From NCBI GenBank assembly GCA_016934295.1, contig JAFGTD010000180.1:1-42221 (forward strand): 42,221 nucleotides of DNA. Direction: 5' to 3'. Origin of the DNA: Acidobacteriota bacterium (GTDB lineage Bacteria > Acidobacteriota > UBA6911). The translations under genes were made by a program, and so were the position numbers. Within the stretch, counting starts at the first letter, position 1. Every line of letters starts with the position of its first letter. Below the pieces are notes generated by a model. The model was not told the DNA's origin, made no database searches, and saw nothing but the letters and a program-made list of their open reading frames with translations. Positions 1 to 42,221 of the stretch are shown piece by piece.

Positions 1-233
1 CGCCAGGATCCGATCCAGGGCAGCCACCGGCTGTCGACATCCGCGGCCGTCCGGGAATCGTCATAGCCGGCAGCCATAATATCTCCGGCCGTACCCGGCA
101 GCAGACCCAGAACAACTCCGAAGAAACACAGACCGTATAGAAATAACCGGCCCACGGTCATGCGACGGAGGCTTTCACGTAATGGGTATTCAGCCCTTTT
201 AAACGGGAATTTTTGAAGAGTATTTACCCGCAT
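1..233 (-). CDS. Exported hypothetical protein, N-terminal part only
   Basis: The gene runs off the left edge; only the first 77 codons are visible. The ATG at 233 is preceded by AAGGAGCG four bases upstream, a strong ribosome binding site. The product starts with a basic stretch (about residues 1-26), then a hydrophobic segment (LFLYGLCFFGVVLGLLP) that looks like a signal peptide or anchor, then a polar region ending in RWLPWIGSW. It starts 12 bases after the stop of the upstream beta-barrel gene on the same strand, so the two are probably co-transcribed. Function is not recognised; export is inferred from the hydrophobic segment. Confidence 0.6.
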   Translation of the reverse strand, partial: MRVNTLQKFPFKRAEYPLRESLRRMTVGRLFLYGLCFFGVVLGLLPGTAGDIMAAGYDDSRTAADVDSRWLPWIGSW

Positions 234-245
234 GGTTCGCTCCTT

Positions 246-1079
246 TTAAAAATGCCATTGTAACCCGACGGATGCACGAAGACCAGACAGATCCACCGGA
301 TCGTATCGTACAATTGACATATCCAGTTCCGGTCTTGCCCAGGAATATCTGAGATCCAGTGTTATGTAGGTATGCGTGTGAACATTGATATCAACCCCGC
401 CTCCCAGGTATCCAACCGGAGTCCACCCGGTGGACTCCACTTTATCCGTATATATCGGAAGGTCCTCATACGAAAAATTAATAAAATCGCCTGCCTGTCT
501 GAACCGGTACCACTGGATCCCCGCACCGGCACTGAGGTAAGGAACAACACGGGACGGCATCCATGCATATTGCCCAACCTGACGTCCCCGTGGGATGAGT
601 AGAAATTTAAGCCCTGCAGTCAAGGGCAACTGGGCATAATTTGTTTCCTGAACAATAGGCAGGCCTTCCGTATCTTCCCATTCCCTGTACTCGGATTTTT
701 TCGTCCGGGTCATATAATCCAGGCTGATTACCAGCTCGAACCTTTCGTTAAGATCAACACCGCCATCGAAACCGAAGTTCCATGCTCTGAAATCGTTCCT
801 CTCCAATGTATATACATCCGTCAGTTCATCGAAGAGAATGCCGTGGGCACGCGGGAAAAATCTTCCGATACGAAAACCAAGAAAACCTTTGGGAGCTGAA
901 AACAGAAAATCCGCCTCTCTTCCCTGCCCCCGGTCATACTGCCCGGAAGATGGACTCGGATCCGCCGCCATTAATCCCGGAAGCAGCAGGAACATGACAA
1001 GGATCAAAGGCAATGCTTTATGCAGACATCGAATTAATAAGTTCTTCTTACGCCAGATACCATTCGTGCTGATGCCCAT
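246..1079 (-). CDS. Outer-membrane beta-barrel protein (OmpA/OmpW-like porin fold)
   Basis: A 277-residue exported protein of unknown specific role. The open frame extends upstream to 1193, but the ATG at 1079 has a near-perfect AAGGAGG five bases before it, so that start is chosen. Residues 1-40 form a signal peptide (KKNLLIRCLHK, hydrophobic LPLILVMFLLLPGL, then AMAAD-like cleavage). The rest shows alternating aromatic/polar strands typical of a barrel: GFRIGRFFP, ELVISLDYM, PLTAGLKFLL, VPYLSAGAGIQWYRF, VGYLGGGVDIN, YITLDLRYSWA and RASVGLQWHF. It ends in Phe, the usual BAM recognition residue. Homologous barrels are often annotated as outer membrane beta-barrel domain proteins. The partial exported gene lies 12 bases downstream. 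Confidence is high for the fold, low for a function. Confidence 0.75.
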   Translation of the reverse strand: MGISTNGIWRKKNLLIRCLHKALPLILVMFLLLPGLMAADPSPSSGQYDRGQGREADFLFSAPKGFLGFRIGRFFPRAHGILFDELTDVYTLERNDFRAWNFGFDGGVDLNERFELVISLDYMTRTKKSEYREWEDTEGLPIVQETNYAQLPLTAGLKFLLIPRGRQVGQYAWMPSRVVPYLSAGAGIQWYRFRQAGDFINFSYEDLPIYTDKVESTGWTPVGYLGGGVDINVHTHTYITLDLRYSWARPELDMSIVRYDPVDLSGLRASVGLQWHF

Positions 1080-1240
1080 ACCGGCCTCCTTCGGATGCAG
1101 TCTTCTTGCGATGAGATAAAGTCCGTGGAACGTTGCTTTTTTCAGCCGCAGATAAAAAGCCGTCCACCTGCGAGAACAATTCGATGCATGCATCTATTGG
1201 AATGGATGCGCCTTCGGGCAGAAGGGTTCATTCCAAGCGG

Positions 1241-1279
1241 AATAATTTCGGTGACAGTCACCATAACCTCGAAATTATT
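1241..1279 (+). repeat. Left hairpin end of the REP-like element
   Basis: AATAATTTCG (1241-1250), the palindrome GTGACAGTCAC (1251-1261), a short spacer, then CGAAATTATT (1270-1279). It is an imperfect reverse complement of the copy at 1508-1546. Confidence 0.85.
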
Positions 1280-1310
1280 CTGAAATATCAACCGGTGTTC
1301 TGAAACATAA

Positions 1311-1508
1311 CATGGGAAACAATGGAAGGAATTTCTAGAGGAAGGATTGCGAGCGAAAGAGGAGATCGAAAAAATCCGGGCTTCAACTCGAACGGGGCGT
1401 CCGCTTGGAAGCAAGAAATTTATTAACAAATTGGAAGAGATGACCGGAAGAAAGCTTTCACCTCAGAAGCGGGGGCCTAAACCGGGATCCAGGCGAAAAC
1501 ATTCTTGA
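1311..1508 (+). pseudogene. C-terminal remnant of a REP-associated IS200-like transposase
   Basis: An open frame of about 65 codons with no usable start (an in-frame TAA lies at 1308). Its end reads TRTGRPLGSKKFINKLEEM, then GRKLSPQKRGPKPG and a basic tail. This is the characteristic C-terminus of TnpA_REP/RayT proteins (RTGRPLG, GR-L, K-RG-P-K). The HUH motif and Tyr nucleophile region expected about 100 residues upstream are absent, because the left hairpin end comes immediately before. The stop TGA (1506-1508) touches the right hairpin end. Family assignment is confident; it is clearly non-functional. Confidence 0.75.
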
Positions 1509-1546
1509 GTAATTTCGAGGTTTTGGTGACTGTCACCGAAATTATT
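1508..1546 (-). repeat. Right hairpin end of the REP-like element
   Basis: AGTAATTTCG (1508-1517), GTGACTGTCAC (1526-1536) and CGAAATTATT (1537-1546). It is inverted relative to the left end. Bases 1542-1544 are also the stop codon of the minus-strand lipoprotein gene. Confidence 0.85.
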
Positions 1547-4500
1547 GCGTTATATACATGGCATCGCCCGTACCAATTGCCAGCTGTTTTTTTGTCGATC
1601 CCGGCTTTTGAACGATATTGCCCTCTGTCACTACGCCCAGCAGTGGTGGAGAACTCCATATTATATCGCTTGTCTGTAAATCGATAGATTGGATATAACT
1701 CTCCGTTCCAGTTCTATACGATGCCCCCGAAAAGATGCCGACAAGTAAAGTATTGTCATTATTCCCCGCGTTCGTGGTCGCCGTTATTCTTCCATTGACC
1801 AGGAAGGAATTTCTTATGCTTAAGTCATTATTCAGAATAATAATCCGGCTCGTATAATCTGGATAATCACCCTCAATCCTTGAAATAATGATTTCAGGCA
1901 TCTTATCCCCATCAATGTCCCCAACGGACATATGACCCAATATCTCACTGCCGTCTTCATAAGTCGGTCCCTCAACATAGCCGGAGCCGCTTCCAGTATA
2001 AACAACCAAACGGGATCGCTCCATAGATAGGATTTCCAGAATGTCGTCACCGTCCATGTCGTAAAGCTCAACCTCGGTAACGTAATCTGTTATCGGGCTG
2101 CTCCATAAAAGGAGTTGGTTGAATGGATCGTACAGACGGATAGAGGTGCCCCATTCCACGGCCAAGTCCGTGTGTCCATCGCCATTGGCATCCCCACATG
2201 CCACCTCCCCCCCTATCGAAATGGACCATTCTTCGGTGTAATCAAACAGGTCATATATAGAAATAAAATCATCGTAATGTTCCGCGCTGGAAAACATTAC
2301 TTCTTCCCTGCCATCCAGATCGTAGTCGGCAATACAAAAATTAAAATGGTTATGCCAATTGGATCCAACCTCCGGGCTTATAGTCAAATCTCCCGAATCG
2401 TAATCCATGGAAATAAGCCTACTGCCATCATATCCGCTATTTGTGTTTATCGTGGCAAAAACAATGCTGCTGTCCCCATTGATGTCCGAAATAGGCCGTC
2501 CTCCAATAAACGGACCGTCTAACTGGCTTGGATCGATATTCTGGAAATCAATCGTCTGAGTCACGGAATCAAAAACCGCCAAGAAATCTTCTCCTGTAGT
2601 ATGCAGGCCTACTCCCCATATGACTTCTGTATTGCTATCCTGGTCTGCATCGCCTACCGCAAGACTTTCTATTCCACCATAATATGGGCCGGTCGACCAT
2701 ATTTCCTCGGCAGAACCGGCATCCACGTTATAGGCAAGTACATTAAGTCCCTGGCATTTGCCCATCACCAGTTCTTTCGCAGGATCGGCATCCAGATCTG
2801 CGGCGGCTATGCTGCAGATATCAAAGATATTTGTAAATTCAAAAAAAACGGACTTTTGAACCGCGTCATAGACTATTTGAGTTTTATCCCTGCTACCCGC
2901 AATAATTTCATCAATGCCATCGCCATTGATATCGGCGACGATAATATCGTCGCCGAACTCCTCGGAATAAACCCATTCATTATTATATATAGCGCCGTCA
3001 TACACATACCCGCCAGAAAAAACGATCTCCAAATCAGTGTCGTTGTCGACGTTTCCTATACTGATACTTTTGCCCAGTTCCAAGACCGGCGTCTGCCATA
3101 AAATCCCCAGATCGGCGGCATCCATTACGAATGCCATACCGGTATTGTCATATCGGGAATCTCCAAACAGGGCTGCAAGTTCTATAAAGCCATCACTGTC
3201 CAGGTCGGCTGCAGCCAGTCCCCAACCCTCTTCGATTTCCGCATCAACTATGAACGGTGCAAAATCCATGCTTGAAGTAATAGACTTTTCGTTGATGCTG
3301 ATGACTTTAATTTGAAGACCTGTCTGGACAAAGATTGCATATAGGCCGTCACCGTCCAAATCAAGCGGTAGAATGGCATCAATGGAATCATCCGGTAAAT
3401 TGATTTCATAGGGATACACCCAGTCCTGCACGTATTCACCACTTCTCCATTCCAATGTATAAATAAGATTGTTATTGTCCGTTAAAAGAATCTCCGTTAC
3501 ACCATCGTTATCGAAATCGCCCACATGGATATTTCTTTCCTTATAGGGAACTTCAATACCCGAGCGCGCGATGGGGGGCTCGATATCGGGATCAGGATCG
3601 ATAATCAAAAAAGTAAGCGGCACCTCCACTTCATGACTTACATTGCTTACGGTCACTATAGTTTTCATGGTTCCCTGAGGAAAGTAATCCAGCGATGGAA
3701 CCTTCCATTGCAATAAGCCGCTGTCATTGATTGTCATGCCTGAGATCGGGGAGGATAAATTAAAAGTGAACGGCCCTTGATCCATGTTGCTGGGAGACAG
3801 ATCGATTTCAACCTGGTCTCCGCTTGTATATTGGAACAATGTCTGTCCCAGTTTAACTTCGGGAAAATCCAGCATGATGTGTAGAATTATTAGCTTTCTG
3901 CGCACCCCGTTGTGGCCGTCATCGACAACGAGCTCAAAGCTATAATCCCCTGCTTGGTCCACATTAATAACCAAGTTTAAGTTATTGTCTATGGACCAGT
4001 CAAACTGGCTTCCGGTAGGACTTTCAATAAGATCAATGGAATAACCCAGGAAATCGCAGTCCGGATCGGTCACACCTAGAAGCGAAACGATAATTGGACT
4101 ACCCCGGTCAACTTCTATAACAGTATTTTCTAGCCTCACAATCGGATCATCGTTAGTCCAGGGTTCTTCACTCAATTCAGACACTGTCGCTGTCATGTAG
4201 GCATTTGGCGATCCGTCTCCATCATCATCCAGCGAGGCAATGAACTTTACTTCATCCAGGAAGGCGACTCGTATACCGGTATCCTGTCTGCCGGTTATAT
4301 CCATGAATTCCATGATGGAAGATCCGCTGGACAGTTCCACCGTACCGTATTCCGAATACCCCACCGTACCGGACACTCTTGTATCTTCCACGTACGGATA
4401 ATCGCCTACGGCAATATCGCTAGCGATTGTCAACCCGTCAGCTTCAAGATAAACGCCGCTGTGAATATCCGTGATTTTGATATCGGCGGTCACCACCTGC

Positions 4501-5066
4501 CCGCTGCCTGAAGGGGAATAGACTTCAATGGTGCCGTTGAGAACAGTCCCGTAACTGCCGTTTGCCGAAGTGGTTTCATAGTCTTCAAAACTGACTGTGT
4601 AGATTATTGGAAATGCTACGAGGTCGGTCCGGTCAATAGTAATCCGTATGACGCCGTCCGTTCGAATATCATACTGATTGTTCACACATTTGTTGTCGGT
4701 ATATGTTATCTCGCCCGTGGCGTCGTACTCCGAAAGATCGCCTTCTACAGTCGCCGTACCGCCTTGATTATCACAGGCGGACTTTTCGTAATACTCGCCG
4801 TTTTCGGCATAGTACATAACATAATTCGCCAGGTAGGGAAAATCGTACATGATGCTCCGGCTCAGATCCGTCAAGGTGAAGGAGGTATCCATGAGCGGAA
4901 CCGCATTCCACCTGGTAATTAAAGCCTGCTCAAGGCCCGGAGTTATCGGGGGCGCAGGAGGATTATAGCCTCCGCCGCCGTTTCCACTCCCGCCGCTTCC
5001 TCCGTCTCCGCCGCACCCGAACAGGCCAAGAAAAACAGCCGCGATTACAAACCATTTATGATTCAC
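1542..5066 (-). CDS. Large FG-GAP/VCBS-repeat surface lipoprotein
   Basis: A protein of about 1174 residues. A GTG at 5066 is the likely start: GGGAG lies eight bases before it, and the signal VNHKWFVIAAVFLGLFGC then fits a lipoprotein with lipobox L-F-G-C. A Gly-rich linker follows the Cys. Residues about 50-340 form a domain of unknown type. At about 340-400 there is a cadherin/PKD-like module (VTDPDCDFLGYSIDLI, AGDYSFELVVDDG). From about residue 530 to the end there are about a dozen FG-GAP/VCBS calcium-binding blades such as DLDGDGLY, DLDSDGFIEL, DINGDGIDEII, DANGDGHTDLAV and DIDGDKMPEIII. Such propellers are usually extracellular and mediate adhesion or ligand binding; no enzyme motif was seen. 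The last codon and stop derive from the inserted REP-like element, so the native C-terminus may have been slightly longer. Confidence 0.85.
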   Translation of the reverse strand: MNHKWFVIAAVFLGLFGCGGDGGSGGSGNGGGGYNPPAPPITPGLEQALITRWNAVPLMDTSFTLTDLSRSIMYDFPYLANYVMYYAENGEYYEKSACDNQGGTATVEGDLSEYDATGEITYTDNKCVNNQYDIRTDGVIRITIDRTDLVAFPIIYTVSFEDYETTSANGSYGTVLNGTIEVYSPSGSGQVVTADIKITDIHSGVYLEADGLTIASDIAVGDYPYVEDTRVSGTVGYSEYGTVELSSGSSIMEFMDITGRQDTGIRVAFLDEVKFIASLDDDGDGSPNAYMTATVSELSEEPWTNDDPIVRLENTVIEVDRGSPIIVSLLGVTDPDCDFLGYSIDLIESPTGSQFDWSIDNNLNLVINVDQAGDYSFELVVDDGHNGVRRKLIILHIMLDFPEVKLGQTLFQYTSGDQVEIDLSPSNMDQGPFTFNLSSPISGMTINDSGLLQWKVPSLDYFPQGTMKTIVTVSNVSHEVEVPLTFLIIDPDPDIEPPIARSGIEVPYKERNIHVGDFDNDGVTEILLTDNNNLIYTLEWRSGEYVQDWVYPYEINLPDDSIDAILPLDLDGDGLYAIFVQTGLQIKVISINEKSITSSMDFAPFIVDAEIEEGWGLAAADLDSDGFIELAALFGDSRYDNTGMAFVMDAADLGILWQTPVLELGKSISIGNVDNDTDLEIVFSGGYVYDGAIYNNEWVYSEEFGDDIIVADINGDGIDEIIAGSRDKTQIVYDAVQKSVFFEFTNIFDICSIAAADLDADPAKELVMGKCQGLNVLAYNVDAGSAEEIWSTGPYYGGIESLAVGDADQDSNTEVIWGVGLHTTGEDFLAVFDSVTQTIDFQNIDPSQLDGPFIGGRPISDINGDSSIVFATINTNSGYDGSRLISMDYDSGDLTISPEVGSNWHNHFNFCIADYDLDGREEVMFSSAEHYDDFISIYDLFDYTEEWSISIGGEVACGDANGDGHTDLAVEWGTSIRLYDPFNQLLLWSSPITDYVTEVELYDMDGDDILEILSMERSRLVVYTGSGSGYVEGPTYEDGSEILGHMSVGDIDGDKMPEIIISRIEGDYPDYTSRIIILNNDLSIRNSFLVNGRITATTNAGNNDNTLLVGIFSGASYRTGTESYIQSIDLQTSDIIWSSPPLLGVVTEGNIVQKPGSTKKQLAIGTGDAMYITQ

Positions 5067-5268
5067 CGTCACCGCTCCCTGGATGCACATTAAAAATACT
5101 TATAAAAAATTGGATGGAAGCACCGGCTTTTCTTGATAATTCCAGGATCAGCCGCAATCCTGCTTCCGATCGATTTTCTTATAGTTTTTTTTGAAATTTC
5201 CTCGTGAGATTATATCACAGGTCGTAAAGTTTTTATAAATTCCAATTACTTTTTTTTCGTGCAAAAAA

Positions 5269-5340
5269 GGGCGAACACAAGGTTCGCCCCTACGTTATTG
5301 GCAAGGCCGGATTGAGGGCGAACACAAGGTTCGCCCCTAC
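5269..5340 (-). repeat. Two tandem GTAG-headed hairpin repeats (REP-like)
   Basis: Two identical 25-base copies, 5269-5293 and 5316-5340, in the same orientation and 22 bases apart. On the minus strand each begins GTAG, then GGGCGAAC pairs with GTTCGCCC around a 5-base loop. GTAG followed by a GC-rich hairpin is the hallmark of REP elements mobilised by TnpA_REP transposases. They fill the gap between the OsmC gene and the lipoprotein gene and may act as a transcription attenuator there. The rest of 5067-5379 is AT-rich with no gene seen. Confidence 0.85.
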
Positions 5341-5379
5341 TAAGACATTCGTATTTATTTCAGGAATGTATGGATGGAA

Positions 5380-5820
5380 TTATTCAATATGGTAGATCGT
5401 CTGGATATCGATATCCTCCCGAAGCGAATTATGTACGGAACAATATTTTTCGGACGACAGCGATATCGCGCGCTGGACCTTTTCTTCCGCCAGGTTGTCC
5501 CCCTTTAAAAAGAGCTCCATAACCACCGAAAGCAGTCTCTGGGGCGGCGTCTCCGACCGCTTTCCATGTACTTTCATGGACATCGACGAGAGCCGGCAGC
5601 GCATTTTCTGAAGGATGGACACGACATCGATGGCCATACATCCTGCCAGAGAGAGCAGGAGCCCCTCCAGCGGCATGCACCCCATCTGAACGTTCGCGTC
5701 GAATTCCATGTCGTATCCCCGCTGGGTACTCGCGGTAAAAATCAGGTCCTGATCCCACACCAGCCGGGCCTCCATATCGGCGTCTACGCGCTCCTTGTAT
5801 CCTTCTATCTTGTCCGTCAT
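5380..5820 (-). CDS. OsmC-family (YhfA-type) thiol peroxide-reductase-like protein
   Basis: A 146-residue cytoplasmic protein. The ATG at 5820 has GGAAAGG nine bases upstream; a TTG at 5838 is a less likely alternative. The OsmC/Ohr fold reduces organic hydroperoxides with a pair of cysteines, and both are present: Cys61 in SLAGCMAIDV and Cys127 in EKYCSVHNSL. The segment GCMAIDVVSILQKMR closely matches the YhfA subgroup, whose substrate is poorly known. The length is normal for the family. It is transcribed away from the selenoprotein region. An oxidative-stress role is inferred from the family. Confidence 0.88.
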   Translation of the reverse strand: MTDKIEGYKERVDADMEARLVWDQDLIFTASTQRGYDMEFDANVQMGCMPLEGLLLSLAGCMAIDVVSILQKMRCRLSSMSMKVHGKRSETPPQRLLSVVMELFLKGDNLAEEKVQRAISLSSEKYCSVHNSLREDIDIQTIYHIE

Positions 5821-6042
5821 AAATCTCAGCCTTTCCAACCAACAGGTAATTTAGTTAACTTTAATATCTACAACAATTGCAGGTCCACATCCTTCTCTGT
5901 CCGCAACGCTTCGGGTGGAAGACAGTAAAATTTGAGGTGTTTATTTCCACGCAGTAACGTTTTATAATCCCCACCACGGGCTGCAAGGTAATTTAGCGTA
6001 ATAGGCCATATTTTTAAACTCTTAACGTAGTAAAGGAACACT

Positions 6043-7011
6043 ATGACATCAAGCAACGACACTGCAAAAGAACCCCTCTGGCTGGCAATGGAAAGAAAAA
6101 TTCTCGAGCATGCCTCCCTGGACGCATCCGGATCAAACCTGGCATCGGTTTTACAGGCAATCGCCCGGGAGCTGGATCAATCCGGTTACAATGTATCCCT
6201 CCATGGCGGGAATTTTCTGCAGCTGCGATGGGCGCTGGAAGAAAAAAACAGAAACGGCCGTCCCCTTCTGGAAGATCTGAACGGAGCCATCGGTAAATTA
6301 ACCTTCGAGGATGTCGGGAACACAAAAAAGGCTACAGCCGATATCATTAACGCCGTTGGAGATTCCTGGCCCAAACTGAAGGATTTTGAGCGGAAACCGG
6401 CCGTGCTGGAAATGATCGAACAAACGCGTCTTGGATTCCTCACTGCAAAAGCAAAAGAGCTGTCCGAAAGCGAGGGAATCCGATACCTGATGGCCGCTGA
6501 AGTAATTTCCGATGTAATTATTGAATCTCTCGGCATTACGAAGGAGCGCTATGACCGGGAGGTAGCGGCGATCGAGGCTGAAAACAAGGAAAAAGCCCGC
6601 GTCCTGAAACTGCTCGAAGCGGTTGCGGGTAAACCCGATGAAGGGCGGATCAAACACCTGATAAACAACGATGTCTCCGATGCGTTGATCAGGGAAATAG
6701 CCGGGGTGGGGCAGGAAGCCGTCGAAGCGGCCCAAAAAGCCATGGAAGAGGAGCTTAGGGAAAAAAAGAGGCTCGCTGAAGAAGAAGCGGCAAGGAAGGC
6801 GGAAGAAGCTGCAGGCCCGTCTCTTGAGAATATCTCCATGGAAGACCGCCTGACGCACATTGAAGCGATCCGGGATATCATGGACCTGTGCGATGCGGAG
6901 GCCGAAATCCGGCAGATGTGCGAACAGAGCAACGTGCCGAAATGCCTGATCGACATCGCGGTCTCCGATCCGGACAGGCTGGATGCGCTGGAAGAAGAAG
7001 CGGAAGGCTGA
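6043..7011 (+). CDS. Hypothetical helical coiled-coil protein
   Basis: A 322-residue protein with no recognised family. The start ATG has AAAGGA five bases upstream. There is no signal peptide or membrane segment, so it is probably cytoplasmic. The sequence is rich in Glu, Lys and Ala and almost entirely helical. Residues about 225-262 (KAMEEELREKKRLAEEEAAR) form a strong coiled coil, and the C-terminus has a short Cys-containing helix pair (DLCDAEAEIRQMCEQSNVPKC). A selenoprotein gene starts 58 bases downstream on the same strand, so co-transcription is possible. Scaffold or regulatory roles would be guesses. Confidence 0.7.
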   Translation: MTSSNDTAKEPLWLAMERKILEHASLDASGSNLASVLQAIARELDQSGYNVSLHGGNFLQLRWALEEKNRNGRPLLEDLNGAIGKLTFEDVGNTKKATADIINAVGDSWPKLKDFERKPAVLEMIEQTRLGFLTAKAKELSESEGIRYLMAAEVISDVIIESLGITKERYDREVAAIEAENKEKARVLKLLEAVAGKPDEGRIKHLINNDVSDALIREIAGVGQEAVEAAQKAMEEELREKKRLAEEEAARKAEEAAGPSLENISMEDRLTHIEAIRDIMDLCDAEAEIRQMCEQSNVPKCLIDIAVSDPDRLDALEEEAEG

Positions 7012-7069
7012 TGGCTGTGTAAAAGATCCACGGCGATAAAAATACAATCGTAAGAGAAGGCCCGATAAT

Positions 7070-7606
7070 ATGACCATGGTGGGTCAAAAAGCCGTTCCTT
7101 TTTCTTTAAGAGACCTCGAGAACACTCCGTACAGACTGGAATCCTTCGCCGGGACCTGGCTGCTGCTGGTCTTCCACCGTCACCTCGGCTGACTGCCGTG
7201 CCGGGGACACCTGTCGCAGTTGCGGCGCCATGAAAAAGAGCTGGACCGTCTGGGTGTAAAAGTCGTCGTCGTCACTTTTGAACAGATATTTCCCGCCCTG
7301 GCTTACGTAAAGAAAACGAGCCTTCAGTGGCCCCTGCTTGTGGATGAAAAGCGCTCGTTGTACCGCGCCTACGGCATGCTGAATGCCGGACTCCTGGACC
7401 TGTGGGGACCCGCGACATGGTGGGCCTATATGAAAGAAATGGCCAGGGGAAGGTTGCCGAAAAAACCGACCGGAGACGTCAACCAGCGGGGCGGGGATGT
7501 GCTGGTGGATCCGTCGGGAATAATCCGGCTGCATCATGTAGGAAAAGGGCCGGCGGACAGGCCGCCTGTGGCTTCCATCCTTCGCCGGATTGAAAAGGTC
7601 GGATAG
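7070..7606 (+). CDS. AhpC/TSA-type (peroxiredoxin-like) selenoprotein, Sec at UGA 7190
   Basis: Read through the in-frame TGA at 7190-7192, this is a 178-residue thioredoxin-fold protein. AGAAGG lies nine bases before the ATG at 7070; a second ATG at 7076 is also in frame. Upstream of UGA: PFSLRDLENTPYRLESFAG, then WLLLVFHRHLG. Next comes Sec41-Leu-Pro-Cys44, then RGHLSQLRRHEKELDRLGV. The C-terminal part has GGDVLVDPSGIIRLHH and a final helix. AhpC-TSA_2 (Prx-like) redoxins have a Cys exactly here (RHFGCPFC-like motifs), so UGA replaces the catalytic N-terminal Cys of a CxxC. Homology continues without frameshift on both sides, which argues against a pseudogene. The likely role is a thiol- or peroxide-directed oxidoreductase; it may also be compared with SelL-related proteins. 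Without Sec decoding, only a 40-residue fragment would be made. Confidence 0.85.
7195..7226 (+). promoter_or_regulatory. Candidate SECIS hairpin of the redoxin selenoprotein
   Basis: Immediately after the UGA, GCCG (7195-7198) can pair with CGGC (7223-7226), UGC (7199-7201) with GCA (7216-7218, partly shifted), and GAC (7206-7208) with GUC (7213-7215) around loop ACCU. The distance from UGA suits a bacterial SECIS, but the loop lacks the usual exposed GU. The call therefore rests mainly on the coding evidence. Confidence 0.4.
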
Positions 7607-7681
7607 GGCTTTCCCGCAAGGTTTCTGCGGCGGCGTATCCGATCGCAATCCTGGAATTTCCGCCCTCCGGCAAGGCGCCTT

Positions 7682-9595
7682 TCAACCTGTCCGGGCTTCG
7701 GAACGGAAAAACAGGATCGCCAGGGGAGGCAGGTTTAAAATCAGAGAACACGGCTGACCGTGAAACGGGATGGGTGCGGTTTCTATCCCCCCCATATTGC
7801 CGCAACCGCTCCCGCCGTAAAGCCCGGCATCGCTGTTCAGTACTTCCTTCCAGTACCCGCCCTTGGGGGCGCCTACGCTGTAGCTCTGCCGCGGCACCGG
7901 CGTGAAGTTGCAGACTATCATTAAATCGGGATGCCCGGAATCCCCGCTCCTCAACAGGCTGATAACGCTGCCGTCGGCGTCACTGCAATCGATCCAGCGG
8001 AATCCATCGGGTTGAAAATCGTACCTGTACAGGGCGGGTTCCTCCCGATACAGCCGGTTCAGGTCCTGGACCCAGCGCTGCAATCCCCGGTGCGTGTCAT
8101 ACTGAAGCAGATGCCAGTCCAGGCTTGTGTCATGGGCCCACTCATTCCACTGGCCGAATTCGCCGCCCATAAAAAGCAGCTTTTTCCCGGGCTGGGCGTA
8201 CATGTACCCCAGCAACAGGCGAAGGTTGGCAAACTTTTGCCAGTCATCTCCGGGCATTTTACCCAACAGAGACCCCTTTCCATGAACAACCTCATCGTGC
8301 GAAAGCGGCAGAAGAAAATTTTCCGTGAACATATAAAGTCCGCGGAATGTAAGTTTGTCGTGGTGGTACCTGCGGTGAACCGGGTCCAGAGACATGTAGG
8401 AAAGGGTATCGTGCATCCATCCCATATCCCATTTCATCCCGAATCCAAGCCCGCCCAGGTAGGTCGGCCTGGAAACCATCGGCCAGTCTGTGGATTCTTC
8501 CGCAATGGTCTGGACGCCGGGATACTCCCTGTAAATGCTCTCGTTCATGGATCGGAGGAACCGTATGGCTCCCAGGTTTTCCCTGCCGCCGAATTCGTTC
8601 GCGATCCATTCCCCTTCTTCACGGGAATAGTCGAGATACAGCATGGATGCGACTGCGTCCACCCGGAGTCCGTCGGCATGATACCGATCGATCCAGAAAT
8701 GGGCGCTGCTGGCAAGGAACGCCTGAATTTCGTGCCGGTCATAATTGAATACGAGCGTGTCCCAATCCCGGTGCTTACCCTGGCGGGGATCGGCATGTTC
8801 ATACAGGTGGGTTCCGTCAAAGTAACCAAGCCCGTGTTCATCCGAAGGGAAATGGGAGGGAACCCAGTCCAGGATTACGCCGATTCCATGCCGGTGGAAG
8901 GCATCGACAAGGGCCATGAAATCCTGCGGCGTCCCGTACCGGGCGGAAGGAGCGAAATATCCCGAGGTCTGGTACCCCCAGGAGCCGAAAAACGGATGCT
9001 CCATAACCGGAAGGAATTCTACATGGGTGAAGCCCATCTCTTTCACGTAAGCGGGCAGTTGGGAAGCCATCTCACGGTAGGATAACGACCGGAATCCGTC
9101 CTCCGCAATCCGTCTCCAGGATCCCAGGTGGACTTCGTAGATCGACATCGGCTGATTGAGCCGGGTGTCCCGGCCGCGACGTTCCATCCACTCCCGGTCA
9201 TTCCAGGCATAGTCCAGATCCCAGATTCGTGAAGCCCTTTCCGGCGGAACTTCAGTGAAGAAAGCAAAGGGATCGGCTTTATCCACCCTGTAGTTTTGAT
9301 GCCGCGAGGCAATATGGAATTTATACCGGTTTCCGGTCCCGGCGCCGGGCACGAATCCCTCCCAGATACCGGACTGCTCTTTCGGAAACAGCTGGGACGC
9401 GTCCTTGTTCCATCCGTTGAAGTCTCCTATAACGGAAACCTGCCCCGCATCGGGCGCCCAGACCGCAAAGTATGCACCCTTTTCCTCCCGGTGGCTGCAT
9501 AGATGCGCTCCGAGTTTGTCATAGAGCCGGTAGTGGCTTCCGCTGTTGAAAAAATGAAGATCATCCGCACTGAGAAGGGTGAAATTCCTTGGCAT
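7682..9595 (-). CDS. glgB: 1,4-alpha-glucan branching enzyme (GH13_9)
   Basis: A 637-residue cytoplasmic enzyme that transfers alpha-1,4-glucan segments to form alpha-1,6 branches in glycogen. Residues about 20-110 are a CBM48 ([20 protein letters not shown]). Residues about 150-530 are the GH13 barrel, with motifs [20 protein letters not shown] (nucleophile Asp313), [10 protein letters not shown] (acid Glu366) and [13 protein letters not shown] (Asp434). A C-terminal beta domain follows. All catalytic residues are present. The length matches the shorter GlgB class that lacks the extra N1 domain of the roughly 730-residue E. coli enzyme. AGGGA lies nine bases before the ATG. It lies 22 bases downstream of the KamA-family gene, so the two may share a transcript. 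No glgA or glgC is visible here. Confidence 0.96.
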
Positions 9596-9617
9596 ATTTT
9601 CTATTCCCTAACCCGCA

Positions 9618-11420
9618 TCAATAGTAATACCAGATGCTTTCATAATCGTCCGCATCTTCTCCGATGCTCTCGAGCCGTGCAAGATACTGCAGGAGCGGCA
9701 CATCATAGCCGACATAGTGCGGCCGATCGGCGATCCCCTTTTCCCACGGATGGAAATTATACACGCGGGCGCCGTCCGGCATGATAGCCAGCAAATCCCG
9801 GTGCTGAAATGCCCTCAGGTAGTTCTTCCCAAGACCGGGAACATTGTAAACCGCTTCGTCGGTTCTGCGCGATCCGGGAAGCAGCCGCGCCTCCTCCTTC
9901 TGCTCCTGAAGCAGTCGCGCCAGGGGAACACGGTATGCTCTGGTTTCCTCTTTCCCTTTTGTCATGAACGTATAGTAGGGATCGATTCCAATCCTGCGCA
10001 GAATCATTCGAAGCTTGGCGGCTTCGAACCGGCGGGAAACATAAAAGGAATAAACGTTTTGATTGAAAACGGAAATACCCTGTCTCTTCAGACGATCCAC
10101 GGCCGCAACCATCTCGGGCGTAATTTCGTAAGGATGTTCCACATGCGTCACTAAACAGATTTCGCGGCGACCGGGCTTACGCAGCTTCCCCAGACCCCGG
10201 ACCAGCGCCGGAGTAATGCGCATCGGTAAAGTCACGGGGGTGCGCGTCCCGATCCTGATTAAATCGATATGCGGGATTGCGGCCAGCCTGTTGAGAATGT
10301 CGAAAAGGGTTTCGTCCGGCATACCGAAGGGATCGCCGCCGGTAACAAGGATCTCCTTTAAAGCGGGGGTTTTTGCGATAAAATCGATGGCCGCATCCAG
10401 TTCTTCCGGGCCGGCCAGGGCATCCGGGATCATCGCATCGTCTATTTCCCAGTTGCGCTGGCAATAAACGCAGATCTGCGGGCAGGTGTTGTAGGGTTTC
10501 AGGATGGCTATCGCCGGGTAGCGCCGGGTGATCAGGTCTATGGGCGAGGTATCCCGTTCCAGCATGAAATCGAAGGCACACCCCCGGTCGTCCCGGCTTT
10601 CAAGCATGCGCGCCACGTAATCCGGCGGAGGCAGCACCTGGGCGCGCAATGTGCGGTCCCGGTCCCTTTTGGCGCCTTCGTCAAACAGGCTGGCGTAATA
10701 GGGGGTGACTCCGAACGGAAGTCTCCCACGGGTTGCTTCTTTGATCGCTTTACTTTCGACGGAAGTCAGAGGGACGTACTTTTCAAGCTGTTCCGCGCTG
10801 CGTGCGATGTGCTCCACCTGCCATTTCCAGTCGTTAAAGTCTTTCCTGGTGCCCCCAAGAGCGGATTGTATCCTGGCTCTCCGCTTCGACCGGCGCCTGC
10901 GTGCTGCCGGCGTCAGCCCGTCTTCATAGCGGGACATTCGCATTTCAACCTGAGCCCACAACTGGTCCAGCTCTTTCGAACGCTGAATGGCCGCCTCACG
11001 CCCCTCCAGCGAGTCGGACTTTATCTTCATCGCTTCCGTCTTCAGCGGTGCGACCCTCCCCTCCAATCCCTGGCACATGTGAATGAGTTCTGCATAAAAT
11101 CCCGGCTGCAGATCGGGACGATCGTTTCCGCGGGCAATATCCCACAGTGCCTGCTCGACACTGAAGCCTGCCGCCTTTGAGGAACGCCCCAAAACCATTC
11201 CGCGCAAGGCACGGGCACAGTCCCGAACAACATGAAGGAACGTGTTGATGGAGCTTGCGTCGGTATCGCATTTTTCGAACTGGCCCCGGGTAACGTGGGA
11301 ATACAGCCGCCGTCTCGCTTCGTCCACGGACGCTGCATCCCGGATAATCGAAAGGATCGCCGCCCCTTCTTCTTGAAACCGCTCCCTTGTAAAGCGCTCT
11401 ACTATCGGCATTTTCGGCAC
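9618..11420 (-). CDS. KamA-family radical SAM aminomutase, long form
   Basis: A protein of about 600 residues starting at GTG 11420, with AGGAG seven bases upstream; the frame is open to 11639 but with no better start. The radical SAM cluster motif is CPQICVYC (Cys313, 317, 320), preceded by YPAIAILKPYNT. Further KamA hallmarks are EILVTGGDPF, IRIGTRTPVTLP, LVTHVEHPYEI and FNQNVY. NVPGLGKNYLRA probably carries the PLP-binding Lys532. Classical lysine 2,3-aminomutase is about 416 residues. Here about 300 residues of helical sequence precede the catalytic core, as in long KamA-like proteins of unproven substrate. It could be a lysine or glutamate 2,3-aminomutase or a relative acting on another amino acid; beta-amino acids often serve as compatible solutes. 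The fold and cofactors are well supported, the substrate is not. Confidence 0.88.
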   Translation of the reverse strand: MPKMPIVERFTRERFQEEGAAILSIIRDAASVDEARRRLYSHVTRGQFEKCDTDASSINTFLHVVRDCARALRGMVLGRSSKAAGFSVEQALWDIARGNDRPDLQPGFYAELIHMCQGLEGRVAPLKTEAMKIKSDSLEGREAAIQRSKELDQLWAQVEMRMSRYEDGLTPAARRRRSKRRARIQSALGGTRKDFNDWKWQVEHIARSAEQLEKYVPLTSVESKAIKEATRGRLPFGVTPYYASLFDEGAKRDRDRTLRAQVLPPPDYVARMLESRDDRGCAFDFMLERDTSPIDLITRRYPAIAILKPYNTCPQICVYCQRNWEIDDAMIPDALAGPEELDAAIDFIAKTPALKEILVTGGDPFGMPDETLFDILNRLAAIPHIDLIRIGTRTPVTLPMRITPALVRGLGKLRKPGRREICLVTHVEHPYEITPEMVAAVDRLKRQGISVFNQNVYSFYVSRRFEAAKLRMILRRIGIDPYYTFMTKGKEETRAYRVPLARLLQEQKEEARLLPGSRRTDEAVYNVPGLGKNYLRAFQHRDLLAIMPDGARVYNFHPWEKGIADRPHYVGYDVPLLQYLARLESIGEDADDYESIWYYY

Positions 11421-11815
11421 TGGAAATCTCCTGGTTGCAACATTGATTTCTTCCTTGGTACAACGCTTAAAAATTGCCCTGCATTCAAATTCACAATGCA
11501 ACAGCGCAATCGGCCCACACTTCTCACCTGCATTCTTAGGTGGGAACGAATCCGGGAGTATTTTCTGCTTTGCACTCGATTGGGCACCCTTCGCGCCCTT
11601 GATCGTGCGCCTGGTATCCGCACCCATCTGAATCGCCACAGTGTAAGAAAAGCGACCTAACCCCTCCGGGAGATGCGGGCTGGCTTAATTTCTGATCTTT
11701 AATTCTGCCATAAAATGCCCTATATCGCCACTTGAACTATGCTGACGAAATAATTTAACGATGATATGCTCGGCCTGCACACAGTCCCAATATAATGATT
11801 ATTCGGAGCGCCCTT
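11421..11815. other. Divergent intergenic region between the KamA-family and CNNM genes
   Basis: About 395 bases that must hold the promoters of both divergent genes. The minus frame stays open to 11639 but lacks a signal for an earlier start. A weak inverted repeat (CACCT/AGGTG, about 11527-11545) is the only structure seen. No RNA gene or operator is recognised. Confidence 0.4.
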
Positions 11816-13021
11816 ATGAAAAGGATAAATAACCGAATCCTCCTGTCCGTCATCTTTTTGTCGGCGTCCCTTGCCGCCGATACTTCCTATGCGGCCGGAA
11901 CCGTAAGCGCCCAAACGTCCGAAGTGTCCTATACGCATACGGACGTTATTCTGCTGCTGACATACGTATTGCTGGCGCTGGTTTTTTCTTTTCTCTGTTC
12001 GATAGCGGAAGCGGTACTGCTGAGCATCACGCCGTCCTATATCGCGGGACTTCAGGAAAAGAAATCCAAACTGGCGCAGCTTTTGAAAAAACTGAAGCAG
12101 GACAACGTCGATCAGTCTTTGGCCGCCATTCTGACCCTGAACACAATAGCCCATACAGTCGGCGCCATCGGATCGGGGGCCAAAGCCACTGTTGTGTTCG
12201 GGAGCGCATGGTTCGGACTCTTTTCCGCGCTTATGACATTGATGATCCTGTTCCTTTCGGAAATCATCCCCAAGACCATTGGGGCCGTCTTCTGGAGGAA
12301 GCTGGCAAAACCGACAGCTATTTTCGTTCGCGGTCTCATCCTGAGTCTCTACCCGCTGATTAAAATATCCGAATGGCTTACGCGCCTGATTGCGCATCAA
12401 AAAGGCCTGCACGTCTTCAACCGTGACGAGTTCATCGCCATGGCCGGTATCGGCGAACAAACAGGCAAGATCGACAGGAGCGAGTCGCGGATCATACGAA
12501 ACCTGTTCCGGTTCGAGTCTCTGAAGGTCTCGGATATTATGACGCCAAGAACGGTCATTTCCGCTCTTCAGCAGGACATGACCGTTTTGGAAGCGATGGA
12601 TACCGTTTCACAGATTCCCTTTTCCCGCCTTCCGATATATGGAAAAGAAATCGACGATATTTCAGGATTCGTGCTGAAACAGGACCTTCTCCTATGCAAG
12701 GCAAAAAATCAGGACAACGTCAAACTCGAATCGCTGAAAAGGGAAATCCTGATTGTTGTCGAAGGCCTATCGGTATCCGGTTTGCTGGAAATCCTGCTGG
12801 ATCGTCGTCAGCACATCGCAGCCGTTGCAGGGGAGTATGGAGAGACCAAGGGGGTCGTCACTCTTGAAGATGCCGTGGAAACGCTGTTAGGCCTGGAAAT
12901 CGTCGACGAAATGGACCGGGTGGAAGACATGCAATCGCTTGCCAGGCAGCAATGGGAAAAACGCGCCAGGGCGCTCGGCCTGGACATTAGTATTGAACCC
13001 GAATCCCGAAAACCGGAATGA
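11816..13021 (+). CDS. CNNM/DUF21 and CBS-domain membrane protein (CorC/HlyC-like transporter)
   Basis: A 401-residue inner-membrane protein. The ATG at 11816 has GGAG seven bases upstream and is preferred to one at 11795. The N-terminus carries a signal-like hydrophobic stretch (ILLSVIFLSASLAADTSYA). The DUF21/CNNM transmembrane core follows (about 45-190), with ILLLTYVLLALVFSFLCSIA, AEAVLLSITPSYI, NTIAHTVGAIGSGA and LFLSEIIPKTIGAVFWRKLA. Two CBS motifs lie at about 215-340 (VSDIMTPRTVISALQQDM, GEYGETKGVVTLEDAVETLL). The typical C-terminal CorC_HlyC domain is missing, so this is the short form. Family members mediate Mg2+/Co2+ or Na+ linked ion movement. The CorA gene 540 bases away suggests divalent cation handling, an inference from context. 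Confidence 0.9.
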   Translation: MKRINNRILLSVIFLSASLAADTSYAAGTVSAQTSEVSYTHTDVILLLTYVLLALVFSFLCSIAEAVLLSITPSYIAGLQEKKSKLAQLLKKLKQDNVDQSLAAILTLNTIAHTVGAIGSGAKATVVFGSAWFGLFSALMTLMILFLSEIIPKTIGAVFWRKLAKPTAIFVRGLILSLYPLIKISEWLTRLIAHQKGLHVFNRDEFIAMAGIGEQTGKIDRSESRIIRNLFRFESLKVSDIMTPRTVISALQQDMTVLEAMDTVSQIPFSRLPIYGKEIDDISGFVLKQDLLLCKAKNQDNVKLESLKREILIVVEGLSVSGLLEILLDRRQHIAAVAGEYGETKGVVTLEDAVETLLGLEIVDEMDRVEDMQSLARQQWEKRARALGLDISIEPESRKPE

Positions 13022-13098
13022 AATAATCCCCCCGAAGCCAAATAAGGCCAGCATCTGCAAGCAAATGCGCGGCAAGCTATCTTCCACAGGTCGCGTGT

Positions 13099-13500
13099 TT
13101 ATTGGGGTTGCAAACCGACCGGACCGGTTACGCGCGCATTATCCCAGGCATCGATGATTCCAAGGCGTATGAATTCCTTTGTCGCGCGCCGGGTTATATC
13201 GCTCATCATGCGAGGTTCATACCGATGATCGTAAACGTACGCTTTAACTCTCAGGCGGAGGTAGGGATTGCGGTCGAATCCATGGGAAACCAGCGTGACG
13301 ATCTTTTTTTTCGCCAGCATATAGGGGGGAGCAGACAGCCGCCTTAAAACCGATTTCTCCTCGTTGACGCGAAGTATTGCGCCAACTCTTCAGGCTGCAA
13401 ACGCCGGGACCGCTTCTTTCCATAAATCCACGTCGGTTTCGAAGTCGGAATAATTCCGGACGCCGCGTCCGAGATATATTTTAAATTCCACCGGGTCCAT
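13099..13500 (-). pseudogene. Degenerate gene remnant, possibly the C-terminus of an MscS-type channel
   Basis: Two open segments on the minus strand are in one frame, separated by TGA at 13390-13392. The upstream part (36 codons from ATG 13500) reads VEFKIYLGRGVRNYSDFE and so on. The downstream part reads NEEKSVLRRLSAPPYML, then RLRVKAYVYDHRYEPRMM and SDITRRATKEFIRLGI. That second stretch loosely resembles the end of MscS channels (RV-AYV---Y-PR--SDI-RR---EF---GI). No membrane domain is left, and an adjacent frame (LRSEIEIGIREKLYY) looks like a shifted continuation. The UGA has no neighbouring Cys, so selenocysteine is not supported here. It lies just past the corA stop. The family guess is weak; decay is more likely than not. 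Confidence 0.35.
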
Positions 13501-13560
13501 TGCCTTTATAATACAGTTTTTCCCGGATACCGATTTCAATCTCTGAACGCAGGATCCCGG

Positions 13561-14643
13561 CTACAGCCATTTTTTTCGTTTGAAAAAAACAAACAATCCC
13601 CCGCCGATCAATAGGGCCAACAACCAGAAAAAAATATACCCGTAACGCATTCCCAGTTCCGGCATGTTCCATGAACTGACTGACGTGTCGAAGTTCATAC
13701 CGTAAATCCCGGCCAGAAATCCCAGCGGGATAAAGATCGTCGCAATGATGGTCAGGACTTTCATTACCTCGTTCATCTTGTTGCTGACGCTGGACAGGTA
13801 GATATCCAGAAGGCCCGAAACCATATCGCGGAAGGTTTCGACCGTATCGATGACCTGGATCGTATGTTCATAAAGATCACGCAAATATATGCGGGTAGGA
13901 TCGTGAATGAATTCAGACCCTATGCGTTCCAGCCCGCCGATCACCTCTCGCAGGGGCCAGACCGCCTTGCGCATGTATATCAACTCCCTCTTCATTTCAT
14001 GAATGGATTCCAGGTTCCCGGGACCGGGATCGTTGATCAGTTCCGTCTCGATTTCTTCGATCTGTTCGCTAATCGTCTCCAGGATCGCGAAGTAGTTGTC
14101 CACAATGGCATCCACAAGCGTATAGGCGAGATAGTCGCTGTCCATGAAACGGACGCGGGGCGCCGATTTCCTTATCCGGTTCCGGACCGCCTCAAAAACA
14201 TCCCCGATCTTTTCCTGGAAAGAAATGACGAAGGTTCTCCCCACGACGAAACTGAACTGTTCCGACTGTATCTTGCCGCTTTCGGGATTGATGATCAGCA
14301 TCTTCAACGCAATGAACAAGCCCTGGTCAAAAGTATCCAGTTTGGGCCGCTGGCCCGTATTGGCGATATCCTCCAGGATCAGGGGATGGATATCGAAGTG
14401 TCTGCCGATCTTCTCGATCTGTTCCACTTCGTGCAGGCCGTCAATATTGATCCAGGTGATCGTCGGCTTTTCTTTGAACGGATAGCACTCTTCGATGGAG
14501 GAAACGGTTTTTTCTTCGATCTCGGTTGCATCGTAATCAATAATTCGTATATGCATCTTATCAATTTTCTTATCACCGACAAACACTACCGTCCCGGGCA
14601 TAAGCCCGCGCGTTTTCGAAAGCTTCTTCATTAAACGAGGCAT
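13561..14643 (-). CDS. corA: CorA magnesium/cobalt transporter
   Basis: A 360-residue CorA family channel that forms a homopentamer moving Mg2+ (also Co2+/Ni2+) across the inner membrane. The large cytoplasmic funnel domain fills residues 1-285 (TWINIDGLHEVEQIEKIG, HPLILEDIANTGQRPK, LAYTLVDAIVDNYF). Two C-terminal transmembrane segments follow: TM1 about 290-313, ending in the signature IYGMNF (Gly315-Met316-Asn317), and TM2 about 336-354 (IFFWLLALLIGGGLFVFF), then the usual basic tail KRKKWL. GGGAG lies seven bases before the ATG. The length and signature are complete. A possible structured leader lies just upstream. Confidence 0.96.
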   Translation of the reverse strand: MPRLMKKLSKTRGLMPGTVVFVGDKKIDKMHIRIIDYDATEIEEKTVSSIEECYPFKEKPTITWINIDGLHEVEQIEKIGRHFDIHPLILEDIANTGQRPKLDTFDQGLFIALKMLIINPESGKIQSEQFSFVVGRTFVISFQEKIGDVFEAVRNRIRKSAPRVRFMDSDYLAYTLVDAIVDNYFAILETISEQIEEIETELINDPGPGNLESIHEMKRELIYMRKAVWPLREVIGGLERIGSEFIHDPTRIYLRDLYEHTIQVIDTVETFRDMVSGLLDIYLSSVSNKMNEVMKVLTIIATIFIPLGFLAGIYGMNFDTSVSSWNMPELGMRYGYIFFWLLALLIGGGLFVFFKRKKWL

Positions 14644-14683
14644 TGTAATTCTCCCTTCCCGGTCGCCAATGAATGTATTTTAA

Positions 14684-14732
14684 TGAGAGCCACGATCCCA
14701 TACTCCGAATACGTTTCCTTTTCCGGCTCTCA
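14684..14732 (-). promoter_or_regulatory. Inverted repeat in the corA leader
   Basis: TGAGAGCC (14684-14691) and GGCTCTCA (14725-14732) can pair over 8 bp with a 33-base loop, about 40 bases before the corA start. It does not match a known magnesium riboswitch that I can recognise and could be chance. Confidence 0.25.
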
Positions 14733-14878
14733 ATCACGCGGACCGGGCCGGAAAATTGTTCTATCGGGTGTTCTTTGCGGTCCACTTTAAAATCGATTGA
14801 CCCGCATCCCAAGTAAATTCTTTACTCTTCGCCGTTTTTTTCATAGTTTTTCAGTAACCCGATATAAATGATTCCAGA

Positions 14879-15124
14879 ATGGCCGCAATCATTGCAGCCG
14901 ACGTGTGGAAAACGTTTCTCTTTGTCCTGCTCGTCCTGCTTGCAGGCATTCAGAGCATCCCCAATGAAATGTATGAAGCAGTCGAAATCGACGGAGGAAA
15001 CGCCTGGCATAAGTTCCGGTATGTCACAATCCCCCACCTGCGGCCTTTCATATTCCTGGCCCTGATTTCGCTGTTTCAAAAGCGGATTGTGGCGGGATCG
15101 ACCACGGGAAGCGTAAAGCAATGA
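14879..15124 (+). pseudogene. Sugar ABC transporter permease scar (MalF-type EAA region joined to MalG-type C-terminus)
   Basis: An 81-codon frame. The first 60 residues match the EAA loop region of MalF-type permeases: ADVWKTFLFVLLVLLAGIQS, then IPNEMYEAVEIDGGNAWHKF and YVTIPHLRP. The sequence then jumps to LFQKRIVAGSTTGSVKQ and stops. That end looks like the conserved C-terminus of a MalG-type permease (FQRYIVAGLTAGAVKG). Intact permeases are about 280-300 residues, so a deletion appears to have removed the end of malF and nearly all of malG. The trehalose synthase/phosphatase gene follows 310 bases later, suggesting the lost importer handled trehalose or maltose. Membership in the permease family is clear; the two-gene deletion is an inference. 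Confidence 0.7.
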
Positions 15125-15433
15125 TGCACAGCAACTTACAGGATGCAAGCCACTTCCATCCACACTGCTGAATGCTTCTTATGCTGTACTAAACGGCTTT
15201 CAACCTATAAAATAGGTATTTAATAGGGACTCTGAGCGACGGCATGCATCGGGGTCAATGAACCGCACACGCCGGACAGATGCATTCCAGGGGCGCCCTC
15301 GGATATCCCACGGTTTAATTGAAGATCAGAATAATGATTGACGATATCGGAAAAAGCATGTCTTGAGGTTTCCGGCCCGCATTTCTCAAAGGAGTTTGCC
15401 GTTTCCTTCCCGGGCGAGACGGCATTGCGGATA

Positions 15434-17719
15434 ATGCATATGATCCCGAAGGCGAATTTCAACGCGAAACGCATGATCATCGTATCCAACAGACTCCCCT
15501 TTACCATCAAGGGGGAATCGGACGATCTGCGCTTTATTCCCAGCGTTGGAGGGCTTTCCACAGGTCTGAGTTCCTATCTGGAACAGCACAAAAACGATCC
15601 CAGGAATGTTCCGGACTACAGGTGGGTGGGCTGGCCCGGAAATATTATCGAACCGGACTGGAGAAATGAAATAAAAGCGAGATCCCTGTCCGAGTTCAAC
15701 GCCCTTCCGGTATTTCTTTCGGAAAAGAATATAAGTAATTACTACCATGGTTTCTGCAATAGAACGATCTGGCCCCTCTTTCATTATTTCCAGGTTTACA
15801 CGAAATACGACGAGGAATACTGGAAGCACTATGTCCAGGTAAACAAAATTTTTTATCAGACTCTGCTGGAACTGCTCGAACCGGACGACGTTCTGTGGGT
15901 CCACGATTTTCACTTGATGCTGCTTCCGAAAATGGTGCGGAAAAAGATGCCCTCGGTCACGATCGGTTTTACCCTGCACATACCCTTCCCGAATTTCGAA
16001 ATCTATCGGCTGCTTCCCCGCAAATGGAGGAAGGACATATTGGAGGGATTGCTGGGCTCCGATTTGATCGGTTTTCACACCAACGATTACAAGCAGGATT
16101 TTCTCAGATGCATCATCCGTATTCTCGGACATGAATCGAATATGGGGGAAATTGTAATCGGAGATCGAATTGTAAAAACGGATTCCTTTCCCATGGGCAT
16201 CGACTATCGCAAATATCATAACGGGGCGACCAGTCCCAAAACGCAGCAGGAAAGCTTAAAAATACGGGAACGATTGTGGGGAGCAAGAATCATTCTCTCC
16301 ATCGACCGGCTCGATTATACAAAAGGAATCGCAAACCGGCTGGAAGCCTTCCAGACTTTTCTGGAATCCTATCCCCGCTGGATCGGCAAGGTGGTTTTGA
16401 TTCTGATCGTCGTCCCCTCCAGGGTTGAAGTGGAGCACTATGGACAGATGAGAAACCACATCGAATCCCTGGTCGGCAAAATCAACGGGAAGTTCGGCAA
16501 TCCCAGTTGGACCCCGATTATCTATATGTCCCGTCCCCTGACATTCTCTCCGCTGGTAGCCATGTATGCCGCTTCCGATATAGCCCTCATAACGCCGTTG
16601 CGGGACGGCATGAATCTGATCGCTAAGGAGTATCTTGCCTGCCGTGCCGATAAAACGGGCGTACTGGTGCTGAGCGAAATGGCGGGCGCTTCGAAAGAAC
16701 TGGTGGAAGCGATCATCATCAATCCCAATAACCGGGAAGAAATCGCGGAGGCTCTTGCCCAGGCCCTGGAAATGCCCGAGGATGAGCAGGTACAGCGCAA
16801 CAGCGCCATGCAGATACGCCTGAAACACTACGATGTAGCTCGATGGGCATCGGACTTCATCGAAGAGTTGCAGAGCGCCCAGCAAACCCGTCAGAAGCAT
16901 TACATGAAGATCTTAAGTCCCCAAATGCGACAAAAGCTTCTGGATCAGTACCGCAACAGTCAACGGCGGCTTCTTCTCCTGGATTACGACGGCACCCTCG
17001 TTCCCTTTAAAACCCGCCCCCAGGATGCGGTGCCCGACGCATCGCTTCTCCGATTCCTGGCCGCCCTGGCCGAAGATCCGCGGAATGAGGTTGTCATTAT
17101 CAGCGGAAGGGACAAAGGTTTCCTGGAAAGCTGCTTCCACAATCTCCCGATCAGTATGGTTGCAGAACATGGCGCCTGGACCAAAATGCGGGGAGAAAAA
17201 TGGCAGTCTTTTGGAAAGGATGCCCACGACTGGACACCCAAGATTAAACCTCTGCTCCGGAAGTACGTGGATCGTGTCGCGGGTTCATTCATCGAAGAAA
17301 AAGATTTTGCGCTGGTATGGCATTACAGGGGTTCGGACTTAGAGCCCGGGAAACTCGCCGCGCAGGAACTGAAGGATCACCTGCTGGAGCTTACCGCAAA
17401 CAGCGATGTCCATATTCTCCAGGGAAACAAGACGGTTGAAATCCGTCCCGCCGGAGTGAACAAGGGGACGGCAAGCGTGCAGCTTCTGTCGACCTTCCTC
17501 CCCGATTTTACCATTTGTATCGGGGACGATATAACGGATGAAGACATGTTTGCCGCACTCCCCGAATCCGCATACACCATCCATGTCGGTCTTGGCGGAA
17601 CTGAAGCCAGGTTTTCTCTTGCGGGAACAAAAGAAGCGCGCGAACTCCTCAAAAGCATCGCCGAAACAACATCCTCCGCCGATACCCCGACACACCAAAC
17701 AAAACATTCCATCGTTTAA
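15434..17719 (+). CDS. otsA-otsB: Fused trehalose-6-phosphate synthase / trehalose-6-phosphatase
   Basis: A bifunctional cytoplasmic enzyme of about 761 residues that makes trehalose from a nucleotide-glucose and glucose-6-phosphate, then dephosphorylates it. Residues about 12-480 are the GT20 synthase: IIVSNRLPFTI, GGLSTGLSSYL, WVGWPG, WVHDFHLMLLPKMVR, HIPFPNFEIYRLLP, LIGFHTNDY, SIDRLDYTKGI, TPLRDGMNLIAKEY and LSEMAGASKEL. Residues about 510-735 are the HAD phosphatase: LLLDYDGTLVPF (Asp517, Asp519), VVIISGRDKGFL, AEHGAWTK, KTVEIRPAGVNKG and IGDDITDEDMF. All motifs are intact. The start is uncertain: the frame is open from 15338, ATGs at 15434, 15440 and 15470 are possible, and none has a strong ribosome site. 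Fused TPS-TPP is known in several bacteria. Trehalose serves as osmoprotectant or carbon store. Confidence 0.93.
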   Translation: MHMIPKANFNAKRMIIVSNRLPFTIKGESDDLRFIPSVGGLSTGLSSYLEQHKNDPRNVPDYRWVGWPGNIIEPDWRNEIKARSLSEFNALPVFLSEKNISNYYHGFCNRTIWPLFHYFQVYTKYDEEYWKHYVQVNKIFYQTLLELLEPDDVLWVHDFHLMLLPKMVRKKMPSVTIGFTLHIPFPNFEIYRLLPRKWRKDILEGLLGSDLIGFHTNDYKQDFLRCIIRILGHESNMGEIVIGDRIVKTDSFPMGIDYRKYHNGATSPKTQQESLKIRERLWGARIILSIDRLDYTKGIANRLEAFQTFLESYPRWIGKVVLILIVVPSRVEVEHYGQMRNHIESLVGKINGKFGNPSWTPIIYMSRPLTFSPLVAMYAASDIALITPLRDGMNLIAKEYLACRADKTGVLVLSEMAGASKELVEAIIINPNNREEIAEALAQALEMPEDEQVQRNSAMQIRLKHYDVARWASDFIEELQSAQQTRQKHYMKILSPQMRQKLLDQYRNSQRRLLLLDYDGTLVPFKTRPQDAVPDASLLRFLAALAEDPRNEVVIISGRDKGFLESCFHNLPISMVAEHGAWTKMRGEKWQSFGKDAHDWTPKIKPLLRKYVDRVAGSFIEEKDFALVWHYRGSDLEPGKLAAQELKDHLLELTANSDVHILQGNKTVEIRPAGVNKGTASVQLLSTFLPDFTICIGDDITDEDMFAALPESAYTIHVGLGGTEARFSLAGTKEARELLKSIAETTSSADTPTHQTKHSIV

Positions 17720-17809
17720 TCCGAACTCCCCCCGATCATCAACGCGCCGGCAGCTCTCAATTAAGGAAAGTCGCCGTATGCAGATTCCTACAGGAAAACA
17801 AGGTTTTAT

Positions 17810-19171
17810 ATGTTAAGCTGTTTTCTCGATATAAAAAGAGAGATGACTGACATACCGGAAACTCCCATGGAACGGCGGTTCGGGTATCAACCGAACCGGC
17901 GTACGCTGATCAAGATCGCCGCAGGTTTATTACTGGCTCCGGCATTTGGGGGAGAAATCTCTGCAGCCCCGGCCCCTGTATTCCGCATCAGAAACAAGTA
18001 CAGCCCGGAAAACCCCAAACGCGCCCAACGCCCGTCTACAAAGTACATCATTCTTCATACAACGGAAGGCGCCGAAGCGGGAGCACTTCATGTAGTACGC
18101 CGTGGGGGCCTGGCAAACTATTTTGTTTCCAAATCCGGCGTCGTCTATCGAATCATCGACAAAAGAAAAATCGCCAAACACGCCGGCCGCAGCATGTGGG
18201 ACGGGCTGACGACGATCGACAATTACTCCATAGGCATCGAGGTGGTCGGCTACCACAACAAGGACATCAACGACGCCCAGTACGACGCGCTGCGCGAATT
18301 ATTGCGTCAGCTGCAGAGCCTGTATGACATCCCGGACGACCATGTCCTGACACATTCCATGGTTGCCTATGGGAATCCCAACCACTGGCATCCCTACAAA
18401 CATCGCGGCAGAAAAACGTGCGGCATGATATTCGCGCAGCCCGAAGTCCGCGCCCGGCTCGGCCTGGAAGCCCAGCCCGATCACGATCCGGATGTGAAGG
18501 CAGGCCGTCTGAAAAACGCCGACAAGAAACTGGCTACTTTTCTTTTCCCGGAGATTCCCAAGCCTGTCCTTGTGGCATCCACCGAGAGTTCGGTTCCCCC
18601 GCCGCCTCCCAAGATCGAGGTCCCGGACGAATCCCTTGTTATCGGCAATTCAAACACGGCCTGGGAAATCGCCCGAGACCATTACAACCATCCTTCCACC
18701 CTCTACACTTTCCCGAACGGCACCCAGAAGAGCGGGGACCAGATCGAGAACTGGAACCGGATACCGCCCGGAACCCGGGTCACGCTGAATGAGGTTGAGG
18801 ACGAAAATTACGAGGGATTTCTGGAAATCGGGAAAGACGGAGACACGGCCGAAGAACTTGCCGGGGAGTTGTATGCGAGTTCCACTACGATCTATTTTTT
18901 CCCCGACGGCTACATCCGGACCGGCGCCGAACTGCAGACAACCGGCTCCGGGCGCGCGCTTCTCAAGAAAACCCCCGGAAAAACACTGGTGCTGGTCGGC
19001 TACGTTTATGGAGGCCGTGTCAAGGCAAGCAGACCCGCTGCCACTATTGCCGGCAGAAAGTGGAATTACCCGTCCACCTATTATCGCTTCCCGGACGGCA
19101 GAATTCTGAGCGGGGACGACATCAATCCCAAGAAGATCCCGCCCAATACCTTTATTTTTTTTCAGCAATAG
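17810..19171 (+). CDS. Tat-exported N-acetylmuramoyl-L-alanine amidase (Amidase_2) with three C-terminal repeats
   Basis: A 453-residue periplasmic cell-wall amidase cleaving between MurNAc and L-Ala. AAGG lies six bases before ATG 17810; ATGs at 17843 and 17867 are alternatives. The signal has a twin-arginine start, NRRTLIKIAAGLLLAPAF (about 29-46). The AmpD-like Amidase_2 domain covers about 75-220: KYIILHTTEG (Zn ligand His83), HAGRSMW, SIGIEVVGYH (Glu144), VLTHSMVAYG (His182) and GRKTCG (Cys204 in the position of the third ligand). After a Pro-rich linker (about 262-270) come three related segments (about 282-326, 345-400, 410-451) of form A-EIA---Y--PSTLY-FP-G---SGD-I. They loosely recall LysM but are not standard LysM. 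They may bind glycan; this is inference. A D,D-peptidase lies convergent downstream. Confidence 0.9.
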   Translation: MLSCFLDIKREMTDIPETPMERRFGYQPNRRTLIKIAAGLLLAPAFGGEISAAPAPVFRIRNKYSPENPKRAQRPSTKYIILHTTEGAEAGALHVVRRGGLANYFVSKSGVVYRIIDKRKIAKHAGRSMWDGLTTIDNYSIGIEVVGYHNKDINDAQYDALRELLRQLQSLYDIPDDHVLTHSMVAYGNPNHWHPYKHRGRKTCGMIFAQPEVRARLGLEAQPDHDPDVKAGRLKNADKKLATFLFPEIPKPVLVASTESSVPPPPPKIEVPDESLVIGNSNTAWEIARDHYNHPSTLYTFPNGTQKSGDQIENWNRIPPGTRVTLNEVEDENYEGFLEIGKDGDTAEELAGELYASSTTIYFFPDGYIRTGAELQTTGSGRALLKKTPGKTLVLVGYVYGGRVKASRPAATIAGRKWNYPSTYYRFPDGRILSGDDINPKKIPPNTFIFFQQ

Positions 19172-19210
19172 GAAATGGCCCGGTAGCTGCCCAGGAAGGG
19201 TTACCCGCTG

Positions 19211-20158
19211 TCAGAAATTCCCAACCGGCTCGATCTTCTCCAACCATTGTTTGATCCGGAGAACGTCGTTTATTCGCGTACTGTTCCCCGATGCATTCAG
19301 AAGCACAATAACAACGGGCCGGTGCTTCAACTGGGCCTGCATTACCAGGCACCGCCCGGATTCCTGGATATAGCCGGTTTTTGAAAGTCCGATGTCCCAT
19401 CCGTTTCTTCGAACCAGCGAATTCGTATTCACGAAACGGAGGTTTCTTCGACCGTTCTTGAGGATAAATTCCTTGCGGGTGGTGAACGTTCGAATCAACG
19501 GATAGCGATACGCGGCATTGACAAGGCTGCAGAGGTCCTGCGCGGAAGAAACGTTTTCTCCCGAAAGACCGGACGAGTCTTCAAATCGGGTTTCCGAAAG
19601 GCCGAGCGATCGGGCTTTTCTATTCATAGCCCGGACAAATTCTTCCTTTCCGCCCGGGTATGTGCGCGCCAGTGCGTGCGCAGCCCTGTTCTCGGACGCC
19701 ATCAATGCAAGAAGCAGGGCCTGCATACGACTCAGGCGCGTACCGACATAAAGGTGAGAACGGCTGTAGCGAAGCTTGTCCTTGTCGGACTCTTGAATGG
19801 TAATCAGCGCTCCCATATTTATTCCCGAATCCAGGATCACCATAGCCGTCATTAATTTTGTGATGGAAGCGATAGGCATGACAGCTTCGGCCTTTTTTGT
19901 CAGCAGAAACTCATCCGTATTCTGATCCTGGACAATAACCGCAGTGGAACGCAGTCTGGGATCTCTTATTTTCGTTGAAGGTCCGGCCTCGATGCTGGAT
20001 AAAAAGCCGCATAAAAACAGAACCAGAATCACGGATTTGGTCCTGAATCCATGAATACGAACCGCTCGGGAACGGAAAAAAAGGATTTTTCTTCCGGGAA
20101 AAAGGCACGATTTTACTGCATTTAAAAAAACAGGCTGAAGATTTTTCAAATACGGCAT
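19211..20158 (-). CDS. D-alanyl-D-alanine carboxypeptidase/endopeptidase (S11, PBP7-like)
   Basis: A 315-residue serine peptidase that trims D-Ala from, or cuts crosslinks of, peptidoglycan in the periplasm. AAAGG lies nine bases before ATG 20158. A basic N-terminus is followed by a hydrophobic export segment at about 43-60 (SVILVLFLCGFLSS). The three active-site motifs are present: SITKLM (SxxK), SENRAAHALA (SxN) and SKTGYIQESG (KTG). RFEDSSGLSGENVSSAQD is typical of S11. The C-terminal beta domain of PBP5 is absent, which fits the smaller PBP7/PbpG type with endopeptidase activity. It lies tail-to-tail with the amidase gene; both act on murein. Confidence 0.9.
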   Translation of the reverse strand: MPYLKNLQPVFLNAVKSCLFPGRKILFFRSRAVRIHGFRTKSVILVLFLCGFLSSIEAGPSTKIRDPRLRSTAVIVQDQNTDEFLLTKKAEAVMPIASITKLMTAMVILDSGINMGALITIQESDKDKLRYSRSHLYVGTRLSRMQALLLALMASENRAAHALARTYPGGKEEFVRAMNRKARSLGLSETRFEDSSGLSGENVSSAQDLCSLVNAAYRYPLIRTFTTRKEFILKNGRRNLRFVNTNSLVRRNGWDIGLSKTGYIQESGRCLVMQAQLKHRPVVIVLLNASGNSTRINDVLRIKQWLEKIEPVGNF

Positions 20159-20735
20159 GCAGTACAACCTTTAAGACCGTGTAAATGTAATAAACAATGA
20201 ATTGCGCCTGCACCCTCACGGAACCTTCGAGGAGGGATCTTACACTTAATCTTCCTTTATCACAAGCATTCCACTAAAGCATTCGAATAATCGATATCGA
20301 TCCCCTTTCATCTTCGGGAACAATATCATCCGCTCATAAGTTTTCCGTTCATAATACTTATCGTCATTTTCAATCCCGTATGCGCAGTTTTTTATTAAAT
20401 TACGGTCTAAGGTCGAATGTCAAAGCCCAAAACTACAGCCCGTCGGAGGAAACCGGGCTGTAGTTTAATCCATCGATGGTCCGACTTTAGATGGTTTTAT
20501 CACTTTCGACCTTGGACTTTAGACTTTCGACCCATAAACAGATGGTTTTACGCAAAGGCGTTTTCATGCATTTTAGGCTACACACCGCTCCGTGATGGAC
20601 TGCCGGGAAATGCGGGTTAACGGTTTTATTGACTCTGAATTTCCATCCTGTCATTCTCATACTATGAAAGACGTCAACCCGGGGCGCAGGCCCTAATACG
20701 CGGCCCGTTCCGCTATACTTTCTTGAGGAAATTCC
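20159..20735. other. Divergent intergenic region with repeat-like sequence
   Basis: About 577 bases between the divergent D,D-peptidase and beta-propeller genes. It has an AT-rich half (20220-20400), a perfect hairpin (20430-20466), then phrases that recur in it (agatggtttta twice, gactttaga twice, and ctttcgac/gtcgaa words). No convincing coding region or RNA family is recognised. Confidence 0.5.
20430..20466 (+). repeat. Perfect 13-bp inverted repeat
   Basis: AAACTACAGCCCG (20430-20442) pairs exactly with CGGGCTGTAGTTT (20454-20466) around an 11-base loop. Because it lies between divergent genes it is not a terminator for either known gene. It could be a REP-like unit or belong to an unseen small RNA. 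Confidence 0.7.
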
Positions 20736-22121
20736 ATGCTTCGAACATCTTACAAAAGTTACCCAGGTTGGAATCCTTCGGGTTTCGTCGGGGTATGTAC
20801 GGTATTGGCGTTTACGCTCTTTCAGTTACTGCCTGCAGCATCGGCGGAAAACTGGCCGCAGTGGCGCGGTCCGTCGAGCAACGCCATTTCCGATTCCTCC
20901 GATTTGCCTACACAATGGAGTACGAAGGAGAATGTCAAATGGAAGGCGCCCCTTGCAGGATTGGGCACTTCGTCCCCTATCGTTTGGGAAGACAGGATAT
21001 TTGTCACTTCACAGATAGGGCGCATTCCGCTGCAGCAGGGCATGTATCCCCTGCTTGCCCGGGACGACCGGGACCTGGCCAGTCGGGAGAATCCCATCGG
21101 CGGACGCGACGCAAGCTCGAACACTCCGGACAGCGAAGTTTATTTAACCGTTGAATCCTTCCGCCGGTCCGACGGCAAACGGCTGTGGGAATTCAAAGCC
21201 AGGGCGACCGGAGATTTTCCAGAACTGCACGAAAAGCACAATCTTGCCACACCAACCCCGGCAACGGACGGAAATCTGATTTACGCATGGTTTGGGACCG
21301 GGCAGCTATTCGCTCTCGACATGGACGGGCAGGTCGTCTGGAAGCGCCATCTCGGCAAAGAATATGCTCCGTTTACAACGCGATGGGGACACGGCAGTTC
21401 ACCAACCCTATACAAAGACCGGCTTTTTCTTCTCTGCGACCATGCCGAAGATTCCTACCTTCTGGCTCTGGATAAGAAAACCGGAAAGGAACTGTGGAAG
21501 GTGGATCGGGGCGATAAACCTATCTCTCACAGCACACCGCTGGTCATCAACACTCCCGAAGGGGAGGAGATGATAATCAACTCCAGCGACCGCATCGATG
21601 CATACGATCCGTCCACCGGAAAACTTTTGTGGCACGCGGGCACATGGCGGCAGACGCCGATCCCGACCCCGGTTTTTCATGAAGGGGTGATCTATATGGT
21701 CCGGGGATACCGCAACAGCGATTTTCTGGCCATCCGGCCTGCAGGACGCGGCGATGTTACAGACACCGGAATCCTGTGGCGCTCATCCGGCGGCGCCTCT
21801 TATGTTCCCTCCATTCTGTATTATAAAGGCCTGCTCTACGTCACCAATGAGGTCGGCATCGTAACATGCGCGGATGCTGTTGACGGGAAAACGATATGGC
21901 GGAAACGGCTCGGCGGGATCTTCTTCGCATCCCCGGTAGCCGGAAACGGCAAAGTGTATATGGTCAGTGAAACGGGGGAAACATTCGTACTGGAAGCCGG
22001 ACGGGAACCGAATATAATGTCCCAAAATCCCCTCGAAGAACGCATAATCGCCTCTCCGGCCATTTCGAACGGCAACCTGATATTGCGCAGCGACGAAACA
22101 TTGTTCTGTATAGGGAAATAA
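20736..22121 (+). CDS. Exported PQQ-type beta-propeller repeat protein
   Basis: A 461-residue periplasmic protein. GAGGAAA lies five bases before the ATG. Signal peptide residues about 16-37 (GFVGVCTVLAFTLFQLLPAA, A-S-A cleavage), then the typical opening NWPQWRGPSSNAIS. The body is a PQQ_2-like propeller with repeated blades: VYLTVESFRRSDGKRLWEFK, LFALDMDGQVVWKRHLG, LLALDKKTGKELWKVD, IDAYDPSTGKLLWHAG, VTCADAVDGKTIWRKRLGG and TFVLEAGREP. Such proteins (BamB-like fold, outer-membrane assembly or dehydrogenase-related) are very common in Acidobacteriota and Planctomycetota and usually have no assigned role. No PQQ or calcium active site of a quinoprotein dehydrogenase was seen, so enzymatic activity is not implied. 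Confidence 0.9.
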   Translation: MLRTSYKSYPGWNPSGFVGVCTVLAFTLFQLLPAASAENWPQWRGPSSNAISDSSDLPTQWSTKENVKWKAPLAGLGTSSPIVWEDRIFVTSQIGRIPLQQGMYPLLARDDRDLASRENPIGGRDASSNTPDSEVYLTVESFRRSDGKRLWEFKARATGDFPELHEKHNLATPTPATDGNLIYAWFGTGQLFALDMDGQVVWKRHLGKEYAPFTTRWGHGSSPTLYKDRLFLLCDHAEDSYLLALDKKTGKELWKVDRGDKPISHSTPLVINTPEGEEMIINSSDRIDAYDPSTGKLLWHAGTWRQTPIPTPVFHEGVIYMVRGYRNSDFLAIRPAGRGDVTDTGILWRSSGGASYVPSILYYKGLLYVTNEVGIVTCADAVDGKTIWRKRLGGIFFASPVAGNGKVYMVSETGETFVLEAGREPNIMSQNPLEERIIASPAISNGNLILRSDETLFCIGK

Positions 22122-22148
22122 CTAAACATCGGCATCAAGCAGGATCCT

Positions 22149-22643
22149 ATGCGATTTCTTAAAGATGTTCTATATACGGATACTTTCTTAATCAAGGGGC
22201 ATGTAAACACGGGAGAAAGGCGGCTGTCGAGTTTTCTCAACAACACCCGCAAACGCTTTATTGAGGTGGAAGAGGCGACCCTCCTCAAACACGATGGAGG
22301 CGATCGCATTCCCGCCTCCCGAATGCAGGTCCATATCCGCGACATTCTTTTCGCCCATGAATCGGAAGACACCGGGGATGAGATACTTCGAAACCTCGCG
22401 AAACAGCAAAGGGACGAGATCCGGATGACGGCCTTTTTCAGCAGCGCGGCGCCCTTGCAGCTTTCGGGAAGGATCCCCAGGCGCGCTTTCGACTCGGACG
22501 CGCGCCGTCTCCACGATTTCATTGTTGTCGTACAACCCGAATTCCAGGGATTACCGTTTAAGACAGCGTCGGAATATGATCTGTTCAGGGATCTGCACTA
22601 CGTGATCGTAAACAGGGACCGCATCGCATTCCTTTTTCAGTAG
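22149..22643 (+). CDS. Hypothetical protein, 164 residues
   Basis: A conserved-looking small cytoplasmic protein with no recognised family. It starts 27 bases after the propeller gene with AGGA four bases before the ATG, so probably co-transcribed. The N-terminal half has a beta-rich segment (FLIKGHVNTGERRLSSFL, FIEVEEATLLKHDGGDRIPA, RMQVHIRDILFAHE). The end is also strand-like (HDFIVVVQPEFQGL, DLHYVIVNRDRIAFLFQ). Its pattern of short strands with conserved Gly/Asp suggests a small beta-sheet domain of the DUF type. No catalytic or metal motif is apparent. Confidence 0.7.
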   Translation: MRFLKDVLYTDTFLIKGHVNTGERRLSSFLNNTRKRFIEVEEATLLKHDGGDRIPASRMQVHIRDILFAHESEDTGDEILRNLAKQQRDEIRMTAFFSSAAPLQLSGRIPRRAFDSDARRLHDFIVVVQPEFQGLPFKTASEYDLFRDLHYVIVNRDRIAFLFQ

Positions 22644-22713
22644 AGCACCTAAACAGGCCTTGCGGGATGCCCGGACCTGTGCCTTCCGAAAATTGCCGGC
22701 CTAAAACCCGGGA

Positions 22714-24174
22714 TTAACTTATAAAAAGTCTATACTGGTGATACCGTTCCATAACTTCACGCACATAACGATAGGTTTCGATTCCACGGCAATAGCCGTA
22801 TTGCACAACCTCATCGTTATAGTATTTGGACTGTGATTTCTTCCGTATCCACAATTCCACCTCGCCGGTCCAGACGTCGCCTTTATTCCCGTACTTTTCG
22901 GCCAGACGCCGCGCGTCTTCAATATGACCGGGACCGACGTTATAGGAAGCGAGGATAAATTTAATTTTTTCCTCGGGATCGGGAATGTCTTCAAAAGTCC
23001 GCTGCAGCTCTTTTAAAAACCGCACACCGGCGTCGATGTTTTCGGCGGGGTCCTCGATACCGTCTACGCCCAGGTGCTCCGCGGTAATGGGCATAATCTG
23101 CATCAATCCCACGGCTCCCGCCCAGGATTCCACCTCCGGATCGAATCTTGATTCCTGATATATTAAGGAGGCCAGCAGCCGCCAGTCCCAGGACAGTTCT
23201 TCGGCTTTCTCCTTCAGCAGTTCGTCGTATTTCGAAATTCTACTGCCGGAACCTGAAAAATACTCGCTGCGAATCCGTCGCCTGAAAGCTTTGTCGTTTT
23301 TGAAATACCTGTTGTAGATCACATAGTAGTCGCTCTCTTTTCGCATTTTCTCAATCCAGGCATTGATTTCTCCGAGCAATTCCGGCGAGGTAGTTCTCAG
23401 GGCCCATGCGATTCTCTGGTTGAAGCTTATCCCGGTATCGATATCGATATTTTCGTAATACGTGGCATTGATGGCGGCGATGTTATAATCGGCCACGGTA
23501 TAGTCAATTTCACCATTCGCCACCATCTGGATCAGCTCCTCGGTTTCCAGGTTTCCTTTAACGGTCTGGATATGAATGTCCCCGCCGATCTCTTCCATCA
23601 GGTTCTTCAACCTGCCGTAATAGGCGGAGTCCCTCCGTACGTGGACGGTTTTTCCGATCAACTCGAGAGGATCCCGGATCAGCGACTCTTCAATCTCGTG
23701 TCGCCGCATATTGCGCCATTCGGCGGGTTTGCGCTGAACCAGCACCTGGTGGGTTTTGGTGTGGTATTTGGTAAATGCCATCTTTTCCCGTCGTTCACGG
23801 GTCACGGCCATCCCATACGATATTATATCCCCTTCCCCCCTGAGCAGCATGTCAATAATCTTATTCATGTTCCGGGCAATCTTGATCTCAAGGTCGAGTC
23901 CCAGATATTCGGACAGGTTTTTCAACAGCTCGTATTCGTATCCCATCGGTTTGCCGCGGTACAGAAAATAGCTTGTAGAGCTGTAGCTTGTTATGGCAAT
24001 GAGCTTTCCCCGCTCACGGATCTGCTGTAAATCGACGCGAATTTCGGGATAGTCAGTGGTGCGCCATGTTTGGGAATCCTCATCCGATTCTCCGTCGGGA
24101 CCGGTCCGGCAGCCATGCAACACGCAGGCGGCAAGCAGTATCAGTGGCAGGATAAAAAAGCGCATTCGGACCAT
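22714..24174 (-). CDS. mltF: Membrane-bound lytic transglycosylase MltF
   Basis: A 486-residue lipoprotein that cleaves the MurNAc-GlcNAc bond of peptidoglycan with formation of 1,6-anhydroMurNAc. The signal RFFILPLILLAACVLHGC ends in a lipobox Cys22. Residues about 45-300 are an SBP_bac_3-like regulatory domain (GKLIAITSYSSTSYFLYRG, PMGYEYELLKNLSEYLGLD, GEIDYTVADYNIAA). Residues about 315-480 are the SLT domain: LASLIYQESRF with catalytic Glu341, AGAVGLMQIMP and ILASYNVGPGHIEDA. This domain order defines MltF and the length is normal. It is convergent with the 164-residue hypothetical gene. No strong ribosome site is seen before ATG 24174; an internal ATG at 24165 is possible. Confidence 0.95.
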   Translation of the reverse strand: MVRMRFFILPLILLAACVLHGCRTGPDGESDEDSQTWRTTDYPEIRVDLQQIRERGKLIAITSYSSTSYFLYRGKPMGYEYELLKNLSEYLGLDLEIKIARNMNKIIDMLLRGEGDIISYGMAVTRERREKMAFTKYHTKTHQVLVQRKPAEWRNMRRHEIEESLIRDPLELIGKTVHVRRDSAYYGRLKNLMEEIGGDIHIQTVKGNLETEELIQMVANGEIDYTVADYNIAAINATYYENIDIDTGISFNQRIAWALRTTSPELLGEINAWIEKMRKESDYYVIYNRYFKNDKAFRRRIRSEYFSGSGSRISKYDELLKEKAEELSWDWRLLASLIYQESRFDPEVESWAGAVGLMQIMPITAEHLGVDGIEDPAENIDAGVRFLKELQRTFEDIPDPEEKIKFILASYNVGPGHIEDARRLAEKYGNKGDVWTGEVELWIRKKSQSKYYNDEVVQYGYCRGIETYRYVREVMERYHQYRLFIS

Positions 24175-24308
24175 AGGAAACAGCGAATGACAGTGTTATT
24201 GTCAACAATACCAAGTACAACTGGCAAACAGGATCATTATAGCCGGATTCCCTGAAAAGGAATCAAGGAATATACGGCAGCCATTGACCGATATAGGAGA
24301 CGGCAACA

Positions 24309-25094
24309 ATGGAACAACAGGAAATCATGCAGTATTTATATGAAGTCTTCGATGCATCCCTGCCCCGCCTCGGTCCGGGAGACACGGCTTCCACGATAAA
24401 AGCCATCAATATGCTTCTCCCAACCGGGCACCCGTACAGGGCAGCCGAGAATGCCGTGGACATCAAAATACTGGATATCGGCTGCGGAAACGGAGCGCAG
24501 ACAATTCAGCTTGCCAAACACCTTCAAGGAACAATCACCGCCCTCGACAATCACCGGCCGTTTTTAACGGAATTAATGCGCCGAGCCAAAGCAGAAGGGG
24601 TTGGAGACAGGATACGGCCATACGAAAAAGATATGCACGATCCCGGATTGACCCCCGACAGCTTTCAGATAATCTGGGCTGAAGGATCCCTGTACTCCAT
24701 CGATTTCAATAACGGCTTGACCGTCTGCCGTGACCTTCTCGCACCCGAAGGTCTGATGGCGGTCACCGAGCTTTGCTGGCTGAAAGAAGGCGCCCCCGAA
24801 GAGTGCCTCCGGTTCTTCGCGGAGGAATATCCCGCCATAAAGGACGTTGAAACAAACCTTGCCAATATTAAAAATGCCGGTTACGACATTACGGGTTATT
24901 TCACATTACCGGAATCCGCCTGGTTGGACAACTACTACACCCCGCTCGAAAAGAGGCTTGCCCTGTTGGAGGATACATTTCGCAAAGATCCTCGACGGAT
25001 GGAGTTTATAAATAAGGTATATAGGGAAATAGATATCTATCGCAGGCACTCGGAATTCTACGGTTACGTTTTTTATTTAATGCAAAGGCGCTGA
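24309..25094 (+). CDS. Class I SAM-dependent methyltransferase
   Basis: A 261-residue cytoplasmic protein. TAGGAGA lies eight bases before ATG 24309. Motif I is ILDIGCGNG (about 54-62), followed by a motif II acidic end in ITALDNHRPF, motif post-II DRIRPYEKDM and the motif IV region SFQIIWAEGSLYSI. The acceptor is unknown. The C-terminal part (SAWLDNYYTPLEKR, YREIDIYRRHSEFYGYVFYL) resembles small-molecule methyltransferases of the UbiE/Methyltransf_11 type. The RluA-like gene begins 52 bases downstream on the same strand, opening a run of six plus-strand genes that ends with the M28 peptidase. Confidence 0.85.
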   Translation: MEQQEIMQYLYEVFDASLPRLGPGDTASTIKAINMLLPTGHPYRAAENAVDIKILDIGCGNGAQTIQLAKHLQGTITALDNHRPFLTELMRRAKAEGVGDRIRPYEKDMHDPGLTPDSFQIIWAEGSLYSIDFNNGLTVCRDLLAPEGLMAVTELCWLKEGAPEECLRFFAEEYPAIKDVETNLANIKNAGYDITGYFTLPESAWLDNYYTPLEKRLALLEDTFRKDPRRMEFINKVYREIDIYRRHSEFYGYVFYLMQRR

Positions 25095-25146
25095 GGAATG
25101 CCTGTAAAACAACCAGAATGAAAAACACGCCGGGAGTTCAGGGCAT

Positions 25147-26067
25147 ATGACTCCATTGAACCGTGGTTTTGAATATAGAAAACTTGTAGGCGCCGAAGCT
25201 GCCGGGCGTCCGGTTATCGATTATCTTGTGCGCCACTTCCCGGCCTTTACACAGGAAGAATGGCTGCAGCGCATCGAAGCGGGAAGAGTGCTTCTGGACC
25301 GCATCCCGGTCCGTTCAGACCAGCTCGTGAAACCGGGCCAGCTATTGACCTGGGTCCGGCCGCCCTGGAACGAGCCGGATGTGCCCCGCTCGTACGCAAT
25401 CCTCTACCGGGACGGGAACCTGCTGGCGGTCGCCAAACCCTCAGGCTTGCCCACCCTGCCCGGCGGGGGCGATTTTATGGACAATACGCTCCTTTCCCTC
25501 GTCCGCCGCCACTTCCCTGAAGCCAATCCCGTTCATCGGCTGGGGCGCGGTACCTCGGGCATTGTCCTGTTCGCGTTAAACAAACGCACCACACGGAAAA
25601 TGTTCCAGGCATGGAGCGCACATAAGATTCTAAAAATATATCGCGCCCTGGTTTCCGGTTGTCCCGATGCCGATGATTTCGATATCGACGTCCCTGTCGG
25701 CCCCGTTCCGCATAAACTCCTGAAGACCGTATTCGCGGCCAGCCCGGACGGAAAGCCGGCCCACAGTCGGTCAACCGTCCTGGAACGGCGCGATTCCGGT
25801 TCCCTGGTTCAGGTGCGTATCACTACGGGCCGGCCGCACCAGATCCGCATCCACATGGCGGCCGCCGGCTATCCCCTGGTCGGCGACCCGCTATACGTAA
25901 AAGGAGGCGTTCCGGCGCCCGGCAGCCGCGCCCGGCCGTCGGATCTGGGCTATTTTCTTCACAACGCCGTTCTCGGATTCCCTCACCCCGATTCAGGCGA
26001 ATGGATCGAAGTGGACTGCGCCCCCCCGCCGCTGCTGCGCTGCAGTAAAGAAATGGATCCGGACTGA
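25147..26067 (+). CDS. RluA-family pseudouridine synthase-like protein with Gly at the catalytic Asp position
   Basis: A 306-residue protein. Residues about 15-70 are S4-like (FTQEEWLQRIEAGRVLLD, QLVKPGQLLTWVRPPW). Residues about 82-290 are the RluA/RluD catalytic fold: LLAVAKPSGLPTLPGGG, LGRGTSGIVLFALNK, IYRALVSGC, TGRPHQIRIHMAAAGYPLVG and GYFLHNAVLGFPHP. RluA enzymes carry HRLDxxTSG with a strictly catalytic Asp; here the codons read HRLGRGTSG (Gly133, GGG). Everything around is well conserved, so this is not a decayed copy. I recall similar HRLGRGTSG members elsewhere, so it may define a subgroup that is catalytically altered or only binds RNA. No start ribosome site is strong; ATG 25147 is followed by the family N-terminus. 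Confidence 0.88.
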   Translation: MTPLNRGFEYRKLVGAEAAGRPVIDYLVRHFPAFTQEEWLQRIEAGRVLLDRIPVRSDQLVKPGQLLTWVRPPWNEPDVPRSYAILYRDGNLLAVAKPSGLPTLPGGGDFMDNTLLSLVRRHFPEANPVHRLGRGTSGIVLFALNKRTTRKMFQAWSAHKILKIYRALVSGCPDADDFDIDVPVGPVPHKLLKTVFAASPDGKPAHSRSTVLERRDSGSLVQVRITTGRPHQIRIHMAAAGYPLVGDPLYVKGGVPAPGSRARPSDLGYFLHNAVLGFPHPDSGEWIEVDCAPPPLLRCSKEMDPD

Positions 26068-26185
26068 TCTCGAGAGGAACACCATGCCCGGAATCGGGCG
26101 TTTTATAAAATGATTTCGCTACTCCGCCCTTATCGTATACAGTAAGCCGTCTATATGTTTTTCTTCATAAGAAAAGGCACCTGGC

Positions 26186-27238
26186 ATGACAGTTAAAAAA
26201 AGTTTCTTTCCGGTCTTCATTCCCATCATCATAACTTGCATTGTTTTTTTCACGGTTTCCTGTTCATCGCCGTCACCCGGCAAGAGAGGGTCATCCTCCG
26301 GTACGCCCGGGACGGTAACCATAAGGCTGGCTATTCCCAATCCTCCGGGAGACGAACTTACCCTGAATGCCGAAAAATTCGCGGATGCCGTCACGGAAAG
26401 AACCGCCGGCGCCTATGAAGTCAGGGTTTTCCCGGGCGAGACGATGGTCAAGGTCCCCGAAATGTACGATGCCGTCCGGCAGGGTTCGGTGGAAATGTCC
26501 GTGGTCGGCACGGGAATCTTTGAAGGACTTCACAAGGGGCTGGCGGAATATCCAATGTCCTGCGACAGCATCGAAGCAAACGTCGCCGCCGCGCAGCCGC
26601 TTCTGGAGCTGTTCAGCCGGGAAATCTTCGAAAAGTTACTGAACATGAAGGGACTTGCGGCGTACACGACAGGCGCGCAGGAACTGATTTCCAAAAGGCC
26701 CGTCAGAACACTGGAAGACTGGAAGGGACTGCTGGTCGGAACCGGGAATCCCCAGGGTTCGGCGCTTGTAACCGCTCTGGGCGCGGCGCCCGTGACGGTA
26801 TTCTGGACCGATTTTTATTCCGGATTATCCAAAGGCACCGTGGACGCGGTATTGAACTCGATGCGGTCCGACATTGTTTATAAACTCACCGACTCCGCAA
26901 AATACGTCACTCTTTTTTACGGCCAGCCGACTTTCCTTTCCTATAACATCAACCTGGATGTCTGGAAAGATATGCCCCCGGGCGCAAGGCAGATCTTCCT
27001 GGAAGAGGCCCGCAAGGCCTGCGATGAAATGAACGCATACCAGGTCCGGGCTTGGAAGGAAACGGACAGGAGCGCCTTAATCGAACTCGGAGCGGAAATA
27101 TACGACGTACCCAAAGAGGAAAGAGAAAGGTGGAAATCCATCGTACAGCCCTATATCGACAGGAAAATCGCCGATCTGGGGGATCTGGGGACACAGATAC
27201 GACAGATCATGGACCGCGCCAACAGCGAATACCGTTAA
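26186..27238 (+). CDS. dctP: TRAP transporter substrate-binding lipoprotein DctP
   Basis: A 350-residue periplasmic receptor for a tripartite ATP-independent importer. AAAAGG lies eight bases before the ATG. The signal ends in FTVSC with lipid Cys26, so this receptor is membrane-tethered, less usual than soluble DctP. Then VTIRLAIPNPPGDELTLNAE, KFADAVTERT, YEVRVFPGETM, YDAVRQGSVEMSVVG, ALGAAPVTVFWTDFYSGLSK, GTVDAVLNSM and YNINLDVWKDMPPGARQIF follow the DctP fold. Ligands of the family are mostly organic acids; the specific ligand cannot be read here. The membrane subunits DctQ and DctM follow in order 34 and 56 bases downstream. Confidence 0.93.
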   Translation: MTVKKSFFPVFIPIIITCIVFFTVSCSSPSPGKRGSSSGTPGTVTIRLAIPNPPGDELTLNAEKFADAVTERTAGAYEVRVFPGETMVKVPEMYDAVRQGSVEMSVVGTGIFEGLHKGLAEYPMSCDSIEANVAAAQPLLELFSREIFEKLLNMKGLAAYTTGAQELISKRPVRTLEDWKGLLVGTGNPQGSALVTALGAAPVTVFWTDFYSGLSKGTVDAVLNSMRSDIVYKLTDSAKYVTLFYGQPTFLSYNINLDVWKDMPPGARQIFLEEARKACDEMNAYQVRAWKETDRSALIELGAEIYDVPKEERERWKSIVQPYIDRKIADLGDLGTQIRQIMDRANSEYR

Positions 27239-27272
27239 ATCAGCAGGCTCGTCCGTCTGGAGACCAGAGAGT

Positions 27273-27800
27273 TTGAACAGCGAAGAAAATCGGATTATTT
27301 CAATCATCGACTTCATATCCCATGGATTGCTCGCCGTCAGCGGCGTGATGATATTGCTGATGGCCTTTGCCGCTACGTACGGCGTCGCCCGGCGATATAT
27401 CCTGAATAATCCCGAACCCTATTCCTATGAAATCAGCATGATGCTGCTGTTATGGTGCTTCGTCCTTTCCGTCGCCGCCCTGCAGAAACAGCAGCGGCAT
27501 CTTCGTGGGGATTTCATTCTCAACCGCCTGCCCCGAAACGTCCGGTTCTTCGTCAACGCCATCCTGTCTCCGCTGCTGGCCTTGCTCTGCGGCGCGGTTT
27601 TAGCCTGGAAGGGGTGGGAGGCCGCGATGTTCTCATTGAAGATCGGAGAACGCAGCATGTCGGCATGGTCGGAACCTTTGTTCCCGGTCAAGGCCGTCAT
27701 ACCCGTCGGCTACGCATTTTTGTTTATTGTCGCCCTGGCCCAATTCATTCAGGGCATGCATGCGCTCATCAGGAAATCGGACAGACGTGGAGAAACATAG
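27273..27800 (+). CDS. dctQ: TRAP transporter small permease DctQ
   Basis: A 175-residue inner-membrane protein with four transmembrane segments, about 12-36 (ISHGLLAVSGVMILLMAFAA), 48-70 (YSYEISMMLLLWCFVLSVAA), 91-113 (FFVNAILSPLLALLCGAVLA) and 133-160 (LFPVKAVIPVGYAFLFIVAL). RRYILNNPEPYSYEISMMLL is the DctQ signature region. The start is a TTG at 27273, with GGAG ten bases before it and AGAGAG overlapping; no ATG or GTG fits. DctQ joins DctM to form the Na+-coupled membrane unit. It is 34 bases from dctP, so it is co-transcribed. Confidence 0.9.
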   Translation: MNSEENRIISIIDFISHGLLAVSGVMILLMAFAATYGVARRYILNNPEPYSYEISMMLLLWCFVLSVAALQKQQRHLRGDFILNRLPRNVRFFVNAILSPLLALLCGAVLAWKGWEAAMFSLKIGERSMSAWSEPLFPVKAVIPVGYAFLFIVALAQFIQGMHALIRKSDRRGET

Positions 27801-27856
27801 TGCAGCCTTGCCGGCCGCCAGGTTTCGGCAATCCCGCACCGGATGGAAGATATTGC

Positions 27857-29158
27857 ATGGACTATAACGCATCCGCCGCCCTATGCATTGCCGTCATGCT
27901 TGCCCTTCTGTTGATAGGCGTCCCGATTGCCTGGGCTCTTTTATCCAGCTCGATTCTTGTGGGCGTCGCATTTTTCGGAATGAGCGCGCTCGACAAGCTG
28001 GGAGGCCAGACATTCTATTTTCTATACAGCCTGGCATGGACGCCCCTTCCGCTGTTCGTATTGCTGGGATGTCTGATCGCCGAAACGACCATAGGCTCCG
28101 ACCTTTTCAAAGCGGGAAAGAACTGGCTTTCCCGTGTCCCCGGAGGGGTGGTTGCCGCCACCATCTGGGCCGAAGCCGGGATGGCCGCAGCGCTGGGCGC
28201 CAGCGCCCCCTGTATAGTTGGAATAGGCAAGATAACCGTACCGGAACTGGAAAAACTCAACTACCGGAAACCCTTTGCCCTGGGCGCCCTTCTAACGGGG
28301 GGAATACTGGGACCGTTGATCCCGCCCAGCGCGGTTATGATTATTTTCGCCATCCTGACGAATGCATCCGTAGGACGGCTATTTATTGCAGGCGTCATTC
28401 CGGGAGCCATCCTGGCCGTCATGCTCTCCGCGACTCCCGTTATACTCTGCCTGAAAAATCCCTCACTCGGCCTTCCGGCCGGCCCTGTTGCCTGGAGAGA
28501 ACGTTTCGCATCGCTCAAAAAAATCTGGCCCATGATCATCATCATATTTTCCATTCTGGGCACAATCTATTTCGGTATTGCGACGCCTACGGAAGCCGCC
28601 GGAGTCGGATGTTTCGTTGTGCTGATCCTGGCTTTCACCATGTACAACATGCGGTTGAAGGCCCTGTACCGGGCTCTGGTGGAAGCCGCCGCTGTCAACG
28701 CAATGCTCATGATCACGGTTATCGGGGCCCAATTCTTTTCCTACATGATCGGCAGCTCTTCCCTGTCGGAACGTATTACAAACGTCATACACACCGCCGA
28801 CCTTTCCCCCTGGCTGATAGTGATCCTCGTCAACATCATTCTTCTGGCCCTGGGATGCTTCCTGGACGGGATAACCATCATGCTGCTGACCGTTCCGGTC
28901 CTGGTCCCTATACTTGTAGGGATGGGCTTCGATCCTTTATGGATCGGCGTCTGGTATGTCGTGAATATGGAGATCGGGCTTATTACTCCGCCCATGGGCA
29001 TCAACCTTTTTTTGACCGGCAGCGTTTTTAAAGTCCCGAGTTCCGACCTGATGAAATCCGTTTTGCCGTTCCTGGCGGTCTGCCTCCTGTTTTTAGCCAT
29101 CGTCGTAGGATTCCCTCAGCTGTCTCTCTGGCTGCCCGGCATTATGCTGGGGAAATGA
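27857..29158 (+). CDS. dctM: TRAP transporter large permease DctM
   Basis: A 433-residue inner-membrane protein, the normal length for DctM, with about 11-12 transmembrane segments. ATG 27857 has GGAAG seven bases upstream. The open frame extends far upstream through dctQ but that part is not membrane-like. Family signatures: IGVPIAWALLSSSILVGVAF, PLFVLLGCLIAETTIGSDLF, AAALGASAPCIVGIGKITVP, TGGILGPLIPPSAVMIIFAI, YFGIATPTEAAGVG, LALGCFLDGITIMLLTVPVL and NMEIGLITPPMGINLFLTGS. It is the carrier subunit. The stop precedes a 345-base gap with repeats and then the UGSC-like selenoprotein. Confidence 0.94.
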   Translation: MDYNASAALCIAVMLALLLIGVPIAWALLSSSILVGVAFFGMSALDKLGGQTFYFLYSLAWTPLPLFVLLGCLIAETTIGSDLFKAGKNWLSRVPGGVVAATIWAEAGMAAALGASAPCIVGIGKITVPELEKLNYRKPFALGALLTGGILGPLIPPSAVMIIFAILTNASVGRLFIAGVIPGAILAVMLSATPVILCLKNPSLGLPAGPVAWRERFASLKKIWPMIIIIFSILGTIYFGIATPTEAAGVGCFVVLILAFTMYNMRLKALYRALVEAAAVNAMLMITVIGAQFFSYMIGSSSLSERITNVIHTADLSPWLIVILVNIILLALGCFLDGITIMLLTVPVLVPILVGMGFDPLWIGVWYVVNMEIGLITPPMGINLFLTGSVFKVPSSDLMKSVLPFLAVCLLFLAIVVGFPQLSLWLPGIMLGK

Positions 29159-29250
29159 TTTATCGTCGTCCGGGTTTAAACGTTCCAACGTTCAACGTGT
29201 AATCAACCGCGCCTTCCAGGCGTGGTTTTGGCTTGAAGCGCAAAGCGGGG

Positions 29251-29362
29251 CTCGGGATCGGTATCGGAATCGGAATCGATCGTAAAGTAGAAAATCTGTT
29301 TTTTCAAACGTATATGCAGATCCCCGATGCCGATAGCGAACCCGATTCCGACCCCGACCCCC
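29251..29362 (+). repeat. Imperfect ATCGGA/CCGATC-type short repeats
   Basis: Within the 345-base gap after dctM, 29251-29282 holds about five ATCGG-units (ggatcggtatcggaatcgg) and 29320-29362 holds complementary CCGAT-units (ccgattccgaccccgaccc). The two arms are roughly inverted and could fold together. The rest of 29159-29503 shows no gene; short frames through it encode only Gly-Ile or Asp-Ser-Pro repeats. Confidence 0.55.
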
Positions 29363-29503
29363 AATGCGCACCTATCATCAATGTTCGCGGAACCGCCAAA
29401 AGAATATTGCCACTGCCCCAAACCGATGTAAGAATAACCAAACCCGCCAACTGAAACGCCGCGTATTATATATCGCGGACGGGACTGAAAGGAGTTACGG
29501 CAA

Positions 29504-31270
29504 ATGGCGACGAAATCACTTATCACGGTATTTAATCCTGAAGCCGACCGGATCCCCGTTCTGGATGAATCCGTCACCGGAGTTACAACATGGTCCATGG
29601 CGCCGCGATTGGACAGTCTGGACGGCAAGACGGTCTACCTGGTGAATCAGGGATTCGGGGGCAGCGACCTTTTCATGGAGCAGCTTCAGTCATGGTTTGC
29701 CGAAAACATGCCGACCGTTAAAACAGTCCTGAGACGAAAGACGGGTTTCATCTTCAGGGATGACACCAGGGACCTCTGGGAAGAAATCAAGAAGAAAGGC
29801 GATGCTGTAATTTTCGGTGTGGCCGGCTGACCGGGCTGCGTAACGGCGGTCGCCGGATGTTGCCGCACCCTGGAATTGAAATACGGCATCCCAACCGCGC
29901 CCCTTTCCACCATTGCTTTTGAGGACATGGTGCAGGCGGACACTTCATTCTTCGGGGCGCCTCTGCGCTTTATGTATACGCCGCATCCTGTGGTATCCAT
30001 GCCGCCGTCCGTTCTGCGCGGATACATCGAAGGCAAGGATCCCAAAACGGGGAGACCTCTATTAGAGGAGGTGCTGGAAGCCCTTACCAGGCCATACACG
30101 GCGGATGAAAGCAGGAATCTCGCCGTCGTGCGCCCCACGCCTCAAAGGCGGCGGCTGCTGGAACCGAATACAGAGGAAAATCTGCACCGGCTGTTCGTCG
30201 AACGCGGCTGGAGCGACGGATTGCCCATCATTCTTCCTACGGAGGAACGCGTTGCGGCGATGCTTGCCGGCACCGGCCAGCCGCCGGACAAGCGGGTCGG
30301 AAAATCGCTCGTCGTCGACACCCAGGAGAACCTCGAAGTCACGGTCGAAACAGTAGCCATTGCCGCCGTCATGGCCGGGGCCAAACCGGAGCATCTGCCC
30401 GTGCTTTGCGCCATTGCCTCGACCGGACAACCCGCCATTCAGCCCTCGACACTCCCCTTTACCAGTGCACTGCTTGTCAACGGCCCCATCCGGAATAAGA
30501 TCGGAATGAACTCCGGAATGGGTGCGCTGGGACCGTACAACTCGGTCAATGCGGTCATCGGGCGCGCATGGACGCTGATGAGCATCCTCTGGGGATACGC
30601 CCGGCGCAAACAGACGTTCTGGACGTCCCAGGGCAACAATTACACCTACAACAACCTGTGCATGGCCGAGAACGAAGAGCGCAGCGTCTGGGAACCTTTC
30701 CATGTACAAAAAGGCCACAGGCGCGAAGAAAGCGTCGTCAGCCTGTTCCGGGGATGGAACTTAATCAACAGCACGGGAGCCGCCGCAAGACGTTCCTGGG
30801 GAGACGAGGTCAAACTGCAGATGCAGGCGCTGCCCGCGCTGTATTCCGGCGCCACCCTGATCCTGGATCCGATGCTGGCCGGGCATCTGAAAGATTATCA
30901 AGGCTTCGAAACCCCGATGGATGCCGGCCGGTGGATTTCGGAAAACATCAGGATGACGGCAAGCCAGTTCTGGAGAAACGACATTATCGATATGCTGGTA
31001 ACACCCCTGGCGCTGGCCGGAGTTCAGCCGTATGCGGACTGGAAAAAACTTCCCGCCGATGCGCTTATCGCTCCATACAACAAACCGGCGAAGATCAACA
31101 TTCTCGTGGTGGGAGGAGAAACAAGTCCGCTGTGGAAAGTATCCGACCTCGACTATACGGTCTCCGCCTCCATCGACAAGTGGCTGGCCGAATCCCCCGA
31201 CGGAACCCGGGGCAAAGGGGATCGAGATTCGGAAGAAGCCCCCGGAGCGTACGGATCGCCCAAAAGCTGA
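29504..31270 (+). CDS. UGSC-like family selenoprotein, Sec at UGA 29828, with long C-terminal domain
   Basis: A 588-residue protein read through the in-frame TGA at 29828-29830. AAGGAG lies nine bases before ATG 29504. The N-terminal domain (1-145) has LDGKTVYLVNQGFGGSDLFM, GDAVIFGVAG, then Sec109-Pro-Gly-Cys112, VTAVAGCCRTLELKYGIPTA and a final LSTIAFEDMVQ. UGSC-family (seleno)proteins have the same order: LDGKTVGLVD, DAVV-G-A-U-G-S-C, and ELE--GIPT. Here the motif is U-P-G-C. The C-terminal domain (about 190-560) begins LFVERGWSDGLPIILPTEER and has NGPIRNKIGMNSGMGALGP and INILVVGGETSPLW. Homology is continuous across UGA with no frameshift, and a fine SECIS hairpin follows. The chemistry is unknown; a redox reaction with the Sec/Cys pair is likely. 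It follows a TRAP importer and precedes a peptidase. Ordinary calling would give a 108-residue and a 464-residue piece. Confidence 0.88.
29833..29870 (+). promoter_or_regulatory. Bacterial SECIS-like hairpin downstream of UGA 29828
   Basis: CGGC (29844-29847) and GCCG (29852-29855) form a perfect 4-bp apical stem closing the loop GGUC (29848-29851). The lower stem pairs GGG (29833-29835) with CCC (29868-29870), UGCG (29837-29840) with CGCA (29864-29867), and UAA (29841-29843) with UUG (29860-29862, one wobble); C29836 and GAUG (29856-29859) are bulged. The loop GU lies 19-20 bases after the UGA. In E. coli fdhF the SECIS loop also has GGUC, at about 20-21 bases. Confidence 0.8.
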
Positions 31271-31317
31271 CTGCAGGCAATCCGTGAAAACCGTCGCCGC
31301 CTCAAGGAGAACATTCC

Positions 31318-32985
31318 ATGGCCAAAGAATTGCTGATACTGACTTCCATCCTTTTTCTGTTCGCCATTATCCTATCCGGATGCAGCAGGGACGATCTGAA
31401 AACCGCTTTAAAGAGCATAAGCACGCGGGATCTGTCGAAACACATCCGGACTGTCTCTTCGGATGAATTTGAAGGACGCCTGCCGTCATCCAGGGGAGAG
31501 GAAAAGACCATCCGTTACATCAAGGGAGAATTCGAAAAACTTGGTCTGGCGCCGGGAAACGGCGACAGTTATTTCCAGGAAGTTCCGCTGGTTTCCATAA
31601 CGGCGGATCCCGATACGGAACTGGTCGTTCAGGGAGGGGGAAAAACTCTTTCATTCGCCTACGGCAAAGACTGCATGGTTTCGACCAGACGGGAACAGGA
31701 AACCGTATCCCTCGAGAATTCGGAGGTGGTATTTATAGGATATGGCATTGTCGCTCCCGAATACGGCTGGAACGATTATGAAGGGCTCGACGTCCGCGGT
31801 AAAACCGTGGTGATGCTGGTAAACGATCCCGGCTTTGCGACACAGGATCCCGCGCTTTTCAACGGCAACGCCATGACCTACTACGGGCGCTGGACCTACA
31901 AGTACGAAGAAGCCGCACGGCAGGGAGCCGAAGCGGCCTTTATCATCCATGAAACCGAACCGGCGGCATACCCCTGGGAGGTGGTCCGGAACAGCTGGAC
32001 CGGTCCCCAGTTCGGCCTGCGCACGGAAGACGGGAACAGGACCCGCTGCGCTATCGAGGGCTGGTTTACGATTGGAAGCGCCCGCACGGTTTTCGAACAG
32101 GCAGGCCTGGATCTGGACAAGGTCAAGTCCGATGCCGCCAAAGCGGATTTCAAGGCCGTCCCCATGCATCTGAAAGCCTCGATGCCCCTGAAGAACACGA
32201 TCGAACAGTCGGTGTCCAACAACGTCATTGCCGTTCTGCCCGGCCGGGCGAGGGCGGACGAATACGTTTTCTACATGGCGCACTGGGATCACCTGGGAAT
32301 CAATTCCTCCCTGGAGGGGGATCGGATATACAACGGCGCGCTGGACAATGCCACGGGTATTGCCGGCTTGATTCAATTGGCGGAAGCCTTCACAAAACTT
32401 CCCTCTCCACCGGCACGATCCATCGCCTTTCTCGCCGTAACGGCCGAGGAGCAGGGGCTGCTGGGTTCGGAATACTACGGGGAGCATCCGATTTTTCCCC
32501 CTGCCAAAACGGTGGCCGCCGTGAATATGGATGCGCTGAATATTTACGGAAAAATGAAGGACGTGACCCTTATCGGGTACGGGAATTCCGACCTGGACGA
32601 CTATGTAAAATCGGCCGCCGCTCTGCAGGGCAGAACGGTGCGTCCCGATCCGGAACCTGAAAAAGGCCATTTCTACCGGGCCGATCATTTCAGTTTCGCC
32701 AAGCAGGGCATCCCGGCGCTCTATGTGACCGTGGGGCTGGACCATGTCGAGCACGGCAAAGAGTGGACGAAGGAACAGAAGGACAGATATACCGAAAACC
32801 ATTACCACAAGCCGTCGGACGAATACGATCCCGAATGGGACCTGTCGGGCATGGTCGAGGATCTTCAACTGCTGTTTCATGTCGGATTCAATCTTGGAAA
32901 CGAGGACTCCTTCCCGAACTGGAAAGAGGGCACCGAATTCCGGGCAAAACGGGAGGAAGACATGGAGGCTGCCGCCTTGAAATAA
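31318..32985 (+). CDS. M28-family zinc metallopeptidase lipoprotein with PA domain
   Basis: A 555-residue lipoprotein. AAGGAG lies eight bases before ATG 31318; the lipobox is AIILSGC (Cys22). Residues about 130-240 form the PA insert (EVVFIGYGIVAPEYGW, LDVRGKTVVMLVNDPGF). The M28 domain covers about 300-540: YMAHWDHLGI (His322), YNGALDNATGIAGLI (Asp343), AVTAEEQGLLGSEY (catalytic Glu377, ligand Glu378), AAVNMDALN (Asp405) and HYHKPSDEY (His497). All ligands are intact, so an active aminopeptidase or glutaminyl-cyclase-like enzyme at the cell envelope is likely. It begins 47 bases after the selenoprotein stop, probably in the same transcript, and ends before a strong terminator. Confidence 0.93.
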   Translation: MAKELLILTSILFLFAIILSGCSRDDLKTALKSISTRDLSKHIRTVSSDEFEGRLPSSRGEEKTIRYIKGEFEKLGLAPGNGDSYFQEVPLVSITADPDTELVVQGGGKTLSFAYGKDCMVSTRREQETVSLENSEVVFIGYGIVAPEYGWNDYEGLDVRGKTVVMLVNDPGFATQDPALFNGNAMTYYGRWTYKYEEAARQGAEAAFIIHETEPAAYPWEVVRNSWTGPQFGLRTEDGNRTRCAIEGWFTIGSARTVFEQAGLDLDKVKSDAAKADFKAVPMHLKASMPLKNTIEQSVSNNVIAVLPGRARADEYVFYMAHWDHLGINSSLEGDRIYNGALDNATGIAGLIQLAEAFTKLPSPPARSIAFLAVTAEEQGLLGSEYYGEHPIFPPAKTVAAVNMDALNIYGKMKDVTLIGYGNSDLDDYVKSAAALQGRTVRPDPEPEKGHFYRADHFSFAKQGIPALYVTVGLDHVEHGKEWTKEQKDRYTENHYHKPSDEYDPEWDLSGMVEDLQLLFHVGFNLGNEDSFPNWKEGTEFRAKREEDMEAAALK

Positions 32986-33041
32986 ACAATTGCCCGGCAG
33001 CAGTATTTCGCTTGAGCCGTCGAAAAGGCTCCACAGGCTAA

Positions 33042-33069
33042 AAGGAGCTCCAGCGGCCTGGAGCTCCTT
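33042..33069. terminator. Bidirectional terminator hairpin between convergent genes
   Basis: AAGGAGCTCCAG (33042-33053) and CTGGAGCTCCTT (33058-33069) form a perfect 12-bp stem with a CGGC loop. It sits between the M28 peptidase and the TonB-dependent receptor, which converge. The flanking T-runs are weak. A tandem 12-base repeat (CCTTGATTGATT, 33066-33089) follows. Confidence 0.8.
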
Positions 33070-33093
33070 GATTGATTCCTTGATTGATTCGAC

Positions 33094-36000
33094 TTAGAAA
33101 TCCAAGCGTATTGCGATCTGCGTAACTCTTGGATCAAATGTCGCCGTCGATCTTCCAAACGAACTCGCAGCAATGTTTTCCTCAGGATAATCGAAGTTCG
33201 CGTGGTTGAAGAAATTGAAGAAATTGCCTTGAAGCGACATTCTTACCGTCTCAGTGACTTTAAACCGTTTCTGGATGCCGAAATCAACATTCTTGTATCC
33301 CGGCCCCGTCATGCTGTTTCGGGGTTGCGGCGAATTGCACCACAAGCCATCGTTCACGTCAGCGGGACATTCGTAATCCGCCCACATATCCGGATCGAAG
33401 TAACCGTCAGCCGGACTTCCGCTATCATAAACTGAATTCATCGGACTGCCGGATCCGGTGTACACAACGCGATCCGTATAGCGACCGTCTTTGTTCAGAT
33501 CGGCGTTGGAGTTGAACGGGGTGAAAGGAACTCCGCTTTGCAGGGTGATGATCGTATGGATATTCCATCCGCCCAGGTAGCGGTGCTCCCTGAGAAACGG
33601 CAGTTCGTAGCTGAATGTTGTAACGAACCGGTGCCTCATGTGGTAATCCGAGAGGCCGTAATCATCCATAGGATTCAGGACATTCGTCGGTCCCTCGTCT
33701 GTTCCGCGTCCGTTGAACAGGTCGCTCAGATTATCGTAAGCCCTGGACCAGGTATAGCTGGCATTAAAACCGAGACCGGCTGAATAGCGCTTTCTCACTG
33801 TTAATTGCAAGGCGTGATAATCTGATTCAAAGTTGTTATTGCGATAGTTATCCGCGCCGATGTTGGGATTGATGCGTTCCGAAGAATAGCCGTTTCCCGC
33901 CAATCGACCGCTGAAGGTGTTAATGTCGTAATAGCCGATCAGCTTCCGGCCCAAAGTGGCTATATATTCAGGTTCAAACACATACCCATTCAGGAACTCC
34001 CACTGCACACCGACATGGAACTGTTTGTAGTAGGGACTGACCATATTTTGATCCATGTGTCTTGGATTCGGCGTGGGGGCATATTCCGACGAGTTAAACA
34101 GCTCTCTCGAGGAAAACGGGTACGTATAAAGGCCCGGCGTCGATAGTGCGCCCGCGGGATTGTCGTTTACGAAAGCGCCAATCTGGTTGTCCGAAAAGAG
34201 CGGCGGATTGAATCGGATGTTTTCGAACGTGTTGTTAAAGATGCGGTCGTACATGATGCCTGCTCCGCCGCGCAGTATCATCTTTTGATTCCCCAGGACA
34301 TCCCATGCAAAACCGACCCGCGGGGCGAAATTATTTGTGTCCTTGTTCCAGACTTCATTGTTGCGGGTCTGGAATGATCCCGTGGCCACTCCTGCGAAGA
34401 ATGGATCATCCACCGGGAAGTAGGGATTGTTGGATTCCGTAACTATCGGCGTGACCCGGGTTCCAAAATAGAAATTGGAATCGACATCGTCCCGGAAATT
34501 GTGCGGCGGCCCGAAATATTCATAGCGGATACCCAGGTTAACCGTCAATCTCGGGAGGATACGCCAGTCATCCTGGAAGTAGAACGCTAATTCGTTGGCT
34601 CGATAACCGCGATAGAAATCAGGAGCCTGACCGGTTGACGGGTCCAGAGATGCGCTGGCGAAATACATGGAACCGTATGCAGGCCCCCCGAAGACAGCCA
34701 GATCAGCTTCGTCGCCGAAGGCCATATCGGTAACCAGTTCCTCTACACCGTAAGGCAGGTAAAAACCGCTCTCGTCAAGATGAAAAGAGGAGCCATTACG
34801 GATCCGGCGGTATTCCCAACCGGCCTTGAAACTGTGTTTGCCTTTTATGAACGCAAGATGGTCCTGAAACTGGAACTGATTGTCCGTGAAATACTGCGGT
34901 ATTCCGACACTCATCCCGAAGCCGACCGTCATCGGATCGAATGCCGTGACGACGGATGGCATTCCTTCGTAACCCGGCATCATGGGATAATCCTGTCTAT
35001 GCCTCAGATAGCTTACCTTGAAAACATTTAAAACAGTCGGACTAAAAGTGTGGGTCCATGTGACAGCCGCATTCTGACCGCGGGCATCCTGAACCCACGC
35101 CGGGGAGATATCAACATCTCCACCGCCGTAGCTATTGCCCGATCGGGCTGTCTGGTTCAGGTAGAAGAATGAAACATGATCCGTATTGGTCGCCTGATAG
35201 TCGACTTTCGAGGAAATCCGATACTCATTGGCGAAAAACGGGCTCTGGATGAATACATCGCCGTACACCGGAACCGGATATTCCAAACCGGCTGTCAGGA
35301 GACCCTGGCCCGTATTGCTGAACCCGCTTGTTGCCAGGGGGAAGGGACCTTTTTCGGCCAACTGTGTAAAAATAGGCCCCAGGGAGTCGGAATTGCTGAA
35401 CAGGCCCGGACATGCCTCGCCGGTATAAGCCATGCAGAGACCGTCGGGATCGCTTTCCGCCCATTGCTGTAAGCCTCCGGCATCCACCCAGTCCAGGAAT
35501 TCCCGGGTTGTTCCGATTCCGTGCACCGGTTCCGTTTGCCTCATCCTGTGCACCTCTGTCGAAAAGAAGAAGAAGGCCTTGTCTTTCTGTATAGGTCCGC
35601 TGAAGGAACCGCCGAACTGATTGCGAACCAGGCTGTCCTCGATGCCGTTCGCATTTGAGAAGAAGTTGTTGGCCGCCAGGGCCTGGACCCGGTTGTATTC
35701 GAACAGAGAACCGTGGAATGCATTGGTGCCGGACTTCAGAACGGTGTCGGTGATGAAACCGCCCGCTTTCCCGTATTCGGCGGTGAAGCTGTTTGTGATA
35801 ACGCGATATTCGGCAATGGCATCCGGAGAAATACTTGTGGATGCGCCTCCCGGATCGGCCGTGGAAATCTGGCCGCGGCCGCCCTGGCCCTGATCGTTGT
35901 TGTCGACTCCCTCGACCATATAGTTGCCGGCGCCACCGCGCGCACCATTCACGGCTGCACCGCGGGTATTGCCTGCCATGTCATCAGGAACGGCGCCTGC

Positions 36001-36492
36001 TACCAATTCAATGAATTTATTCTGGCTGCGGACTTCCAAAGGCATATTTTGCCATATATTCTGATCGATCAAGGTGGAGACTGCCGATTCTGTCGGTCGC
36101 ACTATCGCAGCGCGTTCTGCCGTAACCGTCACAGCATCGCTTGGCGCGCCCACCTCCAAAAGGATATCCTGCGTGACGGCCGTACCTACGCTTACCTCCA
36201 GCCCTTCAAGCTTAAAGGTTTTGAACCCGGGATACTGAACGTCCAGTGAATATGTTCCCACTATCGGCAAAGCCAAAAAACGATAAATTCCGCTCTCATT
36301 GGTGACTGTTGAGCGTACAATGCCGGTATTCGCATTAGTCAACTCTACAACAACTCCATCGATAACGGCATTTGTGGAATCGGTTACAATTCCGTTGATT
36401 TCACCTGTTCCTGCTTGCGGCCAGGCATTTGAGGTGTAAAAAAGGCACAACAAAACGAGTGTCCAGACAGAAAATTTATATCGGAACTTCAT
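33094..36492 (-). CDS. TonB-dependent receptor, Oar-like, with carboxypeptidase regulatory-like domain
   Basis: An outer-membrane barrel of about 1132 residues. ATG 36492 has GGAGAG three to five bases upstream; an ATG at 36507 lies in the ribosome site itself. The signal is YKFSVWTLVLLCLFYTSNAW, about residues 3-25. Residues about 30-110 are a CarboxypepD_reg domain (GEINGIVTDSTNAVIDGVVV, GIYRFLALPIVGTYSLDV). The plug follows (about 120-250: AVTVTAERAAIV, GARGGAGNYMVEGVDNND, ITNSFTAEYGKAGGFI), then a barrel ending in QIAIRLDF. It lacks a clear TonB box at its start but matches Oar/cna-type receptors frequent in Acidobacteriota, where they take up oligomers or act in adhesion. Substrate unknown. 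Nearby response regulator and lipase genes lie upstream on the same strand with gaps of hundreds of bases. Confidence 0.92.
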   Translation of the reverse strand: MKFRYKFSVWTLVLLCLFYTSNAWPQAGTGEINGIVTDSTNAVIDGVVVELTNANTGIVRSTVTNESGIYRFLALPIVGTYSLDVQYPGFKTFKLEGLEVSVGTAVTQDILLEVGAPSDAVTVTAERAAIVRPTESAVSTLIDQNIWQNMPLEVRSQNKFIELVAGAVPDDMAGNTRGAAVNGARGGAGNYMVEGVDNNDQGQGGRGQISTADPGGASTSISPDAIAEYRVITNSFTAEYGKAGGFITDTVLKSGTNAFHGSLFEYNRVQALAANNFFSNANGIEDSLVRNQFGGSFSGPIQKDKAFFFFSTEVHRMRQTEPVHGIGTTREFLDWVDAGGLQQWAESDPDGLCMAYTGEACPGLFSNSDSLGPIFTQLAEKGPFPLATSGFSNTGQGLLTAGLEYPVPVYGDVFIQSPFFANEYRISSKVDYQATNTDHVSFFYLNQTARSGNSYGGGDVDISPAWVQDARGQNAAVTWTHTFSPTVLNVFKVSYLRHRQDYPMMPGYEGMPSVVTAFDPMTVGFGMSVGIPQYFTDNQFQFQDHLAFIKGKHSFKAGWEYRRIRNGSSFHLDESGFYLPYGVEELVTDMAFGDEADLAVFGGPAYGSMYFASASLDPSTGQAPDFYRGYRANELAFYFQDDWRILPRLTVNLGIRYEYFGPPHNFRDDVDSNFYFGTRVTPIVTESNNPYFPVDDPFFAGVATGSFQTRNNEVWNKDTNNFAPRVGFAWDVLGNQKMILRGGAGIMYDRIFNNTFENIRFNPPLFSDNQIGAFVNDNPAGALSTPGLYTYPFSSRELFNSSEYAPTPNPRHMDQNMVSPYYKQFHVGVQWEFLNGYVFEPEYIATLGRKLIGYYDINTFSGRLAGNGYSSERINPNIGADNYRNNNFESDYHALQLTVRKRYSAGLGFNASYTWSRAYDNLSDLFNGRGTDEGPTNVLNPMDDYGLSDYHMRHRFVTTFSYELPFLREHRYLGGWNIHTIITLQSGVPFTPFNSNADLNKDGRYTDRVVYTGSGSPMNSVYDSGSPADGYFDPDMWADYECPADVNDGLWCNSPQPRNSMTGPGYKNVDFGIQKRFKVTETVRMSLQGNFFNFFNHANFDYPEENIAASSFGRSTATFDPRVTQIAIRLDF

Positions 36493-36921
36493 TTTCTCTC
36501 CTTCCATAAAGTGGGAATTTCAAAGAATCTTTCTGCACCGAGACATAGCCTTGGAGCTAACATGTTATCCAACTTCCATTTGTCGCAAAACACGGTCGCA
36601 CAGGATAATCCAAGGGCGAACCCATCCATAACAAATCGTATAATCCTATCGGGAGGCACACAGTGTGGAATCTTTAGTCCGGTTTCCAAAATGAATCCCT
36701 CCGAGAGGAGGCTGTTATGTACTACTTGCTGCGCTGCAATGCTTTGTAAAATTTCGACTTATTATAACGAGCTGGGGCGGCGGATATCAAAAGAAAAATT
36801 GTTCATTATGCGATATATGAGGCGCTTCGGAATAGAGCCGCAATTTGCTTCAGTGAACAGTTGTGGGCCATCCCCCATCGGAACAAAGTGAATCATAGAG
36901 AATATCCGCCCGGGCTTGCCT
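36493..36921. other. Intergenic region upstream of the TonB-receptor gene
   Basis: About 430 bases with no supported gene; short frames on both strands lack ribosome sites and family resemblance. It should contain the receptor promoter, but I could not identify an operator or a clear sigma-70 box. Confidence 0.35.
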
Positions 36922-37278
36922 TTATTGTTCTGTCGCTTTTTCAATGGTTGAGAAAAGCTCGTCGGCGCCAAACGGTTTTTTAAGAAACACCATATCGGAT
37001 GGAAGATTATACATTTCTTTCTCATATCCGGAGATCAGTATGCATACCGTATTCGGCGATATCTGTTTGATTTCCTGGAATAGCCTGGTGCCCAGTATAC
37101 CAGGCATCATAATGTCGGAAATAAGCAGATCAACCGGAGCGCTTCGGACAATTTCAAGAGCCGCCTGAGGGCTGGACGCCGTAAGAACCTCATAGGCATC
37201 GTTGCGATTAAGATAAGCGGATACAACCCGCAGTATGGTTTCATCGTCGTCAACAATCAGGGCTCTGGCAGTTATCAT
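36922..37278 (-). CDS. Single-domain response regulator (CheY-like receiver)
   Basis: A 118-residue receiver domain without an output domain. ATG 37278 is chosen; a TTG lies nine bases before it. Acid pocket Asp10/Asp11 in ALIVDDDET, phospho-acceptor Asp55 in LLISDIMMPG, Ser83 in ILISGYE (in place of Thr) and Lys101 in FLKKPFG are all present. The product probably receives phosphate from a histidine kinase not in this window and acts by protein interaction. It lies between the lipase-like gene and the TonB receptor on the same strand, with gaps of 163 and about 430 bases, so separate transcription is likely. Confidence 0.93.
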   Translation of the reverse strand: MITARALIVDDDETILRVVSAYLNRNDAYEVLTASSPQAALEIVRSAPVDLLISDIMMPGILGTRLFQEIKQISPNTVCILISGYEKEMYNLPSDMVFLKKPFGADELFSTIEKATEQ

Positions 37279-37441
37279 AATCGGCAAACTCTATGAAGTT
37301 ATTTAATTCATTCTATCGGAAAAACATTGGATAGCAAGAGGCTTGTAACCGGAACGTGAACCGTCCCGGATCAAGAGGAAAATATTACGGCTGGATGGAT
37401 CCTTTCGATTCCAATATCCACTACTTTCCCCCATTTGCAGG

Positions 37442-39028
37442 CTAAGAGGCTTCTTCATTCCAGGGGGCGGCATCTAAAATGAGCGCGCCCCAGAATGATT
37501 CCGCAGGTTTCTCCCCTTCGGCTGCATCGGCTTTGACCTTGTCCGGTCCGATCGGAATCCGGTAGCGGCCCGGCCCGCCGGGGACCGCCTTAAGCGGCTT
37601 CAGCTCAAACATCCTGGAGGTCCTGTATTTTAAAGGATTTTTATCCCCGGGATCCAGGCTGATAATGACCGTTTCGTTGAAGATGTCGCTTCCCTCAAAA
37701 TGCGAATCGAACCAGAATTTATTGTCGATTTCGTAAATGGGCGTCTTCATGGCAATCTGGATCATGAAGGATATCCGGCCGTCCACGGTCCCGCTCAGGC
37801 CGTGCGGAGTCTTGCCCTTTTTGTCCTCAGCCAGGCCGTGGAGAAAACCTGTAAACAGGAGAAGGGGCTTTTTTCTGAGATCCCGGTATTCCTTGCGGAT
37901 GGCCGACTCATAATCCACGCGCCTCTCGTTTATGAAATATTTCTCGGTTCGGACGGTTGCGGCAGTTTCTATGTAATAGCTTGCATTGAGTTTGTCGAAG
38001 TCCGCGTTTCCGTTGCCGCCGATTTTCCTGTACACCTCGCGCGGCAGGGTGATATCGGCGGTTTCAAGAGAAACCGCGACCCGGATCTTGCCGAAGAGAA
38101 AACGCGTGAGGTTCTGGTACCCCTCCTCCGAATTGACGATGCCGTAGTGGCCGCTGTGACTGCGGTGCACGAAGGCCCGCGGCGCGTCTTTCACATAGGC
38201 GTTGCGGATCATAACAAGGCCGTCGCTCAGCGCACCGGTGGCAAGTTTGGACAGGCCGAAGAAGGCATCGTAGTCCTTGTAGTTGGTGCCGATGAGGCAG
38301 AAAAAACGGCCGGGATCGAAGGCGCCCTCGAGGGTATTGACGTCCCCGGACGCGGGATTTGTATGAAGATACTTGCGCATGTATTTGCGGTTGAAATTGT
38401 CGGAATGCAGGCGGTCAAATACGCCCAATTGGGGTACGTTCATCCCGGCCACGTCGATCCCGTTGTGCGGCGTGGCATAGGTGAACACTTTGTCCACGCA
38501 ATGATTGCCTTTCCTGCCCCTGCATATGTTTTGAAGGTAGCACCTGCAAATAAGACCGCCCATGGAATGCGCCACGAGATAGACTTTGAATTTTCTTTTC
38601 TCGGCCGCATTGTCGCAAAGCAGGTCCCGGATTCTGTGGATGTATTTCCGGAGATTTTCTGCAAACTCGGGAATGCGCACTCTTTTTTCTTTCCCCACGT
38701 CCTCGGACACGATGTCGTAGTAGCGGAAGACCCAGATGGATCGCTTGAGTCTGTCGGCCCTGTTTTCAGCCTTAAGCTGCTCGACATATTCCTCGTCGAT
38801 GAGGTCGCCCTTGTGGTACGTCTCGCAGTAATCGAAGTCCTTGATCAGGCGAATCAGGGGCGATTCAAAAATAAACTTCACGGGTTTGCCCTTGTGATTC
38901 TGCCGGATCTTGGTCGATCCCAGATTGAATCCCATGTAGGGCGTGGCTACGGTATTTTCAATCTCACTGCGGGTGGCGGCAAAACCGCGAACATAAATGA
39001 TGGGGTAGAAGGGGGCTTCGAGTTCCAT
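37442..39028 (-). CDS. Alpha/beta-hydrolase lipase-like protein (PGAP1/LipA-type)
   Basis: A 528-residue protein with no signal peptide; AAGGA lies eight bases before ATG 39028. The N-terminus begins with the oxyanion-type strand YPIIYVRGFAATRSEIEN. The nucleophile elbow is LVAHSMGGLICR (Ser155), the acid is probably Asp269 in LSDGLVMIRNAY, and the His is probably His291 or His294 in VHRSHSGHYGIVNS. Between them is TYATPHNGIDVAG. The C-terminal region, about 315-520, is beta-rich and unlike the hydrolase core (IRVAVSLETADITLPREVY, FMIQIAMKTPIYEIDNKF), perhaps a ligand domain. Family members act on lipids or esters. The substrate is unknown. Confidence 0.85.
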   Translation of the reverse strand: MELEAPFYPIIYVRGFAATRSEIENTVATPYMGFNLGSTKIRQNHKGKPVKFIFESPLIRLIKDFDYCETYHKGDLIDEEYVEQLKAENRADRLKRSIWVFRYYDIVSEDVGKEKRVRIPEFAENLRKYIHRIRDLLCDNAAEKRKFKVYLVAHSMGGLICRCYLQNICRGRKGNHCVDKVFTYATPHNGIDVAGMNVPQLGVFDRLHSDNFNRKYMRKYLHTNPASGDVNTLEGAFDPGRFFCLIGTNYKDYDAFFGLSKLATGALSDGLVMIRNAYVKDAPRAFVHRSHSGHYGIVNSEEGYQNLTRFLFGKIRVAVSLETADITLPREVYRKIGGNGNADFDKLNASYYIETAATVRTEKYFINERRVDYESAIRKEYRDLRKKPLLLFTGFLHGLAEDKKGKTPHGLSGTVDGRISFMIQIAMKTPIYEIDNKFWFDSHFEGSDIFNETVIISLDPGDKNPLKYRTSRMFELKPLKAVPGGPGRYRIPIGPDKVKADAAEGEKPAESFWGALILDAAPWNEEAS

Positions 39029-39148
39029 GGCGTCATTCCTTGTTTATAAAGGTTGCTTGGGGGTTCGAAGAATCAGGAAGCGAATCCTGGCTGTCGAAAA
39101 ATATTTATCAATAATTTGCCGTAGTCCGTCTCCAATCCCAATCATATT

Positions 39149-40033
39149 TCATCGATCCCACTCGTCCGGTGGCTTGTCTACAATAAACCTTATTTTGTCG
39201 CCGTCGACACACCATACTCCACGGCTGGTTATTACGTAAACAGGCAGTCCCGTTAGTAGACTATTAAAGACGTGCGTCTCTAGAGGATAGTCTGTGACCA
39301 GATGTGAAATCCCCAGCGCTCTGGGCTTTTCTCCGTTCGGACCGAGAGTCGAAGCCTCAATGATTCCCTTAGACAGCGGCTTCATATACTTAATTCGGGA
39401 GCCGTCCATTGAAACGAGCACGCGATAGTGTTTTCCGAAAATCGCGACATTCGGCTTATTGCTGCCTGCGAGCAGATAGACCAGAATCCCCTTCTCTCCG
39501 TATGCTTCAGCCGGGATTACAAGAGGATTGATCGGTTGAACCAGTTCAGGTATTTCCGTAATTGCGAGTTGTCTCGCGCGAACGAATAATTGAAATCCCG
39601 GCACCGCTTCCTTGGGCGGATCATAGGCCTTAAAAGCCGGAGGTGTATCGGCCGCGACACGAACCTCATAGGCGATGCGGGGCGGGATATCCGAGGTAAA
39701 GAACGAGACGAGATAGCTATCCTTCGGCTTTCCATCTTCAGTGCCCTCTCTAAACGGCAGGTAACCCGCAACGCCCGTATTCTTAGGATCTGAGACGTGC
39801 TCCAGGAGCGAATCTGTAGCCAATGCCGCGACTTTATCGAGCAGGTAGATCATCTTACCGACCTCCGAAACCCGAGCTATCTTTTCCTCGAGCTCAACGG
39901 GTATCGAAAGTTGTTTCAAAGCAGCGATGGGTGCAGTAGATTCAGATGCCTGATAAGGCGGAGAGGCCGGCCCTTGCGCTGGAATAATAGACAGACAAAC
40001 TAATATTATTAACGGGCGGATTATTTTCATCAT
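39149..40033 (-). CDS. Exported hypothetical protein
   Basis: A 294-residue protein of unknown function. AAGGA lies seven bases before ATG 40033. A signal peptide covers about residues 1-22 (KIIRPLIILVCLSIIPAQG, cleavage before PASPP). The mature part contains repeated mixed strands such as SYLVSFFTSDIPPRIAYEVR, HYRVLVSMDGSRIKYMKPLS and LLTGLPVYVITSRGVWCVDG. It has only one Cys in the mature part and no recognised catalytic motif. It is not clearly in an operon, since 120 bases separate it from the lipase-like gene. Likely periplasmic; anything more would be a guess. Confidence 0.7.
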   Translation of the reverse strand: MMKIIRPLIILVCLSIIPAQGPASPPYQASESTAPIAALKQLSIPVELEEKIARVSEVGKMIYLLDKVAALATDSLLEHVSDPKNTGVAGYLPFREGTEDGKPKDSYLVSFFTSDIPPRIAYEVRVAADTPPAFKAYDPPKEAVPGFQLFVRARQLAITEIPELVQPINPLVIPAEAYGEKGILVYLLAGSNKPNVAIFGKHYRVLVSMDGSRIKYMKPLSKGIIEASTLGPNGEKPRALGISHLVTDYPLETHVFNSLLTGLPVYVITSRGVWCVDGDKIRFIVDKPPDEWDR

Positions 40034-40319
40034 ACACTTATCCTTACTAAAGCAACTAAACCGCCGAGATAAAGGGCCCGTAAGAAATTCTAATTATTAA
40101 GAAATATCTGTTCACAATGTAGTAAAATCAAATCCGATAAATCAATAAAAGAAAATATAAATAATATCCAAATCATATAGGATGCTCCAAACTGCCGGCA
40201 TTTTCATAATGGAGTGCATCCTCCCTATGAGGGAAAAACCTGGACACCCATATTCTTTAGATCTTTTTCTTGGCACTTTCCACGCTTCTCCCATTAGACA
40301 TTCAAACGGAGGTGAAACG

Positions 40320-41327
40320 ATGGGATTGCCAAGAAGCGAATATGTCCAGGAAGACAAAGTCGGAGTCTATCACTGCACCACACGGTGTGTTCGCCGGGCA
40401 TTTCTCGCCGGTTTCGATTCCCATACCGGCCGCGATTTCTCTCACCGCAAACAATGGATTGAAGACAGATTACAGTTTCTCGTCTCCATTTTCTCCGTCG
40501 AAGTCACCACCTTTTCCGTTATGTCCAACCACTATCACGTTACACTTCGTATCCGCCCCGATATCGTAGAAACCTGGTCCGACCGTGAAATCGCTTCCCG
40601 CTGGCTTACTCTTTGCCCTAAACGTTACAGATCAAAAAAGAAGCCGATAGAGCCTATCGAAGAGCAAGTCCGCAACCTGGCGCTTTGCACCGAGCGTATT
40701 GCCGAGCTCCGAAAACGCCTCGGCAGCCTCAGTTGGTTTATGCGATGCCTCAACGAATTCATCGCCAGAGCCGCGAACAAAGAGGACAGAGTTAAAGGCA
40801 GGTTCTGGGAATCCCGCTTCAAATGCCTGGCTCTGCTTGATTTCGCTGCCATTGCCGGCGGTATGGTTTATGTCGATCTGAATCCCATTCGGGCGGGTAT
40901 AGCCCAAACACCCGAAGATAGCGACTTTACCGGCATTCAGCAAAGAATCCGCATCTGGAAACAAAAGACTTCATCCACCAACAGAGAGTCCCTTTCCAGC
41001 AGCTGGCTATGTCCTATTTCCTCAAAAGACGATAGCCTGAGTATTCTACCGATGTCGGAAGAAGAATATTTCATACTGGTAGATAAATCGGGACGGCTTC
41101 TGCGTTCCGACAAACGTGGCGTGATTGATGCAGATCTTGCGCCAATACTGGAGCGTATCGGAGCCAAACCGGATGCATGGTCGGAAACCATTTCCTGTTT
41201 TGAGGATAAATTCCATCTTGCCGCAGGACTGCTGGACAATCTTCGGAAGTTTGCTGATCAACTCGGTAAACGTTGGTTCGCAGGATTGTCTGCTTCGCGT
41301 CGTGTCTTTGAACCTTTAAAGTCTTAA
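40320..41327 (+). CDS. IS200-like (Y1/HUH) transposase, large type
   Basis: A 335-residue transposase. GGAGGTG lies five bases before ATG 40320; the frame extends to 40182 but those residues run through the left inverted repeat. The HUH motif is VMSNHYHVTLRI (His71, His73). The usual lead is VGVYHCTTRCVRRAFLAG. Downstream RVKGRFWESRFKCLALLD and YVDLNPIRAGIA are typical of the large IS200-like family often annotated only as transposase. Catalysis would cut single-stranded DNA at hairpin ends. The sequence looks intact. No tnpB partner is present. It differs from the remnant at 1311-1508, so two families have visited this window. Confidence 0.9.
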   Translation: MGLPRSEYVQEDKVGVYHCTTRCVRRAFLAGFDSHTGRDFSHRKQWIEDRLQFLVSIFSVEVTTFSVMSNHYHVTLRIRPDIVETWSDREIASRWLTLCPKRYRSKKKPIEPIEEQVRNLALCTERIAELRKRLGSLSWFMRCLNEFIARAANKEDRVKGRFWESRFKCLALLDFAAIAGGMVYVDLNPIRAGIAQTPEDSDFTGIQQRIRIWKQKTSSTNRESLSSSWLCPISSKDDSLSILPMSEEEYFILVDKSGRLLRSDKRGVIDADLAPILERIGAKPDAWSETISCFEDKFHLAAGLLDNLRKFADQLGKRWFAGLSASRRVFEPLKS

Positions 41328-41555
41328 TCAGGTCCCCCTCCAATAGTAATCCCGCCAAGCCCACTCTTTACAATCTTTAGATGTCCATTGCTATATTAAA
41401 TACAAGCAGTATTAGGAACACCCCGTGATCCAGTCGGCTTCCTCACCTTGATAATTGCGGTTTTTGTTTACGCAAGGGATCCATTCCCATCCTTCATTTC
41501 GCCATCTCGTTACTTCTCTACTGAAGTCCAAGGTGAGGTAGTTAAAAAATAAACA

Positions 41556-41609
41556 ATGGGTGTCCAGGTTTCTGGAGGTTTCTGGCGAATAACAATGGGT
41601 GTCCAGGTT
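41556..41609 (+). repeat. Direct duplication of the element's right inverted repeat
   Basis: AACAATGGGTGTCCAGGTTT occurs at about 41552-41571 and 41591-41610, 39 bases apart. Each is inverted to 40237-40251. Confidence 0.85.
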
Positions 41610-41612
41610 TCC

Positions 41613-41660
41613 TAGCATATCCAGTGTTCCCTGTAATACTTCATATCTCTTATATTTCAT
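41613..41660 (-). pseudogene. PadR-family regulator, N-terminal fragment cut by the transposase element
   Basis: ATG 41660 has AGGAGA five bases upstream, and the product begins MKYKRYEVLQGTLDML. EVLQGTLDML is the typical start of PadR-type transcriptional repressors, which often sit next to MacB/FtsX permease genes in Acidobacteriota. At codon 17 the reading enters the duplicated inverted repeat, and the rest of the frame (to 41412) has no PadR character. The rest of the gene was not found in the window. The fragment is short, so the call is moderate. Confidence 0.5.
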
Positions 41661-41726
41661 AGGAATCTCCTGTAGACGTTCGTAACGAAACAACGTTCAT
41701 ACTCGCATCAGCTTGCTTCCTCTCTT

Positions 41727-42221
41727 CTACTCGCTTCTTAGTGCAATAATCGGATCTATATGTGCCGCGCGCCGTGCCGGTAGGTAACTGGCCAATAAAG
41801 CAACCAGAAGAAGAAGTACGGATACCGAGACATAGGCGATCGTGTCTGTCGGCTTTACGTCAAACAACAGGCTCGACATGAAGCCGCTAAGGTAAAAAGC
41901 CCCCGCAAGCCCAATCGCCAGTCCGACTCCCGCTTTCCACAGCCCCTGCCTCAGTATCATCCGTGTGATCTGCTTGTCCGTGGCGCCGATCGAACCGCGG
42001 ATGCCGATTTCATGCGTACGCTTTGAAACGTCATAGGCTAGTACGCCATAGATACCGACTGCGGAGAGAAGCAACGCTAATCCGGCAAAACTGCATAGAA
42101 GCAGCATGATTGCGCGACGTTCAATGAAGTAAGAACTGATAATATCCTCCATCGATCCTGTCTGATATAAAGACAGTGTAGGATCAATCTCCTTCACCTT
42201 TTCGCGTATCAGGGTGACCAC
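41727..42221 (-). CDS. MacB/FtsX-type ABC transporter permease, C-terminal part
   Basis: Only the last 164 residues are in the window; the gene continues past the right edge. Three transmembrane segments are visible: IMLLLCSFAGLALLLSAVGI, GVGLAIGLAGAFYLSGFMSS and YVSVSVLLLLVALLASYLPA. The FtsX signature YGVLAYDVSKRTHEIGIRGS and the end ARRAAHIDPIIALRSE are typical of ABC permeases of the ADOP type abundant in Acidobacteriota. Exporters of this family move macrolides, lipoproteins or peptides; the substrate is unknown. The adjacent PadR fragment may have been its regulator or that of a following copy. Confidence 0.92.
   Translation of the reverse strand: MVTLIREKVKEIDPTLSLYQTGSMEDIISSYFIERRAIMLLLCSFAGLALLLSAVGIYGVLAYDVSKRTHEIGIRGSIGATDKQITRMILRQGLWKAGVGLAIGLAGAFYLSGFMSSLLFDVKPTDTIAYVSVSVLLLLVALLASYLPARRAAHIDPIIALRSE

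Follow-up and report, generated by a model that had tools for sequence, protein, structure and literature searches.

Results

Organization of the locus

The window analysed here is a 42,221-nucleotide stretch of DNA from an Acidobacteriota bacterium. The gene under study lies at positions 29504 to 31270, downstream of two genes for a TRAP transporter. The features considered are the following:

26186-27238, forward strand: TRAP transporter solute-binding protein DctP (PF03480, 8.7e-38), upstream; order kept in the congeneric genome G242
27452-29158, forward strand: TRAP transporter DctM domain protein, with DctM at residues 147-557 (PF06808, 3.2e-79); order kept in G242
29504-31270, forward strand: UGSC/partner fusion selenoprotein of 588 aa with the motif U-P-G-C (Sec109, Cys112)
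29591-30007, forward strand: UGSC domain, residues 30-168 (PF24696, hhalign, and an AlphaFold2 model with alternating strands and helices)
29828-29830, forward strand: in-frame TGA, Sec109 (translation; Cys in betaproteobacterial homologues)
29837-29839, forward strand: codon of Cys112
29844-29855, forward strand: apical stem-loop of a bacterial SECIS element, with the GGUC loop at 29848-29851 (folding, comparative codon test)
30173-31183, forward strand: C-terminal partner domain, about residues 224-560 (encoded in other genomes by a neighbouring gene of its own)
31318-32985, forward strand: M28-family peptidase, 47 nt after the selenoprotein gene (PF04389, 4.4e-46); order kept in G242
33094-36507, reverse strand: 1137-aa outer membrane beta-barrel protein whose N-terminal domain is carboxypeptidase-regulatory-like (PF25183, PF13620)

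When the TGA at 29828-29830 is read as selenocysteine (Sec, U), the frame continues in phase across it and yields a protein of 588 residues, MATKSL...GDAVIFGVAG-U-PGCVTAVAGCCRTLELKYGIPTAP..., in which U is residue 109 and residues 109-112 read U-P-G-C, that is, Pro-Gly-Cys after Sec instead of Gly-Ser-Cys. Under translation table 11, the same stretch holds two ORFs, 29504-29830 (108 aa) and 29876-31270 (464 aa, with a TTG start), and standard gene calling would give two proteins. As Pfam matches residues 30-168 only, some 400 residues beyond the UGSC domain are unassigned. In all these respects the reading of the gene in an earlier note, made from the window sequence alone, agrees with the present data.

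Selenocysteine at position 109

The genes selA, selB, selC and selD, whose absence had been set beforehand as a possible refutation, are all present in the source genome (5.45 Mb, 343 contigs, 93.79% complete): a tRNA-Sec (72.5 bits, anticodon TCA), SelB (407 bits), SelA (550 bits) and two SelD genes (L111 and L112; G000:C267 and C23), each with one in-frame TGA. Homologues ending at residue 108 as a genuine C-terminus, the other observation that could have spoken against Sec, were not found: in close orthologues the frame runs on past the TGA, and in betaproteobacterial homologues the position is occupied by Cys. A search of the phylum (396 genomes, source genome included) gave matches in 39 genomes. 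In the congeneric genomes G242, G266, G250, G172 and G113 the best match is 74-84% identical to the window protein and contains one TGA, within the motif UPGC; the same TGA in five other genomes rules out a sequencing or assembly error.

The residues at the motif were tabulated for 93 distinct rows out of 116 records, many of the rows being close orthologues and four partial matches having been excluded. Residue 109 is Sec in 73 rows, Cys in 14 (12 CSTC and 2 CGSC), which are the Cys orthologues that the earlier note had proposed to look for, Ser or Thr in five, and a gap in one. Cys112 is present in all 87 rows with Sec or Cys at position 109 and absent from all five Ser/Thr rows. Likewise, positions 109 and 112 are both invariant in alignment A1, which comprises 41 fusion proteins (window protein included, L071 left out) with TGA read as Cys. 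Such strict coupling is as expected of a redox pair and would point to Se-S chemistry, with Cys112 as the likely resolving thiol. We consider it nearly certain that 29504-31270 encodes a selenoprotein.

The SECIS hairpin

A 4-bp stem, in which CGGC (29844-29847) faces GCCG (29852-29855), closes the GGUC loop, and the spacing from TGA to loop is 17 nt. RNAfold places the loop inside a longer imperfect hairpin of -20.5 kcal/mol. It should be noted that this energy, taken alone, is ordinary (z -0.90; 32 of 200 shuffles fold as well), and the case for the hairpin therefore rests on a comparative codon test. A candidate hairpin defined by a simple rule was present in 71/73 Sec rows, 9/14 Cys rows and 3/5 others, with p-values that are only indicative because the rows are related.

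In the codon test, the proteins were kept fixed and synonymous codons were resampled 3000 times according to each ORF's own usage, at stem positions picked after the sequences had been seen. The 16 distinct UPGC/UIGC rows form 80 of 96 stem pairs, against a null mean of 65.8 and a maximum of 77, so that none of the 3000 resamples reaches 80. No resample is as high as the 73/78 pairs of the 13 UDGC/UEAC rows or the 48/66 pairs of the 11 distinct UGSC rows, and 10/3000 are as high as the 80/102 pairs of the 17 USxC rows. The Cys control, which covered the UPGC stem position in 12 CSTC rows, gave 38/72 pairs against a null mean of 43.2, with 2979/3000 resamples as high. Selection on the stem tracks the presence of Sec in the motif groups tested, from which eight of the 73 Sec rows (UHGC, UWGC, UDSC, UGGC and UUGC) were left out. 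Only two to four of the six pairs are formed in 5/11 distinct UGSC rows and in 2/13 UDGC/UEAC rows, and four of the six in the six UPGC rows that come from the window's genus. The earlier description of a hairpin with a GGUC loop and correct spacing holds as regards loop and spacing and gains comparative selection in its favour, but the energy of the single sequence is not significant.

The UGSC domain and its family

The window protein matches Pfam PF24696 with an E-value of 6.3e-15 and 56.2 bits, above the gathering cut-off of 25. Its score against the NCBIfam equivalog NF041046 (UGSC_fam) is 46.8 bits, below the curated cut-off of 125, and the literal U-G-S-C of that equivalog is absent from the window protein. 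Since the window protein escapes the equivalog cut-off, genes of this type are probably annotated as two separate ORFs or as pseudogenes.

The source genome has 28 places matching PF24696, 27 of them over the cut-off, with an in-frame TGA in 20/28; three of the eight matches without TGA (C330:10147, C221 and C311) are unresolved at the motif. Frames of 556-626 codons, a length that corresponds to the fused form, contain 25/28 of these places. Across the genus, there are 10 to 28 UGSC matches in each of the 10 genomes searched. Among 297 sampled genomes of the phylum, at least 32 match: nine belong to the genus and 23 to the remaining 288, and the matching genomes from outside the genus have at least one or two copies each (at most 11 candidates were scored per genome). 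The genus is thus an example of how an acidobacterial lineage can be selenoprotein-rich via one family. In a 2016 survey of more than 5200 organisms, Table 3 gives 33 UGSC selenoproteins in 26 organisms, and 39 selenoprotein genes are the largest selenoproteome in sequenced bacteria as of that survey (PMC5029168); the 20 TGA genes found here and those 33 are not compared like for like, since the survey may have skipped UxxC variants.

In a tree of 76 rows, the UPGC rows and two UIGC rows form one group of 16 (support 100/100) with members from Acidobacteriota, Bacillota, Chloroflexota and Spirochaetota. Judged by sequence, UPGC with the two UIGC rows is a well-supported subfamily across four phyla, new here. 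The paralogues of the source genome are scattered over the tree, which suggests that the duplications are mostly old. The 11 CSTC rows form one group whose sister is a USTC (Sec) pair, so Sec and Cys have been exchanged within the family. The places of UUGC, CGSC and several others are unsure, being flagged as long branches.

Fusion of UGSC to a domain of unknown function is a kind already known since 2008, when a UGSC/Unknown_1 fusion was reported in the Global Ocean Sampling selenoproteome; UGSC was the fifth most numerous selenoprotein family in the survey, with 255 sequences (PMC2398784). No function of UGSC proteins is stated in the excerpts of the literature examined. The earlier note, which spoke of a UGSC-like selenoprotein, is borne out and was incomplete: UPGC is one of many UxxC variants, the gene belongs to a large paralogous family, and this family has relatives in GrdB and PrdB.

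Several paralogues deserve mention. One UGSC-type paralogue of 591 aa, L097:6967-8742 on the reverse strand (G000:C289), has a counterpart, L184, in G242:C14, and in both genomes it contains four in-frame TGA codons, at residues 131, 132, 566 and 568 (UUGC and GGHUVUAPFSW). It also contains LITACG, which we take to be a lipoprotein-like signal. RNAfold predicts candidate stems of 7-8 bp after both TGA groups. Over the 26 codons from the third TGA, the two genomes differ by four synonymous and two amino-acid changes, and the sequences diverge right after TAG/TAA. A light literature search retrieved no earlier report of adjacent Sec residues. Five other paralogues of the source genome (G000:C330, C100 and C21; L094, L083, L012 and L093) have SGGS, TGTS, SSST, SGQG and SETG at the motif; lacking the second-position Cys, these Ser/Thr forms are possible non-redox members. 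Finally, acidobacterial contig L052 carries UGSC paralogues side by side in the order USYC-UPGC-UHGC-UEAC, and parts of this set are found in L050 and L051; three or four different UGSC fusion genes in a row may hint at hetero-complexes.

Relation to GrdB and PrdB

The surroundings of Sec are alike in the two families, as the following rows illustrate:

PrdB (L151): DAVVLTAG-U-GTCHRSAVIVQRAIESVGIPT
GrdB (L131): DAVILTST-U-GTCTRCGATMVKEIERAGLP
Stand-alone UGSC protein of the source genome: DAVVYGISD-U-GSCTSWSIHDSAELEKKGIPT
Window protein: DAVIFGVAG-U-PGCVTAVAGCCRTLELKYGIPT

Profiles built from 88 UGSC, 30 GrdB and 13 PrdB rows were compared by hhalign. UGSC matched GrdB with a probability of 93.4% and a score of 43.7 (best of 100 column shuffles 18.9), and PrdB with 89.5% and 39.4 (best of 100 column shuffles 9.9). 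When the four UGTC motif columns were masked, the probabilities dropped to 34% for GrdB and 44% for PrdB, but the scores, 25.6 and 27.3, remained above the best of 60 shuffles (16.4 and 12.5, respectively). The alignment with GrdB extends to a PHP stretch (IPHPLGNP in UGSC, TPHPVVSMPP in GrdB). Among the 41 fusion proteins, weak NCBIfam matches were obtained to PrdB in six members, GrdB in two and GrdF in one (best E 0.0076, 0.014 and 0.12, respectively); unrelated NCBIfam models also reach E 0.011 and 0.028 in this set, and PrdB is the only model beyond UGSC with more than two of the 41 members. Remote homology between the UGSC domain and the Sec domain of GrdB and PrdB is very probable.

At E up to 1, PF07355 matched neither the window protein nor any of the 41 members. 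It was also without a match in the source genome, so UGSC would work here without GrdB/PrdB; the GRDA profile gave no match in that genome either, in a search that had no positive control. The portions of PMC2398784, PMC9312934, PMC13188914 and PMC5029168 that were examined contain no statement of a relation between UGSC and GrdB/PrdB.

Some further observations concern the GrdB and PrdB families themselves. Two loci, L117 (G266:C135) and L118 (G122:C174), gave weak PF07355 matches to the C-terminal part of the model only and are possible intermediates between UGSC and GrdB. The GrdB loci L119-L148 have TGA at the Sec position in the DNA, although the profile search marked no stops in most matches; its stop marking may be unreliable for this family. 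At L176:643-2301 (reverse strand) and L177:480-2174 (forward strand), both in Bacillota genomes, PrdA-like and PrdB-like parts apparently form one frame with the partner first, the sequence having been inspected for L176 only.

The C-terminal partner domain

Searches of the 41 members with Pfam returned, beyond UGSC, single-member rows only, with E 0.049 or worse, and a sequence search for a solved relative of the partner domain gave three rows (best E 0.81). The models used for Foldseek had mean pLDDT values of 85.9 and 84.6, and a pTM of 0.86 in both cases. The whole model matched nothing at E 0.001 or better, the top rows (best 50 of 1447) being of mixed kinds with low TM-scores, and the partner domain matched no solved structure at that threshold. 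A fumarate hydratase fold, considered for the partner domain, was rejected (top Foldseek rows with TM about 0.2 and rmsd about 17, best E 2.6e-3).

Elsewhere in the phylum, partner and UGSC are separate, close genes, divergent in G270:C16 and G117:C30 and co-directional in G152:C39 and G122:C123. At least 17 of the 18 UGSC-bearing plasmid records also match the C-terminal part of the query (among 20 listed of 23); the two are fused in seven of these 17 and no more than about 0.5 kb apart in 10. That the two are either fused or adjacent indicates that UGSC and partner act together.

PrdA and GrdE carry a pyruvoyl group. Their profiles, which we assigned by their place beside PrdB and GrdB, find each other at 99.86% in hhalign, while the partner domain matches PrdA and GrdE at 0.05% and 0.06%. 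The partner domain is not detectably related to PrdA/GrdE, and since profile similarity is lacking, pyruvoyl chemistry is not transferable to it.

Gene neighbourhood

The gap before the selenoprotein gene is 345 nt, which would leave room for its own promoter, and DctP is possibly linked to the selenoprotein in function. A tblastn search (E 1e-8) with the DctP, DctM and M28 peptidase proteins recovered the set in G242 alone (L063, the same place as L189). Among the five close orthologues, the link is absent in G266 and G113, and the upstream side is not assessable in G250 and G172, whose contigs begin just before the gene. TRAP or TTT genes lie near three plasmid homologues; the fourth, from Neorhizobium, is accompanied by ABC transporter genes. 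A general transporter link was dropped, as the TRAP set recurs only in G242.

The neighbours of the paralogues vary widely. The 127 ORFs within four genes of the paralogues in the source genome include CoA-transferases, a thioredoxin-reductase-like gene, DUF6282, a glycyl-radical enzyme with a radical-SAM gene, tannase, URO-D and others; no TRAP genes were among 40 hand-picked neighbour proteins. So varied a setting is compatible with a wide range of substrates as well as with mixed complexes. The thioredoxin-reductase-like gene (Pyr_redox_2) is directly upstream of the stand-alone UGSC gene of the source genome, and in Variovorax SRS16 a gene annotated trxB is near the UGSC/partner pair.

Discussion

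The best explanation overall, to which we assign a probability of about 0.5, is that the gene encodes a selenol-thiol substrate reductase like PrdB/GrdB, with the C-terminal domain as the substrate partner. The role of a substrate reductase, taken by itself, may be put just short of even odds. SelB, which takes part in Sec insertion, would bind Sec-tRNA and the hairpin after the UGA and insert Sec at position 109, a step well supported by comparison. In the AlphaFold2 model, Sec109 is located just before the helix that follows the third strand. Its selenolate would attack a small organic substrate, cleaving or reducing a carbon-heteroatom bond; Cys112 would resolve the selenide as Se-S, a thioredoxin-type system would re-reduce the Sec-Cys pair, and the C-terminal domain would take the substrate-binding part played by PrdA/GrdE. 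On this view, the paralogues could reduce different substrates or assemble into mixed complexes. Comparison of sequences supports Sec insertion, the coupled Sec-Cys pair, the physical link to the partner and the remote homology to PrdB/GrdB. As a counterpoint to a PrdB/GrdB-like reductase, Foldseek gave no match at E 0.001, from a library that may hold no GrdB/PrdB structure.

Other readings of these data were weighed against the substrate reductase. That there is no selenoprotein at all, the TGA being a true stop, a sequencing error or the mark of a pseudogene, might be argued from the ordinary energy of the window hairpin, but the recurrence of the TGA in five other genomes, the Cys homologues, the Sec machinery and the codon-level selection on the hairpin make this highly improbable. 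The UxxC motif would suit a general thiol/selenol oxidoreductase of the thioredoxin or peroxiredoxin kind as well, devoid of a special small substrate and with the C-terminal domain as a protein client or regulator. However, the profile matches GrdB/PrdB, none of the 41 members matched a thioredoxin-family Pfam or NCBIfam model at E of 1 or below, strands and helices alternate in the AlphaFold2 model with Sec directly behind the third strand, and the Foldseek rows (best 50 of 1447) are not thioredoxins. Some 20 parallel copies in one genome would also fit substrate diversity better, and we regard such an oxidoreductase as rather unlikely.

A further reading is that of a Sec-based transferase, lyase or binding protein, in which Sec would act as a nucleophile or bind a metal and take no part in redox chemistry, and the paralogues would work in complexes. 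It draws on the mixed sets of paralogues side by side on three acidobacterial contigs (L050, L051 and L052), on the five paralogues of the source genome that are still found over the UGSC domain with neither Sec nor Cys, and on the UUGC paralogue, which looks like a lipoprotein with four TGA. The strict coupling of residue 109 with Cys112, which points to Se-S chemistry, speaks against a non-redox Sec, and we hold this reading to be unlikely, a little more so than the general oxidoreductase.

A broader proposal can be made, though only tentatively: the glycine/proline reductase selenoenzymes may include another large branch, formed by UGSC and its partner, in which this partner replaces the pyruvoyl protein. 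This branch would have diversified within one acidobacterial genus (10-28 places per genome, 10 genomes) into a selenium-dependent reductase repertoire for organic substrates, one member being a four-Sec lipoprotein with two adjacent Sec residues. A parallel is the diversification of reductive dehalogenases in their hosts. In any case, the link to GrdB/PrdB provides a concrete hypothesis, and an assay, for UGSC proteins.

Among known systems, PrdB, GrdB and GrdF (PF07355, TIGR04483, TIGR01917) resemble the window protein in the UxxC motif, in profile homology and in having a partner subunit, and PrdB also in its Sec context, DAVVLTAG-U-GTCHRSAV...IE..GIPT. In contrast, the partner in those systems is the pyruvoyl protein PrdA/GrdE, whereas the partner here is without detectable homology, and the window protein is without a PF07355 match. 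A PrdA-PrdB fusion from Bacillota (L176) likewise carries a partner and a Sec domain on a single polypeptide, but in reversed order, the partner coming first; this partner is presumably PrdA, judging by its place beside PrdB. There is also likeness to the UGSC family itself (PF24696, NF041046), with which the window protein shares the N-terminal domain, the UxxC motif with its Sec/Cys exchange and the presence of a C-terminal fusion domain, and from which it differs by its UPGC motif and by being one of 28 places in a single genome.
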